A stretch of 64,000 nucleotides of DNA. It comes from Chloroflexota bacterium. GTDB taxonomy: Bacteria; Chloroflexota; Anaerolineae; UBA4142. Positions 1 through 64,000 of this stretch are shown here, in pieces. Location: positions 1 to 64,000 of the forward strand of contig JACRBM010000052.1 of NCBI GenBank assembly GCA_016219275.1. Direction: 5' to 3'. The notes below the pieces were generated by a model, which was not told the DNA's origin, ran no database searches, and was given only the letters and a program-made list of their open reading frames with translations. Within the stretch, counting starts at the first letter, position 1. Each line of letters opens with the position of its first letter. The translations under genes and the position numbers were made by a program.

Positions 1-144
1 ACAGCCTCGCTCCGCCCACAAAAGGATGCGGGCGGACATGTGCTTTTATTAAGCCGGACACAGTTCTGGAGAGTACCGCGCGTCTACTTTGCAAACCCAG
101 GAGTGTCTTAACGAACATTCACGAAAACTCACAGATACGGTGAA

Positions 145-180
145 ATAAAAAACCTGGGAGGTTGTGACCTTCCAGGTTTT
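145..180 (-). terminator. Rho-independent terminator after the small Cys-rich gene
   Basis: On the minus strand a GC-rich hairpin (AACCTGG...CCAGGTT arms) is followed by a T-rich tract. It lies a few bases past the stop of the gene ending at 184. The stem resembles the palindromes at 36440-36536, so it may be a repeat family member acting as terminator. Confidence 0.7.
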
Positions 181-183
181 GAT

Positions 184-513
184 TTATGCCGCTTGATCGA
201 GCGAGCGCTCTTTGAGATAGCCGTCTACTTCGGCGCGCGCTTTTTGGAACGCTTTGATCAATCCGTCGTCCGCGCCCTTGTACGAGCCAACCGTGCGCTT
301 GGCGCACGCCGCGCAACCCATCAGCGCCTTGTAGCGATCGGGGTTGCAATCGAGGCAATCACATTGACGAATCATCATCAACGAAAACGCCAGACTATCG
401 GGATGATCCTCCGGCAAAATGGCGACGCGTTTGACGAGTTCGCGCCATTTGCCATTGCGAACGCTCGAAAGCGTTCCAACACTTTTATGCGGAAACAAAA
501 TCTCGGCACGCAT
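184..513 (-). CDS. Small conserved Cys-rich hypothetical protein
   Basis: A 109-aa cytoplasmic protein with no recognised catalytic motif. Residues about 50-70 hold a cysteine cluster, CDCLDC followed by CAAC, that could bind zinc or an Fe-S cluster. It is the last gene of a minus-strand run tRNA-Lys, rnpB, this gene, and it ends at a terminator. An AAGGA-type ribosome site precedes the ATG. Function unknown; the metal-binding idea is inference from cysteine spacing only. Confidence 0.65.
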   Translation of the reverse strand: MRAEILFPHKSVGTLSSVRNGKWRELVKRVAILPEDHPDSLAFSLMMIRQCDCLDCNPDRYKALMGCAACAKRTVGSYKGADDGLIKAFQKARAEVDGYLKERSLDQAA

Positions 514-569
514 AAAATCCTTCCTTTCTATTTTTGTGCGAAAACTTTTCGCGATAATTCAAATCCGGC

Positions 570-1037
570 GGCAAGCAAGCATACCCCCGATTCTGTTTGG
601 TCCGTCATCTGTCTCGCGCGATCCGAAAATCGCGCGGTCACGATTGCGTTGCGCGGTGTTGCCGCGCGTCGGCATCGTCACTGCGACGGGAATCAACTGC
701 GGTCCCCGTCGTAAACGACGGGGCTAAGCGAGCCAATCCCACCCGCCTTGCTCCCGATTGGACATTCACCCAGCCGCCGCCGTCTCCGACGACGCTGGTA
801 GGCTCTTACCCCACCGTTTCAGCCCTTACCGCACGCGAACGCGCGGCGGGAATACTTGCTGTTGCAGTTGTCGTCACGCGCCCTCGCTTGCTCCTTCCCT
901 GTCGAAGACAGGAGAGGTTGGGTGGGGGTGTGTGCCCTCACTTGCTGTTTCGTGAGGCAATCTCGTTCGATCAAGATCGAACTGGGAGTCGGGAAGTTCC
1001 TCTCATTTGTAAATGAGCGACGGACTGCTTGCTTGCC
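570..1037 (-). ncRNA. rnpB: RNase P RNA, bacterial type A
   Basis: This is the catalytic RNA that matures tRNA 5' ends. Read on the minus strand it holds the conserved core in order: a GAGGAA-nt-CCCGACTCC segment matching the GAGGAAAGTCCGGGC region (about 1000-980), ACAACTGCAACAG (about 880), GGTAAGGGCTGAAAC then GGTAAGAGCC (about 835-800), GGAGCAAGGC (about 750), and a 3' ACAGAA segment (about 595). The two ends pair as a P1 helix: TGCTTGCTTGCC at 1026-1037 against GGCAAGCAAGCA at 570-581. The length, about 468 nt, is somewhat above the E. coli size. It starts 13 nt after tRNA-Lys on the same strand. Ends are set from P1 and may be off by a few bases. Confidence 0.88.
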
Positions 1038-1050
1038 GAGCAAGAAAAAA

Positions 1051-1123
1051 TGAGCCGGCAGGGAATCGAACCCTGAACCCACAGCTTAAAAGGCTGTTGC
1101 TCTGCCAATTGAGCTACCGGCCC
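1051..1123 (-). tRNA. tRNA-Lys (anticodon TTT)
   Basis: The 73-nt sequence folds into a full cloverleaf. The acceptor arm GGGCCGG pairs with CCGGCTC (one G-T pair), the discriminator is A, the D-arm is AGCTCAATTGGCAGAGCA, the anticodon loop is CTTTTAA with anticodon TTT, and the T-arm carries GGTTCGATTCC. The 3' CCA is not encoded; a T-run follows directly. It lies just upstream of rnpB in the same direction, so the two may be co-transcribed. Confidence 0.95.
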
Positions 1124-1161
1124 ACCTCATACTTACAAAATATTAACACCCGTCGGGCAAG

Positions 1162-1193
1162 AAAAAAGGCGTGAATCAAAGTGCTTCACGCCT
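1162..1193 (-). terminator. Terminator of the nuo operon
   Basis: On the minus strand a 9-bp stem (AGGCGTGAA/TTCACGCCT) is followed by a run of T. It lies between the end of nuoN and tRNA-Lys, so it separates the nuo transcript from the RNA genes. Confidence 0.85.
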
Positions 1194-1414
1194 CAATGGG
1201 TGAAGACAAATTTCAAAGTTTACTCGCTCAACATTTGTTGTTTCATATCCACTCGAATGCGTCGCTATATTACCACAGGTCAACCGCGCTTGTCAAGCGT
1301 TTTTTCAGAAAAATTTCCAAATGATTGAATTCGCCACGTCTCGCCAAAAACTCTTGTTATCGGCTCTGAACGCGGCTGACATATCGCTATCAATGTCAAT
1401 GCGTTCGTCAATCA

Positions 1415-2827
1415 TCATCGAAGCAAACCACCGGCAAGCGCAATGGCTGGCGAGGGGAACACTCCGAGCGCGATCACGAGCGCGAGCGCGATGACGAGCG
1501 CGAGCGTCACGAGCGGCGCAACACGCACCGCACCCCACCCTTCCGCCGGCTCGCTCATGTACATCTGCACGACCGGGCGCAAATAAAAGTACGCCGAAAT
1601 CAAACTATTGAGCACGCCGACGACCGCGAGCCACGCATAATTATTTTGCACCGCCGCGCCGAAAATCAAAAACTTGCCGACGAAACCACCGAACGGCGGA
1701 AAGCCCGCGAGCGACAACATGAACATCGCCATCGCCGCGGCGATGAAGGGATGCGACCGCGCCGCGCCGGCAAATTCGGACACGTTGAGTCGTTCGCGTG
1801 CGCCGTCGCTCAACGCGATGACCGCGCCGAACGCACCCAGGTTCGTCGCCGTGTACGCAAGCAGGTAGAACAACGCGGACGACGCGCCGCTTTCACCCAT
1901 CGCGACGAGCGCGATCAAAATATAACCGGCGTGCGCGATGCTCGAGTACGCGAGCATTCGCTTGATGTTCGATTGCAGCAACGCCGCGACATTGCCGAGC
2001 GTCATCGTCAGCACCGCGATGACCGCGAGCACCGTGCGCCAATCCGCGGCGAATGCGGGCAACGCGACGAGGAACGCGCGAAAGAACGCGCCGAACGCCG
2101 CCGCTTTGACCGCGACGCTCATGAACGCGGTCACGGTCGTCGGCGCGCCTTCGTACACATCCGGCGTCCACCAGTGGAACGGCACGAGCGCAACCTTGAA
2201 CGCGAATCCGACGAGGATCAATCCCGCGCCGAGCAACAACAAATCGCTGACGCCACTTTTGGCAATCTGTGCGAGATTCGTCGAGCCAGTCGCGCCGAAC
2301 ACCATCGCGATGCCGTACAAGAAAAACGCGGACGAGAACGCGCCGAGCAAAAAGTACTTGAGACCGGCTTCAAGCGAACTTTTGTTTTCGCGTTTGAACG
2401 CGGCGAGTAAGTAGAGCGGCAGAGACAACAATTCGAGCGCAAGGAAAATAACGATGAGGTCAGTCGCGGTCGCCATCAAAATCATGCCGCTGACCGAAAA
2501 GAGCAAGAGCGCATAGTACTCGCCCTGCGCGAACTGATCCATCGCGAGCAAGATGCTAATCGCCGCGCCAATGAGAATCGTCAGCGTGAGGAACACGCCA
2601 AAGTTGTCCGCGACGACCATATTGCGGAACGCGCTCGTATTCGCGCCCCACAATCCCCACGCGACAATCGCCGCGATGCCAAGCCCCAGCAAACTCAAAT
2701 AGCCGAGCACACGTTTTTGCCCGGACGCGGTGAACAGCTCGCCAAGCAAAACAATAATCGCGGTGAGGACGACGACGAGCGCCGGCGCAATGATACGAAA
2801 ATTCAGTTCGGGAATCGTGAGCGACAC
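1415..2827 (-). CDS. nuoN: NADH-quinone oxidoreductase subunit N
   Basis: Antiporter-like membrane subunit of respiratory complex I, part of the proton-pumping arm. The 470 aa are almost entirely hydrophobic helices (about 14) and include the family segment PFHWWTPDVYEGAPT near residue 215 and conserved Lys residues within helices. The start is GTG with an AAAGGTG ribosome site. It is the last gene of the operon, downstream of nuoM, and ends before the 1162-1193 terminator. The length is normal for the family. Confidence 0.95.
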   Translation of the reverse strand: MSLTIPELNFRIIAPALVVVLTAIIVLLGELFTASGQKRVLGYLSLLGLGIAAIVAWGLWGANTSAFRNMVVADNFGVFLTLTILIGAAISILLAMDQFAQGEYYALLLFSVSGMILMATATDLIVIFLALELLSLPLYLLAAFKRENKSSLEAGLKYFLLGAFSSAFFLYGIAMVFGATGSTNLAQIAKSGVSDLLLLGAGLILVGFAFKVALVPFHWWTPDVYEGAPTTVTAFMSVAVKAAAFGAFFRAFLVALPAFAADWRTVLAVIAVLTMTLGNVAALLQSNIKRMLAYSSIAHAGYILIALVAMGESGASSALFYLLAYTATNLGAFGAVIALSDGARERLNVSEFAGAARSHPFIAAAMAMFMLSLAGFPPFGGFVGKFLIFGAAVQNNYAWLAVVGVLNSLISAYFYLRPVVQMYMSEPAEGWGAVRVAPLVTLALVIALALVIALGVFPSPAIALAGGLLR

Positions 2828-2853
2828 AAATCACCTTTGAGTTTCGCAGAGAA

Positions 2854-2911
2854 GCAGAGGTGCGGGGGAGCAGGGGCGATTATTCTCCCCTGCTCCTCTG
2901 CACCCTTGCAC
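2854..2911. repeat. Palindromic intergenic repeat between nuoM and nuoN
   Basis: Inverted arms GGAGCAGGGG (2867-2876) and CCCCTGCTCC (2887-2896), flanked by imperfect AGAGGTGC/TGCACC sequences. No T-run follows, so it is more likely a REP-like hairpin than a terminator. It fills the gap between two essential nuo genes. Confidence 0.6.
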
Positions 2912-2921
2912 CCTTGCGCTA

Positions 2922-4397
2922 TCATTTCAGCATTCCTAGCAAATTTGAGACACTTGCCTGCATCGGATCCAAGAACGTCTTGGGATACATGCCGATCCAA
3001 ACGATAAAGACGACGAGCGCGGCAAGCAACGCGATTTCGCGCGGCGACAAATCTTGCAGCGATTTATTTTCGTCGTGTGTGATCGGACCATTCATCGCGC
3101 GTTGGTACATCCACAGCAAATAGATCGCGGAGAGCACGACGCCGGTCGCGGCGAACGTCGCGTACCACACGTTCGCCTGGAACGCGCCGACGAGAATCAG
3201 AAACTCGCCGACGAATCCGTTCAAGCCGGGCAAGCCGACTGACGAGAACATGACGACGAGGAAGAACGCGGCGTAGATCGGCATCACCTTCGCCACACCG
3301 CCAAAGTCCGCGATGAGCCGCGTGTGCCGCCGTTCGTACAACATGCCGACAAGCAAGAACAGCGCGCCGGTCGAAAGACCGTGATTGACCATTTGTAAAA
3401 TACCGCCGCTAATGCCTTGCGCGTTCAGCGCGAACAGACCCAGCATCACGAAACCCAGGTGCGACACGCTCGAAAACGCGACCAAGGACTTGATGTCTTT
3501 TTGCACGATGGACACAACCGCGCCGTAAATAATGCCGATGAGCGCGAGCACGATGATGTACGGCGCAAAACTTTTCGCGGCTTCGGGGAAAAGTGGCATG
3601 TTGAAACGGATAAATCCGTACGTCCCCATCTTCAACAAAACGCCAGCAAGAATCACGCTACCCGCGGTTGGCGCTTCGACGTGCGCGTCGGGCAGCCAGG
3701 TGTGGAAGGGCCACATCGGCACCTTGATCGCGAATGCGAGCGCGAACGCGAGAAACAGAATGGGTTGCAAGCCGAGCGGCACCGGCGTTTTCTGAATCGC
3801 GTCGAGCGCGAACGTGAGCGTGCCGGTCGCATCGCGATGTGCGAACGCGAGCACCAAGATCGCGACGAGCATCAGCGTCGAGCCGAACATCGTGAACAAG
3901 ACAAATTTGATTGCGGCGTAGACGCGGCGTCCGTGTCCCCAAATGCCAATGAGCAACGCCATCGGGATGAGCGTGATCTCCCAGAACACGTAGAACAGGA
4001 ACAGGTCGAGCGCAACGAACACGCCGATGATCGCGGCTTCGAGAATCAGGAACAGAACGTGGTACTCTTTGACGCGTTCGGTGATGCCGTTCCACGAGCC
4101 GCCGACCGCGATGACCATCAAGAACGTCGTCAGCACGACGAGCAAGATGCTCAACCCGTCCACGCCGACGTACCACGAAATTCCGAGTTGCGGAATCCAC
4201 GCCGCGCGCTCGACGAATTGCATGTCCGAAATACTGCGAAAGGACGCGAATAACGCGACGCTTACTGCGAACGTGACGAGCGTGGTGACGAGCGCGATCC
4301 AGCGAACCGCGCGCTCATTGCCGCGCGGGACGAAGAGCAAAACCAACGCGCCGACGAGCGGAAGAAGGATGAGAAGGGAGAGATAGTTGAATGTCAT
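2922..4397 (-). CDS. nuoM: NADH-quinone oxidoreductase subunit M
   Basis: Second antiporter-like proton-channel subunit of complex I. The 491-aa polytopic membrane protein has about 14 helices. Visible family motifs are the Glu-bearing [16 protein letters not shown] segment (about 140-155) and [20 protein letters not shown] (about 225-245). I chose the ATG at 4397 over an in-frame TTG at 4403, because the region just upstream is a decayed transposase fragment. Operon position: nuoL upstream, nuoN downstream. Confidence 0.95.
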
Positions 4398-4403
4398 AAT
4401 CAA

Positions 4404-4690
4404 TCAGTCGGTAACCAGTCTGGAGAACCAGTTTTGTTCATCTGCCAGCCAAATCGTTTTTTTGTCATGACGAGATTCATTTTCGCGATCCAAATCCCAT
4501 TGGGATGGATTGGCGATGATGTATTCGCGAATACGATTCAAATCAAGTTCATCGCGAATAAGGTGTTCGTAATAATTGCGTTGTCAAATGGATACGCCCG
4601 CGCACATGCCGAATTTTATTGATTCGGCGCGTGGCAACCGATTTGAAATTGCCAACCATCGCGCCCAACGAACCGCGTTCGACACCGCGA
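4404..4690 (-). pseudogene. Remnant of a REP-associated tyrosine (Y1) transposase
   Basis: Two frames on the minus strand together give the C-terminal part of the RAYT/IS200-like family. First comes LGAMVGNFKSVATRRIN (about 4630-4680), then after a frame change QRNYYEHLIRDELDLNRIRE and a short EYIIANPSQWDLD stretch (about 4460-4570). The usual Trp before QRNYYEH reads as TGA. The 5' half is missing: the fragment starts at the palindrome 4691-4797. The stop at 4404-4406 lies just upstream of nuoM. It is disrupted and non-functional. Confidence 0.75.
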
Positions 4691-4797
4691 GGTAGGGGCG
4701 AGGCATTGCCCAAAGGTGATTGTAAGGATAGGCAGGTTGCCATAGGCAAGGTTGATTCTTCAATCGAAATTGATTGCGGCAATGCCTCGCCCCTACC
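4691..4797. repeat. Inverted-repeat element (REP/MITE-like) beside the RAYT remnant
   Basis: Perfect 20-bp arms, GGTAGGGGCGAGGCATTGCC at 4691-4710 and its reverse complement at 4778-4797, enclose about 67 bp. It ends 4 bp from the stop of nuoL. Its position next to a RAYT fragment fits the known pairing of these transposases with REP palindromes. Confidence 0.75.
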
Positions 4798-4800
4798 GAA

Positions 4801-6729
4801 TTATCGCAACATCAACCACCCGATCACAATCACCGTACCAATCAACATCAGCAACGCGTATGCGCGCGCGTAACCGGTTTGCCAGCCACGCAGAACCTGG
4901 CTCAACGATGCAGTCGCGCGACCCAGCCCATTCGCAAAGCCGTCAATGATTTGTACGTCCACAAATTGCCACAACAACATCGCGAGCCGGCGACCCGGCT
5001 CGACAAAAATCGCGCTGTAGATTTCATCCACCCAGTACTTGTTCCACAGCAAATTGTAAACGCCGCCGAATTGTTTCGCGAGATTGACCGGAATTTCCGG
5101 CTTGACGATGTAGAACCAGTACGCCGTCGCGATGCCGATCAAGCCGACTGCGACCGACGCGCCCATCAACATCCACTCGGTTGACACGGACAGATGCAAA
5201 TCGTGCGGCGCGAACACCGGCTCGAAATATCCTTCGAGTAAATTCGTGCCCATCACTTTCGGCATGCCGACAAAACCGCCAAGCACCGCAAGCGCCGCGA
5301 GAATCGCGAGCGGCGCGGTCATTGTCGCGGGCGATTCGTGCGGACCATGCCACGCGCTTTGCGCGCCATGACCGTGTTCGAGTTTACCACCCGGCTTCCA
5401 TCGCGCCGATGTGCGGAATGTCAGGAAGAACGCGCGGAAAATGTAGAACGCGGTAAGTCCGGCTGTGATTAGACCGATCACCCACAATGCGATGTGCCCC
5501 GTGCCAAACGCGCTCGCAAGAATTTCGTCCTTGCTGAAAAAGCCGGAGAGCAATGGAAAACCGGCAATCGCCAACGCGCCCGCGCCAAACGTCGCGTACG
5601 TCCACGGCATCTTTTTCGACAAGCCGCCGAGTTGGCGCATATCAATCACGTTGTTCATCGCGTGCATCACACTGCCCGCCGCGAGGAACAGCAACGCTTT
5701 GAAGAACGCGTGCGTCATCAAGTGAAACACGCCCGCGCCGTACGCGCCGATGCCGACCGCGAGGAACATGTACCCGAGTTGCGAAATCGTCGAGTACGCG
5801 AGCACGCGTTTCAAGTCCATCTGTACGAGCGCGATCGTCGCCGCAAAGATCGCGGTGAGCGCACCCGTCCACGCCACAATCTCGGACGATATCGGTGCGA
5901 GTTCGAACAACGCGCTCGACCGCGCGACCATGTAAACACCCGCGGTGACCATCGTCGCCGCGTGGATGAGCGCGCTGACCGGCGTAGGACCTTCCATCGC
6001 GTCCGGCAACCAAACGTACAGCGGCAACTGCGCCGACTTGCCGACCGCGCCCGCGAACAGGAGCAAGGTAATGATGGTGATTGGTAATTGGTAATTGGGG
6101 AGGTGCGGGGCAAGCGAAAAAACATCGGCAAAGTTGAGCGTTCCAAATGTGACAAAGATCAACAACACACCCAGCCCGAAACCAAAATCGCCGATGCGCG
6201 TGGTGACGAATGCTTTTTTGCCCGCCGCCGCCGCGCTCGGTTTCGTGAACCAGAACGAGATGAGCAGGAACGAGCACAAGCCGACGAGTTCCCAGCCGAC
6301 GTACATCAGCAAATAGTTGCTACCGAGAACCAGCATCAACATCGAGAACACGAACAGATTCAGGTACGTAAAGAATCGTCCGTAATTCTCATCGTGTTCC
6401 ATGTAGCCCATCGAGTAGACGTGGATGAGAAAACCGACGCCGGTGACGACGAGGAGCATCAGCGCGGAGAGCGGGTCGAGCAGGAACGCGACATCAATCT
6501 TGAACTCGCCGACCGGAATCCACGAATAGACCGGCACATTGATGACGCGGTCGTGTTCGGGCAGCGCTTGCATCGCGAAAAACGCGAGGAGCGAGACGAC
6601 GAACGACGCGCCAACCGCGCCAACCGCGATCACGCTGACAAGCCAGCGCGGCAGTTTGCGACTGAAGATTGCATTGATAGTTGCGCCCGCGAGTGGCAGT
6701 GCGGGCACGAGCCAGAGATAGTTGATCAA
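4801..6729 (-). CDS. nuoL: NADH-quinone oxidoreductase subunit L
   Basis: Distal antiporter-like subunit of complex I, which carries the long lateral helix in structural models. The 642 aa hold about 16 membrane helices and the family signature GPTPVSALIHAATMVTAGVY near residue 230. A His-rich loop, LEHGHGAQSAWHGPHES, lies near 460. The start appears to be TTG at 6729 with no in-frame ATG close by. An 86-bp gap separates it from an accessory membrane gene upstream, where nuoK would be expected. Confidence 0.95.
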   Translation of the reverse strand: MINYLWLVPALPLAGATINAIFSRKLPRWLVSVIAVGAVGASFVVSLLAFFAMQALPEHDRVINVPVYSWIPVGEFKIDVAFLLDPLSALMLLVVTGVGFLIHVYSMGYMEHDENYGRFFTYLNLFVFSMLMLVLGSNYLLMYVGWELVGLCSFLLISFWFTKPSAAAAGKKAFVTTRIGDFGFGLGVLLIFVTFGTLNFADVFSLAPHLPNYQLPITIITLLLFAGAVGKSAQLPLYVWLPDAMEGPTPVSALIHAATMVTAGVYMVARSSALFELAPISSEIVAWTGALTAIFAATIALVQMDLKRVLAYSTISQLGYMFLAVGIGAYGAGVFHLMTHAFFKALLFLAAGSVMHAMNNVIDMRQLGGLSKKMPWTYATFGAGALAIAGFPLLSGFFSKDEILASAFGTGHIALWVIGLITAGLTAFYIFRAFFLTFRTSARWKPGGKLEHGHGAQSAWHGPHESPATMTAPLAILAALAVLGGFVGMPKVMGTNLLEGYFEPVFAPHDLHLSVSTEWMLMGASVAVGLIGIATAYWFYIVKPEIPVNLAKQFGGVYNLLWNKYWVDEIYSAIFVEPGRRLAMLLWQFVDVQIIDGFANGLGRATASLSQVLRGWQTGYARAYALLMLIGTVIVIGWLMLR

Positions 6730-6815
6730 GTGGTTGATTCCTTATGTGGTCACTGTGAAATTCTATTACACTTTGATAAACTATGCATTGAAACCTATAC
6801 CGATCAAAATCCTGT

Positions 6816-7925
6816 TCAAGGAAAAATCGTACTACTCATACGTTTGATCAAATCAATAGCGACTGAAATCACGGCAGGAATTAATGGTGATATGACAAGA
6901 GCAAAAAAACGCCTGGGAGCATCAGCATTGAATGGCCAAATAGGAAACTTATTTATCGTCTTTTGTGTTTCTTCAAGCTGTTTAATCTTCCTTAAATGTG
7001 GTTCCAATCGATCGGGATTCTCAGCACGAAGACTGATTAATTGATTGAAAACCTGAACATATTCTTTTGAAATATTTGTAAGTAAGTTGTTTCGATATTT
7101 TACCATTGCCACATGTGCTGACCAAAGTGGCAGGAAGAAAAATATTGGAGAAAGCACCAAGTATAGTATTAGAGCAATTACCGCCACGTAATCGCTAATA
7201 CCGATTAATCGAAAAGCGTTCTGCGTGACAAAATTAGCAGAAAGTCCCAAACCTAGCATCCCAATCAGATACCCTAATTTTGCGACGAACTGCCCAACCG
7301 AGCCGAGTCCACCAGCATCATCCGGGCTAAACGGTTGAACAACAATTTCTTGATTTCTAAACAATGCATTCAAAACCAAGATGATCATTGCGAGATCAAT
7401 TACAAACATCGTAATTGCATAAGCCGCAACAAAAAGAAAGGGAACGCGGATCCAAACAATTGTAGGACTAACAGTAACCCAGCTCGAAAATGTATTTTTT
7501 GCAAAAACTGTGAAGGTCAACACAAACCATACACAAAATATTACAGCGATAGACACCGAAGTAATAACTGTCCAAACTCCTTGGAAGCGTGTTTTACAAT
7601 TATTTAGAATAGATTTGGTAAAGTTTGGGTTTGAAAAAACTTGTACTGTGACTAGTTCGCCAAACAAGGAGTCGCCCGCAGTTTGTATCCATCTGAAATA
7701 ACCAATTACTACTGGAATCACGAGAAAATCGTTGAACCAAGCACCAGGCTCAGATCCAAGACCTTGGCTTTTCATGCTAGGAAACCATGCGTCTTGGTTT
7801 AGTGCTATTGAAATGTTGATAACGACATTGATTATTGACAACGACAAAACAACACCTATAGGCCCCAATCGAATTTGATCGAGGAATCTAGTAAGCCAAT
7901 CGCCGTTACTTAACTTTGGAACCAT
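6816..7925 (-). CDS. Hypothetical polytopic membrane protein (accessory, AT-rich)
   Basis: A 369-aa protein I do not recognise. It has about seven hydrophobic segments (roughly residues 22-45, 67-77, 125-147, 158-188, 213-233, 245-275 and 335-360) and a polar, partly charged stretch near 285-325. Base composition is clearly more AT-rich than the flanking nuo genes, which suggests acquisition. It lies in nuo orientation between nuoK and nuoL, with its own putative promoter at 7963-7992, and has no resemblance to complex I subunits. Confidence 0.7.
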   Translation of the reverse strand: MVPKLSNGDWLTRFLDQIRLGPIGVVLSLSIINVVINISIALNQDAWFPSMKSQGLGSEPGAWFNDFLVIPVVIGYFRWIQTAGDSLFGELVTVQVFSNPNFTKSILNNCKTRFQGVWTVITSVSIAVIFCVWFVLTFTVFAKNTFSSWVTVSPTIVWIRVPFLFVAAYAITMFVIDLAMIILVLNALFRNQEIVVQPFSPDDAGGLGSVGQFVAKLGYLIGMLGLGLSANFVTQNAFRLIGISDYVAVIALILYLVLSPIFFFLPLWSAHVAMVKYRNNLLTNISKEYVQVFNQLISLRAENPDRLEPHLRKIKQLEETQKTINKFPIWPFNADAPRRFFALVISPLIPAVISVAIDLIKRMSSTIFP

Positions 7926-7962
7926 ATGCGATATCTCTTTCAGAAATCAGGACACTAATTGC

Positions 7963-7992
7963 AATATAGCGCAAAAATCCGACATGATACAA
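7963..7992 (-). promoter_or_regulatory. Putative sigma70 promoter of the accessory membrane gene
   Basis: On the minus strand TTGTAT (7987-7992), an 18-bp spacer and TATATT (7963-7968) lie about 40 bp before the ATG at 7925. This suggests the inserted gene does not depend only on nuo read-through. Confidence 0.5.
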
Positions 7993-8042
7993 TCGCATTT
8001 GCAATGCACACCTAGCTATACAACATCACCCAGTAACCCCTG

Positions 8043-8183
8043 TCACTTTCTCGCCACCATCCGCAACACCATCGGACTGGAATACGGAATCAGCCAGATG
8101 AACCAAACAACAACACTAAATTTGTGCAAGTCCTTGATCCATCGTTCGTCTTTTCTTGCCAACACGATGCCCAGGCGTCGCAG
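8043..8183 (-). pseudogene. C-terminal fragment of an HsmA/SMR-like membrane protein
   Basis: The minus-strand frame ends in a segment with Arg-Lys-Asp-Glu followed by HKFSVVVWFIWLIPYSSPMV. This resembles the C-terminus of the TIGR03987 (HsmA-like) family, which ends in a similar His-Lys-Phe-Ser, Trp-Leu-Ile-Pro pattern. Only about 45 residues remain, and the rest of the protein is not found upstream, where the nucleotidyltransferase gene lies. Best read as a truncated remnant; family assignment is from memory of the motif. Confidence 0.5.
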
Positions 8184-8193
8184 ACCAGTCGGG

Positions 8194-8637
8194 TTACGGC
8201 AGATGCTCCAAATCATCCAAATCTTTGTGCCGACCACTTGCCTTCTTGTTCTGTTTCAATTTGGGCAGGCTGATCAAACTGACGCGAACGCCATCCAGCA
8301 CAGCAACAACACGACTTGCATAACATTCATCGAAACTTACACCGGAAATGTTTGTGGTCAATTCGAGTCGTATCGGCGGAACACCCATCCGCACAATTTT
8401 ATCTTGCAGAAACAGTTCCGGTGAAAGGTCGGGTGAACCAAATCCAAATTTACGCAAAACCGCGACCAATTTTTTGGCGTTCTCTGGATCGGAGGCGACA
8501 AAGACATCCAAGTCTTTGGTCGCGCGCGGGTAGCCGTGATAACCAACCGCGTACCCACCGATGACAAGGTACTTAACTTTTTTCGCGTTCAGCAACTTCA
8601 AGAACTCTTGAAAGTCGCTTGGTAGCGAGATTGCCAT
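8194..8637 (-). CDS. Nucleotidyltransferase-fold protein (MNT/AbiEii-like)
   Basis: A 147-aa protein with the nucleotidyltransferase pattern: VIGGYAVGYHGYPRATKDLDVFV at about residues 25-47, giving the GG and D-x-D metal ligands (KDLDVF). The C-terminal KDLDDLEHL is also typical. Such stand-alone domains often act in toxin-antitoxin or abortive-infection modules that modify tRNA or proteins, but substrate is unknown here. Its start overlaps the end of the 78-aa gene upstream by 65 nt, so the two are probably translated as a pair. Confidence 0.8.
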   Translation of the reverse strand: MAISLPSDFQEFLKLLNAKKVKYLVIGGYAVGYHGYPRATKDLDVFVASDPENAKKLVAVLRKFGFGSPDLSPELFLQDKIVRMGVPPIRLELTTNISGVSFDECYASRVVAVLDGVRVSLISLPKLKQNKKASGRHKDLDDLEHLP

Positions 8638-8809
8638 AGTTCATTCGCCGTAATTCTTCCATATAGCGCAAGCGCGCTTGCGGAGTTTGCGAATGCCAAT
8701 AACGTTTGTCGTCGGAATCGTCAAAGTTGGACAAAACAGACCACGCGCGTTTATCAATCGTACGTTCAAGATTCGTTTTTGCTTTTTGTGTTCTAACTTT
8801 TTTCTTCAT
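8573..8809 (-). CDS. Small charged protein paired with the nucleotidyltransferase
   Basis: 78 aa, starting MKKK and highly charged, with a C-terminal RRMNYGNLATKRLSRVLEVA segment. Comparable small genes commonly precede AbiEii/MNT-type nucleotidyltransferases, so an antitoxin-like or partner role is plausible but not shown. It overlaps the next gene by 65 nt. The MKKK start lies directly behind a copied V4R gene end (8813-8890). Confidence 0.65.
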   Translation of the reverse strand: MKKKVRTQKAKTNLERTIDKRAWSVLSNFDDSDDKRYWHSQTPQARLRYMEELRRMNYGNLATKRLSRVLEVAEREKS

Positions 8810-8812
8810 GCG

Positions 8813-8890
8813 TTAACACAACGTAATCTTATGCCGGCATGCCGCATCGCCCATCGCGCGGCAAGCGATCTCTTCGATCTTGAACTCTGC
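8813..8890 (-). pseudogene. Truncated third copy of a V4R-domain gene end
   Basis: On the minus strand this reads FKIEEIACRAMGDAACRHKI plus a short tail and stop, nearly identical to the end of the V4R gene at 9158-9772 (FKVEEIACHAMGDAVCRHKV). The rest of the gene is missing. Both copies are followed by a gene starting MKKK, so the copied block spans the junction of a V4R gene end and a small-gene start. Confidence 0.75.
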
Positions 8891-8905
8891 ACTCTCTAAA
8901 ACCGA

Positions 8906-9154
8906 TTATGCTTTCGCCGCGCTATGTTTGCTCGGCTTGGAGACCTTGGTCAATTGAATGACTAGACGCAGGGCGTCGTTGACCGCTTTTTCATCAGGAA
9001 ATGCTTTGGCAATGTCCGGTTCGAGCAAAACGAGATTCGTTCCCGCACGATAGCGCGCCGCGTATTTGCCGCGCACACTTCCTTTGAGCAATTCCCGCAC
9101 GTCATATTCGGGACAGAGTTCATCGTCCTTCGATGCTCTGTTTTTTTTCTTCAT
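8906..9154 (-). CDS. Antitoxin-like small protein (PEYD...RGKY...LEPD family)
   Basis: 82 aa. Its core (YDVRELLKGSVRGKYAARYR, GTN, VLLEPDIAKAFPDEKAVNDAL) matches the family seen again at 63071-63373, although it lacks the insert of that copy. In other genomes this family sits next to toxin genes such as BrnT-like RNases; here no toxin is adjacent, so it may be an orphan antitoxin. It is flanked by the real V4R gene end and the truncated V4R copy. Confidence 0.7.
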   Translation of the reverse strand: MKKKNRASKDDELCPEYDVRELLKGSVRGKYAARYRAGTNLVLLEPDIAKAFPDEKAVNDALRLVIQLTKVSKPSKHSAAKA

Positions 9155-9157
9155 CCT

Positions 9158-9772
9158 CTAACCCAACGTCACCTTATGCCGACACACCGCATCGCCCATC
9201 GCGTGGCAGGCAATCTCTTCGACCTTGAAGTCTTCGCAGTCCAGAATCCACGCGAGCAAACCGTGCAGGAACCCAGCCGTCGTGTAACACGCCGGCGTTC
9301 CGCTCTGCATCCCCATGCAATTGCCGCACGTCGCGTCTTCCCAGAAAAACGTGTTGCCCTCTTCACGCACGTGAATCGTCGTGCTCAACTGCTCGCTGTA
9401 CGTCTTCGCCGCCGTGTCGAGCGTCAACTTGACCTTGCGATTCAGCGACAAGAACTTGGTCGCGACCTTGGTCGCGTTCGCCAGCATCGCGTTTTCCTCG
9501 ATCGCGCTTTTCGCGCGCCCGCGTCCGACGCGATTCAAAATCGCGCGCGCGCCGCGTTTGCCGTAGAGATCGAACAACGCGCGATTGATCTGTCCCATGT
9601 ACGCGAGTTCGTGCCCGCCATGTGCCGTATCACTATTTGGATAATTGTCAATGTACTGCGTGAGATTTGCCGAGCGTAACAACGGCGTCATACCTTGCTT
9701 GCCCACCACGTCCTCGACGCCCAGAAGGACGACGCGAAATGCCTTGTTCATTAGTTCTTTTTCTGCGAGCAC
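9158..9772 (-). CDS. V4R-domain protein, copy 1
   Basis: 204 aa. The C-terminal 65 residues form a V4R (4-vinyl-reductase) domain with FLHGLLAWILDCEDFKVEEI, then C-H-A-M-G-D and C-R-H-K-V. Cysteines at ATCGNCMG and PACY could bind metal or a ligand. V4R domains are small-molecule sensing modules also found in XylR-type regulators and in tetrapyrrole and hydrocarbon pathways. Here no output domain is attached. It is followed 21 bp away by a related paralog, and both lie between nuoK and the cargo genes. Its role in respiration is unknown. Confidence 0.8.
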   Translation of the reverse strand: MLAEKELMNKAFRVVLLGVEDVVGKQGMTPLLRSANLTQYIDNYPNSDTAHGGHELAYMGQINRALFDLYGKRGARAILNRVGRGRAKSAIEENAMLANATKVATKFLSLNRKVKLTLDTAAKTYSEQLSTTIHVREEGNTFFWEDATCGNCMGMQSGTPACYTTAGFLHGLLAWILDCEDFKVEEIACHAMGDAVCRHKVTLG

Positions 9773-9793
9773 CCCGAACCTTTCAGAACGCTT

Positions 9794-10423
9794 CTACTCC
9801 TCAGGATTCAGCGTAATGCGATATTTACATGCTGCTGCGCCTTTCGCGCAACATTCCACTTCTTCGATGGTTTCCGTGCCGCCCGTCGCGCGTTGCAAGA
9901 CGCGATGCAGAAAACCGATCATCGCGAAACAAACCGGTGCGCTATTCTGCCAACCGATACAATATGGGCAATGCTCAACTTGGACGTACCACTGATCGCG
10001 ATCTTTCGTCGTGCGTACAACGACATCCAATTGATCTTGCAACGCGCGCCCCGAGCGTTCGAGCACCATCGTCACACGTTGCGCGAGCGGCATCAGCTTC
10101 ATCGCCGCGCGCGCGACGACGACCAATGCCGCGCTTTCTTCCAAACCGCGACTCGCCTGCGCGCGTCCCACACGTTGCATGATCGCACGCGCGCCGCGCG
10201 CACCGTAAATATCGAACAATGCCTGGGACACCTGGCTGAAATAACGGAGCAGGTACCCGTTACGTTCTTCTGTGCTCGGCGGATAGTTGCCGACGTACTG
10301 CGCCAGCCCGCTGCGTCGCAAAAGCATTTCCGTTCCGTGCGTGCCGATCACATCATCCAGACCCATCAAAAAAGTCCGGAACGCTTTGGCGGTCGCTTGC
10401 GGCTCTGCGCTTATCGTACTCAA
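9794..10423 (-). CDS. V4R-domain protein, copy 2
   Basis: 209 aa, same architecture as the 9158-9772 paralog: an alpha-helical N-terminus (FRTFLMGLDDVIGTHG), a GARAIMQRVGRAQA motif, and a C-terminal V4R domain ending in VECCAKGAAACKYRI with a CPYCIG pair before it. It ends 8 nt before nuoK on the operon axis, so it is likely co-transcribed with nuoK. The tandem pair probably arose by duplication. The ligand is not predictable. Confidence 0.8.
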   Translation of the reverse strand: MSTISAEPQATAKAFRTFLMGLDDVIGTHGTEMLLRRSGLAQYVGNYPPSTEERNGYLLRYFSQVSQALFDIYGARGARAIMQRVGRAQASRGLEESAALVVVARAAMKLMPLAQRVTMVLERSGRALQDQLDVVVRTTKDRDQWYVQVEHCPYCIGWQNSAPVCFAMIGFLHRVLQRATGGTETIEEVECCAKGAAACKYRITLNPEE

Positions 10424-10430
10424 ATCGCGG

Positions 10431-10730
10431 CTAGCCCTTTAGCTCGTTGACCTGGTCGACGTCCACGTTGGCGCGCGAGCGGAACAACGCGACGATGATC
10501 GCAAGCCCTACCGCGACTTCGGCGGCGGCAACGGTCAGGACGAGAAACACGAACACCTGACCGTCGAGGTTTTGCAAATAGCGCGAGAACGCGACGAACG
10601 CGAGATTCGCCGCGTTGAGCATCAACTCGATACTCATAAACATGATGAGCGGATTGCGGCGCACGAGCACGCCGACCGCGCCGAGCGAAAACAAAATCGC
10701 GCTAAGAATGATGAAATGATTGACTGTCAT
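10431..10730 (-). CDS. nuoK: NADH-quinone oxidoreductase subunit K
   Basis: 99-aa, three-helix membrane subunit of complex I. It shows the family N-terminus ([19 protein letters not shown]) and the helix with the proton-pathway Glu in [12 protein letters not shown]. The length is normal. It sits downstream of nuoJ, separated by a 101-bp repeat tract. Confidence 0.95.
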
Positions 10731-10734
10731 TTTT

Positions 10735-10845
10735 TTGAGGTTGGAGGTTGGAAATTAGAAGTTGGAGATTGGAGGTTGGAAATTGGAAGTGAGACTCGTG
10801 CGTCTAATTTCCAATTTCCAATTTCCAATTTCTAACTTCTAGATT
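10735..10845. repeat. GGTTGGAAATTGGAAG-type repeat tract between nuoJ and nuoK
   Basis: Several near-direct copies of TTGGAAATTGGAAG, then inverted copies (CCAATTTCCAATTTCCAA), make a low-complexity palindromic tract. Similar units occur at 13430-13460 before nuoE. No reading frame is supported. Confidence 0.65.
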
Positions 10846-11341
10846 TTTTCGCCAGCACGACGACGCCGACAATCGCCGCAAGCAATAAAACCGATGTCAA
10901 CTCGAACGGCAAGATGAAATCGGTGAACAACGCCGCCCCAATCGCTTCCACATTGCCGACCTGCGCGAGGTACTCGGGCGTGAATGTGCCGCGCGTCGTG
11001 GGCAACACCGCCGATGCGCCGGCGACGACCAATAGCAGGACGAGTGCAATACCGAACACGCCGGCGAGCGCGGGTTGTCGTTCGAGCGCGCCCGCGCCTT
11101 GATCCAAGCCCGGACTGAGCAACATGATCACGAACACGAACAGGATCAGAATCGCGCCGGCGTAAACCATCACTTGCGCGGCGGCGATGAACGGCGCGCT
11201 GAGCAAGACGTACAGCGCCGCGAGCGACACGAACACGACGGCGAGACTGAGCGCGCTGTGCACCGGGTTCCGCAGAGAAATCACGCCGAGCGCGGCAACA
11301 ACCGCGAGAGCGGCAAACAGGTAAAAGACGATGGCATCCAT
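10832..11341 (-). CDS. nuoJ: NADH-quinone oxidoreductase subunit J
   Basis: 169-aa membrane subunit of complex I with five hydrophobic segments and the family motif SLRNPVHSALSLAVVFVSLA near residue 22. The AQVMVYAGAILILFVFVIML helix contains the pi-bulge region. It directly abuts the DinB-like gene upstream (adjacent bases). Confidence 0.94.
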   Translation of the reverse strand: MDAIVFYLFAALAVVAALGVISLRNPVHSALSLAVVFVSLAALYVLLSAPFIAAAQVMVYAGAILILFVFVIMLLSPGLDQGAGALERQPALAGVFGIALVLLLVVAGASAVLPTTRGTFTPEYLAQVGNVEAIGAALFTDFILPFELTSVLLLAAIVGVVVLAKKSRS

Positions 11342-11830
11342 TTATTTTTTCGCTTGATGAATTGCGTTCGCGATTTCGTTACAATGCGTCGTTTCGTGAC
11401 TGTAAATGATGACGAGCAAATCCTTCAATTTCACTTCGCCGAAAACCGGATGCTCGCCCTGCAAATCCATTTGCGCTTGCGTTACGGTTTCCAAAAACGC
11501 GAGCATCTCGTTGAGCGTCACATCGAGTTCCGCGCGAATCTGCGCGAGCGTCTGCTCTTTGCGCTTGGCGACTTGGCGCGCGTTGTAGGTATCGTTGTCG
11601 TACCCTGCCGGCAATTTTGGATCTTCGCCGCGCGCTGCGCGTTGCGCGATGCCAAACATGCCGCGATTCGCGCCGGCGAGATGCGCGACTGCGTCCTTCA
11701 CCGACCACTCTGACGTCACCGTGATCGCGATGGCTTGCTCGTCGGTCAGCGGCGCAAGCGTGCGCTCCAAGATCGTGTGGGCTTCTTTCAATTTGCTTAC
11801 AAGGGGGTCGAGATCTTTCAGCATCGTCAC
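11342..11830 (-). CDS. DinB-like four-helix protein
   Basis: 162 aa of the DinB/DfsB (maleylpyruvate isomerase N-terminal-like) four-helix class. It has WSVKDAVAHLAGANRG at about residue 42 and a late histidine pair in YSHETTHCNEI, the pattern used for metal binding in this fold. Exact activity in the class varies (thiol-dependent transferases and unknowns). It takes the place between nuoH and nuoJ where nuoI normally lies, with no gap to nuoJ. The start may be GTG at 11830 or ATG at 11824. Confidence 0.78.
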   Translation of the reverse strand: MTMLKDLDPLVSKLKEAHTILERTLAPLTDEQAIAITVTSEWSVKDAVAHLAGANRGMFGIAQRAARGEDPKLPAGYDNDTYNARQVAKRKEQTLAQIRAELDVTLNEMLAFLETVTQAQMDLQGEHPVFGEVKLKDLLVIIYSHETTHCNEIANAIHQAKK

Positions 11831-11864
11831 TGAATCCTTTCGTAGCGCAAGTTTGAAACTCGCG

Positions 11865-12881
11865 TTACTTGCCGATCAACACCAACACAATTGCCGTCAC
11901 CGCGATGTTGGCGAGCGCGAGCGGGAACAACACCTTCCAACCAAAGCGCATCAATTGATCGTAGCGAAAACGCGGCAACGTTCCACGAACCCACATGAAC
12001 AAAAAGATGAACGCCATGATCTTGATGAACAACCAATGCACGCCAGGGAAAATGCCGAACGGACCTTGATAGCCGCCGAGAAACATCGTCGAAGCGATCG
12101 CGCTGACGGTGAGCATGTGAATGTACTCTGCCATGTAAAACAGCGCGAATTTCAGCGACGAGTACTCGGTCTGGTACCCGGCGACGAGTTCAGTCTCGGC
12201 TTCGGGTAGATCGAACGGCAAACGATTCGTTTCCGCGAACGCGCAGATCACATAGATCACGAACGCGACCGGTTGCACGAACACGAACCACCACGGATTT
12301 TGTTGCTCGACGATTTTCGAAAGACTGAGCGTTTGCGAAATCATCAACACGCCGACCAGCGACAAGCCGAGCGCGATTTCGTAACTGATCATCTGCGCGG
12401 TCGAGCGCAATCCGCCGAGCAAGGAGTATTTGTTGTTCGCGCCCCAGCCGCCGAGCACGACACCGTACACACTCAGCGAGCCAATCGCGAGCAAGTACAA
12501 CACCGCCACGTTCACGTCCGCGATTTGGAAAACGACCTTGTATCCGAAAATTTCCGCCGGCGGATGGAGCGGAATGACCGCCCACGCGAGCAACGCCGTG
12601 CCGACCGCAATCGCCGGCGCGATGATGTAAACAACCTTGTCCGCCTGCGCGGGAATAAAGTCTTCTTTGAAAATCATCTTGACCGCGTCGGCAATCGGTT
12701 GGAGAACTGCGATCGGTCCGATGCGCCCCACGCGATTCGGTCCCACGCGCGATTGGATGTGCGCGACGACGTACCGCTCCATCAACGTGAGGTACGCAAA
12801 CAGCGTCAACAATACGATGATGACGACGAGCGATTTGACGAGCGCCTCGATGATCAATATCAACAGTGGATCAAGCGTCAC
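11865..12881 (-). CDS. nuoH: NADH-quinone oxidoreductase subunit H
   Basis: 338-aa membrane subunit that contacts the quinone-binding module. Family motifs visible are RVGPNRVG (about residue 42) and FAETNRLPFDLPEAE (about 215). There are eight helices. The start is GTG with GAGG upstream. It lies downstream of nuoE in an operon without nuoB, C, D, F or G. Confidence 0.95.
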   Translation of the reverse strand: MTLDPLLILIIEALVKSLVVIIVLLTLFAYLTLMERYVVAHIQSRVGPNRVGRIGPIAVLQPIADAVKMIFKEDFIPAQADKVVYIIAPAIAVGTALLAWAVIPLHPPAEIFGYKVVFQIADVNVAVLYLLAIGSLSVYGVVLGGWGANNKYSLLGGLRSTAQMISYEIALGLSLVGVLMISQTLSLSKIVEQQNPWWFVFVQPVAFVIYVICAFAETNRLPFDLPEAETELVAGYQTEYSSLKFALFYMAEYIHMLTVSAIASTMFLGGYQGPFGIFPGVHWLFIKIMAFIFLFMWVRGTLPRFRYDQLMRFGWKVLFPLALANIAVTAIVLVLIGK

Positions 12882-12892
12882 AACAACCTCAT

Positions 12893-12935
12893 ACTCCCGC
12901 CCCTGCGCAAGCGGAGGCGGGTTGGGGAGGGGGTC
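12893..12935. repeat. C/G-rich palindromic repeat between nuoE and nuoH
   Basis: CCCGCC...GGCGGG hairpin followed by GTTGGGGAGGGGGT. It resembles the G-rich block at the rsmH end (58768-58808). Confidence 0.5.
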
Positions 12936-13407
12936 ACATGTTCTTCAACTCTTCCAAAATTTCGTCCAGCTTTTCGATACTCAAGTCCTGGAAATGTTTC
13001 TCGCCGTCCACGAGCATCACCGGCGCGTGATCGCAACCACCCAGGCATTCCGCATCGCGCAGCGTGATCTTGCCGTCGGCGGTCGTTTGTCCGGCTTTGC
13101 AACCCAGTTTGTGCTCGATGTGTTCCAGCATTTCATCCGCGCCGCGCAACGCGCACGGCAAATCGGTGCAGAACATGACGGTGTGTTCGCCTTTGGGTTC
13201 GCGCGCGTACATCGTATAAAACGTCGCGACCGAACTGGCTTCAGTTCGCGAGACGCCGACAATCGCGGCGATGTCATCGAGCACCGCGTCCGGCAAATGC
13301 CCCACTTCGCGTTGCGCGAGGTGCAACGCCGGCATCAACGCCGAACGTTTATCCGGATATTTCGTTGTCAGTTTCAGAATCTCATTACGCGCTTTTTCAG
13401 AGAGCAT
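12934..13407 (-). CDS. nuoE: NADH-quinone oxidoreductase subunit E ([2Fe-2S])
   Basis: 157-aa thioredoxin-like subunit of the NADH-oxidising module. Four cysteine ligands are visible: MFCTDLPCALRG and, about 45 residues later, ECLGGC. The ATG at 13407 is preferred because a GAGGA ribosome site precedes it. The open frame extends 17 codons further, but only through intergenic repeat sequence. Its partners nuoF and nuoG are not in this window. Confidence 0.93.
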   Translation of the reverse strand: MLSEKARNEILKLTTKYPDKRSALMPALHLAQREVGHLPDAVLDDIAAIVGVSRTEASSVATFYTMYAREPKGEHTVMFCTDLPCALRGADEMLEHIEHKLGCKAGQTTADGKITLRDAECLGGCDHAPVMLVDGEKHFQDLSIEKLDEILEELKNM

Positions 13408-13461
13408 TGCTTTCCTCGTTGATTTTCCAACTTCCAACTTCCAATATCTAATTTCCAAAAT

Positions 13462-13818
13462 CTAATCCCAATCGAACCCGCCCTTGCGCCAGATGTAGAA
13501 ATAACCGACGAGCAAGATTAAAATAAAAACTCCCATTTCAATCAAACCGAACAATTGGAGCTGGCGAAAGAGCACCGCCCAGGGATAAAAGAAAATAATC
13601 TCGATGTCAAACAGGATGAACAACACAGCGGTGAGGAAATACTTGATCGAAACACGCCGCTTGGCGGAACCGAACGGCGGCATACCTGATTCGTACGGCG
13701 CGTATTTTTCACGAGTTGGGCGCAATGGACCGACAAGACCGGAGAGGGTCAACGCGATCGCGGTGAACGCAATCACGACGACGACCATCACGAGGATCGG
13801 TAGGAAATCAATTGGCAT
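13462..13818 (-). CDS. nuoA: NADH-quinone oxidoreductase subunit A
   Basis: 118-aa, three-helix membrane subunit of complex I, the first gene of the operon. The PYESGMPPFGSAKRRVSIKYFL loop is a clear family mark and FDIEIIFFYPWA follows. A consensus promoter lies at 13859-13887. The next operon gene is nuoE, not the usual nuoB. Confidence 0.95.
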   Translation of the reverse strand: MPIDFLPILVMVVVVIAFTAIALTLSGLVGPLRPTREKYAPYESGMPPFGSAKRRVSIKYFLTAVLFILFDIEIIFFYPWAVLFRQLQLFGLIEMGVFILILLVGYFYIWRKGGFDWD

Positions 13819-13858
13819 GCGTGACCTATGATATCAGAGGGATTAGACAACTTCGTGA

Positions 13859-13887
13859 ATCATATTACAAATCGCTATCTTTGTCAA
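13859..13887 (-). promoter_or_regulatory. Sigma70 promoter of the nuo operon
   Basis: On the minus strand TTGACA (13882-13887), 17 bp, TATGAT (13859-13864), about 40 bp ahead of nuoA. A hairpin with arms GTGAGTTG/CAACTCAC lies upstream at 13926-13954 and could be an operator, but this is speculative. Confidence 0.8.
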
Positions 13888-14019
13888 AAAAATATCGCCT
13901 GGTCGAGCCATCGCGTCATGAGGCAGTGAGTTGTTGCGTGAACAACCAACTCACACATCGCACCCAGAAATTTACCCTGGTCGTTTGAAATCAGATGCGA
14001 TTGTCCTATCCTGACCGGC

Positions 14020-14049
14020 TTGAATAAAGACGCGCATCTGTGCTATACT
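14020..14049 (+). promoter_or_regulatory. Putative sigma70 promoter of the Ig-domain lipoprotein
   Basis: TTGAAT (14020-14025), an 18-bp spacer and TATACT (14044-14049), about 25 bp before the start codon and just upstream of an AGGAGGAG ribosome site. Confidence 0.65.
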
Positions 14050-14074
14050 CTTGTGCGATTCAGGAGGAGAAGAA

Positions 14075-15808
14075 ATGATTCAGCCCACTCTAGCGCGTAT
14101 CCGGATTTTCGTACTTATTTTTTCGTTTGCGCTCGCGGCGGCAGTGACGGCGTGCAGTGCGGCAAAACCAACCGTCATCATCTCGTCGCCGCCCAGCGGC
14201 AGTCAGTACAACGAAGGCGACGAAATCAAAGTGCAATCCACCGCGACCGATTCGTCGGGCGTAGACCGCGTCGAGTTGATCGTGGACGGCATCCCCCTCC
14301 GCACCGATCCATCGCCCAGCCCGCAGGTATCGTTCACCGTGATTCAATCGTGGAAAGCGACCCAGGGTGCGCACGTCATCAGCGTACGCGCGTATAACAA
14401 ATCCGGCGGCGTCAGCGATGTCGCCGCGATTTCGCTTAACGTCGCGCCGGCAACTGTCGCGCAAAGCAACACGCCAACACCGATTCCGTCTCTGCCTATC
14501 CCAACCGTGCCTCCTCCGCCAGTGCCCGGCATTACACCGACCGTCACGCCGACCGGCGCGCCGAGCGGTACGTGCGTCAACAACGCGGCGTTCATCGCAG
14601 ACGTGACGATTCCGGATGGAATGACGATTGCCGCGGGGCAGACCTTCAACAAGACTTGGCGCTTGAGTAACAATGGCACGTGCACTTGGACCGCGTACGA
14701 ATTTACCTTTGTCAGCGGCGAAGCGATGACGGCGGGGACGATTATCGCTGTGCCGAGTCTTGCGCCGGGCGGCACCGTAGATGTGACCGTGCCCATGACC
14801 GCACCCGCCGCGCCTGGTCCGCATTCCGGCAACTGGCGAATGCGCTCGAACACCGGCGCGACCTTTGGCACGACGGTGCGCGTTCTCATCAGCGTGCCCG
14901 GCGCGGTTGTTCCAACGGCTGTACCACCGACGAACACCCCGCCACCCTCCGGGTGTACCGGCGCACCGGTCATCGCGTCTTTCAGCGCGACCGCAACGAC
15001 GATCACCGTCGGTAATTCAACGACACTGCAATGGGGCGCGGTGACGAACGCCGATTCCGTCGAAATTGACCATAGCATCGGCGGCGTAGCGAGTCCGGGC
15101 AATCTAGTCGTTTCGCCCGCGACGACAACGACGTACACGATGACCGCGCGTTGCGGTGCGACGACCGCCATTCGCCAAGTCACAATCACGGTGAATCCGC
15201 TTGCGCCTCCAGCCGCGCCAGCAATGACGTCACCCTCTGATGGTAAAGTCTTTCGCGTTTTTCCACGCGTTGCTTCATTTTCCTGGAATTCGGTTGCGTT
15301 TCCGGGTGGCGTCAGTTACACCATCGAAATCCAAAAGAACACCGGTTCTTGGGTGGCTCATGTGACCGCCGGCAGTCTCGGTGCGACCAACTACTCGATG
15401 GCGGCGTTTCCCGGCGATAACCAAGGGCGATGGCGCGTGTGGGCAACTAGCCCAACCGCCGGCGCGGGCACGAAAAGTGATTGGCGGTATTTTTCATTCA
15501 ATACCAGCGCCAGTCAATATGCCGGAACTTGGCTAAATGACGATGCGGCAACCAGCGGCATCACGAAAGTCATTATCACTTCCGCCGGACAAACGCTGAC
15601 GGTCCACCCGTACGGCAAATGCCACCCGAGCGACTGTGATTGGGGAACCGCCAACAAAACGCTCAACACATCGGTCGAGCCGATCACCGTTTCGGGATTT
15701 TCAAGCGCCGGAAGTAATAGCATCACCATTACGCTCAATAACGATGCCGGAACTAGTTTGCGCGTGGTCTACAACAACCTCGGCATAACCTATTATTTCC
15801 ACAAATAA
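14075..15808 (+). CDS. Secreted lipoprotein with Ig-like and NBR1-Ig domains
   Basis: 577 aa. The ATG at 14075 follows AGGAGGAGA; an earlier in-frame ATG at 14051 lacks a site. The signal peptide ends in a VTAC lipobox (Cys about residue 27), so the protein is probably anchored outside the membrane. Domains in order: a bacterial Ig-like domain (about 30-120), a Pro/Thr linker, an NBR1-type Ig domain (about 170-275, with FNKTWRLSNNGTCTWTAYEF), a second linker and Ig-like domain (about 295-375), an Fn3-like segment (about 385-480) and a C-terminal beta-rich domain with CHPSDCDWG. Likely surface binding or structural; the ligand is unknown. Confidence 0.82.
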   Translation: MIQPTLARIRIFVLIFSFALAAAVTACSAAKPTVIISSPPSGSQYNEGDEIKVQSTATDSSGVDRVELIVDGIPLRTDPSPSPQVSFTVIQSWKATQGAHVISVRAYNKSGGVSDVAAISLNVAPATVAQSNTPTPIPSLPIPTVPPPPVPGITPTVTPTGAPSGTCVNNAAFIADVTIPDGMTIAAGQTFNKTWRLSNNGTCTWTAYEFTFVSGEAMTAGTIIAVPSLAPGGTVDVTVPMTAPAAPGPHSGNWRMRSNTGATFGTTVRVLISVPGAVVPTAVPPTNTPPPSGCTGAPVIASFSATATTITVGNSTTLQWGAVTNADSVEIDHSIGGVASPGNLVVSPATTTTYTMTARCGATTAIRQVTITVNPLAPPAAPAMTSPSDGKVFRVFPRVASFSWNSVAFPGGVSYTIEIQKNTGSWVAHVTAGSLGATNYSMAAFPGDNQGRWRVWATSPTAGAGTKSDWRYFSFNTSASQYAGTWLNDDAATSGITKVIITSAGQTLTVHPYGKCHPSDCDWGTANKTLNTSVEPITVSGFSSAGSNSITITLNNDAGTSLRVVYNNLGITYYFHK

Positions 15809-15873
15809 TCGCCGGCGACCGATTGGCGCAAGGATTTTCATAGAAACTCTTTGATCTTTTTTCGCCCAAGGTA

Positions 15874-15902
15874 TTGAAAACGCGCGAGATGTGTGCTATA
15901 CT
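15874..15902 (+). promoter_or_regulatory. Sigma70 promoter of the Lys/Ala-rich gene pair
   Basis: TTGAAA (15874-15879), 17 bp, TATACT (15897-15902). It leaves a leader of about 145 nt before the start codon at 16055, containing a short TCCAAGTGGA palindrome. No known riboswitch was recognised in the leader. Confidence 0.7.
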
Positions 15903-16054
15903 CTCGCGCGAAATTCTTAACGTTGTCCAAGTGGACGCAGGCTTGGAAAGGGGGTGACCACAGCCCAATTGATCAAATCCATCGCTTGGAGTAATCTTTG
16001 GCACTTGTGCGTTCAGTTTCCGTCCAAACATCCCCAAATCCCAAGGAGGATCCG

Positions 16055-16321
16055 ATGAGCAATCCACTCGACCTTTTGCTAGGACTCGCTTCGCCTTTGC
16101 TACTCGCCGCGCCGAAAAAAGCCGCCGCGAAAAAAGCCGCGAAGAAACCAGCGAAAAAAGCCGCCGCGAAAAAAGCGGCGCCGAAGAAAAAAGTCGCGGC
16201 TAAAGCCAAAAAACCAGCCGCACCAGTCGCCGCCGTTGCGCCCGTTGCTCCCGCTGAACCTGCGCCGATGCCAGCCGCACCGGCTCCCGCGCCTGCTCCC
16301 GTCGCACCAGTCAAGCCGTGA
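16055..16321 (+). CDS. Lys/Ala/Pro-rich basic protein (histone H1-tail-like)
   Basis: 88 aa from the ATG after AAGGAGG (the frame is open 19 codons further upstream, without a ribosome site). A short hydrophobic N-terminus (NPLDLLLGLASPLLLAA) is followed by about 40 residues of AAKKA-type repeats like bacterial histone H1-like tails, then an Ala/Pro-rich end. Such tails bind nucleic acid or polyphosphate, but the N-terminus could also target the membrane. It overlaps the next gene by GTGA, so translation is coupled. Confidence 0.65.
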   Translation: MSNPLDLLLGLASPLLLAAPKKAAAKKAAKKPAKKAAAKKAAPKKKVAAKAKKPAAPVAAVAPVAPAEPAPMPAAPAPAPAPVAPVKP

Positions 16322-16932
16322 CCAAGTTGACCCGTTGCTTGTGGCAGGCGTTGCTCGTCGGCGCGACGCCGTTGGCATTGGCGGTCGTTAAGGGCAAAGC
16401 GCGAAAGAGCAAAAAGCCGGTAAAGGCAAAATCGCCCGCGCGTCGCGCAAAACCCGCGCGCCCTTCACGCAAACCCACACGCACAAAAACGCCGGCGCGA
16501 CCCGTCAAAATCTCTGCCAAGCCACTGGCAAAGCGCGCACCCGTCGCGCCAGCAAAACCGACCGCGTCCAAACCAGCGCCGCCGGTAGTTACGCCATCGG
16601 CAAAAGACGAGTCGCTCCCCAAACCCATCGCGCCCAGTGGGCGCGCGATCTTGCTTTCGCCCGAGGGCGGCAAGTTTGCCGATAGCGTCAACCCGCGTTT
16701 CCGTTGGCTTTCCGTCGGCGGCGCGACGCGCTATCAAGTCGAGTGGAGCGACAAACCGGACTTGGAAGACAGTCACGCGATCACCTCGATCGCGACCGAA
16801 GCCTTTGTCCCGGTCGAAAAGCCGCTCGCCCTAGGCATTACCTACTTTTGGCGCGTGCGCGGCGGCAACGAAGGTGGTTGGGGACCGTGGTCGAGCACCG
16901 CTTCCTTCCGCGTCCTCGAATCCACCGAGTAA
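16318..16932 (+). CDS. Basic-tail protein with a C-terminal Fn3-like domain
   Basis: 204 aa from GTG. The N-terminus is briefly hydrophobic (LWQALLVGATPLALAVV). Residues about 25-95 are rich in Lys, Arg, Pro and Ala. Residues about 105-200 form an Fn3-like domain (LSPEGGKFADSVNPRFRW, then YFWRVRGGNEGGWGPWS). It starts inside the stop of the 88-aa gene, which has a similar basic composition. Function unknown; an alternative is that the two were once one reading frame. Confidence 0.65.
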   Translation: MTKLTRCLWQALLVGATPLALAVVKGKARKSKKPVKAKSPARRAKPARPSRKPTRTKTPARPVKISAKPLAKRAPVAPAKPTASKPAPPVVTPSAKDESLPKPIAPSGRAILLSPEGGKFADSVNPRFRWLSVGGATRYQVEWSDKPDLEDSHAITSIATEAFVPVEKPLALGITYFWRVRGGNEGGWGPWSSTASFRVLESTE

Positions 16933-16955
16933 GCGTTTGCGCGCCGCCGCTCTTT

Positions 16956-17001
16956 GCGCGAGGCATTCATGTCGCGACATTGAATGCCTCGCGCTTTTTT
17001 T
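16956..17001 (+). terminator. Strong terminator after the basic gene pair
   Basis: Long stem with arms GCGCGAGGCATTCATGT and ACATTGAATGCCTCGCGC, directly followed by seven T. Confidence 0.9.
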
Positions 17002-17016
17002 GCCCAAAAGAAATTC

Positions 17017-17045
17017 TTTACAAAAGATGCCAACTTGCCTATAAT
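17017..17045 (+). promoter_or_regulatory. Sigma70 promoter of the DUF1540-like gene
   Basis: TTTACA (17017-17022), 17 bp and a perfect TATAAT (17040-17045), about 50 bp before the start at 17096. Confidence 0.8.
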
Positions 17046-17095
17046 AGCGTCGCAAAAATTCCGGACCAAAATCAGAATCAGCGGAGGATGAACGA

Positions 17096-17389
17096 ATGAC
17101 GCGCATTCGTTGCCGCGATCGGCAATGCACTTTTAACAAGAGCGGATTGTGTACGGCGGACGAAATCGAATACGAGCCGGATGCCGGCTGTCTGACGATG
17201 GAACCACGCGAGGAGTCGGACGAAGAGGAACGCGATGAGTGGGAAGGCGCTGAAGGCGAAGACTGGGAAGAGGACGACGACTGGGAAGAAGACGAGGACG
17301 ACTGGGAAGAAGACGAAGACGAAGAAGTCGAGCTTGAAGACGACGACTCGCCGCGCCCCGCCACCAAGAAAAAACCAGGACGCCGCTAG
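17096..17389 (+). CDS. DUF1540-like Cys protein with acidic repeat tail
   Basis: 97 aa with GGAGG upstream. Residues 1-35 carry a CRDRQC-x-FN-x-x-GLC-x-ADEI...GC pattern like the DUF1540 metal-binding module. Residues about 38-85 are an extreme acidic tail with repeated WEEDE/DDWEED units, and the last ten residues are basic (KKKPGRR). The tail suggests a metal- or protein-binding role, but none is demonstrated. It is followed after 1 nt by the GNAT-like gene. Confidence 0.65.
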   Translation: MTRIRCRDRQCTFNKSGLCTADEIEYEPDAGCLTMEPREESDEEERDEWEGAEGEDWEEDDDWEEDEDDWEEDEDEEVELEDDDSPRPATKKKPGRR

Positions 17390-17390
17390 C

Positions 17391-18269
17391 ATGAGCCAGC
17401 CGCGCGACGCGGGCATCGTAATCCGTCCGCTCAAAACCTGGGACGAATTCCTCGCCGCCGAAGAACTGCAACGCATCGTTTGGAAAATGTCGGATTGGCG
17501 CGATGCCGTGCCCGGCAATCTGTTGATCGCCGCGCAGAAAAACGGCGGACTCTCGCTTGGCGCGTTCGACGGCGACGCGCTCGTCGGGTTCACGTTCAGT
17601 TTTCTCGCGCGCGAAACCGCGCGCGGCATGAACCAGCTCAAACACCACTCGCACATGCTCGCCGTGTTGCCCGAGTACCAAGCGCGCAAGATCGGCGCGC
17701 GCCTCAAGTGGGCGCAACGCGAGCATGTCCTCGCCCAAGGCATTGACCTCATTACCTGGACGTACGATCCCCTGCTCGCGCTCAACGCGCGACTCAACCT
17801 CGTCCATCTCGGCGCGATTGCGTGCCAGTATCTACCGAACGCGTACGGCGAAATGACCGACGGCTTGAACGCCGGCTTGACCTCGGATCGTTTCCAAGTC
17901 GAATGGTGGCTCAACGCGCCGCGCGTGTGCGCGCGCCAAGACGCACCGCCGCCGCGCACCGATTGGCGCGACGCGCTCCACCACGCGCAACTGGTCTTTG
18001 ATCTCGCGTTCGATGAAAACAACTTGCCGCGCATCGCGCACGTCAACGACTTGCGCGACGAGACCCTGCTCGTCGAAATCCCTGCCGACCTCGCCGCCGT
18101 GAAAGCGTTCGCGCTCGACCTCGCGCGCGAATGGCGCACACACACGCGCCAGGTTTTGCAAGATGCGTTTGCCGGCGACTGGGTCGCGACCGATTTTGTC
18201 ACCAGCCGCGAAGGCGCACGCGCGGCGTATGTGCTTACCCGCGCCCACCGCGACCCGCAGGATTTGTGA
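17391..18269 (+). CDS. GNAT-superfamily acetyltransferase (COG3375-like)
   Basis: 292 aa. The core GNAT fold is at about residues 10-150, with HSHMLAVLPEYQARKIGARLKW as the acetyl-CoA-binding stretch and GIDLITWTYDPLLALNARLN after it. The C-terminal half is a second domain of the family. I start it at ATG 17391, right after the acidic gene; the frame is open further upstream, but that part is only an off-frame reading of the acidic repeats. Substrate unknown. Confidence 0.8.
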   Translation: MSQPRDAGIVIRPLKTWDEFLAAEELQRIVWKMSDWRDAVPGNLLIAAQKNGGLSLGAFDGDALVGFTFSFLARETARGMNQLKHHSHMLAVLPEYQARKIGARLKWAQREHVLAQGIDLITWTYDPLLALNARLNLVHLGAIACQYLPNAYGEMTDGLNAGLTSDRFQVEWWLNAPRVCARQDAPPPRTDWRDALHHAQLVFDLAFDENNLPRIAHVNDLRDETLLVEIPADLAAVKAFALDLAREWRTHTRQVLQDAFAGDWVATDFVTSREGARAAYVLTRAHRDPQDL

Positions 18270-18290
18270 CCGCCCACGGGTCTGACGCGA

Positions 18291-18319
18291 TTGACACCAT
18301 CGCGACGCGCCCGTATAAT
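18291..18319 (+). promoter_or_regulatory. Perfect-consensus sigma70 promoter upstream of pgpH
   Basis: TTGACA (18291-18296), exactly 17 bp, TATAAT (18314-18319). Expected start near 18326. Confidence 0.88.
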
Positions 18320-18368
18320 CGTACCCACAGCATGCAGTCCTGACGCACGCGGGCGGACTCTTCGATAG

Positions 18369-18401
18369 GGCATTGGGCGACTGCCGCCGATGCCTTTTTT
18401 T
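18369..18401 (+). terminator. Leader terminator / possible attenuator before pgpH
   Basis: Stem GGCAT...GGCG/CGCC...ATGCC followed by seven T, lying between the 18291-18319 promoter and the pgpH start at 18430. A preceding hairpin (AGTCC...GGACT at about 18335-18360) occupies the short leader. Either it terminates read-through from the GNAT gene or it controls pgpH by premature termination. Confidence 0.65.
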
Positions 18402-18429
18402 GTTGACCTGTCCAAAACGAGAATCCGAA

Positions 18430-20532
18430 ATGATTGCCGGTGATCCATCGCTTAAACAATTCGTGACGCTAACGCGTTGGCAACGCGTGATCGCGTTGGG
18501 CATTGGCGCGCTCGCCGCCGCCGCGCTCGCCGCGATCTTTGCGTTTCAACCTGCCGTCGAACCGCTCCATCTCGCCGCCGGTCAAGCCAGCCCGCAAACG
18601 ATCCTCGCGCCGGACCGCCTCAGCTTTCCAAGCGAAATTCAAACGCGCGACGCGCACCTCAAGGCGCAAGCCCAGGTCAAAGATGTGTACGACGCGCCCG
18701 ACGCGCGGCTGGCACGCGAACAAGTGCGCCTCGCCAGCCGGCTGTTCGATCACGTCGAATCCGTGCGCCTGGATTCGTACAACCCCTCCGATCGCAAGCT
18801 CGCGTGGATCGCGACCATCCCAGGTCTGGGCGTGCCATCGTCCATCGTCAGCCGCACCTTGATGCTCGACGATGCCGCGTATCGGCGCGTCGTCAACGAA
18901 ACGCTCTACGTGCTCGATGTGACGATGCGCGAAGAAATTCGACCCGGCGACGTGCCGACCCAGACCGCCAAACTTGCTTCGCGCGTGAGTCTCGCATTGC
19001 CCACCGACCAAGCCGAGGCGGTGACGCAATGGGCAAAGAGCTTTATCATTCCGAATAGTTTCTACAACGCGCAAAAGACGGAAGAAGAACGCGCGCTCGC
19101 GCGCGCCCGCGTCGGCACGATCACGCGCACGCTCGAAAAAGGCGAAGCGATTGTGCGCCAAGGCGAAATCGTTACGCCGCTCGCGTTCGAGGCGATCTCC
19201 GAAACCGATTTGTTGAATACCACGACGACGCCGGCGGACTATCTCGGTCCCGCGGCGTTCGCGCTCATTCTCGTCGCGTTGCTTGCCATGTATCTCGCGC
19301 GTTTGCGTCCGGCAGTCATCAAACAAACGCGCGCGTTGTGGCTCATCGCGTTCTTGGTCGTGCTCTTTGCGCTCGTCGCGCGCATCGTCGCGCAAAATCC
19401 GACCTTGCTCTATCTCTACCCGGTCAGCGCCGCGGCGATGTTGTTAGCCGTCCTGGTGGATGCGCCCGTTGCGCTCGGCGCGGCATGGGCGCTCGCGTTG
19501 ACCGTCGGTTTCTTTGCGCCCGAACCGTTTGCCGTCGCCGCGTACGCGCTCGCCGGCAGTACGATCGCCGCGCTCAGTCTGGGTCGCATCGAACGACTGC
19601 AAACGTTTTTGTGGAGCGGCGCGTACGTCGCGCTCACGAACGCCGCAGTGACTGCCGCGTTTCTCGTCATGGATCGCAATCTCAATTGGACGGAATGGAG
19701 CATCGCGTTGTTGTTCGCGCTCAGCAACGGCGCGCTGTCCGGTTTGTTCGCGCTCGGCAGTTTGTTTTTGCTGGGCAAACTCTTCGCCATCACGACGCCG
19801 CTCGAATTGATTGACCTGGCACGCCCCACGCATCCGTTGTTGCAAAAATTATTGATGCAAGCGCCTGGCACGTATCATCACAGTTTAATCGTGAGCCATC
19901 TCGCCGAGCAAGCCGCGCATCGCATCGGCGCGGACGCGTTGCTCGTGCGCGTCGGCGCGTACTATCACGATGTCGGCAAAACATTCGCGCCGCCCTCGTT
20001 CGTCGAGAATCAACTCGACGGCGTCAACATCCATACCACGCTCGAACCGCAAGCGAGCGCGTCGATGGTCATCAACCATGTGCAGAACGGCATCGCGCTC
20101 GCCAAAAAATACGGGTTGCCGGCGCGCATTCGCGATTTCATCCCGCAACATCACGGCACGACGCTAGCCGCCTATTTTTATCGCATGGCGCTTAAAGCGA
20201 ACGGCGGCGCGACGATCAACGAGAACGATTATCGCTACCCCGGACCCAAACCGCAATCGCGCGAAGCCGCGATCTTGATGCTCGCCGACGGCGTCGAAGC
20301 GACTGCACGCGCGGAACGTCCGCACTCGGCGGAGCAAATTCGCGCGATCATTGACCGCATCGTCAACGAGCGTTTGCGCGATGGGCAACTCGATGAGAGC
20401 GACCTCACGCTGCGCGATATCGTTCAAGTCAAGGAAGCGTTCTTTGGCGTTTTGCAAGGATTGTTTCATCCGCGCGTCAAATATCCCGAACCCCCGCCGG
20501 AAAATATCGAGCAAACGCTGGATCGAGCATGA
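18430..20532 (+). CDS. pgpH: 7TM-HD c-di-AMP phosphodiesterase, PgpH/YqfF type
   Basis: 700-aa membrane enzyme of the family that hydrolyses the second messenger c-di-AMP. Order: an N-terminal helix, an extracellular 7TMR-HDED-like region (to about 265), seven helices (about 270-480), then a cytoplasmic HD domain. Metal ligands are in YHHSLIVSHLAEQA (about 497) and VGAYYHDVGKTFAPPSFVENQ (about 515-535), with a later H in FIPQHHGT. The ATG 18430 is used; upstream starts would lie inside the terminator. ybeY follows, as is common in this family's neighbourhood. Confidence 0.9.
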   Translation: MIAGDPSLKQFVTLTRWQRVIALGIGALAAAALAAIFAFQPAVEPLHLAAGQASPQTILAPDRLSFPSEIQTRDAHLKAQAQVKDVYDAPDARLAREQVRLASRLFDHVESVRLDSYNPSDRKLAWIATIPGLGVPSSIVSRTLMLDDAAYRRVVNETLYVLDVTMREEIRPGDVPTQTAKLASRVSLALPTDQAEAVTQWAKSFIIPNSFYNAQKTEEERALARARVGTITRTLEKGEAIVRQGEIVTPLAFEAISETDLLNTTTTPADYLGPAAFALILVALLAMYLARLRPAVIKQTRALWLIAFLVVLFALVARIVAQNPTLLYLYPVSAAAMLLAVLVDAPVALGAAWALALTVGFFAPEPFAVAAYALAGSTIAALSLGRIERLQTFLWSGAYVALTNAAVTAAFLVMDRNLNWTEWSIALLFALSNGALSGLFALGSLFLLGKLFAITTPLELIDLARPTHPLLQKLLMQAPGTYHHSLIVSHLAEQAAHRIGADALLVRVGAYYHDVGKTFAPPSFVENQLDGVNIHTTLEPQASASMVINHVQNGIALAKKYGLPARIRDFIPQHHGTTLAAYFYRMALKANGGATINENDYRYPGPKPQSREAAILMLADGVEATARAERPHSAEQIRAIIDRIVNERLRDGQLDESDLTLRDIVQVKEAFFGVLQGLFHPRVKYPEPPPENIEQTLDRA

Positions 20533-20554
20533 CCAAGTAATTGGTAAATGATAC

Positions 20555-20986
20555 ATGGAAATTACGATTCGATTGCATCGGAAATTTTCATCGCGCGTGG
20601 ATCGCGCACGCGTCAAGAAAATCGCGCGGAAAACGTTGCGCGCGGAAAAGGCGAATGCGGCATTGACGATCTACGTCACGACCAACGCCGAGATGCGCGC
20701 GCTCAATCGCGATTTCCACGCGACCGACGCGCCGACCGATGTCTTGTCGTTTCCGGCGGATGGGCGTTCTGTTGAACGTTCCTATATTGGCGACATCGCG
20801 ATTTCGTACGATACCGCGCGCGTGCAGGCGCGCGACGCGGGCTGGCGCATCGCGGACGAACTCGATTTGCTCGCCGTGCACGGCATTCTGCATCTGCTCG
20901 GCTACGACGATCTGACGCCGCGCAAACGCGCGCGGATGTGGAAGCGCCAAAAAGCAATCCTGGGACGCGTGGCAGGCGATGAGTAA
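20555..20986 (+). CDS. ybeY: Endoribonuclease YbeY
   Basis: 143-aa single-domain metalloprotein involved in 16S rRNA 3' maturation and ribosome quality control. The H-G-x-L-H-L-x-G-Y-D zinc motif is present (HGILHLLGYDDL, near residue 107), and the TDVLSFP motif is near residue 60. It follows pgpH by 22 bp and overlaps the next GNAT gene by 8 nt. Confidence 0.93.
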   Translation: MEITIRLHRKFSSRVDRARVKKIARKTLRAEKANAALTIYVTTNAEMRALNRDFHATDAPTDVLSFPADGRSVERSYIGDIAISYDTARVQARDAGWRIADELDLLAVHGILHLLGYDDLTPRKRARMWKRQKAILGRVAGDE

Positions 20987-21542
20987 CTCGATCACCATTC
21001 GAATCGCAACCTCCGCCGACAATGAGTTGCTCGCCGAAATCGGCGCGCAAACTTTTTACGCCACTTTCGCAGTGGACAATACGCCTGCCGATATGCAGGC
21101 GTATCTCGCCGCGTCATTCAGCCCGGACATTCAAGCCCGCGAGTTGGCAGACCCGCAATCCATTTTTCTGATTGCAGAAATTGATGGCGATACAGTGGGT
21201 TACGCGCAATTGCGCCAGAACCATATACCGTCCTGCGTCACCGGCGCGCGTCCGATTGAAATCGGACGACTCTACGCGCGGAAACAATGGCACGGGCGCG
21301 GCGTGGGCGCGGCGTTGATGCGCGCGTGTCTCGCGCACGCCACGCGACAAAATTCCGATACGCTCTGGCTCGACGTGTGGGAACACAATCCGCGCGCGAT
21401 TGCGTTTTATCGCGCCTGGGGTTTTACCCAGGTCGGCACGCAGGCATTTCAACTCGGTGATGATCTGCAAAACGATTTCGTGATGCAAAGACCCGTCACC
21501 CCCACGGCTTTTCAAAAGTCGCTTGACTCACTTACAACCTAA
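20979..21542 (+). CDS. GNAT acetyltransferase with a repeat-derived C-terminus
   Basis: 187 aa. The GNAT core includes EIGRLYARKQWHGRGVGAAL (acetyl-CoA loop, about residue 90) and WLDVWEHNPRAIAFYRAWGF. The last 14 or so residues (AFQKSLDSLTT) and the stop codon are encoded by miniature element A1, which inserted at the gene end. The catalytic core is complete. Substrate unknown. Confidence 0.85.
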   Translation: MSNSITIRIATSADNELLAEIGAQTFYATFAVDNTPADMQAYLAASFSPDIQARELADPQSIFLIAEIDGDTVGYAQLRQNHIPSCVTGARPIEIGRLYARKQWHGRGVGAALMRACLAHATRQNSDTLWLDVWEHNPRAIAFYRAWGFTQVGTQAFQLGDDLQNDFVMQRPVTPTAFQKSLDSLTT

Positions 21543-21613
21543 CCCCCTGCCCCCTTCCCTATAAGGGAAGGGGGCAGGGGGATGGGTCTGCAACTGACTT
21601 TTGAAAAACCGTG
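21503..21613. repeat. Miniature inverted-repeat element A, copy 1
   Basis: 111 bp with 18-bp terminal inverted repeats, CACGGCTTTTCAAAAGTC and GACTTTTGAAAAACCGTG, one mismatch. The centre is a C-run/G-run palindrome around TATA. A 10-bp target duplication with one mismatch flanks it: CCGTCACCCC (left) and CCATCACCCC (right). Copy 2 is at 25103-25214. No transposase inside. Confidence 0.85.
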
Positions 21614-21656
21614 CCATCACCCCTAACTCGGACAAGCCGAAACCGAACAAGCCAAT

Positions 21657-21732
21657 TTAGGACGCGGATTCACGCGGATTTTCGCGGATAAGAAAAATAA
21701 TCCGCGTTCATCCGCGTTTATCCGCGTCCTAA
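21657..21732. repeat. TTAGGACGCGGA palindromic element
   Basis: Inverted ends TTAGGACGCGGA (21657-21668) and TCCGCGTCCTAA (21721-21732), with GCGGAT/ATCCGCG units inside. It fills the gap ahead of the desulfurase-like gene. Confidence 0.65.
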
Positions 21733-21801
21733 GAATTCCTGTTTTTTGCTCAAGCAGTTCACTCGTAAAGCGCGATAAATCTTGCTCCACGGAGAACAAC
21801 C

Positions 21802-23058
21802 ATGAACTACAACGTCAACGAAATTCGTTCGCACTTTCCTTCGCTCCAATCGGGAGCGATTTTCTTCGACAACCCCGGCGGCACTCAGGTTCCGCAACCG
21901 GTGATTGACGCGGTGAGCGAGTACTACCAGACTGCGAACGCGAACACGCACGGCGCGTTTGCGACTTCGCAAAAGAGCGACGCGCTGCTCGCCGAGGCGC
22001 ACGCCGCGCTCGCCGATTTTCTCAACGCGCATTCGCCAGACGAAATCGTGTTCGGCGCGAACATGACGACGCTCACGTTCAGCATTGCGCGCGCGCTCGG
22101 TCGCCTGCTCGACCCCGGCGACGAGATCATCATCACGCACCTCGATCACGACGCGGACATTTCGCCGTGGCTCGCACTCGAAGAACGCGGCGCGGTGATT
22201 CGCTGGGTGGACATTCACCCGGACGATTGCACGCTCGATATGAGCGAATTCGAAAAGCACCTCAGCACCAAAACAAAAATCGTCGCGGTCGGCGGCGCGT
22301 CGAATGCGGTCGGCACGATCAACGACTTGAGAACGATCATCCCGCTCGCGCACATGGCGGGCGCAATTGCGTTCGTGGATGCGGTGGCGTTTGCGCCGCA
22401 CGCGCCGATTGACGTGCAGACGCTAGACTGCGATTTGCTCGCGTGTTCGGCGTATAAATTTTACGGACCGCACGTCGGTGTGTTGTACGGCAAGTACGAT
22501 TTACTCGACGAACTGCAAGCGTACAAAGTTCGTCCCGCCGACAATCAACCACCGCACAAATTCGAGACCGGCACGTTGAATCACGAAGGCATTGCTGGGT
22601 CGCTCGCGGCGATCAACTATCTCGCGTCGGTCGGCGAAGAGTACGGCGGCGCGTTTACCGCGCAGTACAAATCATTCGCGGGACGACGATTACATCTCAA
22701 AACGGCGATGAGCGCGATCCGCGCGTACGAGATGGAGGTGTTCAAACGATTGATGCGCGGTCTGCGCGTATTGCCCGGCATTCAAATGTACGGCATCACC
22801 GATTTTGCGCGCTTTGATTATCGCACGCCGACGGTCGCGTTCACGCTCGACGGGCGCACGCCGCGCGAGATTGCCGAAATCCTGGGTCGGGAAAACATTT
22901 GCGTGTGGGACGGCAACTATTACGCGCTCGCGTTGATGGAGCGCCTGGGGCTTGAAGAACGCGGCGGCGCGGTGCGTGTGGGTCTGGGGCAATACAACAC
23001 GGTGGAAGAAGTGGACACGTTTTTGGATGTGATGAGGAAAATGTGCGCCGCCAAATAA
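21802..23058 (+). CDS. Cysteine desulfurase-like class V aminotransferase
   Basis: 418-aa PLP enzyme of the VC1184-type branch of the NifS/SufS superfamily. Visible features: DNPGGTQVPQPV at the start, GANMTTLTF and HLDHDADISPW near the active site, FVDAVAFAPH for PLP contact, and the PLP lysine in SAYKFYGPHVG (about residue 220). GGAG precedes the ATG. Whether it releases sulfur from cysteine or acts on another amino acid is not settled by sequence. The next gene overlaps its end by 16 nt. Confidence 0.85.
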   Translation: MNYNVNEIRSHFPSLQSGAIFFDNPGGTQVPQPVIDAVSEYYQTANANTHGAFATSQKSDALLAEAHAALADFLNAHSPDEIVFGANMTTLTFSIARALGRLLDPGDEIIITHLDHDADISPWLALEERGAVIRWVDIHPDDCTLDMSEFEKHLSTKTKIVAVGGASNAVGTINDLRTIIPLAHMAGAIAFVDAVAFAPHAPIDVQTLDCDLLACSAYKFYGPHVGVLYGKYDLLDELQAYKVRPADNQPPHKFETGTLNHEGIAGSLAAINYLASVGEEYGGAFTAQYKSFAGRRLHLKTAMSAIRAYEMEVFKRLMRGLRVLPGIQMYGITDFARFDYRTPTVAFTLDGRTPREIAEILGRENICVWDGNYYALALMERLGLEERGGAVRVGLGQYNTVEEVDTFLDVMRKMCAAK

Positions 23059-23486
23059 TCCTCCTGATATTCGGCTTGCTCCTAGCCGCATGTAGTACAC
23101 CTGATCCAATCAGCGATGCTGATGCCAAGTGGCAATCGAAGAAAACCACCAGCTATCGGATTGAGGTCCGCGAAGCAAGCTTTTGGCACATCCAAACAAA
23201 TATCATCACAGTCAAGAATGACCAGGTCGTCAATCAAGCCGCAAGTTGCGACAAGGCGATTTTGGAAACGACGAAATGCCAGGTGCGTCCGATTCAGGCG
23301 AGCGAGTACACCGTGCTTGGCATGTTTGCGCGCGCGAAAAAGTACATGCAGGGCGACTCCGCGCCGTTCACCAAAATCACATACGACGAGACCTGGGGCT
23401 TTCCCAGTTTGATCGTCTACAACAACACCAGGGTCACCGATTCCGGCGTGTCGTATCAGGTGCTCAAATTCGAGACACTCCCGTGA
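23043..23486 (+). CDS. Small lipoprotein, DUF6174-like
   Basis: 147 aa from a GTG inside the desulfurase end. The signal peptide ends LLLAAC, a good lipobox, so it is probably a membrane-anchored extracytoplasmic protein. The rest (KWQSKKTTSYRIEVR, later TYDETWGFPSLIVYNNT) resembles the DUF6174 family. No catalytic residues are evident. Confidence 0.75.
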   Translation: MRRQIILLIFGLLLAACSTPDPISDADAKWQSKKTTSYRIEVREASFWHIQTNIITVKNDQVVNQAASCDKAILETTKCQVRPIQASEYTVLGMFARAKKYMQGDSAPFTKITYDETWGFPSLIVYNNTRVTDSGVSYQVLKFETLP

Positions 23487-23502
23487 TAGTGCCGCGCCAC
23501 GC

Positions 23503-23531
23503 TTGACCGATTCGTACTTTCGTTTTAGACT
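23503..23531 (+). promoter_or_regulatory. Putative promoter of the Uma2 gene
   Basis: TTGACC (23503-23508), 17 bp, TAGACT (23526-23531). It gives a leader of about 110 nt before the start at 23652. Confidence 0.6.
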
Positions 23532-23651
23532 AGAGCCGCCGAAGAAATTCGCATGGCATTGTTTCGGTGGAACATGTCGCACGGGCGGCGCGCCTGTCGG
23601 CTAGCGCGCGAGCCGCTCGCGCAACAGTTTTTCCTTTCAGGGAGGTTCCTG

Positions 23652-24233
23652 ATGGTACTTGCGATGAAAAAGTTGTTCACACCCGAAGAATATCTGGCGA
23701 TGGAAGAGGTCGCCGATTACAAGAGCGAATATTTCCAGGGTGAAATCTTCGCGATGTCGGGCGGCTCGGCTGATCACAGCACAATCACCAGCAATTGCAT
23801 TACTGGGTTGAACCTTGCCCTCAAGGCGAAACCGTGTCGCGTTTTTGAGAGCAACATGCGCTTGCTCGTCAGGCGACACGGACTGTACACGTACCCGGAC
23901 GTGATGGTTGTGTGCGGCAAAGTGGAATTCGTCCCTGGGCGCAATGACACGCTCACCAATCCTGTCATCATTGTCGAAGTGCTATCGCCCTCCACGCGCG
24001 AGTACGATCGCGTAAAAAAATTCGCGCTCTACAAACCGCTCGATTCGTTGCGCGAGTATTTGCTCGTGGATTCGGAACAGATTCACGTGACGCACTTGCG
24101 CCGCGCTGATCCAGGATCAGCGTGGACAATCGAGATGTACGACGATCTCCAATCCATTCTGCATCTCGATTCGGTCGGATGCGATCTCGCGCTCGCGCAA
24201 ATCTTCGACAAGGTTGAGTTTGAAACACAATAG
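23652..24233 (+). CDS. Uma2-family nuclease-fold protein (DUF820)
   Basis: 193 aa. PD-(D/E)xK-type residues are recognisable: [25 protein letters not shown] (Asp), [18 protein letters not shown] (Glu, Lys) and YLLVDSE. The family is widespread in filamentous and multicellular-like bacteria; its function is poorly known. The ATG at 23652 has AGGGAGG upstream. A longer open frame (from 23553) is not used. Confidence 0.85.
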
Positions 24234-24256
24234 AGACCTGGACAGTCTCGGATCAG

Positions 24257-24285
24257 TTGACCATCCGCGCATTCTCCTGTAGAAT
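24257..24285 (+). promoter_or_regulatory. Putative promoter of the DUF2283 gene
   Basis: TTGACC (24257-24262), 17 bp, TAGAAT (24280-24285), about 28 bp from the start codon. Confidence 0.65.
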
Positions 24286-24313
24286 TGAAATAATACTGAA
24301 CTCGAGAGATTTT

Positions 24314-24559
24314 ATGGTCCAAGTCAAGAACGGCACTTTGAGAATTTCGTACGACAAAACCGCCGATGTTCTTTACCTTGCCTTTGGCAAACCCAAAGAG
24401 GGAATTGACGAGGAGGTCAGCGAAGGTGTTTTCGTCCGGCTGGATGAACGCACCCACCGCGCGATTGGCGTTACCATTGTTGATTTCGAAAAACGTTTTT
24501 CCCGCCCGGTCTCAAAAAGTGTGCCGATTGATCTCGCGCGCTTTTTGGCGCCTGCGTAA
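24314..24559 (+). CDS. DUF2283-domain small protein
   Basis: 81 aa. YDKTADVLYLAFG is the defining family motif, followed by EGVFVRLDERTHRAIGVTIVDF. DUF2283 proteins are often paired with small RNase- or DUF4258-type partners in toxin-antitoxin-like settings; here no partner is adjacent. It ends at a terminator (24578-24604). Confidence 0.8.
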   Translation: MVQVKNGTLRISYDKTADVLYLAFGKPKEGIDEEVSEGVFVRLDERTHRAIGVTIVDFEKRFSRPVSKSVPIDLARFLAPA

Positions 24560-24577
24560 TTTTTAATCGCACCTCGG

Positions 24578-24604
24578 AAAACGCCCCGCGTGCCGGGGTG
24601 TTTT
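24578..24604 (+). terminator. Terminator after the DUF2283 gene
   Basis: Stem AAAACGCCCC/GGGGTGTTTT with a T-run at its 3' side. The A-rich 5' arm means it could also act on the minus strand. Confidence 0.8.
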
Positions 24605-24640
24605 CATTTGATCCTCCTTCCCGTCACTCAAGGAGCGCAC

Positions 24641-24952
24641 ATGTCCGACCCAGTTACCTTCAGCATTGCTGGAACTGCCACCGCCGCGATTGGCAAGACC
24701 GGCATCGTGGACACGATTCGCGATGCCGCCGTAGATTTTCTCGTCGAGCAAGCCAAATCGCTCGGCAAAGAAGAATTCACGAATCGCATCAAGGGCTTGC
24801 GTTCCGATGGCAAACTGCGCGCGCAGATTCAAGCCGCCACAGAACGCGCAGTCAAACGCTGGGCGGACGATTACCACGACCGCGACCTCACGCTTGCGCT
24901 TGCGCGAGACACGCAGTTTGTTTATCTCCAGCCAGACCCGAAGGGTTTTTAG
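24641..24952 (+). CDS. Small helical protein, likely N-terminal piece of a STAND/NACHT protein
   Basis: 103 aa with AAGGAG upstream. The helical sequence (GKTGIVDTIRDAAVDFLVEQ, then RWADDYHDRDLTLALARDTQ) resembles the N-terminal adapter helices of STAND/NACHT-type NTPases, which usually continue after a DTxF-x-DLP motif. Here the frame breaks at that point: the last five or so residues (PDPKGF) come from the palindrome 24935-24966. I infer a truncated remnant that could still be translated. No NTPase motif follows. Confidence 0.5.
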   Translation: MSDPVTFSIAGTATAAIGKTGIVDTIRDAAVDFLVEQAKSLGKEEFTNRIKGLRSDGKLRAQIQAATERAVKRWADDYHDRDLTLALARDTQFVYLQPDPKGF

Positions 24953-24966
24953 AAACCCTTCGGGTC
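24935..24966. repeat. GACCCGAAGGG palindrome at the end of the STAND-like gene
   Basis: Arms GACCCGAAGGGTTT and AAACCCTTCGGGTC surround the TAG stop of the 24641 gene. It could serve as a hairpin terminator, but there is no clean T-run. Confidence 0.7.
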
Positions 24967-24976
24967 TTGATCGTCG

Positions 24977-25095
24977 GGGTGTGCGTCAAGTTTTTGGGTG
25001 GTGAAAAAACCGTGCGAAGGTTGAACGGCAATTATATTTGATATGTCATCAAAACCTTCGCAAGGTTGAGTGTTCCAAAATTTTGACGGACACCC
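24977..25095. repeat. Miniature inverted-repeat element B
   Basis: About 119 bp with ends GGGTGTGCGTCAA and TTGACGGACACCC (13-bp inverted repeat, one mismatch) and an internal GCGAAGGTT/AACCTTCGC hairpin. The 9-bp duplication TGATCGTCG occurs at 24968-24976 and again at 25217-25225. The right copy is separated from the element by element A2, which inserted later at that junction. Confidence 0.75.
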
Positions 25096-25102
25096 TGATC
25101 GT

Positions 25103-25214
25103 CACGGCTTTTCAAAAGCCGCTTGACTCACTTGCCAACCTAACCCCCAACCCCCATCCCTATAAGAGAAGAGGGCAGGGGGATGGGTCTGCAAATGACT
25201 TTTGAAAAACCGTG
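25103..25214. repeat. Miniature inverted-repeat element A, copy 2
   Basis: 112 bp, closely similar to 21503-21613, with the same terminal repeats and C/G palindrome. A perfect 9-bp target duplication CCTGATCGT flanks it (25094-25102 and 25215-25223). Confidence 0.9.
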
Positions 25215-25232
25215 CCTGATCGTCGCACCTGT

Positions 25233-25261
25233 TTGACTCCCCTCGCCAATAATGTTACACT
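25233..25261 (+). promoter_or_regulatory. Sigma70 promoter of the dehydrogenase gene
   Basis: TTGACT (25233-25238), 17 bp, TACACT (25256-25261). It starts just after element A2 and its duplication. TTTTGGAGGAACC follows as ribosome site. Confidence 0.75.
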
Positions 25262-25291
25262 GCGCCGAAATCATTTTTTGGAGGAACCTCA

Positions 25292-26284
25292 ATGTCGAAA
25301 CCCAAAGTATTCGTCAGCCGCCTCATTCCTGAAGAAGGGCTGGCAATGATGCGCGACCTGACCGAGATGACCGTGTGGGAAGGCGAACTGCCGCCGCCGC
25401 GCGAGGTGATGTTGCATCAAGCGCGCGAGTCGGATGGACTCGTCACTCTGCTCACCGATAAAGTGGACAGCGAGTTGATGGACGTGAATCCGCACCTCAA
25501 AGTCATTTCCAATTACGCGGTCGGCTTTGACAACATCAACATTCCCGCCGCCACCGAACGCGGCATTCCCATCGGCAACACACCCGGCGTCCTCACCGAT
25601 ACGACCGCCGATCTCGCGTTCACGTTGTTGATGGCAGTCGCGCGGCGCATTCAAGAGAGCATTGATTACGTGCGCGCGGGCAAATGGAAAACCTGGGGAC
25701 CGAAATTATTGACGGGCGTGGATATTCACGGCGCGACACTTGGCATCGTTGGCTTTGGGCGGATTGGGCAAGGCATGGCGAAACGCGCGAGCGGCTTTGG
25801 AATGCGCGTGCTGTACTACGATGTCTATCGCCGCGAGGACTTGGAAAAATCAATGGGCGTGACGTTCGCCGATCTCGACACGTTGTATCGCGAATCCGAT
25901 TTCGTTTCCGTGCACACCGATCTCAACGATACGACGCGGCACATGCTCAACGCAAGCGCGTTCGCGAAAATGAAAAAAACCGCGATCGTCATCAACACCG
26001 CGCGCGGTCCGATCATTGATCCGAACGATTTGTACGATGCACTCAAGAACGGCGTCATCGGTGGCGCGGGTCTCGACGTGACCGAACCCGAACCGCTCCC
26101 GATTGAGAGTCCGTTGTACTCGTTGCCGAATTGTCTCATCGTTCCGCACATCGCGAGCGCATCCGTCGCGACGCGCGCAAAGATGGCGCAGATGGCGGCG
26201 GCGAATCTCATCGCCGGTCTGCGCGGCGACAAACTGCCGACGTGCGTGAATCCGCAGGTGTACGAACGGGGAATTAGAAAGTAA
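25292..26284 (+). CDS. D-2-hydroxyacid dehydrogenase, glycerate dehydrogenase / glyoxylate reductase type
   Basis: 330-aa NAD(P)-dependent enzyme that likely interconverts glycerate and hydroxypyruvate, or glycolate and glyoxylate. The nucleotide-binding motif GIVGFGRIGQGMAKRA is near residue 152. The catalytic Arg is in NTARGPIID, the Glu in the TEPEPLP region and the His in VPHIASASVATR. Length and domain order are normal for the GyaR branch. Single-gene unit with its own promoter. Confidence 0.9.
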   Translation: MSKPKVFVSRLIPEEGLAMMRDLTEMTVWEGELPPPREVMLHQARESDGLVTLLTDKVDSELMDVNPHLKVISNYAVGFDNINIPAATERGIPIGNTPGVLTDTTADLAFTLLMAVARRIQESIDYVRAGKWKTWGPKLLTGVDIHGATLGIVGFGRIGQGMAKRASGFGMRVLYYDVYRREDLEKSMGVTFADLDTLYRESDFVSVHTDLNDTTRHMLNASAFAKMKKTAIVINTARGPIIDPNDLYDALKNGVIGGAGLDVTEPEPLPIESPLYSLPNCLIVPHIASASVATRAKMAQMAAANLIAGLRGDKLPTCVNPQVYERGIRK

Positions 26285-26287
26285 TTA

Positions 26288-26365
26288 TTTCCCACGAAGG
26301 ACACGAAGAAACACGAAGGTTTTATTTTTTCCTCTGCGCTCTCCGTGTGCTCTGTGGTAAGAACA
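26288..26365. repeat. ACGAAGGACACGAAG-type intergenic repeat
   Basis: CCCACGAAGGACACGAAGAAAC and a CTCTGCGCTCTCCGTGTGCTCTGTGG block form a loose palindrome. Related CTCTGTG/CACAGAG units recur at 27700-27780 and 44660-44760. Confidence 0.5.
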
Positions 26366-26404
26366 ATATGAGTAGCAACAGCCAAACCAGAAAGTGAGCC
26401 GACT

Positions 26405-26659
26405 ATGGCACGTGTGATGGTACACAACCAAGAAATCGAATTGACCATCGCCCAAATCATCGAAGCGATTCGTCAACTCAAACCAGAAGAACAAAGCATC
26501 ATTCGCCGCGCGTTGAATGATCGCGCGTGGTCTGAACGAACGGATGATTTGCTGACGCGCGTATGGGCGAAAGTTCAAGACACTCCAATCACCGAGGACG
26601 AAATCAATGCAGAAGTTGAAGCGGTTCGGCAGACGCTCCACACCGCGAGTCGTCATTGA
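26405..26659 (+). CDS. Putative antitoxin of a PIN toxin-antitoxin pair
   Basis: 84 aa, helical: LTIAQIIEAIRQLKPEEQSI then LLTRVWAKVQD. No classic DNA-binding fold is certain. It overlaps the PIN gene by 53 nt, the arrangement expected of antitoxin before toxin. Confidence 0.7.
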   Translation: MARVMVHNQEIELTIAQIIEAIRQLKPEEQSIIRRALNDRAWSERTDDLLTRVWAKVQDTPITEDEINAEVEAVRQTLHTASRH

Positions 26660-27092
26660 CACTAACTTGTTCGTGCGCGGCTTGATGAATGGTCCGGTGA
26701 CGCGTCCCTTAATCGAAGCATGGAAACAAAAACGATTCACGCTCGTCACTTCGGAAGCGTTGTTGACTGAAATCGTCACCGTGCTCGCCCGCCCCAAATT
26801 CCGGCGCTACTTTGCGCTTGCCGATGTGACCGAATTAGTGCAACTCATTGTCGAGCAAGGCGAAATCGTCGAGCCGACAGTCCGGCTCCAACTCTGTCGC
26901 GATCCCAAAGACAATGTTTTTCTCGACATCGCCGTAACCGGACATTGCAACTTTCTCGTGACGGGGGACGATGACCTCAAAGGTGATGACGCGCTGAAAT
27001 CAAAAATGCAAAACACCTACGGCGTTTCAATCCTCAGCGCACCTGAATTCATCCGCGCACTCGATGCACCCCAAGGGTGCTTGCCTTTTTGA
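26607..27092 (+). CDS. PIN-domain RNase toxin (COG1569-like)
   Basis: 161 aa. Acidic active-site residues of the PIN fold are visible: VVIDTNLFVRG (Asp, about residue 17), SEALLTEI (Glu), CRDPKDNVFLDIAV (Asp) and LVTGDDDLKG (Asp). It probably cleaves RNA when unbound by the 84-aa partner. The last residues (DAPQGCLPF) are read from a short repeat-like sequence before the HIT gene. Confidence 0.85.
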   Translation: MQKLKRFGRRSTPRVVIDTNLFVRGLMNGPVTRPLIEAWKQKRFTLVTSEALLTEIVTVLARPKFRRYFALADVTELVQLIVEQGEIVEPTVRLQLCRDPKDNVFLDIAVTGHCNFLVTGDDDLKGDDALKSKMQNTYGVSILSAPEFIRALDAPQGCLPF

Positions 27093-27101
27093 AAACCAAC
27101 T

Positions 27102-27614
27102 ATGAATCGCCTCTGGACACCCTGGCGAATGGCGTATCTCAAACCGCCGAAAGAAACCAAGATGAGCGGCTGTATTTTTTGCGACAAGTTCAACGCCGAC
27201 CGCGCGTGTGATCGCGATAATCTTTTGCTCGTGCGCGGACAACGCGCCGCGCTCGTGATGAACTTGTATCCGTACACGAACGGGCACTTGATGGTCGCGC
27301 CGTACACGCACACGGGCGAACTCGAATCGCTCGACGGCGAGACATTGAAAGAAATGATGTTGCTCGTGAGTCGCGGCATTCGCGCCTTGCGCCAGTACGC
27401 CAATCCGCACGGCTTTAACGTCGGCGCAAACCTGGGTCGCGTCGCCGGCGCGGGCGTCGAAGATCACGTTCACCTGCACATCGTCCCGCGCTGGAGCGGC
27501 GACACGAACTTTATGCCTGTGCTCGCGGACACGCGGATGATTCCGGAATTACTCCCTGACACCTACGACCGTTTGCTTAACGCATTGCTGGCTGATGAAA
27601 AAGAAGCGGGCTAG
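27102..27614 (+). CDS. HIT-family protein (Ap4A hydrolase/phosphorylase-like)
   Basis: 170 aa. Catalytic histidine triad HVHLHIVPRW is near residue 124. The N-terminal WTPWRMAYL and a CIFC pair fit the branch of HIT proteins acting on diadenosine polyphosphates or nucleotide phosphoramidates. Single gene ending in a terminator that includes its stop codon in the loop. Confidence 0.88.
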   Translation: MNRLWTPWRMAYLKPPKETKMSGCIFCDKFNADRACDRDNLLLVRGQRAALVMNLYPYTNGHLMVAPYTHTGELESLDGETLKEMMLLVSRGIRALRQYANPHGFNVGANLGRVAGAGVEDHVHLHIVPRWSGDTNFMPVLADTRMIPELLPDTYDRLLNALLADEKEAG

Positions 27615-27626
27615 TCCCGCTTTTTT
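27605..27626 (+). terminator. Terminator of the HIT gene
   Basis: AGCGGG/CCCGCT stem with the TAG stop in its loop and six T after it. Confidence 0.85.
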
Positions 27627-27639
27627 GTTGTGATATGGC

Positions 27640-27843
27640 GACCACAGATTACACAGATTACACAGGATTTTTTGAGACTGTAGCACGCTTCCGACATTTT
27701 TTGATTCACCACAGAGGCACAGAGCGCGCAGAGTTTTTTTATTTTTCTGTGCCCTCTGTGTTTCTGTGGTGAAAATCAAATGCTTTTCGGCAGCCATGCT
27801 ACAGTGGCGATTTTTTCTGTGTAATCCGTGAAATCCGTGGTTC
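27640..27843. repeat. Nested intergenic palindromes before the MFS gene
   Basis: Outer arms CCACAGATTACACAGATTACACAG and CTGTGTAATCCGTGAAATCCGTGG enclose an inner CACCACAGAGGCACAGAGCG/CTCTGTGTTTCTGTGGTG palindrome. The element looks like one repeat family inserted in another. No gene is seen in this gap. Confidence 0.6.
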
Positions 27844-27875
27844 ATCATCTTTCGACGTGTAGAATCAGAATTGAA

Positions 27876-29123
27876 ATGAGAAAATCATCCTGGGATCGCG
27901 CACTCGATCTAATCAAACCCGGCGAGAGCATCGAAGATCAAAACCGCTGGCATCTCTACGGCGAAATCGCGTGGTACGGCGTTCTGTTTGGAATGATTCA
28001 AGCGTTCCTGCCGGTGTTCGTTCTCCGCTTGGGCGGCAGCGATGTGCACGTTGGATTGGTCACCGCGTTGCCTGCGCTCATCATCGCCGTGTTTTCAATG
28101 CCAGGCAGTTTGCTCGTCGAACGCGAGCGCAAGCCATTGTCGGCGTTGATTTTCAGCGCGTTGATCCAACGCAGCGGTTACCTCGCGATTGCGCTCGTCC
28201 CCTTTTTTTTCGTGACGCACCGCGCGGACCTTGTCATCGTACTCATCGGCTTGTTGAGTATTCCACTCGCCATCGCCGCGATCGGTTTCACCGCGATGTT
28301 CGCGCGCGCGGTGAAACCGGAGCGACGCGCCCACGTCGTCAGTATTCGCAACGTCTGGCTTGGCGTCTCAAGCACCGCAGTCGCGTTGCTCGGGGGACGC
28401 TTCCTCGACTGGGTTGTGTTTCCGCTCAACTTTCAAATTCTCTTCGCGATCGGTTTTCTCGCCGGCATGGTGGGCTTGTACCATCTGGCGCGTTTACATG
28501 TGCCGAATGAACCGTCCGTTGCGCCCACGCGCACGCGCTTGTCGTGGCGCGCGACGCTGACGATGGTGACCACGCAGCGCGCGTTCGCGCGCTATGCGAT
28601 CACGCTCTTTATCTATCACTGGGGCTTGTTCTTCGCCGCGCCGCTCTTTACGATTTACTGGGTGCGTAACCTGGGCGCGAGCGATGGTTGGATCGGCATC
28701 ATCAACATGGTCACGAACGCGACCACGATCATTGCGTTCCCGTTGTGGGGACGGGCGGCGACGCGCCAGGGCAATCGCCGCGTGTTGATTTTGACGAGCG
28801 CGGCGCTCGCGAGCATTCCGATCGTGACCGCGTTCGCGCCGTCGCTCGAAACGTTATTGTTCGTCGCGTTCTTGGGCGGCGTGATCGCGCCGGGCTTTTC
28901 GCTCGCGTTCTTTAACGGTCTGCTCGAAGCGTGTCCCGAACAACATCGCGCGACGTACGTCGGCGCGTTCAACGCGCTCATCAATGTCGCCGCGTTCCTC
29001 GCGCCGATTCTGTCGTCCTCGCTCACCGTGCTGTTCAGCGTACCGCTGTTGCTCGTCGTCGCCGGCGCAATGCGCTTGACCGGCGCGATATTGATCTGGC
29101 GCGGACGCGCGCTCGCGCCGTAA
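27876..29123 (+). CDS. MFS-type transporter
   Basis: 415-aa, about 12 hydrophobic segments typical of the major facilitator superfamily. Helix 1 is near residues 28-48 and a PERRAHVVSIRNVWLG loop lies in the middle. The first 30 residues are a charged cytoplasmic N-terminus. The ATG 27876 is preferred; upstream codons in frame are repeat sequence. Substrate unknown. The gene converges on the GyrI-like gene. Confidence 0.85.
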   Translation: MRKSSWDRALDLIKPGESIEDQNRWHLYGEIAWYGVLFGMIQAFLPVFVLRLGGSDVHVGLVTALPALIIAVFSMPGSLLVERERKPLSALIFSALIQRSGYLAIALVPFFFVTHRADLVIVLIGLLSIPLAIAAIGFTAMFARAVKPERRAHVVSIRNVWLGVSSTAVALLGGRFLDWVVFPLNFQILFAIGFLAGMVGLYHLARLHVPNEPSVAPTRTRLSWRATLTMVTTQRAFARYAITLFIYHWGLFFAAPLFTIYWVRNLGASDGWIGIINMVTNATTIIAFPLWGRAATRQGNRRVLILTSAALASIPIVTAFAPSLETLLFVAFLGGVIAPGFSLAFFNGLLEACPEQHRATYVGAFNALINVAAFLAPILSSSLTVLFSVPLLLVVAGAMRLTGAILIWRGRALAP

Positions 29124-29124
29124 A

Positions 29125-29156
29125 AAATAATCGGGACGATACCTACATCGTCCCGA
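29125..29156 (-). terminator. Terminator shared by converging genes
   Basis: 10-bp stem TCGGGACGAT/ATCGTCCCGA. The T-rich side faces the minus direction, so it best serves the GyrI-like gene ending at 29165. Confidence 0.85.
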
Positions 29157-29164
29157 CCACACAA

Positions 29165-29680
29165 TCATTTTTTCGCACTTGTTTTATTCGCCGGTTTCTT
29201 GACTGCTTTCTTTACCGGTTTTTTCGCCAGCTTGGTCGCGATCGCTTTGATCGGCACGAACACCTCGGCGCGCAATACCTCGCCCGGCATACTCAGGTAC
29301 ACTTCGAGCGGCGCGCCATCATCGCGATACCCTTGCGCGCGCAACCAATCGTACACCTCGTTGTACGCCGCCGTAATGTTCGCCTCGCCTTGGTACACAA
29401 TTGTCGCGGCGCTGAACTTTATAATATCCTTCACCTGCACATCGCCCGACGCTTGCGCGTCCGCCGAAACCGGCACGCACAATTCGCTCCGCAATTTCTC
29501 GACCGGCACCTTGGCGGGATCGTCGTAGTAAATCCCGAACGACGCGCCAGCCGGTAAAAGTTGATGTTCGCCCAGCCACGCGAACAACCTAGCAAACCCG
29601 CGCGGGATCGCTTCGTTGAACGGACCAACTTCGGTCACGTACGCCACACGCGTCTTGGGAAATTCCTTGATCTCTGGCAT
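29165..29680 (-). CDS. GyrI-like (AraC effector-binding) small-molecule-binding protein
   Basis: 171 aa. The GyrI-like domain covers residues 1-148 (VAYVTEVGPFNEAIPRGFAR, then YYDDPAKVPVEKLRSELCVP and EVYLSMPG), a fold that binds drugs or other small ligands. A Lys-rich tail (KPVKKAVKKPANKTSAKK) follows, recalling the basic tails near 16.1 kb. No DNA-binding domain. GGAGGGAG precedes the ATG. Confidence 0.85.
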   Translation of the reverse strand: MPEIKEFPKTRVAYVTEVGPFNEAIPRGFARLFAWLGEHQLLPAGASFGIYYDDPAKVPVEKLRSELCVPVSADAQASGDVQVKDIIKFSAATIVYQGEANITAAYNEVYDWLRAQGYRDDGAPLEVYLSMPGEVLRAEVFVPIKAIATKLAKKPVKKAVKKPANKTSAKK

Positions 29681-29724
29681 CGCTCCCTCCTCTAAAATTT
29701 TAGATTTTGGATTTTCGATTTTCC

Positions 29725-30360
29725 TTACCCATCACTCGAATCGTCTTTGGTCTCCGCGCCGATCAAGCGATCCACGAGCGTACTGCCCACGCCCGCGCAC
29801 ACATCGGTCGGCAAATAGTGAATGATCGAAGCGTCGAACAACACATTCGCCGATGCCGGAAAATCTTCGTCGCCGGCATAGTACACCGCGGCGACGCGCA
29901 CACGCGGCAATGCGGTGAACGCGAATGCCGCATCGCCGAGTTGTAATTTTTCGCCGCCCAGTTGCTTCGCCGCGCGCTCGAACACACTGATGCGATTGTC
30001 AATCGCTTTGGCAAGCCGGTCGCCGCTGTACCCTTGGTACGCCTGATGATAAAACATCCCGCTGGGCAAATCGCGGAACGCCACCCACTTGCCTTCAAGC
30101 GGCGAACCGTCCGCGTTCAACAAATAGTACAGAAACATCGCGGTGCGATTCAAACCGCACACAAACCTGTCGGCTTCGCGGCGAACTTCCAAGTCGGGAA
30201 ACGCAATCGTGTATGCCTCGCGAAAGAACGCCATCCGTAATCCGCCATCTGCTAATTCCCCGCCCGTCCGCACAGCGTACTCGCGCGGATCGCCGCCGCG
30301 TAATTTCTCGCGCATCGCCTCCACCTGGGCGATCATTTTTTCGCGCATCGGTGTTGTCAC
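29725..30360 (-). CDS. DUF3786-domain protein
   Basis: 211 aa from a GTG preceded by GAGGAG. Sequence features: LFDASIIHYLPTDVCAGVGS at the end, and PSGMFYHQAYQGYSGDRLAKA in the middle, both typical of DUF3786, a domain seen in anaerobes near corrinoid proteins. Function unknown. It lies 44 bp upstream of the GyrI-like gene in the same direction. Confidence 0.75.
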   Translation of the reverse strand: MTTPMREKMIAQVEAMREKLRGGDPREYAVRTGGELADGGLRMAFFREAYTIAFPDLEVRREADRFVCGLNRTAMFLYYLLNADGSPLEGKWVAFRDLPSGMFYHQAYQGYSGDRLAKAIDNRISVFERAAKQLGGEKLQLGDAAFAFTALPRVRVAAVYYAGDEDFPASANVLFDASIIHYLPTDVCAGVGSTLVDRLIGAETKDDSSDG

Positions 30361-30424
30361 AAATTACTCCTCAACATTTGATTTTCGATCTACGCAATAC
30401 GCAATACGAATTACGTGATGCGTG

Positions 30425-32851
30425 TCACGGCTCCAGCACCAACCGCGCCTTGGTCTGCGCGTCCACCTTTTCACGCGACCACGCGAGCGCGTGGTACTCG
30501 CCGCGCAACCAAGGGACGATCATATCGGTGTAATGCTCGCTCGCCGGATGCCCCGATTGACCGGGCAGATGCACCGCTCGCGAATTGTCCCAGTCCGCGA
30601 GATCAATGATCTGTCGCCACGACGGAAGAAAATGCGCCGAGTGAATCGGAAAGCCGGGCAGGTACGCGCCTTGCAGCACCGTGCTCGGATCGCCGCCGAG
30701 AGGACGCGGCGCGCGACTGAAAATTTTGTCGAGCGGCTTGACCGCGCCGAGCGCGTGATCCAAATGAATCTGATGCAAGTTGCCCCATGACCAGCGCGAC
30801 AGGTCGTCGCCGTATTTTTGTCGCAGCGCGGCAATCGCATCGCCGAACGCCAGCGTGAGAAATTCCGCGCGCGTGCGCGTCTTGCCGGTTGCCGCGTCCG
30901 TGTACCACACGGACTGTTCCTGCTCCAACGTTCGCAAGAGCATCACCAACGCGCGATCATAAAAGAACGTGATCGGCGAAACAACCGGATGAAAGCCCAT
31001 GCCGCAAAAATGATTCGTCAGCGTGTCGCCGAGTTTATCCGCCAAGAGTCGCCGCAACGCGAAATGTTCGACCGTCTTGCAGATGCCGCCCGCGACCGAT
31101 TCGGCGGTGAGATGGTAATCCCAGGTTTTCAATTCGGCGAGTGCGCGCGTTTCAAATCTTGCCCTGAGCGGAGTCGAAGGGTCATCGCGCGGTTGCAACG
31201 TGAGCAGATGCGCGGTCAAGGTTTTCGCCGGCGCGCAGTATACATCGCGCTGGATGCGCGCGAAATCGTCCGGCGTCAGCTTTTCTTTTTCGCACAACAG
31301 CGTCGTGATGCGCGCCGCGCGATAGCCGTTCGAATAATCGCGCGTGAGCCAGTGCGGATAATCGTCGCCGACGACTTGATTGTTCGCGGTTGCGACGAAA
31401 TGTTGCGGCGGATTGAACGCGTGCGGCAATTCTTCGTGTGGAATCCAGCCGATCCATTCGAACTCGCCCGTCCAGCCCGGCGACGGCACGAGACCCAGCC
31501 CTTGCGCGCGCACCGGGATTTTGCCGGGCTGATAAAAGCCGATGTTGCCGACGCGATCCGCAAAAACCATGTTTTGCGACGGCACCGTCCAATCGCGAAT
31601 CGCGTGCGTGAATTCGTCCCAGGTGCTCGCCGCGTTGATTTTCAAGAACGCTTGGACAGTACCGCTCGGTTCGTTGCCGACCCAGCGCAACGCGAGCGGC
31701 GCGCTCTTGTCGTCGAGCGCGATAACGCGATTTAGAATCGGTCCGTGCCGCGTGATGACGACTTCTTCGACGTGCAGCTCGGCGCGACCCTTGACGCGAA
31801 TTTCCTCGCGCACCATCGTCGCCGGTTCGTACTTGCCGCGATACTCAAACTCGCGCGGATTCGCCGGATTCGCTTTCTCAATGTACAAATCTTGCACGTC
31901 GGGGAACGCGTTCGTAAAGCCCCACGCGATTTCGCGATTGTGCCCGATGACGACGCCGGGCGCGCCGGCGAACGAAACGCCGGTCACGGCATAGTCCGGG
32001 GCGACGAGATGATTTTCGTACCACACGCCCGGCAGTGTGAGCGCCAAATGCGGATCGTTCGCGAGGAGCGGTTTGCCGGTGTGCGTCTTGACGCCGTCCA
32101 CGACCCAGTTGTTGCTGCCGCCGCGAATTCCCAGCATCGGCAGATTTTTTGCGGCGTCGAACTGCGCGGTCATCGCGTCAGCCAGGTTACGGAAAATCGC
32201 GGAGGGCAAAATCGTCGGGTTCGTGCGCGGGTAATCCGTCTCGAGTTCCATCGCGCGTTCGACACCGAGTTTGCCGATGAACGCCGCGCGCAAAATTTCC
32301 GTGTCCCAGTTGCCCGACAAGCCCCAGCCCATAAACTTGGCGAACACGACCGCATCGAGCGCGCGCCACGGTTCCGGTTTGAATCCCAGCAACAAAAATT
32401 CCGGCGGCAAGCGCGAACCATTCTGTGCGAGAAACGCATTGACGCCGCGCGCATAGCATTCGAGTGCGTGACGCGTGTCGGCGTCCAACGCATCCCAATC
32501 GCGTTGCGCCGAACGCGCGAAGCCGAGCGTGCGAATCAAACGATCGCTGTCGAGCGCGAGCGCGCCAAAAATTTCCGCGAGCCGCCCGTACCCCACGCGG
32601 CGATTCAACTCCATCTGCCACAAGCGATCTTGCGCGTGCACGTACCCTTGCGCGAAAAAGAGGTCGTCACGATTCGCGGCGTAGAGATGCGGCACGCCCC
32701 ACGCATCGCGCAACACCTCGACCGGCGCTTGCAAACCGGCGACGCGCAGTGTGCCGTTCGTTTGCGGCAACGACCGGCGATACACGAACACGACGACGAG
32801 GACGAACAGAACAAGCAGAGCCAGGACTAGACCCAGGATTTCAAGTAGCAT
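30425..32851 (-). CDS. Penicillin acylase-family Ntn hydrolase (S45)
   Basis: 808 aa. An N-terminal membrane helix (about residues 4-25) is followed by the alpha chain, then the self-cleavage site with the nucleophile Ser in GGSNNWVVDG (about residue 230), and a long beta chain with PGVVIGHNREIAWGFTNAF. The family hydrolyses amides such as acyl-homoserine lactones or beta-lactam side chains; substrate here is open. The ATG at 32851 has GGGAG upstream. An 8-codon block near 31159-31182 is encoded by a dispersed repeat. Confidence 0.88.
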   Translation of the reverse strand: MLLEILGLVLALLVLFVLVVVFVYRRSLPQTNGTLRVAGLQAPVEVLRDAWGVPHLYAANRDDLFFAQGYVHAQDRLWQMELNRRVGYGRLAEIFGALALDSDRLIRTLGFARSAQRDWDALDADTRHALECYARGVNAFLAQNGSRLPPEFLLLGFKPEPWRALDAVVFAKFMGWGLSGNWDTEILRAAFIGKLGVERAMELETDYPRTNPTILPSAIFRNLADAMTAQFDAAKNLPMLGIRGGSNNWVVDGVKTHTGKPLLANDPHLALTLPGVWYENHLVAPDYAVTGVSFAGAPGVVIGHNREIAWGFTNAFPDVQDLYIEKANPANPREFEYRGKYEPATMVREEIRVKGRAELHVEEVVITRHGPILNRVIALDDKSAPLALRWVGNEPSGTVQAFLKINAASTWDEFTHAIRDWTVPSQNMVFADRVGNIGFYQPGKIPVRAQGLGLVPSPGWTGEFEWIGWIPHEELPHAFNPPQHFVATANNQVVGDDYPHWLTRDYSNGYRAARITTLLCEKEKLTPDDFARIQRDVYCAPAKTLTAHLLTLQPRDDPSTPLRARFETRALAELKTWDYHLTAESVAGGICKTVEHFALRRLLADKLGDTLTNHFCGMGFHPVVSPITFFYDRALVMLLRTLEQEQSVWYTDAATGKTRTRAEFLTLAFGDAIAALRQKYGDDLSRWSWGNLHQIHLDHALGAVKPLDKIFSRAPRPLGGDPSTVLQGAYLPGFPIHSAHFLPSWRQIIDLADWDNSRAVHLPGQSGHPASEHYTDMIVPWLRGEYHALAWSREKVDAQTKARLVLEP
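31159..31182. repeat. CCCTGAGCGGAGTCGAAGGG repeat inside the penicillin acylase gene
   Basis: This 24-bp unit is a multiple of three and leaves the frame open, adding DDPSTPLR. A related CCTTCGACT...CGCTCAGGA unit lies at 33059-33100 in an intergenic gap. Confidence 0.55.
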
Positions 32852-32909
32852 CTTTGCTCCCATCGGTGATCTAAATCGCGCGACCTGATTATATCACAAA
32901 TCATTTCAC

Positions 32910-33150
32910 GTGGAGCAAGATTCCATCTTGCCAGATCGCCTCGCATCTCAAACATGGCAAGGTAGAATCTTGCGCTACTTATGTGGGGCAAGATTCCATC
33001 TTGCCGCAGCGAGCGCAGCGAAGCAATCCCCAAGTGGCTGGGGAATTGCTTCATCGCATCCTTCGACTACGCAGCAAAAACCGCTGCTCCGCTCAGGATG
33101 CTCCTCGCAATGACACAAGTGCGATTCTTGAAAAGCCCTGAGATTTCATC
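32910..33150. repeat. GCAAGATTCCATCTTGCC repeat cluster
   Basis: Four or more copies or half-copies of GGCAAGAT-TCC-ATCTTGCC occur in both directions between the penicillin acylase and GT-C-like genes, together with a TTCGACT...CGCTCAGGATG unit. No coding sequence is supported in this stretch of about 300 bp. Confidence 0.65.
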
Positions 33151-33155
33151 TTGCC

Positions 33156-35348
33156 CTACTTGACACGATACACACGCACGCCCGCGCGGTCGTACATCAA
33201 TTCGTAGCGGGCTGGGTCGCTCGCGAACGCGTGATCGCTCAACAAACCGTTGCGCCAACCGAGATACACGTACGCGACTGGATGTTCCTCACCCGTTGCC
33301 GGTTCGACCGCGCGTTGGGCAAAGTACGGAATCCACGCGCCACCGTCGGCGGGAACGACGTAATCGCCGTACCACTGAAATGTGTTCACAAGAATGCGCG
33401 CATCCGTTGGGGTGTTCGCGCGAATCCAGGTCATCGCATCTTCGTCCGCCGGCGAGAACAAGACCGTCGTTGGGTTGATGATCGCGATCATGCCGCGCGC
33501 GCCAAAAATCGCGATGAGCGCGACGAGCCACGCCGATTTGAAATCGAGACGATGCGCGAGTTCGCCGACGAGCAACGCGACCGGCACGCACGCGATCAAC
33601 ACGAGGAACGCCGGCGCGATCAACGATTGAGCGACGAGTGCGACGCCGAGCGACGCGACGCACCACGCGAGAATCCGCCAAACCGGAGAAACCAGATTTC
33701 TTTGAGAAACCTGGTTTCTAATCGCCGCGAGCGCGCCAACCCCGGCAAGCGCCCACACTAAACTACCTTGCTGCGCGAACGCGACTTGAAACGCGACCGA
33801 CAAATCAATCGGCACCGTGCCGGCGTTCTTTTCGAGAATCGAATCCCAGCCCAGACCGCGCGCGGACAAGTCGGCGACACGCGTCGCGAGGAACGCCAAG
33901 CCCACGAGCGCGACCGGCGCAAAGCGCATCAACGCACGTGGTCGCGGCGACGACCAGATCGCGACGAATGTCGCGTACACCGCGAGCAAACGAATCTGCG
34001 CGAACGCCAGTCCGGCAAGCATGATCGCCGCGAATAAAATCGCGCGCGTCGTCACGCGCGGTTGTTCGAGCAACTCGACGGCGGCGAGCAACGCAACCGG
34101 CAGCAGCGCGATGCCGAGCAAGAGTGGATAGCGTCCCCAGGTGATAAAATACGCCGGCGTCGGCGACAAGAACCACACGCACACCGCCGCGAATATCGCG
34201 GCAAGCGCGTTGCCAGTGATACGTTTGCACAGTGCAAACACCGCCAGTCCGGTTTGCGTGATGAGGATTTGCCCCAGGACGAGCATCGCTTCGGAGATCG
34301 AAACGCCGAACACCTGGACGAGCAACGCGGCAACGCTGTGAAAACCGAGATGATACACCGCGTCCGGCAAACGTCCGCGTGTGACGAGCGCGTGAATGTA
34401 CTCGGCGTGCGTCGGCGAGTCCACCCACAACGGCGCGGCGAGATCGTGGATTTGCACCAAGCCGACCGCGAGCGAAAGCAACGCGAGCGCGGCGACGAGC
34501 CACACCTCGCGCGTGAATGCGAACGCGCGCGGCGCGCGACCCAGCCACGCCGCGACAAGCACAGCGAGCGGAAGCGCGAGCCACGGCGTCGTCACGCCGA
34601 GCCACGCGAAAAACACCGGCATCATCGCGAACAACGCGAGCGCAATCGTCATCGCCACAGCGAACGCGGTCACTGGGTTTGCTTCGCCCAAGCCACCGGC
34701 GAATAGAAACGCGCAACTCGGCAAAAGCAACAACACGAGCGCGAGCGCGAACGCGTTGCCGTGACGTTCGATTGCGCGCGTGAACAACGCCTGCATCGCG
34801 CCGGCGTCCGGCGAAAAATACGCGCGAAATGTGAGATCGCCGGTTGCGGGTTGCGCGTTGCGGAAGAATTGTCCATCCGCGTACGCGTCGTCGCGCGTCG
34901 CCCACAAACTCACAGAGCCGCGTTCAATCGCGCCGCGCGGAATCTCGAAGAAAAAGTAAAACGCGCGTTCTTGCGAATCAACAATCGGAGTAAAGACAAA
35001 GCGCGCGTACTCGTTGTGCCGCAGATCGCGCAAGAGCAAGGACGCGGATGCCAGGTCGGTCGCGTCGTCCGCGCGGCGACGTACGCGCAAAATGATGCGA
35101 CCATCTGGTGCGGCGGAAAAATCGTCGGAGAGAATCGGACGAACGTGCAGCGCGCTCAAGCGTGGAAAATGAAACGTGAACGTTTGCCCCAGCGTGTTCG
35201 CATCATTCAAATCGCCGGCGGGCGCGTCGAGATTATCTTGGATGTTACGCGCATCGAACACGTCCGGCGAATTCGACACGACGAGCCACGCGAGCAGCGC
35301 GATGCCAAGAGCGCCGAAAAGCCAACGAGTGTTCATTGCGCGCGACAT
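33156..35348 (-). CDS. GT-C-like polytopic membrane protein
   Basis: 730 aa. An N-terminal helix (about 9-25) is followed by a beta-rich extracytoplasmic domain to about 185, then about 12 helices. A WVDSPTHAEYIHAL motif in the first loop is comparable to the acidic loop of GT-C glycosyltransferases. A soluble C-terminus (MTWIRANTPTDARILVNTFQ, then GGAWIPYFAQR) is common in that class. Donor and acceptor are unknown. Residues near 545-555 (RNQVSQRNLVS) derive from a palindromic repeat. Confidence 0.7.
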   Translation of the reverse strand: MSRAMNTRWLFGALGIALLAWLVVSNSPDVFDARNIQDNLDAPAGDLNDANTLGQTFTFHFPRLSALHVRPILSDDFSAAPDGRIILRVRRRADDATDLASASLLLRDLRHNEYARFVFTPIVDSQERAFYFFFEIPRGAIERGSVSLWATRDDAYADGQFFRNAQPATGDLTFRAYFSPDAGAMQALFTRAIERHGNAFALALVLLLLPSCAFLFAGGLGEANPVTAFAVAMTIALALFAMMPVFFAWLGVTTPWLALPLAVLVAAWLGRAPRAFAFTREVWLVAALALLSLAVGLVQIHDLAAPLWVDSPTHAEYIHALVTRGRLPDAVYHLGFHSVAALLVQVFGVSISEAMLVLGQILITQTGLAVFALCKRITGNALAAIFAAVCVWFLSPTPAYFITWGRYPLLLGIALLPVALLAAVELLEQPRVTTRAILFAAIMLAGLAFAQIRLLAVYATFVAIWSSPRPRALMRFAPVALVGLAFLATRVADLSARGLGWDSILEKNAGTVPIDLSVAFQVAFAQQGSLVWALAGVGALAAIRNQVSQRNLVSPVWRILAWCVASLGVALVAQSLIAPAFLVLIACVPVALLVGELAHRLDFKSAWLVALIAIFGARGMIAIINPTTVLFSPADEDAMTWIRANTPTDARILVNTFQWYGDYVVPADGGAWIPYFAQRAVEPATGEEHPVAYVYLGWRNGLLSDHAFASDPARYELMYDRAGVRVYRVK
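33687..33719. repeat. AGAAACCAGGTTTCT palindrome in frame inside the GT-C-like gene
   Basis: 33 bp, exactly 11 codons and aligned to codon boundaries. The palindrome AGAAACCAG...CTGGTTTCT also occurs between genes at 36440-36478. Its insertion kept the frame. Confidence 0.75.
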
Positions 35349-35413
35349 TATAGCAAATTACGCCGCGCTGTGCTATACTGAGCGCAATATTCACACAAGG
35401 AGGGGACGTGACG

Positions 35414-36415
35414 ATGGAGTATCGTTTATTAGGACGCACCGGGGTATGCGTTTCGCCGCTGTGTCTCGGCGCGATGAACTTTGGCGCGCCGACGAACGCG
35501 GACGATTCGATCCAAATCATCAACCGCGCGTTGGACGCGGGCATCAATTTCATTGACACCGCGAATGTCTACAACGCCGGCGAGAGCGAACGCATCGTCG
35601 GGCGCGCGCTAGCCAAAAACGGCAAGCGCGATCAAGTCGTGCTCGCGACCAAGGTGCACGGCAAAATGGGCGAGGGTCCCAACGACCGCGGCGATTCGCG
35701 TTATCACATCATCAAGGCGTGCGAAGACTCGCTCACGCGATTGCAGACCGATCACATTGATCTGTATCAATTGCATCGTCCGCCGCAAAACATGCCGCAG
35801 GACGAAACGCTGCGCGCGTTCGACGATTTAATCCACGCGGGCAAAGTGCGTTACATCGGCTCTTCGACTTTTCCCGCGTGGATGGTGATGGAATCGCTCG
35901 CGATCAGCGAAAAACAAAACCTCGCGCGCTACATCAGCGAGCAACCGCCGTACAACTTGCTCGACCGCCGCATCGAGAATGAACTCGTGCCGCTGTGCCT
36001 CAAGTACAACATCGCGATTTTGCCATGGTCGCCCATTGCCGGCGGAATGCTCGCCGGTCGTTATCCGCCCGGCGAAGAGATTGCGTCGGACACACGCGCC
36101 GCGCGACCAAACAATCCCTTGCGCCCGCGCCTCTCAACCCTGGGACGCGATGTGTCTGCGCGCGTCGGCGAAATCGCGCAAGCGCGCGGGATGAGCGCGG
36201 CGCAACTCGCGTTGCTGTGGGTCAAGGATCAACCCGGCGTCACCGCGCCGATCATCGGACCGCGCACGCTCGAACATCTCGAATCGTTCTTGCCGGTGAT
36301 GGAGATGGCGTTGAGCGATGCCGACCGGAAATTATTCGACGAGCTGGTACACCCTGGGAATGCCGTCGCCGATTTCCACAACACGAGCGATTGGATGAAG
36401 GCGCGGATTTTTTAA
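35414..36415 (+). CDS. Aldo/keto reductase
   Basis: 333-aa NADP-dependent oxidoreductase with the TIM-barrel fold. Catalytic residues are visible: Asp and Tyr in IDTANVYNAGESE, Lys in LATKVHGKMG and His in YQLHRPPQ. The ATG at 35414 sits 8 nt after AAGGAGGGG; a GTG at 35408 is too close. A TATACT -10 box is at 35374-35379 but no good -35. Substrate unknown. Confidence 0.9.
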   Translation: MEYRLLGRTGVCVSPLCLGAMNFGAPTNADDSIQIINRALDAGINFIDTANVYNAGESERIVGRALAKNGKRDQVVLATKVHGKMGEGPNDRGDSRYHIIKACEDSLTRLQTDHIDLYQLHRPPQNMPQDETLRAFDDLIHAGKVRYIGSSTFPAWMVMESLAISEKQNLARYISEQPPYNLLDRRIENELVPLCLKYNIAILPWSPIAGGMLAGRYPPGEEIASDTRAARPNNPLRPRLSTLGRDVSARVGEIAQARGMSAAQLALLWVKDQPGVTAPIIGPRTLEHLESFLPVMEMALSDADRKLFDELVHPGNAVADFHNTSDWMKARIF

Positions 36416-36439
36416 CTCAATACGCAAGGGTCGCGCGAT

Positions 36440-36536
36440 AGAAACCAGGTTTCTTCCCTTCGGGGAAACCTGGTTTCTTGATTGCCTCTTAACGAAGAGA
36501 CCTGGAAGGTTCGCTTCGCGGAAACCTTCCAGGTCT
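36440..36536. repeat. Two palindromic repeats between aldo/keto reductase and nrdJ
   Basis: AGAAACCAGGTTTCTT...AAACCTGGTTTCT at 36440-36478 and AGACCTGGAAGGTT...AACCTTCCAGGTCT at 36496-36536. The second could act as a terminator for either strand but has no T-run. Confidence 0.75.
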
Positions 36537-36539
36537 TGT

Positions 36540-39500
36540 TCAGCATTCGCTATGTCCGCAACTGTAACACTTGCGGCACCCTTCCTCGTTCACAAACGAG
36601 GCGTGCCCGCATGATGGACACAAGTCGCCAATCTTGAACAACTGCAACTGTTTTGTATCCACGGGCGAATCCTCCGCAATACGCGGCTTGCCCAGGTCTT
36701 CGCTCAACGCTTGCGCGATGCCGTCGGGCAACGAGCGCACGCGTTGCAAACCAAATCCCATCGGTCGTCCACCGCCGATGCCGGACAACTGCTTGACCAC
36801 TTCTTCGAGTCGTTCGGTCGGCGTGAGTGGCGACGGCAACCGCAACGCGAGCGACACTAGCCGCCCAATCGCTTCGCTCACTGCCGCGGTGTCGGACCCC
36901 GCTTTGCCGACGTTGCAAAACACTTCGAACGGTTCGCCGTTGCCGTTGCGATTCACCGTCACGTACGCGCCGCCGAGCGGAGTTTCGATCTTGTAGGTTT
37001 GTCCGATCAAGGTGTGTTCGCGCGGTTTCTTTTGCGCGACGACATAATCAGGCGTCGGCTCGACCTTGCCTTTCTTCAGCGCGGTCTCTTTCGTTTCGAG
37101 CACGACCTGGTCGCGCGTGCCGGCGACGTACACGGTGATGCCCTTGCAGCCGAGTTGCCACGCGAGGAAATATGCTTTCGCCACATCGTCCATCGTCGCG
37201 GTTTCCGAAAAGTTGATCGTCTTGGAAAGCGAGTTATCTACGAACGCTTGCATCGCGGCTTGCATGCGCACGTGTTCTTCGGGCGTAATGTCGCTCGCGA
37301 CGACGAACGTGTCACGAATTTTCGCCGGCGCGAGGTCCACATCCTGGCACGTGCCGGTCAAACGGACGCGCTCGAAAATCTTTTTGCGCGTCACCTCATC
37401 TACCCGCGCCTCAATCAACGCGCGTTCAAACAGCGGACTGACGTAATCGAGTTCCAGGTCTTTACCCTGGTCGTTGACGTGGCGCGTGTACGCGAGCGCA
37501 AAGACCGGCTCGCAGCCATATGACTCGACGCCGGCGACGGTTGCAATCGTGCCGGTCGGCGCGACGGTCGTTTGCGCGGCATTGCGAATCCCGTGCGCGT
37601 GAATGCCCGCGACAATCGCGTCCCAGTCGAGCGCGGGGCGACCGAAATCGCGCGTGTACGGTTCGATGGAACGCGGCGGCGTCCACTGCAAATGATGCGG
37701 ATCGTAAATCGAACCCTTGATCGCCGGGAACGCGCCACGCGTGCGCGCGAGTTCGATGCTCGTCTGCATCGTGTAATAACGAACGAACTCCATCACTTGC
37801 GCGGCAAATTCCTCGCCGGCGCGCGAGCCGTAGCGCACGCCGAGCCGGTACATCGCGTCGCCCAAGCCCATGATGCCCAGCCCGATGCGCCGCGCGCGAT
37901 GCGCGGCTTGGGACAGCTCCGGCACAGCCGGCACGTACTTGTTCGCGTCCACCACATCGTCGAGAAAACGCGTCGAGGTTTCCACCGATGCATGCAGTTT
38001 CACCCAATCGAGTTGATCGTCCGGCGTGATGTGCTGCGCGAGATTGATCGAGCCGAGACAACAATTTTCGTACTCGCCAAGCCATTGTTCGCCGCAATTG
38101 TGGACGACTAGACCATTCGCGACGAACGAATGCGTCTCAGGTTGTTGCAAATCGTACACCATTTCGCGTCCGTCTGACTCGACCGCTTCGACCGTTGCCA
38201 TGAACGACTCGACATATGGACCGCGCGTCATTCGGCTCAGATAATTTGCCAGTTTGGTCTGCTTGGCTTCAGTTAAAAATCCAATATCATTCGCAAAGCG
38301 AATCAGATTTGTTTTGCTGATCGCAAGATCGTGTTGGGGCTGATGATAGTACGCCTTCTTGCCGCCTTTGCCGTCCGGCATCAAACGGTAACCGCCCGCG
38401 CGACGCTGTTCGTAGATGCGACTGACGATGCCAAAATTCAACAAGAGTCGTTGCGTATCTTTTAACAACGGTAGGTGGCTCGAACTCAAACGCACCGAGC
38501 AACCTTTATCACCGCCATCATTCACTTGACCATCAGCGGTGAACAGAGCTTGCAAGAAGCCGCGCTGCATTTCTTCACAGCCGCCGAACACCGACGCCGG
38601 CACTTGTAATTTATTTTCCATCAGACCCTGTCGCGCCGCCCACTCCCTCAAACGCTCCGACGATACGCGCGCCTCGTCACGTGGCGCGATGTGTGTAACG
38701 CCCACCGGGTATGCGCGTCGCTGATCGGCGCGTTCAACGAGATTCGATACCGCGCGCGCGTACATCGGCGCCAATTCGCGCTTTTCTTCGCCGAAGAAAG
38801 ACAACACCGCGCGAATCGCGTTAACCGTCCCATCACCGACGAGCCAACCCAGGATGCGTCCTTCATTGAGCGAACCTGTGTTGCCGAATCCGCCCCGACG
38901 ATTCAGGATGTGAACACGATCTCCCGGGTTGAGATCGCACGCGGCGACCCAGCCACGTGCCGTCATCACGCGATGATTCGCGGTGAGACGAAGTTCGTAC
39001 CCTTCGCGCGTCATCAAACGATACACGTCTCTGACGCCGGTCGCAAACATCGGTGATGAAGACATCAATGAGTCCATGCCAAAACGCCCATCTGTCGCAA
39101 CGCGCATCGGCACATTTTGTTTCGCCAGTTCATCCGCGCGGCGCAAACCGTTCTCAGTGTAAACCAGCGTCTCACCAGTAATGCACGGATTCGTCGCTTC
39201 CAACTCGTACAGATGCGGCACAGGATTGCTGCGATTCGCCGCATCGAGAAATAACATCCCAGGTTCGCCGTTGTGATGCGCGTGCTTGACGATTTCATCG
39301 AACAATTCGCGCGCGCGCACCGTGCGCCACACTTTGCCATCGCGCGGATTGACCAGATCGAAATCGCTGTCGCTTTCGACGGCTTGCATAAACGCGTCGG
39401 TGATGCCAACCGAAATGTTGAAATTGCACACCGCGCCTTCATCGGTCTTGCACTTTATGAAATCGAAAATGTCCGGATGATCCACGCGAAGGACAGCCAT

Positions 39501-40061
39501 ATTGGCGCCCCTTCGCGTGCCGCCCTGAGCCACCTCGCCGAACGCGGTGTCGTACACGCGCAAAAAACCGACGGGACCCGTCGCCACACCCGCGCTCGTC
39601 GCAACGCGATCACCGCGCGGGCGCAAACGCGAAAACGAAAAACCGTTGCCGCCGCCAGTCTGTTGAATCAACGCCGCCGCGCGCAGCGTCGAAAAAATAC
39701 CGCGCGAATCACGCCCCATGTCGTCCGTGATCGGCAGAACGAAACACGCCGCCAGTTGTCCCAGGGGTGTGCCCGCGCCGGTGAACGTGGGAGAGTTGGG
39801 GAAGAAACGCAGGTCGGTCAACAGTTCATAGTATCGTTCGCGCATCGCGGCGACATCGCCGCCGTAGAGTGATTCCGGTTCGGCGACCGTGCGCGCCACG
39901 CGGTCGAACATTTCTTCCGGCGTTTCCGCCGGTTTGCCATCCATACCGCGCCGCAGGTACCGCTTCTCGAGCACGACGCGCGCGTTCGGAGTAAGATTGA
40001 TTGGACGGCGCGCGGGCGCGGACGACATGACGCGCACATTCGTATCGAGCGACTGGGTCAT
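36540..40061 (-). CDS. nrdJ: Adenosylcobalamin-dependent ribonucleotide reductase, class II, with an intein
   Basis: 1173-aa precursor that makes deoxyribonucleotides using B12. N-terminal half: [20 protein letters not shown] (substrate site) and the [12 protein letters not shown] region. The sequence reaches ELEATNP, is broken by a 363-residue intein (38097-39185), and resumes at [12 protein letters not shown], the finger-loop cysteine region where the thiyl radical forms in this family. The C-terminus ends with CPSCGHASF...CRKCYSCG zinc-like cysteines. The ATG at 40061 follows AAGGAG; the frame is open to 40364, but that part is upstream noise. After splicing about 810 aa remain, typical for NrdJ. 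Confidence 0.95.
38097..39185 (-). other. LAGLIDADG intein within nrdJ
   Basis: Begins [16 protein letters not shown] (block A, Cys1) and ends VANGLVVHN before Cys+1 (blocks F and G). Block B is [13 protein letters not shown]. Two dodecapeptide motifs ([14 protein letters not shown] and [14 protein letters not shown]) mark an apparently complete LAGLIDADG homing endonuclease. It lies between Pro and the catalytic-loop Cys of NPCGEQ, so NrdJ cannot work unless the intein is spliced. 363 codons, in frame. Confidence 0.93.
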
Positions 40062-40227
40062 TCCAACTCCTTTTTGGAACATTGGGATTCGACGTACAGT
40101 TCGACGTGCAATGGTTCGTACAAAAAGCGAGAGCGGGCAAACCGCGTGAGGATTGCCCGCCCTCAGAGGTTTGCAGACGTTGATTAGACGACAACGAGGA
40201 AGTACGAAGAAGAAACAAGCATAGCAG

Positions 40228-40719
40228 TTACAGTCCCAAGCGCACTTGATTGCGCTCTTCCGCTTCGCGTTGTTTCCGCTCTTTGAGGCGTTGAATCTCG
40301 TTCGCGAGCGAATCGAGATCGGCAAAGCGGCGATACACCGACGCGAAACGAACGTACGCGACATCGTCGAGAATGCGGAGGCGTTCCATCACCATCTGCC
40401 CGATTTTCTGCGAGTCCACTTCGGGCTTGCCGAGCGCGTGCAATTGCATTTCGATTTCATCCACCATCGCTTCGATGGCTTCCATCGGCACGGGGCGTTT
40501 GGCGCATGCCTTGACGATGCCGCCCATCAATTTTTGGCGGTCGAATGCTTCGCGCCGCGCATCCTGTTTGATGACCATCAACCCGGTTTGCGCGATGCGC
40601 TCGTACGTGGTGTAGCGTTTGTTGCAGTGCAGGCACTGCCGGCGGCGGCGAATACTCTCGTCGGATTCGCGCGTGTCAATCACTTTGTTTTCGGGCTTGC
40701 CACAGTATGGACACTGCAT
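40228..40719 (-). CDS. nrdR: Transcriptional repressor NrdR
   Basis: 163 aa. The N-terminal zinc ribbon is CPYCG...C-x-x-C (MQCPYCG and [17 protein letters not shown]), followed by an ATP-cone domain (about 48-140) that senses ATP/dATP. It represses ribonucleotide reductase genes when dATP is high. It precedes nrdJ by about 165 bp on the same strand, so it probably regulates its own operon through the boxes at 40828-40872. Confidence 0.95.
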
Positions 40720-40827
40720 AGGGACCTCTGCGAAGATAAAAATTGCACAAGAAACTGGAGTTTGATGCTGACTTGAGCAACGATTGTGCTAATCTAACCC
40801 CAACCGATTGTGTCGAACATCCGTACA

Positions 40828-40872
40828 ACACCACTTGTTGTGCGGAGACAGTGTAGCACAAGTTGTTTTGTG
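40828..40872 (-). promoter_or_regulatory. Candidate NrdR boxes in the nrdR promoter
   Basis: Two imperfect 16-bp palindromes, ACACCACTTGTTGTGC (40828-40843) and GCACAAGTTGTTTTGT (40856-40871), each match 11 of 16 positions of the NrdR consensus. Start-to-start spacing is 28 bp, a little less than the usual three turns. One box fills the -35/-10 spacer; the other lies just after -10. Confidence 0.55.
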
Positions 40873-40878
40873 ACGCAA
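40850..40878 (-). promoter_or_regulatory. Sigma70 promoter of nrdR-nrdJ
   Basis: On the minus strand TTGCGT (40873-40878), 17 bp, TACACT (40850-40855), about 125 bp upstream of the nrdR ATG. Confidence 0.65.
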
Positions 40879-41027
40879 TAGTCTTTCCTTAAAAAATACG
40901 CGTGGTTGCGAAATCTTAACGTCATGCTGGGTGTTGGGACTGGGTAGGAAAGGAATACTACTCCATTCGGGCGATCATGGCAAAAGAAACGTTCGCCAAA
41001 AAATTCGCCGATCAATTTCCGCGCAAC

Positions 41028-41058
41028 AAAAAAAGCACACGGCGATGAACCGTGTGCT
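41028..41058 (-). terminator. Terminator after ftsZ
   Basis: On the minus strand AGCACACGG/CCGTGTGCT hairpin and seven T. It closes the division/cell-wall operon. Confidence 0.9.
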
Positions 41059-41078
41059 TGATTTTCGATGTGTGCCAG

Positions 41079-42293
41079 TTACGACTGCGCGCGACGACGC
41101 AGAAATGAGGGAATATCGAGTTCGTCCTCTTTGGCAGGAGGACGCGCCGCCATCATTGGGAATTCGATCGTTTTGCGGCCCGGCGCAACGACGACGTTAC
41201 TCGCCGCTTGCCCCGAGCCAGTCTGCCGTTTCGCGTTGGTGCTAAATCCCGTCGCGATCACGGTCACTTGGACTTGGTCTTTCATTTCCGGATTGATCAC
41301 CGCGCCAAAAATCAAATTTACATCGGGATCGGCAACGCGGCGCACGATTTCTGCGGCTTCGTACACATCGTGCAAAGTCAAGTCTTCGCCGCCAGTGACG
41401 TTGAATAACACGCCGCGCGCGCCATCAATTCGCACATCAAGCAACGGGCTTTGGATCGCCGCTTCGGCGGCGGCAATCGCGCGATTCTCGCCGGTCGCGC
41501 GCCCGATCGCCATCAACGCCGCGCCGCCCGCGCCCATGATCGTGCGCACGTCGGCGAAATCGAGATTGATGAGACCTGGGACGGTGATGAGTTCGCTGAT
41601 GCCCTGAATGCCCTGCCGCAACACATCGTCCGCGACGCGGAACGCATTTTGCAGCGACACTTTTTTGTCCGCGACTTCGAGCAAGCGATCGTTCGGGATG
41701 ATGATGAGCGTATCCACCGAATCCTTAAGTTTGTTCAACCCATCATCCGCCGCGCCGCGACGACGTGGACCCTCAAACGTAAAGGGCTTGGTCACGACGC
41801 CAATCGTCAACGCGCCGGCTTCCTTTGCGATGCGCGCGATGACCGGCGCGGCGCCGGTGCCCGTGCCACCGCCCATCCCCGCGGTGATGAAAACCATATC
41901 GGAACCGACGAGCGCGTCGTACAAATCTTCGGAAGATTCCTCCGCGGCTTTTTCGCCGATGCCTGGATCGCCGCCCGCGCCCAAGCCGCGCGTCAGTTTA
42001 TCGCCGATGCGAATTTTCTGCGGCGCGCGCGAATGCATCAACGCCTGACCATCCGTGTTGACCGCGAGGAACGTCACGCCGTGCAAACCCTCGGAGATCA
42101 TGCGGTTGACCGCGTTCGTGCCACCGCCGCCAACACCGATGACTTTGATGTCAGCGAAACTTTCCGCGCCGTTCCCTTTTTCCGGCAACATCGCTTTCGC
42201 CTCCTTGCGCGCGTCGTGCCCGCGCGATTCAACTGGCTTTTGGCTCGGCGACTGCCCTTTTACGTCAACCACAACGTTCTTTGGCGTACCCAT
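41079..42293 (-). CDS. ftsZ: Cell division GTPase FtsZ
   Basis: 404-aa tubulin homologue that forms the Z-ring. Features: [17 protein letters not shown] (about 52), the tubulin signature [14 protein letters not shown] (about 140), the T7-loop segment [11 protein letters not shown] and the C-terminal tail motif [12 protein letters not shown] that binds FtsA. A non-conserved charged N-terminal extension of about 45 residues precedes the GTPase. The ATG 42293 is chosen; a TTG at 42326 is also in frame. Confidence 0.96.
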
Positions 42294-42403
42294 AAGCACC
42301 CCCACATCTAGTGGCAAAAGCGGCAAAAAACACCGAGATTTTGTATAGGTGATGAGATTTTACCCCAACAAAACCCTTCTGTCAAGCCCCTTTTGCTAAT
42401 TTT

Positions 42404-43642
42404 TCATTCTGGAAGCAAATGCTTTGTCCACCCAAACAGTCGCCCCAACGGATTGCCACCTTTGCTGTGTCCGTTGCGCGATGCTTTCACATTTGAATTT
42501 TGCAGCGACTCTTGCCAGCCCCACTGCAACAAACCGACCGAGGTCGCATACGCCGGCGCGGAAACGCGATCGGTGAAGCCCTCGAGATCGCGCGGCGCGC
42601 CGACGCGCACCGGCATTTGCAACGCTTCGCGCGCAATCGTCTTGATGCCGGCAAGTTCCGCCGTCCCGCCGCACAACACGACGCCCGCGGGCAACAAATT
42701 ATCGTACCCCGAACGCTTGACCTCGGTAAGAATCATCTGACACATTTCATCCACTCGCGCGTGCACGATCTCCGCGATGTCGTGACGCGAGACGGTGCGC
42801 CTGCCCTCTTCGCCGAACGCGGCAACGTCAATCAATTCCGTATCCGCGATTTGATTCGGATCCGCGTGACCGTACATCACTTTCATTTCTTCCGCCGCGT
42901 CGAACGGCGTCCGCAAACCGACTGCGAGATCGTTCGTGATGTGAATGCCGCCCGTCGGCAAGATGACCGTGTGCCACACACTCCCGTCAATAAAAATCGC
43001 GATGTCGGTCGTGCCGCCGCCAATGTCCGCGAGCACCACACCCATTTCTTTTTCCGACGTCGTCAACGCGGCTTGCCCTGCCGCAATCGGTTCGAGCGCG
43101 AGGTCTATCACGCGCAGTCCCGCGCCTTCGACTGCCTTGACCAAATTTTGGATCGAGGAGATCGCGCCGGTCACGATATGCGCTTCGACCTCCAAACGAA
43201 AACCGATCATCCCCAACGGGTCTTTGATACCGTCCTGTCCATCGAGCATGTATCCGCGTGGAATCGCGTGAATGATTTCGCGATTCTGCGGGACCGCAAT
43301 CGCTTCGGCGGCTTCCATCGCCCGCGCGATATCTTCAGACAGGATCCCGCGCCCGCCGTGAATCCCCGCCACGCCGCGCGAATTGGTGGACTGGATGTGC
43401 GCGCCCGCGATGCCGACGTACACCTCTGGGATCGCGATGCCCGCGACGCGCTCGGCTTGTTGCATCGCCCCCGCAATCGCGAGCGACGCTTCCTTCACAT
43501 CCGTCACCACGCCCTTGCGAATTCCGCGCGAGGGTTCGACGCCGCAACCCAGGATGCGCGTCACACCCGCGTCGTTGATCTCGCCGATCAACGCACACGT
43601 TTTCGTCGTGCCAATATCCAGAGCCGCAATCGGTGTCGTCAT
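42404..43642 (-). CDS. ftsA: Cell division protein FtsA
   Basis: 412-aa actin-like protein that tethers FtsZ to the membrane. The PHOSPHATE-1 motif AALDIGTTKTCALIGE is at the start; MGVVLADIGGGTTDIAIF is the second ATPase motif. The C-terminus (LGRLFGWTKHLLP) resembles the amphipathic membrane helix. The ATG at 43642 follows GGAG. Confidence 0.94.
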   Translation of the reverse strand: MTTPIAALDIGTTKTCALIGEINDAGVTRILGCGVEPSRGIRKGVVTDVKEASLAIAGAMQQAERVAGIAIPEVYVGIAGAHIQSTNSRGVAGIHGGRGILSEDIARAMEAAEAIAVPQNREIIHAIPRGYMLDGQDGIKDPLGMIGFRLEVEAHIVTGAISSIQNLVKAVEGAGLRVIDLALEPIAAGQAALTTSEKEMGVVLADIGGGTTDIAIFIDGSVWHTVILPTGGIHITNDLAVGLRTPFDAAEEMKVMYGHADPNQIADTELIDVAAFGEEGRRTVSRHDIAEIVHARVDEMCQMILTEVKRSGYDNLLPAGVVLCGGTAELAGIKTIAREALQMPVRVGAPRDLEGFTDRVSAPAYATSVGLLQWGWQESLQNSNVKASRNGHSKGGNPLGRLFGWTKHLLPE

Positions 43643-43788
43643 AGTTCGCTCCACAATGACAACTGCCCAGTCCTGTCCAATATCAGTCACAGAGGAATTC
43701 TGGTTTTTCCCTTGTTTCCCTTATTTCCCTGTGGCAAGTCTGTGCAGTCACCAACATTAACAAATCACAAAAAACAGCCGGTCATCCA

Positions 43789-44604
43789 TCACTGATAAAA
43801 CGGATCGCCTTTTCCCAGGTCAATGAAATTCACGCGCTTGTTTTGCGCGATCAACGTCGCGACGAGCGCGCGATAGCGCGCGAGTTTGCCCGCCATTTCG
43901 CTCGCGTCGCCCAAATAGATTTTCCAGCCGCGCTCGTCGGTGAACGCCAGTCCGCGCGCGCGTGACCAGTCGAACGCGCGCGGCGCATCGCGCCACACCT
44001 GGCGCAACGCGCGCTGCGCCGCGAAGGCGTCGAGCGGCGCGCGTTTGCCGATCACCATCGCGCGGAAATCTAAATCACGTATCACCACCAATTCGGGACG
44101 CGGCGCACGCGCCAACATAATCATGCCATCATCCGCGACCCAGTAATTCTCGTTGCCGCGAATCCAAATCACTTCCGGTAGCCGCTCGACGATGTGAATC
44201 GTCACACGGTTCGGCAAGGCGGTGCCCACCTCGACCGCCTTCACTTCGGGCAAGGTCGCAACGTACGTCTGCACCTGGCTCGGCTCGATGAAAAAGATAT
44301 TCCAGCCGACAATCCCGCTTGCCTTCTCGACCTCTTTGCGCGTGAGCGACCTCATCCCAGACACTTCAACATCGTACACATAAAACCAATCGGTGTTGAA
44401 GAACAATACGAGGAGCGCGGTCAACACCGTGATCAGCAACAAGGCGAACCACTTGACGCGCGGAACCTGGGTCAACACGCCTACCACCGGAAACGCACGC
44501 GGCGCGACGAGCGGCGCGGCAATTTGATAGCGCGTACGCGTATTCGTTCGGCGCGTTGGCGCGCGCCGGTTGTTTTGACGTTGAAGCGGTGTGGTTGGAC
44601 TCAT
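43789..44604 (-). CDS. ftsQ: Cell division protein FtsQ/DivIB
   Basis: 271-aa bitopic protein. Basic cytoplasmic N-terminus, one membrane helix (about 50-70), then a POTRA domain (VYDVEVSGMRSLTRKEVEKA) and the FtsQ beta domain (VIWIRGNENYWVADDGMIML). Part of the divisome subcomplex with FtsB and FtsL. Length normal. Confidence 0.9.
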   Translation of the reverse strand: MSPTTPLQRQNNRRAPTRRTNTRTRYQIAAPLVAPRAFPVVGVLTQVPRVKWFALLLITVLTALLVLFFNTDWFYVYDVEVSGMRSLTRKEVEKASGIVGWNIFFIEPSQVQTYVATLPEVKAVEVGTALPNRVTIHIVERLPEVIWIRGNENYWVADDGMIMLARAPRPELVVIRDLDFRAMVIGKRAPLDAFAAQRALRQVWRDAPRAFDWSRARGLAFTDERGWKIYLGDASEMAGKLARYRALVATLIAQNKRVNFIDLGKGDPFYQ

Positions 44605-44659
44605 GTTGAGTTTATAGTCGGCAAATTGACACTGTAGTATTGCAACCGAAAATCAGTCT

Positions 44660-44760
44660 TAACGTAGACTGCGAAGCGAGCAAAGTGCGCTGAGGTCGCA
44701 GAGAAATTTTCTCCAACAACTCTGCGTTCTCTGCGCCTCTGCGGTAAATTTTCCGATCTT
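44660..44760. repeat. CTCTGCG-type palindromic repeat between ddl and ftsQ
   Basis: GCGCTGAGGTCGCAGAGA and TCTGCGTTCTCTGCGCCTCTGCGG are related to the CTCTGTG units at 26340 and 27700-27780. No coding sequence in this gap. Confidence 0.5.
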
Positions 44761-44793
44761 TCCGGCAACAATGTTCCAGTCTCGATAAATTAC

Positions 44794-45906
44794 TCAATAT
44801 TCCGATTTGGAACGTTTTTTGTCGGCGTGGCGTTCGAGCGCGAGTTGAATCAGGCGATCAATCAACTCGGGGTACGGCACGCCGCTCTTCTCCCACATGC
44901 GCGGGTACATCGAAACCGCCGTGAACCCCGGAATCGTATTGATTTCGTTTACAAAAATTCGGTTCGTCGCGCGCTCGATGAAAAAATCTACGCGCGCCAT
45001 GCCGCTCGCGTCAATCGCTTTGAACGCGCGCACCGCCAAGCCCTGCACCGCGCGCGTCACATCCGGCGGCAAATCGGCGGGGACGATCAAATCGGTGCCG
45101 GCGGTCTCGTCATACTTGGCGGCATAATCGTAAAACTCGCGATGCGGCGCGACCTCGCCCGGCAGCGAAGCGATAGGCTCGTCATTGCCGAGCACGCTGC
45201 ACTCGATCTCGCGCGCGTCTTGCGCGGCGCGTTCGGCGATGAGTTTGCGATCGTACTGCGCCGCGGTCGTCAGGGCTTGGGTCAGTTCGTCCCAGTTGTG
45301 CGCCTTGCTCACGCCGACGCTCGAACCCAGGTTCGCCGGTTTGATAAAGCACGGATAACCAAACTCGGCTTCGACGCGCCGAATCGTATCCTCGGGACGG
45401 AGTTCCCAGTCGCGGCGCAGAACGACCATCCAATCGAGAATCGGCAAATCCTCCGCGTGAAAGATGGCTTTCATCAACGCCTTGTCCATCCCGACCGCGC
45501 TCGCCGCGACGCCCGCGCCGACGTACGGAATATCCGCGAGTTCGAGCAAACCCTGCACCGTGCCATCCTCGCCCATCGGTCCGTGAATGAGCGGAAACGC
45601 AACATCAATCGCGCCGAGCGGCGACGCCTCGGTCGTCGTCGGCACGAGCGATTTACCATTGAGCGCGACCGTTTCGTCGTTCACTGCTTCGCCGGATTTG
45701 AGCAAGAGCGATGGACTCGCCGCGATGAGTTGCGCCAGCGCCTTGTCGCCCGCGAGCCAGCGTCCCTGTTTAGTGACGCCGATCATCACGACATCGTATT
45801 TCTCGTGGTCTATCGCGCGCGCAACACCTTGCGCCGATGCGAGCGAAACTTCATGCTCGCCGGACCTGCCGCCAAAGATGATGCCGACCCGAATTTTCTT
45901 TGCCAT
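44794..45906 (-). CDS. ddl: D-alanine-D-alanine ligase
   Basis: 370-aa ATP-grasp enzyme joining two D-Ala for peptidoglycan. Motifs: FGGRSGEHEVSLASA (N-terminus), HGPMGEDGTVQGLLE, PCFIKPANLGSSVGVSKA (ATP-binding) and MARVDFFIERATNRIFVNEINTIPG (metal site). The ATG 45906 is used; 26 further codons in frame are repeat sequence (45910-45986). Confidence 0.95.
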   Translation of the reverse strand: MAKKIRVGIIFGGRSGEHEVSLASAQGVARAIDHEKYDVVMIGVTKQGRWLAGDKALAQLIAASPSLLLKSGEAVNDETVALNGKSLVPTTTEASPLGAIDVAFPLIHGPMGEDGTVQGLLELADIPYVGAGVAASAVGMDKALMKAIFHAEDLPILDWMVVLRRDWELRPEDTIRRVEAEFGYPCFIKPANLGSSVGVSKAHNWDELTQALTTAAQYDRKLIAERAAQDAREIECSVLGNDEPIASLPGEVAPHREFYDYAAKYDETAGTDLIVPADLPPDVTRAVQGLAVRAFKAIDASGMARVDFFIERATNRIFVNEINTIPGFTAVSMYPRMWEKSGVPYPELIDRLIQLALERHADKKRSKSEY

Positions 45907-45909
45907 TTC

Positions 45910-45986
45910 TGATTTTCGATTTGCGATTTGCGATTTTTGATTTGGCGCGCGGAGCAATCGAAAATCAAAAATCGCAAATCGCAAAT
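45910..45986. repeat. GATTTGCGATTT inverted repeat between ddl and murB
   Basis: Units TTTTCGATTTGCGATTT and the inverse AAAATCGCAAATCGCAAAT give a palindrome directly abutting both genes, leaving no room for a ribosome site ahead of ddl. Confidence 0.65.
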
Positions 45987-45987
45987 A

Positions 45988-46902
45988 TCATCCTACGCCA
46001 ACGATCTCTATCTCTAACTCTAACTCTATCCCAAACACATCGCGCACCTTGCCGCGCACGAGTTCGATCAATTGCAGAACATCGCCTGCCGTCGCGCCGC
46101 CATGATTCACAAAAAAGTTTGCGTGCACGCGTGACACTTCGAGATTGCCGATGCGCGTGCCCTTGAGTCCGGCTTGCTCGATCAATCGCCCCGCGTAATC
46201 ACCGGGCGGGTTCTTGAACATCGAGCCGACACTCGCTTCGGTCGGCTGCGAACGACGACGACGTTCGGTGTACTCGTTCATCCGCGCGACGCACGCGGCT
46301 GGGTCGTCGTGTTTCATCTCGAAATCCGCGCGCAGCACGATTTCATCGCGCCCGCGTTTGAACCGGCTCGAACGGTACTCGAACGCGCAATCCGTCTTGG
46401 GTAACTCGCGCATCGCGCCCGCCGCGTCGAGAATCGTGACGTGCACAAGGTTGTCCGCGATGCAACCGCCATGCGCGCCGGCGTTCCCGACAATCGCGCC
46501 GCCGAACGTGCCCGGCACGCCAATCGCCCACTCGAATCCCGACCATCCTTGCCGCGCGAGACGATTCGCAACACCAGGGAGCGACGCGCCGCTTTCGATG
46601 CGCAGAATCGTGCGTTCTGAATTTGTAACATCCAGCGAAAAATTCGCGCAGTGATTTTCGATCACGAGTCCGCGAATGCCGCCATCGCGTACCAGAATGT
46701 TTGAGCCATTGCCCAGGATGAAAATCGGAACATTATTTTGCCGCGCGAGTTTTACGAACGCGAACAACTCGTCCAGCGTTTTCGCTTCGGCGAGCAAATC
46801 GGCGGGACCGCCAACGCGAAACGTCGTGCGCGGCGCAAGCGGCGCTTTCACTTGCGCGCGTGCGCCCAGCGCCTCGCGCAGAGCGGCTAGGCGCGTTTCC
46901 AT
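45988..46902 (-). CDS. murB: UDP-N-acetylenolpyruvoylglucosamine reductase
   Basis: 304-aa FAD enzyme making UDP-MurNAc. TTFRVGGPADLLAEAKTLDE and FILGNGSNILV bind FAD; GVPGTFGGAIVGNAGAHGG is the family core. Ser in EASVGSMFKNPPGDYAGRLI and the late Glu (ELEIEIV) fit the type II active site. It overlaps the end of the membrane gene upstream by 16 nt. Confidence 0.95.
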   Translation of the reverse strand: METRLAALREALGARAQVKAPLAPRTTFRVGGPADLLAEAKTLDELFAFVKLARQNNVPIFILGNGSNILVRDGGIRGLVIENHCANFSLDVTNSERTILRIESGASLPGVANRLARQGWSGFEWAIGVPGTFGGAIVGNAGAHGGCIADNLVHVTILDAAGAMRELPKTDCAFEYRSSRFKRGRDEIVLRADFEMKHDDPAACVARMNEYTERRRRSQPTEASVGSMFKNPPGDYAGRLIEQAGLKGTRIGNLEVSRVHANFFVNHGGATAGDVLQLIELVRGKVRDVFGIELELEIEIVGVG

Positions 46903-47738
46903 GGCATTTTCAACTTGAGACCACCGCCGTCACCGCCGCCACCTTTGCCACCTTTCTCGCCACCGCCGCCACCGCCACCGCCACCGCCACCGGTTTCACC
47001 GGGTTGTGGAACGAAAATGCGTTGCAACGCCAAGCCCATCCCAAACAGCCCCCACAGTGCGGCGAAATTGAGATTGCGGCTGTCTCCAAGATACGCGCCA
47101 AAATTAGCAAACCCTTCGATGACCCAAGCGATCGCGCCGGCGGCTTCGCCGGGATACAACACGAGCGCGACCAGGGTGATCTCGGCAATGGCGCGCCAGA
47201 ACGCGTGCTTGCTGCGAAAGCCCTCACCGAAGAAAACCAAGAACAAGGTAAGGATTAAGAGTGTGACGAACGCCGACGTCGGATTTTTCAAAAAGTCGCG
47301 CACGCCCGACAAGATCGGCACACTCGAAATTGCCAGGATATTTTCTTCGATCCGCAAAACCAGGTAGACCAAAAAAATCGCAAAGAAATCGTCGAACCAG
47401 GCGCTGGAGCGTAACGCGTGGCGATAGTATCGAAACGCGAGCAATAAGATCAAAACGCCGAATAGAATCGCGAGCATCCACCCTTCGACCTTGACCGGTC
47501 CGGCAATCAGAATTACTTGATTCGGTTTGAATTCGACGCTTTGCGGAATGCGTGTTGCAACATCGTTGATCCATGTGTTGAGACCGGGAATGACGCTGAA
47601 CGGTAATTTCGTTTTATCGAAGATGTCGGGCGCGCGAAAGAACGCGGCGATTTGGTTCAGCCAGTCTTGAATGAACATACTGGCGGTCAATGCGCCCCAC
47701 CAAAAAACCCAACTCCGAAAATGGACGATATCAATCAT
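46887..47738 (-). CDS. Unknown membrane protein in the dcw cluster with a Gly-rich tail
   Basis: 283 aa. The ATG overlaps the murC stop as ATGA, so translation is coupled. About six hydrophobic segments (near 10-25, 75-95, 105-130, 155-172, 183-200 and 225-245). The C-terminus has about 11 consecutive Gly, then KGGKGGGGDGGG and a basic end. Not part of the standard division cluster; likely a clade-specific cell-envelope factor. Function unknown. Confidence 0.72.
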   Translation of the reverse strand: MIDIVHFRSWVFWWGALTASMFIQDWLNQIAAFFRAPDIFDKTKLPFSVIPGLNTWINDVATRIPQSVEFKPNQVILIAGPVKVEGWMLAILFGVLILLLAFRYYRHALRSSAWFDDFFAIFLVYLVLRIEENILAISSVPILSGVRDFLKNPTSAFVTLLILTLFLVFFGEGFRSKHAFWRAIAEITLVALVLYPGEAAGAIAWVIEGFANFGAYLGDSRNLNFAALWGLFGMGLALQRIFVPQPGETGGGGGGGGGGGEKGGKGGGGDGGGLKLKMPWKRA

Positions 47739-49090
47739 AGCGTGCCCCCAGCTACGCGCTCGCCGATGCGGTATCCATCTCCCGCGCCGAGCGTGATTAG
47801 CACATCCCCCGCGCGCAGGTGCGCTTGCAAATACGCGACACATTCATCGTGGGTCGCGAGAAACCGCGCGTCGCGATGCGACATCCGCGCGACAATGTCC
47901 GCGCCGCTCACCCCGCGCGTTTCGCGTTCGCGCGCGGCGAAGATCTCGGTGACGATGACGTGGTCCGCGTCCGCAAACGCTTGCGCGAATTCGTCGAGCA
48001 GGGCTTGCGTGCGCGTGTACGTGTGCGGTTGAAATACCGCCCAGATATTTTTCCCGGCAAAACGTTGGCGCGCCGCGTTGAGCGTTGCGCGAATTTCGGT
48101 CGGATGATGCGCGTAATCGTCCACCATCGTCACACCGTTAAACTCGCCTTTGATTTCGAATCGTCGCGCCGCGCCGCGAAAATGACGCAAGGTTTGTTTC
48201 GCCGCGTTCAGATCCACGTCGACGAGATGCGCCACCGCGAGTGCCGCAAGCGCGTTCAGCACATTGTGCTTGCCCGGGATCCGCAAACGAAAATCGCCGA
48301 TGCGTTCGCCGCGCAGCCAAACCGTGAAATCGCTCCCCCCATCCGCGTTGGATCGAATCGCGCTCGCGCTCCAATCGTTCTCCGCGTCGAAGCCGTAACG
48401 CACTGCCCATGCCCGCGCTCCCTCCAACTCGCGCGCGACGCGTTCCGAATCGCCGCACCCGATCACCCAGCCATAGACCGGGGTCAGCGCGATAAATTCA
48501 CGAAACGCGCTCGTCACATCGTCCAGATCGCGAAACTTGTCCGGGTGGTCCATCTCGATGCTCGTGACAACAGAAATCGTCGGACGCAAACCCAGGAACG
48601 CGCGATCGTACTCGTCCGCCTCGACGACAAAATATTTGCCCTGCCCCGCGCGCGCATTGCCACCCAGCTCCGGCACGATGCCGCCGACAATCGCGTCCGG
48701 GTCGAGTCCGGCATCGGCGAGAATCACCGCGATCATCGCGGTCGTCGTCGTCTTGCCGTGCGTGCCCGCAATCGCAATCGTCGTTTTGCCGGCGGTGAGT
48801 TCCGGAAAAAAATCGTACCGTCGCGCGATGCGAATCCCGCGTCGCCGCGCGGCGATGATTTCCGGATTGTCCTCCGGCGCGGCGGATGTGGCGAGCACGA
48901 GATCCACCTCGCCGATATTTTCCGCGCGATGCCCGATGCTGATCCGCGCACCCAATCGCGCGAGTTCGTCCGTGATCGGCGATGCCTGCAAATCCGAGCC
49001 GGACACCACCTCGCCACGCGCGAGCAACACTCGCGCAATCGCGGACAAGCCGATGCCACCAATGCCAACGAGGTGAACGCGTTGGGTCAT
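47735..49090 (-). CDS. murC: UDP-N-acetylmuramate-L-alanine ligase
   Basis: 451-aa ATP-dependent Mur ligase adding L-Ala. VHLVGIGGIGLSAIARVLL binds the nucleotide sugar, and AIAGTHGKTTTTAMI is the P-loop. DDYAHHPTEIRATL marks MurC. It starts in the stop of murG (ATGA-type overlap). Confidence 0.95.
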   Translation of the reverse strand: MTQRVHLVGIGGIGLSAIARVLLARGEVVSGSDLQASPITDELARLGARISIGHRAENIGEVDLVLATSAAPEDNPEIIAARRRGIRIARRYDFFPELTAGKTTIAIAGTHGKTTTTAMIAVILADAGLDPDAIVGGIVPELGGNARAGQGKYFVVEADEYDRAFLGLRPTISVVTSIEMDHPDKFRDLDDVTSAFREFIALTPVYGWVIGCGDSERVARELEGARAWAVRYGFDAENDWSASAIRSNADGGSDFTVWLRGERIGDFRLRIPGKHNVLNALAALAVAHLVDVDLNAAKQTLRHFRGAARRFEIKGEFNGVTMVDDYAHHPTEIRATLNAARQRFAGKNIWAVFQPHTYTRTQALLDEFAQAFADADHVIVTEIFAARERETRGVSGADIVARMSHRDARFLATHDECVAYLQAHLRAGDVLITLGAGDGYRIGERVAGGTL

Positions 49091-50205
49091 GGTTGCGATC
49101 CCGCGAATTGCGAATTGCGAATTGCGATTTCTCGCAACAAATCCGCCAGGTTCTCCGCCGCGCGTGGTTGCGCGAGCGCGTGCATCGCGTCGCGCATCGC
49201 GTTCAATTTTTCCGGTACCGCAAATAATTGTTTGAGCATTGGCAGTAATTCGTCTTTGAGCGCGGCATCGTTGATCTTGCGCGCCGCGCCGCGCGTCACG
49301 AGAAAATCGGCGTTGCGTTCTTGATGCAGTCCGGCGTACGGACCGGGGACGAGAATCGCCGGCAAGCCGAGCGCCGGAAATTCGCCGAGCGTCGCCGCGC
49401 CCGCGCGCGCCACCACGACATCCGCCGCGCCGAGCGCGTCCGGCACATCGTCGTCGAGATAGCCGAACGCGCGCACACGCTGACGCAACGCGTCCGGCAA
49501 TTTCACGACCTGCTCGCCGACCCAGGATTCATCCGCGCGCCCGGTCAGGTGAATCACCTGCGCGATGCGCGCGAGAGCATCGAGATTCGCGACGACGGCT
49601 TGATTGATGTGATGTGCGCCGGAACTGCCACCAAAAATCGCGACGGTCGGCGCGTGCGCGTCGAGTTGGAATTTCGCGCGCGCCTGGTTTCGATTTACTT
49701 GAAAAAATGCCGAACGCACCGGATATCCGGTCACCACCGCCTTGCCGCGCGCGAAATGTTTTTCGACTTGCGGAAACGACACGGCGACACGCGTCGCCCA
49801 GCGCGCAGTCGCGCGAATCGCCCAGCCCGGTTCGAGATCGGGCAAATAGATCACGCTCGGAATTTTTTCCGCCGCACTCGCCCAAATCACCGGCGCACTG
49901 ACGTAGCCGCCGGTCACAAACACCGCGTTCGGTTGAAACTCGCGGATGAATGCGCGCACCGTGCCGACGCTGCGATACATTCGCCACAAACTGCGCGCGG
50001 CAATCCAGGGCGACATGCCGCGCACCTGCCCAGTCTCCATCGCGCGAAACGGAATGCCCGTGCGTTCCGCCAAACGCGACTCGACGCTGTCGGCGCGACC
50101 CAGGTACATCAACTCAACGCGCGCGCGGTTCCGCATCGCGTCGGCGACGGTCAACGCGGGGTACACGTGTCCCCCCGTGCCGCCACCCGAAATCAAAAGA
50201 CGCAT
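49087..50205 (-). CDS. murG: Lipid II synthase (UDP-GlcNAc transferase)
   Basis: 372-aa peripheral membrane GT-B glycosyltransferase. LLISGGGTGGHVYPALTVAD is the N-terminal loop; AIFGGSSGAHHINQAVV and ARAGAATLGEFPALGLPAIL are the donor-site loops. The ATG 50205 has AAGGAAG upstream. The first 92 nt overlap the end of ftsW. Confidence 0.95.
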   Translation of the reverse strand: MRLLISGGGTGGHVYPALTVADAMRNRARVELMYLGRADSVESRLAERTGIPFRAMETGQVRGMSPWIAARSLWRMYRSVGTVRAFIREFQPNAVFVTGGYVSAPVIWASAAEKIPSVIYLPDLEPGWAIRATARWATRVAVSFPQVEKHFARGKAVVTGYPVRSAFFQVNRNQARAKFQLDAHAPTVAIFGGSSGAHHINQAVVANLDALARIAQVIHLTGRADESWVGEQVVKLPDALRQRVRAFGYLDDDVPDALGAADVVVARAGAATLGEFPALGLPAILVPGPYAGLHQERNADFLVTRGAARKINDAALKDELLPMLKQLFAVPEKLNAMRDAMHALAQPRAAENLADLLREIAIRNSQFAGSQP

Positions 50206-51325
50206 TCGCTTCCTTCGATGTAGTTTCGCCGCGCGAAATGCTGAGCAACACACCGACCGCGACGAGTGTGGCTACCAACGACGAGCCGCCGTACGAAATG
50301 AACGGGAGCGGCACGCCGGTAAATGGGATGCTCGCGGTAACGACGGCGACATTCACGAACGCTTGAAAGATCAACCAGAACGTCAAACCCGACGCAAGCA
50401 CTTGACCGAACGGATCCTTGGCGCGCGCGGCGATGCGAAAGCCGCGATACGCGAGCGCGAGAAACAGCGCGAGCACGGCGAGCGTACCGAGCAACCCAGT
50501 TTCTTCACCCAGCATCGCGAAAATACTATCGGTGTGCGCGGCAGGCACCCAGCCGTACTTGCCCAGCCCCGCGCCCAGCCCGCGTCCAACAAAACCGCCA
50601 GTGCCCAACGAGATCAAGGTCTCGGCGATTTGCAATCCTTCGTCGCCGAGCGACAGCGGGTCTTGCACAAACTTGATCCAGCGGTCGAACGCGTGCGGCA
50701 TTTTGTAGACGATGACCGAGCCGGTCACGCCGCCCACGATCAACAGGAACGCGAATTGAACCAGGTCCGCCCCGGCGATGAAAAACATCGCGAGCGCGCA
50801 GAGCGCGATAATGATCGCGGTGCTCAGGTTCGGTTGCAACACGATCAATCCGCACGCGATCCCGACGATGACCGCGAACGGCAACAAGCCATACGTGATG
50901 TGACGCAATTTGTCGCCCTTGGACGACAACCATTTCGCGATGTAAACGATGATCGTGAATTTCGCGATTTCACCCGGCTGAATCGAGCCGTCGAACAACC
51001 AACGCCGCGAGCCGAACTTGGGATCGAGCGCGAGCAACGCGCCGAGCACGAGCAGCGTGACCGCCATCATCGGCAACGCGAGCTTGCCCCACAAATGATA
51101 ATCGAGTTGGGAGAACACGATCAGCGCGACGAGACCGATGACCGCGAACAGACCTTGCTTCATCACCGCCGTCATCGGGTCGTTCCCCGCGCTGACGCGC
51201 GGACCGAAGGTGACGCTCCACACCATCACCAAGCCAACCGCGACAAGCGCGCCGACGATGCCGAACAGGACGAAATCTATTTTGAACATCGAACCGAGTG
51301 GTCGTGTGTTTGATTGTGCGGTCAT
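50114..51325 (-). CDS. ftsW: Peptidoglycan polymerase FtsW (SEDS)
   Basis: 403 aa with about 10 helices. SEDS motifs: QLDYHLWGKLALPMM, PKFGSRRWL, LQPNLSTAIII, GLGAGLGKYGWVPAAHTDSI with the catalytic Asp region, and FTGVPLPFISYGGSSLVATL. The last 35 residues lie beyond the normal end and are read through the murG start, so the tail may be non-conserved. Confidence 0.95.
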   Translation of the reverse strand: MTAQSNTRPLGSMFKIDFVLFGIVGALVAVGLVMVWSVTFGPRVSAGNDPMTAVMKQGLFAVIGLVALIVFSQLDYHLWGKLALPMMAVTLLVLGALLALDPKFGSRRWLFDGSIQPGEIAKFTIIVYIAKWLSSKGDKLRHITYGLLPFAVIVGIACGLIVLQPNLSTAIIIALCALAMFFIAGADLVQFAFLLIVGGVTGSVIVYKMPHAFDRWIKFVQDPLSLGDEGLQIAETLISLGTGGFVGRGLGAGLGKYGWVPAAHTDSIFAMLGEETGLLGTLAVLALFLALAYRGFRIAARAKDPFGQVLASGLTFWLIFQAFVNVAVVTASIPFTGVPLPFISYGGSSLVATLVAVGVLLSISRGETTSKEANASFDFGWRHGGTRVPRVDRRRRDAEPRAR

Positions 51326-51365
51326 TGATCCTCCAGTCGTCTGTCGTCTGTCGCCAGAAAACTGT

Positions 51366-52760
51366 CTACTGTTGACTGTTGACTATTTGTCTAAACTGCT
51401 CCCCGCGTTCAAACTCGTTCGCGAACATGCCGAAGCTCGCGCAGCCCGGCGAAAGCAGAACGACTTGTCCTTCTTGCGCGATTTCACGCGCGCGCGCAAC
51501 CGCGCGTTCCAAATTGTCAAAACGTCCCGCGATGATTTCGTTCGATAACACACTCGCGAGTTGGTCTGTCGCACTGCCTTCGAGCAGAATTACCGCGCGC
51601 ACTTTGCTCGCGATCACGCGCGCCAGCTCGTCGAACGCGAGCGATTTGCTCGCGCCGCCGGCGATGAGCACGATGCCCGTGGCGCTCGGCGCGAACGTTT
51701 CAATCGCGACGATGGTCGCCGCCGGTGCGGTTGCCGTCGTGTCGTTGATGTAACGCACGCCGTTCAACTCGCGCACGAACTCTTGGCGATGCGGCACACC
51801 GCGAAATTCGCGCAACGCGTCCGCGCACTGCTCCGGCGTCGCGCCGGCGAGCGATGCCAGCGCAATCGCGGTGAGCGCGTTCGCGAGGGTGTGCTCGCCG
51901 GGCATACGCAAATCGTTTACGCGCAGAACCTTGTGCGTCGCGCCGTCCCACTTCCACACGAGCCACTCACGCTCACGGCACGCGCTCCCAGCCACGCCCT
52001 TAAGGACGTGGCTAGAGCTTGTCCATACAAGCGTACCAAATCCGCGCGCGAGTTTTGTGGACGCTTTGTTGTCAAAGTTCAAAACGAGAAAATCGCCCGG
52101 CTGTTGATACTGAAAAATAATTCGTTTGGCATCCGCGTAATCGTCGAAATCGCGATAACGATTCAGGTGATCCGGAAAAATATTCGTGATCGCCGCGATG
52201 TGCGGGCTGATTTGATGCGGCGGAAATGCTTCGAGTTGCCACGACGACAGTTCGAGCACGACTGGCGTATCCGCGTCAATCTGGTCGAGCAATTCGAGCG
52301 CGCTCACGCGCAAGTTGCCGGCGACGACCGTTTTCGGATTCGCGCGTTTCAAAATTTCGCCGGTCATCAAGGTGGTTGTGGTTTTTCCCTTCGTTCCCGT
52401 AATTCCCACAATTTGCGCCGCGCCACGTGGCAACTTTTGCACAAACAACCCCATTTCCATTTCGACCGGGATGTTGTGCTCGCGCGCGAATTGTAACCAT
52501 TTCGATTCGCGCGGCACGCCGGGATTGCGGACGATCAAATCGGCGTTGAGAAAATCCTGCTCGCGATGTTCGCCCAAAACAAAAGTAATTGGTAATTGGT
52601 CTAATGCCTTCAACGACGATTGCAATTCGTCCGCGCGTTTCAAATCGGTAACGGTTACGCGCGCGCCTTGTGTAACCAGCCACTTGGCGACACCCAACCC
52701 GCCACCGTGCACGCCGAGACCGAGAACGAGGACGCGTTTATTGAGCAGGTCAATCATCAA
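51366..52760 (-). CDS. murD: UDP-N-acetylmuramoylalanine-D-glutamate ligase
   Basis: 464-aa Mur ligase adding D-Glu. VLVLGLGVHGGGLGVAKWL, VGITGTKGKTTTTLMTGEIL (P-loop), and YINDTTATAPAATIVAIETF. The central domain includes about 8 codons (HVLKGVA and neighbours, 51990-52013) from a palindromic repeat but the frame is intact. A second short motif CREREWLVWKWDG follows. Confidence 0.94.
   Translation of the reverse strand: MMIDLLNKRVLVLGLGVHGGGLGVAKWLVTQGARVTVTDLKRADELQSSLKALDQLPITFVLGEHREQDFLNADLIVRNPGVPRESKWLQFAREHNIPVEMEMGLFVQKLPRGAAQIVGITGTKGKTTTTLMTGEILKRANPKTVVAGNLRVSALELLDQIDADTPVVLELSSWQLEAFPPHQISPHIAAITNIFPDHLNRYRDFDDYADAKRIIFQYQQPGDFLVLNFDNKASTKLARGFGTLVWTSSSHVLKGVAGSACREREWLVWKWDGATHKVLRVNDLRMPGEHTLANALTAIALASLAGATPEQCADALREFRGVPHRQEFVRELNGVRYINDTTATAPAATIVAIETFAPSATGIVLIAGGASKSLAFDELARVIASKVRAVILLEGSATDQLASVLSNEIIAGRFDNLERAVARAREIAQEGQVVLLSPGCASFGMFANEFERGEQFRQIVNSQQ
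51990..52013. repeat. AGCCACGCCCTTAAGGACGTGGCT palindrome in frame in murD
   Basis: 24-bp near-perfect inverted repeat centred on TTAA, eight codons long. It lies in the Mur ligase central domain of an otherwise intact essential gene. Confidence 0.65.
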
Positions 52761-52762
52761 CC

Positions 52763-53839
52763 CTACTCTTTTTTTGGCGACGCTGCAAACTTCTGGTTCA
52801 ATAGGACGATTAGTTTTCTTCCTTTATCGCCATCTATGCTCACCGATGTACTTATCGGATGATAAATTCCAAAATCCTTGCGTAGAATTTCTGGACGAAT
52901 CCCTTGGTCCAAATGTGGTGCAACGGCTTTCCAAGCAATTTGGAGTCTGTGCAAGTGGGTACCCTTCAACCGATCATCCGGATCGCCGGCAGTCAAAAGA
53001 TGGTAGGTGTTAGGGTTTTCAACCTTGCCCCATCCAACCGCACCTTTACCCTTAGCGTAAGCTATAATCACATCACCCGCAACATAACTTTTCAGGATTT
53101 GCTCTCCCTCATCGCCGGCTTGATTGCTAAAACCCGTGCTAATCTGCCTTTTCCTGACCAACCATGCCCACCAATCATCTTGGGCAAAGCCAATATTATG
53201 CCAGAAATAACCTGGTTCACGTGCTTGGCTCTGGAAAGTCAGAGGGTATGCAAGTTCCGAAGAATGGTCAAACGCCACAGAGAAACTCAAGAAAAATTCG
53301 TTGTTGATTTCAAAAGGCGTGTACTCGATACAACGAAACGCGATACCACTTTTTGAGAGCCATTCACCCATTGAGAAAAGTGAACGGTCAAAGCTACGAG
53401 CCATTAGAATGACACGGCTATGACGGTTGATATTTTCTATCGGAATATTGCCGCCAAGAAATCTTCGAATATTTTCTTCCAATGATTGGTTTTTTTTCGC
53501 AAAGCGTGCAATGAAATTCTGTCCTTGATACGACGAGAAATCAGACAAATATTGAAGTGCCTGAGTTTCCACTCCGAGTGTCCCAACATCGCGCTTGATC
53601 TCTACTATGACGGCATTGCCAGCACGGTCTAGAGCCAAAATATCGGACCTCTTCTTCTCCCGTGTTTTGACTTGGTTACTGACCAAAAGTAACTCTTCCC
53701 CAAAAACAGAGGGCTCCAAAATAAGTTGATCTGAATCCTTCTGAGGAAGTAGGTATTTCTCTAATTCGAGTTCTTTTGGTATCCAACTCGATCTAAAGGA
53801 TTCGAGATTTTGCGTTTCCTTATTGAGTTTGAATATCAT
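52763..53839 (-). CDS. NucS/RecB-like nuclease with a possible EVE/PUA-like domain
   Basis: 358 aa. The N-terminal half has a PD-(D/E)xK core of the DUF91/NucS type: SDILALDRAGNAVIVEIKRD (Asp, Glu, Lys near 75-92) and ETQALQYLSDFSSYQG. The C-terminal half (DVIIAYAKGKGAVGWGKVEN, then HRLQIAWKAVAP) has an EVE/PUA-like look. Such fusions can sense modified bases, but this is inference. The gene is more AT-rich than its neighbours and sits between murD and mraY in the same direction. Start ATG 53839; an in-frame start at 53860 is also possible. Confidence 0.68.
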   Translation of the reverse strand: MIFKLNKETQNLESFRSSWIPKELELEKYLLPQKDSDQLILEPSVFGEELLLVSNQVKTREKKRSDILALDRAGNAVIVEIKRDVGTLGVETQALQYLSDFSSYQGQNFIARFAKKNQSLEENIRRFLGGNIPIENINRHSRVILMARSFDRSLFSMGEWLSKSGIAFRCIEYTPFEINNEFFLSFSVAFDHSSELAYPLTFQSQAREPGYFWHNIGFAQDDWWAWLVRKRQISTGFSNQAGDEGEQILKSYVAGDVIIAYAKGKGAVGWGKVENPNTYHLLTAGDPDDRLKGTHLHRLQIAWKAVAPHLDQGIRPEILRKDFGIYHPISTSVSIDGDKGRKLIVLLNQKFAASPKKE

Positions 53840-53869
53840 AATAATTTGCCCTGTGAACAATCGCGATCC

Positions 53870-54010
53870 TCACCTCACCATCAAATACCCAACTGCAATC
53901 AACAACCCGACCGTCGCAACGCGTGAAAAATTTACCGGACGAATCACTGTGCCGAACAAACCGAAATGGTCAATGAGGATTCCCATTTTCAACTGCCCGA
54001 TGATGCTGAG
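53870..54010 (-). pseudogene. C-terminal fragment of a YdcZ/DUF606-type transporter
   Basis: Minus-strand reading gives SIIGQLKMGILIDHFGLFGT, then RPVNFSRVATVGLLIAVGYL, matching the end of small DMT-like YdcZ/DUF606 proteins (SLLIDHFGLFG-type helix). The rest is absent. It lies between the nuclease and mraY genes. Confidence 0.55.
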
Positions 54011-54053
54011 CACATTTAGATCATTCGCGGTTGTGTCCTCCTTGATGCGCCAC

Positions 54054-54095
54054 AACTATCGCACTATCGCACTACCCCACTATCGCACTACCCCA
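54054..54095. repeat. CACTATCGCACTACCC direct repeats
   Basis: ACTATCGCACTATCGCACTACCCCACTATCGCACTACCCCACTA in tandem just past the mraY end. Confidence 0.65.
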
Positions 54096-55079
54096 CTACA
54101 GCAACGCCAACGCAATCCCCAGCATTCCCGCGAGCAACGCCGCGAGCCAGAACCGTTGCACGACCTGGGTCTCGGACCAACCCAGCAACTCGAAATGCAA
54201 ATGCAGCGGCGCCATTTTGAAAAAACGTTTGCCGTGCGTCCACTTGAAGTACGAAACCTGGATCATCACCGACAATGCTTCCGCGACAAACACCAGACCG
54301 ATGAGCGGCAACAGCACCCACTGCCCAGTCATCAGCGCGACGACCGCAATCGTCGCACCGAGCGCCAGCGCGCCCATATCGCCCATAATCAGCTCGGCGG
54401 GATGAGCATTGTACCACAAAAACGCGAGCAATGCGCCGACGACCGTAAAGCAGAACACGACGAGGTACACCTGTCCCTGCAAAAACGCGACGACGCCGTA
54501 ACATACAAACGCAATCGCGCTTGTCCACCCGGCGAGACTATCGAGACCATCGGTGAGATTCACCGCGTTCGAAAAACCGACGATGAAGAACATTGCAATC
54601 GGAACGTAGAACAGTCCGATGTCAATTTTTTCCGGGATGCCGGGAATCGCGATGCTTCGCAGATCGAGCACGAAATGCAACGCGAGCGCGACGACGAACG
54701 CGAATCCGACTTGCCACGCAAACTTGACGCGCCCGCGCATCCCATCGCCTTGGCGCTTGCCGCGAATTCCTTCGAGATCATCAATCGCGCCGAGAATGCC
54801 AAACAGCACCATTGTCGTCATCGGCACGAGTATCGAACGCCCGATGAACGTGTTGCCCAATAAATTCGCGATGTTTAGCGCGCCGGTAATCAGCACCACG
54901 GGAACGAGCACCATAATCCCGCCCATCGTCGGTGTGCCGGTTTTCACTTGATGCTTGGTCGGCTCGTCAATTCGAATCTGCTTGCCGAGTTTGTACGCCT
55001 TGAGCGCCCGAATCAGCGGACCACCCCACACGACGGCGATGAAAAACGAAATGGTGCCGAGAGTCAATGCCCATGCCAT
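54096..55079 (-). CDS. mraY: Phospho-MurNAc-pentapeptide translocase
   Basis: 327-aa, 10-helix enzyme that makes lipid I. KTGTPTMGGIMVLVP, then GAIDDLEGIRGKRQGDGMRG (the Asp pair), FSNAVNLTDGLDSLAG, and QVSYFKWTHGKRFFKMAPLHLHFELLG (HHH motif region). It starts in the murF stop (1-nt overlap). Confidence 0.96.
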   Translation of the reverse strand: MAWALTLGTISFFIAVVWGGPLIRALKAYKLGKQIRIDEPTKHQVKTGTPTMGGIMVLVPVVLITGALNIANLLGNTFIGRSILVPMTTMVLFGILGAIDDLEGIRGKRQGDGMRGRVKFAWQVGFAFVVALALHFVLDLRSIAIPGIPEKIDIGLFYVPIAMFFIVGFSNAVNLTDGLDSLAGWTSAIAFVCYGVVAFLQGQVYLVVFCFTVVGALLAFLWYNAHPAELIMGDMGALALGATIAVVALMTGQWVLLPLIGLVFVAEALSVMIQVSYFKWTHGKRFFKMAPLHLHFELLGWSETQVVQRFWLAALLAGMLGIALALL

Positions 55080-56542
55080 CAGTGTTTTCCCGCGTACCCA
55101 TTTTCCGGTTTCGCCAGCGCCGCGACAATCGCTTCCATCGCCGCGCCGCGCGAACCTTTAATCAAAATCAGATCGCCTTCGCGCGCGACCTGGCGCACGA
55201 GTTGAATCGCGTGCGCGTTATCGTCCGCAAAGAACACGCGATCGGACGACATGCCGGATTCGCGCGCCGCTTCGCCAATCCACTTGCCGCGTGCGCCGAC
55301 CGCAATCAACACATCCACGATTTGCGCCGCGCGTCCGCCAACAATTTCGTGACCGCGCTTTTCCATTTCGCCGAGTTCGAGCATATCGCCGAGCACCGCG
55401 ATTTTGCGTCCGCTCAACTCGGCGAGCAGGTTCAATGCGGCAAGCGACGACGCCGGACTTGCGTTGTACGAATCGTCGAGCAGTGTCGTACCGTTTTCGC
55501 CCGGCACCGCGATCAAACGCAACTGCGCCGCGACATCGCCCAGCCCGCGCACGATGTCATCCCAGGACATTTCTTCCGCGATGCCAACGCACGCCGCCGC
55601 GAGCGCGGTGTGAACGCTGTGCCGACCCAGGAGCGGCACGCGCACATGCAAAACCTCGTCGCGGTGATGCAACGCGAACGCGATGCCTTCTAGTCCCTGG
55701 CTTTCAATCTCGTCCGCCCACACATCGCAACGCGGATTCAAACCATAACAGATCACGCGCGCACGTGTGTGTTCGCGCATCGCGATAACGCGTTCGTCAT
55801 CGCCGTTCAAAATCGCGACGCCATTTTCCGGCAACGCCTCAACCAGTTCGGCTTTCGCGCGCGCGATGTTTTCGAGACTGCCCAGGCGTTCGAGGTGCGA
55901 CGGACCGACGTTCGTCACGACGCCAATGCGCGGCTGTGCAATCGCGCACAACTCGCGAATCTCGCCAATCGCGTACATCCCCATTTCGAGCACCGCGCGT
56001 GTGTACGATTCGTCGAACTGCAACAAGGTCAACGGCAAACCGATTTCGTTATTCAGATTGCCTTCGCTCTTGAGTGTCTGGAAACGTTGCCGCAACACCG
56101 CGGCGATCAATTCCTTGGTCGAACTTTTGCCGACACTTCCCGTCACGCCGACGACCTGGCATTGCGCGAACTGCTTGCGCCAAAACGCGGCGAGCTGTTG
56201 CAGCGCGCCCAAACTCGACGGCGCAATGAAAACGGCGGGGACGAGGGGCGTGGGGCTAGGTTGCAACCCGGCAGCACCGATTTGATTGAGATCATACAAG
56301 TGCACACTCGGACCTAGCCCCAGCCCCGCGGCGCGCGCTTCGGCGAACACCGCCGCCGCGCCGCGCGCCAACGCATCACCGATGAAATCGTGACCGTCGC
56401 GCGTTTCACCTTTGAGCGCGACAAACAACGAACCAGCCCGCGCCTGCCGCGAATCCACGACCACGTGCGGAATCGCGATTCGCTGCGCGCCCTCTGGTCG
56501 CATGTTCAACAATGCCTGGAAAATATCGGCAAGTGTTAGCAC
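55079..56542 (-). CDS. murF: UDP-MurNAc-tripeptide D-alanyl-D-alanine ligase
   Basis: 487-aa Mur ligase. VVDSRQARAGSLFVALKGE, VGVTGSVGKSSTKELIAAVL (P-loop), LLDDSYNASPASSLAALNLL. Near residue 75-98 the protein has an extra GPSVHLYDLNQIGAAGLQPS stretch, encoded by a palindromic element (56252-56321). The predicted start is GTG at 56542 behind CACTGTT direct repeats. Confidence 0.93.
   Translation of the reverse strand: MLTLADIFQALLNMRPEGAQRIAIPHVVVDSRQARAGSLFVALKGETRDGHDFIGDALARGAAAVFAEARAAGLGLGPSVHLYDLNQIGAAGLQPSPTPLVPAVFIAPSSLGALQQLAAFWRKQFAQCQVVGVTGSVGKSSTKELIAAVLRQRFQTLKSEGNLNNEIGLPLTLLQFDESYTRAVLEMGMYAIGEIRELCAIAQPRIGVVTNVGPSHLERLGSLENIARAKAELVEALPENGVAILNGDDERVIAMREHTRARVICYGLNPRCDVWADEIESQGLEGIAFALHHRDEVLHVRVPLLGRHSVHTALAAACVGIAEEMSWDDIVRGLGDVAAQLRLIAVPGENGTTLLDDSYNASPASSLAALNLLAELSGRKIAVLGDMLELGEMEKRGHEIVGGRAAQIVDVLIAVGARGKWIGEAARESGMSSDRVFFADDNAHAIQLVRQVAREGDLILIKGSRGAAMEAIVAALAKPENGYAGKH
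56252..56321. repeat. GGGGCTAGGT palindromic element in frame in murF
   Basis: Arms GGGGCTAGGT (56252-56261) and ACCTAGCCCC (56312-56321), about 70 bp overall. It adds about 23 residues in the N-terminal domain, between AEARAAGLGL and VFIAPSSLGALQQL, which would normally lie close together. Confidence 0.6.
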
Positions 56543-56566
56543 TGTTCACTGTTCACTGTTGCCTAA

Positions 56567-58297
56567 CTATTTGCCCAACCGCACCGCGTCCGGCGGCAGA
56601 CCCACCAACGCGACCAACTGCTTGGCTACTTCGGCGAACACCGGCGACGCAACTTGCGAACCCCATTCGGAGGTTTGCGGGCGATCCAGCTTCACGAGAA
56701 TCACAAACCTGGGATCATCTGCCGGCAAGTAACCTGCGAACGACGCGACCGTCCCGGTTTTTTCGTACCCGCCGATGCCGGAAATTTGCGACGTCCCCGT
56801 TTTCCCCGCGACGCGATACCCCGGCACAAGCGCCTTGTTCGACGATTCCGCGAGAATCGAGTCCGCGAGAATGCGCGTGACGATCTGCGCAGTCTCCGGG
56901 CGAATCACCTGGCGCACCGATTGCGATTGAACCACGTTGCGGCGACCGGACGATTCGCGCGCTTCTTTGACGATGTACGGGCGCATCAATTTGCCTTGAT
57001 TCGCCACCGCCGCCATCGCGCGCGCCATTTGCAGCGGCGTCGCCGAAATTCCTTGCCCGAACGCATTCGTCGCGAGTTCGACATCGCGCCAGATGCCGTC
57101 GCCCGGCGATTTGACATCGCCCGCCAGTTCGGGCATCAGTTCGATGCGCGTGATCGAGCCAAAACCAAAATCGCGGACGTATTGATAAAAGCGTTCCGCA
57201 CCCATCCCGACGCTCATCTTGACCGCTTCGACGTTGAGCGAGTGGCGCATCACGTCCGTCAAGGTTACGCGACCGTACGCCTTCTTGTCGTGATTCTCGA
57301 TGTGCGCGCCGCCGAAATCAATATAACCGATATCCTCAAAGACCGTCGCCGGCGTCACCGTGCGCGCATCCAACGCCGCGGCGAGCGTGATGACCTTGAA
57401 CACCGACCCAGGTTCGTACAACGCGCTCACCGTGGTGTTCTTGTATCGGTCTTGATTCGCCGGTTCATAGTACGCGTTCAGATCGGCGGAGGGCAACACG
57501 GCGAGCGCGAGCACCGCGCCGGTCTTGGGGTCGAGCACGATGATCGAACCGCTCGCCGCGCGCGTCGCACGCAGCGCGTTCGCCAGTTCCATTTCGACGA
57601 TGCGCTGCATCGTCGCGTCAATCGTCAAGGTAATATCCGCGCCATCTTCTGCCGCGATGTTCGCCGGCACGTCGAACGGAATCACATCGCGCATCGCATC
57701 GCCGACCGCGTTCAACTTGCCCGGCTTGCCGGTCAGTTCCTTGTGCAAGGATGCTTCAACGCCGGACGAGGGCTTGCGCTCGACGTTCACAAACCCAACG
57801 ACCGGTCCCGCCAGCGCGCCGGCTGGATAATAGCGCGTGAGGCGCGTCTCGATTTCCAGATTCGTCAGTTTGTATTTTTCTTTGAGCGCGATGATCGCTT
57901 CGCCCACCGGCGCGGTCACGTCGCGCGCGAGCCAGTCCGGTTTATCGGACTGGAGTTTGCCCACCACCGTGCCGATCGGTTGACCGAGCACCGCCGCCAA
58001 CTCGCCCGCGATTTTGATTTGATCTTGCGGGTCGCGCGTCATTTTGTACGTCACGCGAACCGAATACAAGTACCGATCCGCCGCGAGCAACAATCCATCG
58101 CTCGTGCGAATACTACCGCGATGCGGCGGAATTTCTGTATTGATCGTTTGTTGTTTGATCGCAAGCGCGTTCAGTTTATCCCATTCGATGATCTGCCAAT
58201 AGAATAAACGCCCGGCGAGGATGACCCCCACCGCGGCGAGAACGTAAAGCGCCAAGCGCATGCGCGCTGGTGCGCGGGGCAACGTTTGTGCGGACAT
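56567..58297 (-). CDS. ftsI: Penicillin-binding protein, FtsI-like transpeptidase
   Basis: 576 aa. N-terminal membrane helix (about 14-32), a dimerisation domain with PHRGSIRTSDG, and the transpeptidase domain: the nucleophile in YEPGSVFKVIT (SxxK), SLN in MRHSLNVEAV, and KTG in VAGKTGTSQISG. No PASTA domain is seen. First PBP of the cluster and likely septal. Confidence 0.93.
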   Translation of the reverse strand: MSAQTLPRAPARMRLALYVLAAVGVILAGRLFYWQIIEWDKLNALAIKQQTINTEIPPHRGSIRTSDGLLLAADRYLYSVRVTYKMTRDPQDQIKIAGELAAVLGQPIGTVVGKLQSDKPDWLARDVTAPVGEAIIALKEKYKLTNLEIETRLTRYYPAGALAGPVVGFVNVERKPSSGVEASLHKELTGKPGKLNAVGDAMRDVIPFDVPANIAAEDGADITLTIDATMQRIVEMELANALRATRAASGSIIVLDPKTGAVLALAVLPSADLNAYYEPANQDRYKNTTVSALYEPGSVFKVITLAAALDARTVTPATVFEDIGYIDFGGAHIENHDKKAYGRVTLTDVMRHSLNVEAVKMSVGMGAERFYQYVRDFGFGSITRIELMPELAGDVKSPGDGIWRDVELATNAFGQGISATPLQMARAMAAVANQGKLMRPYIVKEARESSGRRNVVQSQSVRQVIRPETAQIVTRILADSILAESSNKALVPGYRVAGKTGTSQISGIGGYEKTGTVASFAGYLPADDPRFVILVKLDRPQTSEWGSQVASPVFAEVAKQLVALVGLPPDAVRLGK

Positions 58298-58304
58298 CCA
58301 AACC

Positions 58305-58757
58305 TCACGGACCGGTTAAAGTCGGTGGACGCGGCGACAAGCCCAGGTTGACGCGCACCGCTTCCAACCAGGTAGTCGAGCGCGCAACCGGCAAGGTCTG
58401 CCAACTCGTCAACGGTTGCGGATTCTCGGTCGGAAAATCCTTGATGACCATGTACTGAACCTGGGACGGCAGCGTCGGACGCAAGCCCAACGCCCGCGCG
58501 CGTTCCGCAATGCGCGCTGGCGCGGTCAACGCGGCGATGTCAATTTCCAATTGCATATTTTCGCGCTTGATGCGCTCGGTCTCTTGTTGAATTTCGTACG
58601 CGCGTTGCCCGGTCAAGGTCGTCTGACTCGCCTGTCGCACGTACATCACCCAAAAGAACGCAAGCACAATCGCGCCGATCATCGCCAGGCGCGCGCTGGT
58701 CAAACCAAATGGATTCGGATTCGTTTGTTCGTCGTGCCGTTGAATCGGTTCAGGCAT
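58305..58757 (-). CDS. ftsL: FtsL-like division protein
   Basis: 150-aa bitopic protein: helix at about 25-45, then a coiled-coil region (AYEIQQETERIKRENMQLEI) and IAERARALGLRPTLPSQVQY. The position between rsmH and ftsI and the topology fit FtsL; the sequence is poorly conserved. The ATG 58757 chosen; upstream is repeat-derived. Confidence 0.8.
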   Translation of the reverse strand: MPEPIQRHDEQTNPNPFGLTSARLAMIGAIVLAFFWVMYVRQASQTTLTGQRAYEIQQETERIKRENMQLEIDIAALTAPARIAERARALGLRPTLPSQVQYMVIKDFPTENPQPLTSWQTLPVARSTTWLEAVRVNLGLSPRPPTLTGP

Positions 58758-58767
58758 ACAACTATTC

Positions 58768-58808
58768 CCCCTCCCCTGTTGCAAAGCAACGGGGGAGGGC
58801 TAGGGTGG
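58768..58808. repeat. CCCTCCCC...GGGGAGGG palindrome at the rsmH end
   Basis: CCCCCTCCCCTGTTGC / GCAACGGGGGAGGG, followed by CTAGGGTGGGGGT. The rsmH stop codon lies in this G-rich block. Confidence 0.6.
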
Positions 58809-59666
58809 GGGTCTTCGCTCCGCCACACGCAACTTGGCGCTGCGACTGCGCGGATTTGCGAGTTCTTCTTCGCGCGTCGCTTGCAACGGATGCTTGGTCA
58901 GCACATGCAGTTGCGCGCACGAGCGAAAATAGTTTTTAACGATGCGATCTTCGAGCGAATGGAACGCGATCAATGCGATGCGCCCGCCGACCGCGAGCAC
59001 ATCCACGATTTGCGGTAAAACATGTTCGAGCACTTGCAACTCACGATTCACCGCGATCCGCAACGCTTGGAACGTGCGCGTTGCCGGGTGAATGCCGCCG
59101 CGTCGCCCAATGGATTTTTCGATGACCGCCGCGAGTTGCGCCGCGGTCGTGATCGGTCGTGCGTACACAATCGCGCGGGCGATGCGCCGCGAAGCGTGCT
59201 CCTCGCCGTACTCGAAAATCAAATCGGCGAGTTCGGCTTCGTCGAGCGAGTTGACCAGGTCGGCGGCAGTCGTTTCGAGATCGGGATTGAAACGCATGTC
59301 GAGCGCGCCTTCGCTCGCGAACGAAAAACCGCGCGCCGCATCCGCCAACTGCATTGACGATAATCCAATATCGAGTACAATACCGTCCGCCGGAATAAAA
59401 TCGTGCGCCGCCGCGACCTCGCGCAAATGTTCAAAGTTCGAATGCACGAACATCACGCGTTCGCCAAAGCGCGCCAGGTTTTCTCGCGCGATAGACAACG
59501 CGGCAGGGTCAGCATCCAGACCGAGCAATCGCCCGTCCGGCGCTGACGCATCGAGGATGCCTGCCGCGTGTCCGCCCGCACCCAACGTCGCGTCAATGTA
59601 GCGACCGCCGGGATGCGGGGCGAGGTACTCGATGATGGGCTGGTAAAGTACAGGTACGTGCGCCAT
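58800..59666 (-). CDS. rsmH: 16S rRNA m4C1402 methyltransferase
   Basis: 288-aa SAM-dependent enzyme acting on the ribosomal P-site. HVPVLYQPIIEYLAPHPGGRYIDATLGAGGHA (starts), LGLDADPAALSIA (SAM), GIVLDIGLSSMQLADAARGF and FHSLEDRIVKNYFR. The ATG 59666 is used; the frame is open upstream without a ribosome site. Starts 6 nt after the mraZ stop. Confidence 0.95.
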   Translation of the reverse strand: MAHVPVLYQPIIEYLAPHPGGRYIDATLGAGGHAAGILDASAPDGRLLGLDADPAALSIARENLARFGERVMFVHSNFEHLREVAAAHDFIPADGIVLDIGLSSMQLADAARGFSFASEGALDMRFNPDLETTAADLVNSLDEAELADLIFEYGEEHASRRIARAIVYARPITTAAQLAAVIEKSIGRRGGIHPATRTFQALRIAVNRELQVLEHVLPQIVDVLAVGGRIALIAFHSLEDRIVKNYFRSCAQLHVLTKHPLQATREEELANPRSRSAKLRVAERRPPP

Positions 59667-59671
59667 CGCGA

Positions 59672-60118
59672 CTAGGACTGCGCCGCGCGGTGCATGATGT
59701 GCCCCATCCGCTCGGCGACGACCGCCGCATTCGATTCGACCGACAGATTGTTTTCGCGATACTTGGCGGGATTCCAAATCTCGATGCGACTCACGACACC
59801 GAGCACGACAACTTCACCGTTCAACTTCGCAAACTGACGCAGATTTTCCGGCAGCAAAATGCGCCCTTGCTTGTCCACTTCGATTTGTTCCGCCATCCCG
59901 GCAAGATAACGCGCCCACGCGCGAGCATCCGCAAACTCGATGCCCGCCTGATCAATCTCGGCGGCGATACTTTCAAACTTGGCTTGGGGGAAAACAAAGA
60001 GACACTCGTCCAACCCGCGCGTGACGACCACACCGGACGCGAGTTCAGCCCGCCATTTGGCAGGCAACGTCAAGCGACCTTTGTCGTCAATCGTGTGGTG
60101 ATTCAGACCTAAGAACAT
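59672..60118 (-). CDS. mraZ: MraZ transcriptional regulator of the dcw cluster
   Basis: 148 aa, two AbrB-like repeats. MFLGLNHHTIDDKGRLTLPAKWR and QIEVDKQGRILLPENLR are the DxxGRhhhP motifs. It binds TGGG-type direct repeats upstream of itself (60170-60219) and represses the operon. Confidence 0.95.
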   Translation of the reverse strand: MFLGLNHHTIDDKGRLTLPAKWRAELASGVVVTRGLDECLFVFPQAKFESIAAEIDQAGIEFADARAWARYLAGMAEQIEVDKQGRILLPENLRQFAKLNGEVVVLGVVSRIEIWNPAKYRENNLSVESNAAVVAERMGHIMHRAAQS

Positions 60119-60169
60119 ACGTTCGGTTTCCCACCGGGCGAACGAAACGCGTGTTCTAGAACTCTATGC

Positions 60170-60219
60170 GCCCCACTTCGCCCCATTTTTTCCCACTTTC
60201 GTGCCCGCATTATCCCACA
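60170..60219 (-). promoter_or_regulatory. MraZ operator repeats
   Basis: On the minus strand GTGGGG (60171-60176), ATGGGG (60181-60186) and GTGGGA (60191-60196) sit exactly 10 bp apart. GCGGGC (60203-60208) and GTGGGA (60213-60218) follow in a shifted phase. This is the pattern of MraZ binding sites. Confidence 0.8.
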
Positions 60220-60238
60220 CCATAACCACGATTGTCAA
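60209..60238 (-). promoter_or_regulatory. Promoter of the dcw operon
   Basis: On the minus strand TTGACA (60233-60238), 18 bp, GATAAT (60209-60214). One MraZ half-site (60213-60218) overlaps the -10 edge and four lie downstream, so bound MraZ would block RNA polymerase. Confidence 0.7.
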
Positions 60239-60321
60239 GGGGGGTGAGGAAAGTTTCGGCAAAGTTTAAGGTATTGTAAATTGAACGATAGTGAGTGATT
60301 TCGCGCTCCCAGGTGAACACA

Positions 60322-61017
60322 ATGAACCGAATTGCCCTACTCGCCCAGCTCCACACACTCGACCACGAACACGATGAGGCAACCGCGCGCGTCCGCGCGA
60401 TTGCCGCCGCGCTTGCCGGCGATCCGCTCGCCGCGACGCGCGCCGAACGCGACGCCACCCACAAAAAACTGGGGGAACTCGCCGCCGCGTTGCGCGATCG
60501 CGACCTGGAAGCGCAAACGCTCGACGCGAAAATCCGCGAGGTGGAGCAACGGCTCTACAGCGGACGCGTGACAATTCCCAAGGAACTCGACAGCATCGAA
60601 AAGGATTTGCAAATGCACCGGCGGCAACGTGGTGCGCTCGACGAAACGCGCTTGGAGTTGATGGACGCGGTCGAGCAAGCGCAAACGCGCGCAGACGAAA
60701 CCGCGCGCGCGTTCGCACAAGCCGAGCAAACGCGCGCGAACGAAGTTGAGCGGCTCACGCGCGAACGCGATACGCTGAATGCGCGCATCATCGTCGTGAG
60801 CACCTCGCGCGAACACACGCGCGCGTCGCTCGATGCGGACGCGTTGCGGCAGTACGATCAACTGCGGCGCGCCAAAGCCGGGCGCGCGGTCGCGCAACTT
60901 GTCCGCGATGCGTGCGGAATGTGCGGTGTCACCGTGCCGACTGGCTTGGCTTCGCGCGTGCGGTCGGGGAGCGAACTTGTTTTGTGTCCCAGTTGCGGGC
61001 GAATTTTGGCGATGTGA
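60322..61017 (+). CDS. C4 zinc-ribbon coiled-coil protein (DUF164/CdsZ-like)
   Basis: 231 aa. Long helical coiled-coil (about 5-170) with TIPKELDSIEKDLQMHRRQR, then a C-terminal zinc ribbon C-G-M-C-G ... L-C-P-S-C-G-R-I-L. Family members affect protein or division factor stability, but this one is unassigned. It is divergent from mraZ. The ATG 60322 has AGGTG upstream; an in-frame GTG lies at 60295. Confidence 0.85.
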   Translation: MNRIALLAQLHTLDHEHDEATARVRAIAAALAGDPLAATRAERDATHKKLGELAAALRDRDLEAQTLDAKIREVEQRLYSGRVTIPKELDSIEKDLQMHRRQRGALDETRLELMDAVEQAQTRADETARAFAQAEQTRANEVERLTRERDTLNARIIVVSTSREHTRASLDADALRQYDQLRRAKAGRAVAQLVRDACGMCGVTVPTGLASRVRSGSELVLCPSCGRILAM

Positions 61018-61252
61018 TGAAGACGACGGAGGACGGAGGACAAACGACGAGGAACCGGAGTCCAAGCACGTGGAAACGAAATTGCCGCGATTGGTTTCCC
61101 GCACCAAGGAGTGCGGGAAGCAAGGCAACGTGAGCATAAACACCCGTGATTCCCGCACTCGTGAGTTCGTGAAAGATAAGTTTGGCGACATTCCATTCCC
61201 ATTCGAGTTACATCACAGACAGCAGCTGCCAAAGATATAGAGTTGATTGAAT

Positions 61253-61912
61253 ATGCCAAGATTCTTTAGTGTACGTCATAATTTCTTTCACACAAGGGGA
61301 TTCCCCTGGATACGAAGTCTGATAGAAGGTTTTGGTCAAACTTCTTACTGCAAGATCGAAGGACGAACACTTCATTACGCGAGTGGCGACATAGTAGCCT
61401 TACTTGAGCGCGACAAAGGTTCAAGGTGGTCAGACGTGTTAGGATGTGGTGCATTCCCGTTTCTCATTGTTTCAGAAAAAACAATCGAGTGCTGGGAGAA
61501 AGATGGCGTTGGCACTTTTCCAATTCACAAAGTAAAAATTGCTAACCCATTGCCCAAGAAACTAATGGAAACAACTGCACCAAATTATTTTTGGATTGAT
61601 GGGATGGAACTCAGGGGAGCATTGATTGAGTTTGAAGCAAGTGGCTTTATGGGAGTGAAGTTTTGCCCAGAATGCGGCACGCGTACCGACAATATATCAG
61701 AAACGTTCAACCATCAGTATGCCCGAGGAGTAACATTCTCTTATGTGTTTCGAGAGAATACCTGGAACGGCTTAAATCTCTTCACCACCGATATTTCTCC
61801 CACAGCTTTTTTCTGCACGGATTTAGTTGTCGAGTGTGCACGAAAATATAAACTCACAAATTTTCGATTCATCCCAGTCGAAGAAGCAATACCTTCGCCA
61901 ATCAAAAACTGA
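61253..61912 (+). CDS. Hypothetical AT-rich protein
   Basis: 219 aa, not recognised. Features: VLGCGAFPFLIVSEKTIECW, a central FCPECGTRTDNI (possible Cys pair), and a C-terminal NFRFIPVEEAI. The AT-rich codon use differs from neighbours, and no clear ribosome site precedes the ATG. It could be an immunity- or defence-like protein, but no family motif is certain. Confidence 0.55.
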   Translation: MPRFFSVRHNFFHTRGFPWIRSLIEGFGQTSYCKIEGRTLHYASGDIVALLERDKGSRWSDVLGCGAFPFLIVSEKTIECWEKDGVGTFPIHKVKIANPLPKKLMETTAPNYFWIDGMELRGALIEFEASGFMGVKFCPECGTRTDNISETFNHQYARGVTFSYVFRENTWNGLNLFTTDISPTAFFCTDLVVECARKYKLTNFRFIPVEEAIPSPIKN

Positions 61913-62061
61913 ATGCAAAATCGTGGGGCAATTTTCCAAAATTGCCAAACAGAATCCGCGTTTGGCGAAGGTGTTGAGAAGGACACGGAATTGGTAAAGG
62001 TCTAAAATATTTGTGACGTTGGGGGACGAAACGAGAACTTGCTGAACGCCGCCAAACACAC

Positions 62062-62144
62062 GCTTGCTGATTCCGCCCGGGCGCGCAATTTTTGGCGTCG
62101 TAGTTTTTCATCCGCAATGTACGTTCGGCGGAATCAGCAAGCGT
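62062..62144. repeat. CGCTTGCTGATTCCGCC miniature inverted-repeat element
   Basis: 83 bp, with perfect 17-bp arms at 62062-62078 and 62128-62144. It lies in the roughly 310-bp gap between the AT-rich gene and the kinase gene, where no other gene is seen. A CTTCTGGCTTCTGGCTTCTGAATTCTGA direct repeat follows at about 62175-62208. Confidence 0.7.
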
Positions 62145-62221
62145 TAGCGTTCTACCAACATCTCATTCTGAATACTGACTTCTGGCTTCTGGCTTCTGAA
62201 TTCTGACTACCGATTCCAACC

Positions 62222-62782
62222 ATGTCCCGTCCTCTCCTCCTCATCGTCACCGGTCCACCGGGCGCGGGCAAGACAACGCTCGCGCGGAAAATCGCACGCG
62301 AGTTTCGCTTGCCACTCATCGCCAAAGACGACATCAAAGAAACGTTGTTCGACACACTCGGCTGGAAGGATCGCGAATGGTCGAAGCAGTTGGGCGGCGC
62401 AACGTACGAACTGATCTACTATTTCGTCGAGACTCTGCTGTCCGCCGGGCAATCGCTCATCGTCGAGAGCAATTTTTCGGAAGGCGCGACGCCGCGATTC
62501 CGTGCGTGGCAAACCAAGTACGATTTGGCGATTTTGCGAATTCTGCTACAATGTGACCGCGCGATTCTGCTCGAACGCTTCAAATCGCGCTGGTCATCCG
62601 GCGAACGGCATCCCGGACACGTGGATCACGAGTCGAGCGACGCCGAGATTGCAGCGATCCTCGAACGCAACGAACGCGCACTCGACCTCGACAGTATGTT
62701 GATCGAGATTGATACGACGAATTTCGAGGCGATTGATTACGCGGGATTGTTTGATGCGGTGCGACGCGCAATGCTGAGTTAG
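62222..62782 (+). CDS. P-loop kinase-like ATPase
   Basis: 186 aa. The Walker A motif GPPGAGKTTLA is at the N-terminus (about residue 11). KDDIKETLFDTLG and VESNFSEGATPRFRAW fit the zeta-toxin/AAA-type small-molecule kinase class, with a late ILLQCDRAILLERFKSRW (phosphate-binding Arg). Substrate unknown. Confidence 0.82.
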   Translation: MSRPLLLIVTGPPGAGKTTLARKIAREFRLPLIAKDDIKETLFDTLGWKDREWSKQLGGATYELIYYFVETLLSAGQSLIVESNFSEGATPRFRAWQTKYDLAILRILLQCDRAILLERFKSRWSSGERHPGHVDHESSDAEIAAILERNERALDLDSMLIEIDTTNFEAIDYAGLFDAVRRAMLS

Positions 62783-62805
62783 CAATCTACTGCGGACGGT
62801 GCAAT

Positions 62806-63087
62806 ATGGAACTCACCTTTGAATGGGACGCCGCCAAAGCGCAAGAGAATCTCGCCAAACACAAAATCAGTTTTTAGGAAGCCAAGACGATTTTCAACGA
62901 CCCTTTTCTGTGGATGTTCCCTGACCCGGATCATTCTGACGCGGAACAACGTTTCATCAGCATCGGTTATTCTTCACGCAGACGCGTCTTGGTTGTGAGC
63001 CACACCGAGCGGGGCAAGAATATTCGAATGAGTAGTTGCCGCAAGGCGACTGCAACTGAACGGAGAGCGTATGAAGAAGGAAATTAA
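62806..63087 (+). pseudogene. BrnT-type toxin gene with an internal stop
   Basis: The 93-codon frame reads FEWDAAKAQENLAKHKISF, then TAG at 62875-62877 (codon 24), then EAKTIFNDP ... RFISIGYSSRRRVLVVSHTERGKNIR ... ATATERRAYEEGN. The BrnT RNase pattern is otherwise intact. The family often has Glu after KHxxSF, and a GAG-to-TAG change would explain the stop. Its last 17 nt overlap the next gene, the layout of a toxin-antitoxin pair. Confidence 0.85.
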
Positions 63088-63373
63088 AACCACTCACCCA
63101 GCCCGTGACGACATGCGTCCAGAATATGATTTCAAAAACATGCGCAGAGGCGTGCGCGGCAAGTACTACAAGGACTATCGCGCTGGGCATACCGTCAAGA
63201 TTCATCGCACCGATGGAACGACGCTCGTTCAACACTTCCAACTTGAAGAGGGCGCAGTCTTGCTGGAACCGGATGTACGCAAATACTTTCCTGATTCCCA
63301 GGCAGTGAACCAAGCTTTGCGCGGACTCATCGCGTTACTACCCAAAAAACCAAGCCCTAAAACAAAAGCATGA
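63071..63373 (+). CDS. Antitoxin-like protein paired with the broken BrnT
   Basis: 100 aa. RPEYDFKNMRRGVRGKYYKD, a TVKIHRTDGTTLVQHFQLEE insert, and GAVLLEPDVRKYFPDSQAVN match the antitoxin-like family of 8906-9154. It overlaps the end of the brnT frame. It is intact although its toxin is not, so it may be an orphan antitoxin or a regulator. Confidence 0.72.
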   Translation: MKKEIKTTHPARDDMRPEYDFKNMRRGVRGKYYKDYRAGHTVKIHRTDGTTLVQHFQLEEGAVLLEPDVRKYFPDSQAVNQALRGLIALLPKKPSPKTKA

Positions 63374-63407
63374 GCCGTTTGTATATTCGCTTTGGGAAAC
63401 ACGCTCG

Positions 63408-64000
63408 ATGAAACTACTCACCCTGTTTCTTTTGCTAACGATGCCCATGCGCATCTACAAAGATACGACGTTGCCGCCGAACGGCGAGTACCGCCAACCC
63501 GTCATTATCATGGCGGATAACGTCACGCTCAATTGCCAGAACTCGGCGATCATCGGCGACACGGTGGGCGTGGGTATTTTGATCCAGAATCGGCGGAACG
63601 TGACGATTCGCAATTGTCGCGTGCGCGGCTGGGATGTGGGGATGTACGTCGTGCGCGGGAACGGTTTCCGATTCGAGAACAATGATTTCAGCGGCAACTA
63701 TCTCGACGATAATTCCAACATCGAACACCTCAAACCGATTCCACACGGCGGCATGATCTTGAACGGCATCCAGAATTCACGCGTCGTCGGCAACACGGCG
63801 AACGGCAACATCGCGGGCATTCAAATCATCAACTCGCGACAAATTCTCGTGCAGAGCAACACGACGAGTCGCAATCGCGGCTGGGGGATTTTTCTCTACA
63901 GCACCACGGTGAGCCAGGTCTACTCGAACACCGTGGACTATAACAATCGCAGTTGTCCCGAATGGGGCAAGGACGCGGGATGCGGCGCGGCGGGCATCGT
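63408..64000 (+). CDS. Right-handed beta-helix protein (partial)
   Basis: The frame is open from ATG 63408 to the window end (197 codons seen). A hydrophobic N-terminus (LLTLFLLLTMPM) suggests a signal. The rest has repeating N-x-(V/I)-x-x-N units, such as VTLNCQNSAIIGDTVG and NTANGNIAGIQIINSRQILV, typical of pectate-lyase-like or NosD beta-helix folds. Likely secreted and carbohydrate-related; no catalytic residue can be named. The C-terminus lies outside the window. Confidence 0.75.
   Translation, partial: MKLLTLFLLLTMPMRIYKDTTLPPNGEYRQPVIIMADNVTLNCQNSAIIGDTVGVGILIQNRRNVTIRNCRVRGWDVGMYVVRGNGFRFENNDFSGNYLDDNSNIEHLKPIPHGGMILNGIQNSRVVGNTANGNIAGIQIINSRQILVQSNTTSRNRGWGIFLYSTTVSQVYSNTVDYNNRSCPEWGKDAGCGAAGI

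What the first reader, a model, noticed from the sequence alone, without database searches (positions are those of the whole stretch)
24968..25225. Nested miniature elements with intact target duplications
Element B carries the 9-bp duplication TGATCGTCG, and element A2 sits at the edge of its right copy with its own 9-bp duplication CCTGATCGT. The order of insertion can be read directly, and both look recently mobile. A 9-bp duplication points to a specific transposase family.
Basis: seen in the sequence. Interest (0 to 1): 0.65.

Follow-up and report, generated by a model that had tools for sequence, protein, structure and literature searches.

The report
Nested mini-transposons that target one promoter
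Two kinds of tiny, gene-less transposons from unrelated families landed one beside the other because both insert at a fixed distance upstream of bacterial gene promoters, a habit already known for one family but, as far as I could find, not for the other.

Summary
B (24977-25095, 119 bp) is flanked by TGATCGTCG. A2 (25103-25214, 112 bp) splits B's right copy and has its own duplication, CCTGATCGT, which includes B's last two bases, so A2 came second. The genome holds about 50 B and 30 A copies, most with intact duplications.

Two different transposase families are involved. B is an ISKra4-type MITE: a 1688-bp ISKra4 element with the same ends and a 9-bp duplication exists in a related genome. 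A is an ISAs1-type MITE: ISAs1 transposase genes abut A's terminal repeat in relatives.

Both families insert upstream of sigma70 promoters. Measured from the element edge, the -35 box begins at 15-17 bp for B (31/49 copies) and 17-19 bp for A (17/27), against 1.5-2% at other offsets. In the window the promoter is TTGACT-17-TACACT (25233-25261), before a 2-hydroxyacid dehydrogenase gene. Both elements measure from the same -35 box, which explains the recurrent 7-bp A-B spacing.

Promoter targeting is published for ISKra4. For ISAs1 I found no report, yet 21 of 30 complete Chloroflexota ISAs1 elements show it (control 3%, p=2e-20). No such signal appeared outside Chloroflexota in a small sample.

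The parts
24968..24976 (.). Left target duplication of B, TGATCGTCG
24977..25095 (+). Element B, 119-bp ISKra4-type MITE, about 21-bp imperfect terminal inverted repeats GGGTGTsCGTCAA..TTTTGG, no transposase gene
   Evidence: same ends on full ISKra4 element in L125/L140
25096..25102 (.). First 7 bp (TGATCGT) of B's right duplication, the 7-bp spacer between B and A2
   Evidence: same spacing at C16, C40, C47 (twice) and C54
25094..25102 (.). Left target duplication of A2, CCTGATCGT (includes B's last CC)
25103..25214 (+). Element A2, 112-bp ISAs1-type MITE, terminal repeats CACGGYTTTTCAAAAG
   Evidence: ISAs1 transposase genes end in the same repeat
25215..25223 (.). Right target duplication of A2, CCTGATCGT; 25217-25225 is the complete right duplication of B
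25233..25238 (+). -35 box TTGACT of the targeted promoter (offset 18 from A2's edge, 16 from B's edge before A2 arrived)
25256..25261 (+). -10 box TACACT (17-bp spacer, TG before it)
25292..26284 (+). Downstream gene: D-isomer 2-hydroxyacid dehydrogenase (PF02826, PF00389)
24934..24967 (.). Perfect 15-bp-arm hairpin at the end of the upstream ORF, directly abutting B's left duplication
   Evidence: I3
21503..21613 (+). Element A1, second ISAs1-type MITE copy in the window; not at a recognisable promoter

Best explanation
B and A2 are non-autonomous miniature transposons moved by ISKra4-family and ISAs1-family transposases respectively (shown: matching ends and duplications; inferred: mobilisation in trans). 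Both transposases choose as target the DNA just upstream of a sigma70 promoter. The fixed distance from the -35 and -10 boxes is shown; the physical cue, most likely promoter-bound RNA polymerase or its alpha C-terminal domain, is inferred. B's duplicated bases fall at about -51 to -43 and A's start at about -53. When both hit the same promoter they therefore end up exactly 7 bp apart, and A's duplication includes the last 2-3 bases of B. Each insertion restores the target next to the promoter, so arrays grow at the promoter-proximal side with the youngest element nearest the gene.
For: Own genome, B: promoter with -35 at offset 15-17 in 22/49 copies on the right side (control offsets 13/882, p=3.5e-22) and 10/49 on the left (16/882, p=1.8e-7); 31/49 on either side. 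A: 17/27 on the right at offset 17-19 (7/459, p=2.5e-19), essentially none on the left. The -10 box alone peaks at offset 39 for B (22 of 98 flanks at 5/6 or better, median of other offsets 0), and it persists where the -35 is weak (11/62 against 0-2 in control windows). The 2-bp difference in preferred offset accounts for the observed 7-bp spacing with 9-bp duplications. The 7-bp A-B spacing occurs at C16, C40, C47 (twice), C52 and C54, with four different spacer sequences; in another genus the spacing is 7 bp (L197) and 8 bp (L213). Autonomous relatives: ISKra4, 1688 bp, same ends, 9-bp duplication, NF033572 206 bits; an ISKra4 element in the own genome, transposase 59% identical; ISAs1 genes directly abutting A's repeat. 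Independent test: complete Chloroflexota ISAs1 elements, promoter at 17-19 in 21/30 against 13/414 control windows, p=2e-20. The window promoter is found independently by a consensus scan.
Against: A third of B and A copies have no recognisable promoter at the expected place, including A1 in this window. Promoters are predicted from hexamers, not measured. No complete ISAs1 element with exactly A's ends and a duplication was recovered (contig ends). For A, the test with weak -35 boxes is uninformative (2/36). A and B share promoters more often than independent targeting would give, which this does not fully explain.
Confidence: 0.87

Rival explanations
1. The transposases recognise a short DNA sequence (TTGAC, which resembles GTCAA in the B terminal repeat) and have no connection with promoters as such; TTGAC happens to be the -35 box.
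For: B's terminal repeat has GTCAA at positions 9-13, and the target consensus is weakly palindromic, CAA-N7-[9 bp]-N7-TTG.
Against: The -10 box is enriched at the exact promoter spacing even where the -35 is weak: 11/62 B flanks against 0-2 in control windows. Several targets have TATAAT but poor -35 boxes such as TTTCTT or ATGTCT.
Confidence: 0.1
2. Insertion is random, and copies just upstream of promoters are the ones that selection tolerates.
For: Intergenic sites upstream of -35 are probably the least harmful places (inference; no tool result).
Against: Selection would give a broad spread upstream of promoters. Observed: sharp peaks (offset 16 for B, 18-19 for A) with background a few bases away. 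A faces the promoter with one end only (17 right, none left alone).
Confidence: 0.03
3. A and B form one co-evolved composite unit that moves together, and the 7-bp spacing is inherited.
For: At C40 a B-A-B block is bounded by GCGATTATT on both sides, as if it had moved as a unit. C47 carries the same spacer sequence as C40.
Against: The spacer differs between loci (AATTGCA, CGCCGAG, TGATCGT, GCCACAT) and matches the local target duplication, C40 excepted. B is inverted at C54. Most A and B copies are solitary.
Confidence: 0.04

Closest known systems
ISKra4 family (p-MULT 4) and TnGBS/ISLre2 (p-MULT 3), promoter-targeting Mutator-like elements (Guerillot et al. 2014, PMC3942029)
   Same: GGG ends (from memory of ISfinder), 9-bp duplication, ISKra4 transposase in the full-length relative; -35 of sigma-A promoters about 16 bp from the terminal repeat, on either side when the two repeats are nearly identical.
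   Different: B is a gene-less MITE present in about 50 copies that takes part in nested arrays; the paper treats complete elements.
ISAs1 family
   Same: CA-starting terminal repeats, 9-10-bp duplications, ISAs1 transposase (NF033564) next to A's terminal repeat in related genera.
   Different: Promoter targeting by ISAs1 elements was not found in the papers searched; PMC3942029 describes this specificity as atypical among prokaryotic elements and assigns it to p-MULT 3 and ISKra4. Here it holds for a MITE and for complete ISAs1 elements of Chloroflexota.
Ty3 and other Pol III-directed retrotransposons of yeast
   Same: Insertion at fixed distance from a transcription start (analogy drawn in PMC3942029).
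   Different: Eukaryotic, integrase-based; no relation by descent implied.

Membership tests
ISKra4 family (for B) | Terminal inverted repeats of about 20 bp starting GGG, nearly identical to those of a complete ISKra4 element | tested here: met
   B ends differ from the G010 element ends GGGTGTGCGTCAAAGTTTTGG at 2 of 21 positions each
ISKra4 family (for B) | 9-bp target duplication | tested here: met
   More than half of 49 copies have a 9-bp duplication at 0-1 mismatch
ISKra4 family (for B) | ISKra4 transposase in the element with these ends | tested here: met
   L125 element, NF033572 206.5 bits against cut-off 205; own C103 element 59% identical, ends 4 mismatches from B
ISKra4 family (for B) | Insertion with -35 box about 16 bp from the repeat | tested here: met
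   PMC3942029 section 12
ISKra4 family (for B) | Transposase motif between N1 and N2 associated with promoter targeting | not tested
   Motif is in a figure that is not held
ISAs1 family (for A) | Same terminal repeat as an ISAs1 element | tested here: met
   L182, L189, L192, L188, L193: ISAs1 gene followed by CACGGCTTTTCAATAG or similar; L160: CACGGCTTCTCAAAAG then MECTTPTFDVNLDP, the ISAs1 N-terminus
ISAs1 family (for A) | Target duplication of 8-10 bp | tested here: met
   9 or 10 bp in about 20 A copies; complete ISAs1 elements mostly 10 bp
ISAs1 family (for A) | Complete element with exactly A's two ends and a duplication | tested here: inconclusive
   Candidates in G001/G002 are cut by contig ends or truncated
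MITE | Short, gene-less, terminal inverted repeats, duplications, multicopy | tested here: met
IS256 family (considered for B) | IS256 (PF00872) transposase in the genome | tested here: not met
   0 matches in the own genome

The most novel reading that the evidence does not exclude
A lineage of ISAs1-family transposases, unrelated to the known promoter-targeting Mutator-like transposases, has independently evolved the ability to find promoter-bound RNA polymerase and insert at about -53, so that two unrelated transposon families stack in polarised arrays upstream of shared promoters.
Probability: 0.5. Interest if true: 0.75.

Novelty: new variant of a known kind. Interest (0 to 1): 0.6.

Why it matters
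Promoter-directed DDE transposition was described for Mutator-like families (PMC3942029). Finding the same positional rule in ISAs1 elements suggests convergent use of the transcription machinery as a safe landing site. It makes the question 'what does the transposase see at a promoter?' testable by comparing two unrelated enzymes that differ by about 2 bp in the chosen position. It also turns MITE positions into markers of sigma70 promoters in Chloroflexota genomes, where promoters are little mapped, and explains nested MITE arrays without special rules.

Tried and rejected
IS256 for B: no PF00872 in the genome. IS4/IS701 (PF01609 hits L110 and L112) as drivers: no matching ends. Own C103 ISKra4 element: right family but without a target duplication, and the nearest promoter lies at offset 10, so probably not an intact insertion. 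ISAs1 outside Chloroflexota: 0/13 with promoter, and of 10 plasmid-borne elements only three had recognisable ends with a duplication, none at 8.5 or above at 17-19 (one Acaryochloris element scores 8 at offset 18). The sample is small and GC-rich actinobacterial promoters score poorly, so this is left open. Literature searches found no promoter targeting by ISAs1; ISfinder and most subscription journals could not be searched.

Full report
OBSERVATION. B is 24977-25095 with TGATCGTCG on its left and, once A2 is taken out, on its right. A2 is 25103-25214 with CCTGATCGT on both sides. Because A2's duplicated bases begin with the last CC of B, B was there first. The window has a second A copy, A1, at 21503-21613.

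COPIES. A whole-genome search of the 6.16-Mb, 107-contig assembly gave about 50 B copies and about 30 A copies. I took the flanks of all of them and compared left and right. Most B copies have a 9-bp duplication; A copies have 9 or 10 bp.

A CLUE: FIXED SPACING. In six places A lies exactly 7 bp from a B end (C16, C40, C47 twice, C52, C54), with spacer sequences AATTGCA, CGCCGAG, TGATCGT and GCCACAT. Except at C40 the spacer is part of that locus's own B duplication. At C54 B is inverted, so A sits beside B's other end. A's duplication always contains the last 2-3 bases of B, so in each case A came after that B. C47 reads B-A-B-A. At C40 a whole B-A-B block is flanked by GCGATTATT, as if the block had moved as a unit using the outer B ends.

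WHAT B IS. No IS256 transposase is in the genome. Searching 60 relatives with B's terminal repeat gave hits in 18 genomes, nearly all in the same family or order. One pair in G010 (L125/L140) bounds a 1688-bp element with identical 21-bp ends, a 9-bp duplication ATCCCAGGA and a transposase that NCBIfam calls ISKra4 (206.5 bits, cut-off 205). The window's own genome has an ISKra4 element at C103 with ends 4 mismatches away from B's, transposase 59% identical. B is therefore an ISKra4-type MITE.

WHAT A IS. In related genera ISAs1 transposase genes run straight into A's terminal repeat: L182 and L189 (CACGGCTTTTCAATAG), L192 (CACGACTTTTCAAAAG), L188 and L193 (CACGGCTTCTCAAAAG). L160 starts with CACGGCTTCTCAAAAGTCGCTTGAC and then encodes MECTTPTFDVNLDP, matching the N-terminus of complete ISAs1 transposases such as L179 (MPEYTAPTIDVNLNP). 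A complete ISAs1 element in G008 (L179, 1306 bp) has a 10-bp duplication. The window's genome keeps an ISAs1 remnant (L111, 64% identical to L179). A is an ISAs1-type MITE; a complete element with exactly A's ends was not recovered.

TARGET SITES. Lining up pre-insertion sites showed TTGA at a fixed place right of B's duplication, and longer flanks showed TATAAT 17 bp further on. I scored a sigma70 promoter (TTGACA, 16-18, TATAAT) at every offset from the element edge. B: offset 15-17, 22/49 right, 10/49 left, 31/49 either; other offsets 1.5-1.8% (p=3.5e-22 and 1.8e-7). A: offset 17-19, 17/27 right, one left; other offsets 1.5% (p=2.5e-19). Examples for B: TTGACA-17-TAAAAT, TTGTAA-17-TATAAT, TTGCGT-17-TATAAT. 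The -10 box alone peaks at offset 39 for B and stays enriched where the -35 is poor (11/62 against 0-2), which argues for promoters rather than for a TTGAC motif. Taking the -10 hexamer as -12 to -7, B's duplication is about -51 to -43 and A's starts at about -53, next to the upstream edge of the polymerase and its alpha C-terminal domains (inference).

THE WINDOW. The promoter is TTGACT (25233-25238)-17-TACACT (25256-25261) with a TG before the -10 box, found independently by the scanner. It precedes a D-isomer 2-hydroxyacid dehydrogenase gene (25292-26284). A2 is 18 bp from the -35; B was 16 bp from it before A2 came. The 7-bp spacing thus follows from two families that measure from the same -35 with a 2-bp difference. 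Each insertion leaves a fresh target next to the promoter, so arrays grow on the promoter side.

OTHER GENOMES. In G002, another genus, A-like elements of 131-180 bp show the same peak at offset 17-19, and nested pairs recur: A-7-B (L197), A-8-B (L213), A-9-A (L212), with the promoter beside A. B-like elements in relatives peak at 15-17. The ISAs1 element in G008 has TTGACT-17-CATAAT at 19 bp (the scorer gives its best value at 18-19).

IS PROMOTER TARGETING A TRAIT OF ISAs1? With the offset window 17-19 taken from A, I located ends and duplications in ISAs1 elements from Chloroflexota and other phyla. That L232 (G073, same phylum as the window) and L244 (a Ktedonobacter MAG) are the same locus shows that the phylum is Chloroflexota. 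After removing duplicates, 21 of 30 Chloroflexota elements have a promoter at 17-19, against 13 of 414 control windows (p=2e-20). They include cultured Ktedonobacter robiniae, K. racemifer, Ktedonosporobacter rubrisoli, Tengunoibacter and Dictyobacter. None of 13 elements from other phyla did, and plasmid-borne ones were largely uninformative. Where one side only carries the promoter it is downstream of the transposase gene 13 times and upstream 7 times.

COMPARISON WITH WHAT IS KNOWN. Guerillot et al. 2014 (PMC3942029) report that TnGBS/ISLre2 and some ISKra4 elements insert about 16 bp upstream of the -35 of sigma-A promoters, on both sides when the repeats are nearly identical. B matches this closely and is a new, gene-less member. 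They treat the specificity as atypical and found it in two Mutator-like lineages. I found no report for ISAs1 in the library, which lacks ISfinder and most subscription journals. The ISAs1 result is therefore the new part.

LIMITS. Promoters are predicted. About a third of copies have none at the expected place. A and B share promoters more often than chance would give if some 4000 promoters were equally attractive (rough estimate 0.3 expected, four independent loci seen; inference), which suggests favoured promoters. The physical cue is inferred, not shown.

Noticed in passing
window 21503-21613: A1 starts inside the 3' end of the ORF at 20979-21542 (looks like a GNAT acetyltransferase), so the MITE supplies its last codons; its duplication has one mismatch and no promoter follows.
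   Followed up: partly
G000:C40:281525-281900 (L107): B-A-B block flanked as a whole by GCGATTATT, with a good promoter on the left: a composite transposon made of two MITEs carrying a third.
   Followed up: partly
G018:C94:3007-3209 (L118): Three B-like ends in tandem with a 91-bp period separated by TATATTCAA: a MITE tandem array with duplication-length spacers and no recognisable promoter.
   Followed up: no
G000:C13:70180-70254, C54:69364-69438, C54:102566-102639: 75-bp short forms of B with both ends.
   Followed up: no
window 25053-25067 and C3:38480, C38:33142, C40:36633, C101:28712: B contains the near-palindrome AACCTTCGCAAGGTT, which recurs outside B in the genome and may mark another repeat family.
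   Followed up: no
window 24934-24967; also left flanks at C64, C86, C99: A hairpin of the GACCCGAAGGG or GACCCGCAGGG type, probably a terminator, directly abuts the insertion on the far side from the promoter at several loci, so elements often sit between a terminator and a promoter.
   Followed up: no
window 10734-10841, 21657-21732, 45912-45986: Other strong inverted repeats (TTGGAAATTGGAAG type; GCGGATTCACGCGGAT type; AAATCAAAAATCGCAAATCGCAAAT) unrelated to A or B.
   Followed up: no
ends of contigs C12, C16, C47, C60: The assembly breaks inside or next to A/B arrays, so longer arrays probably exist.
   Followed up: no
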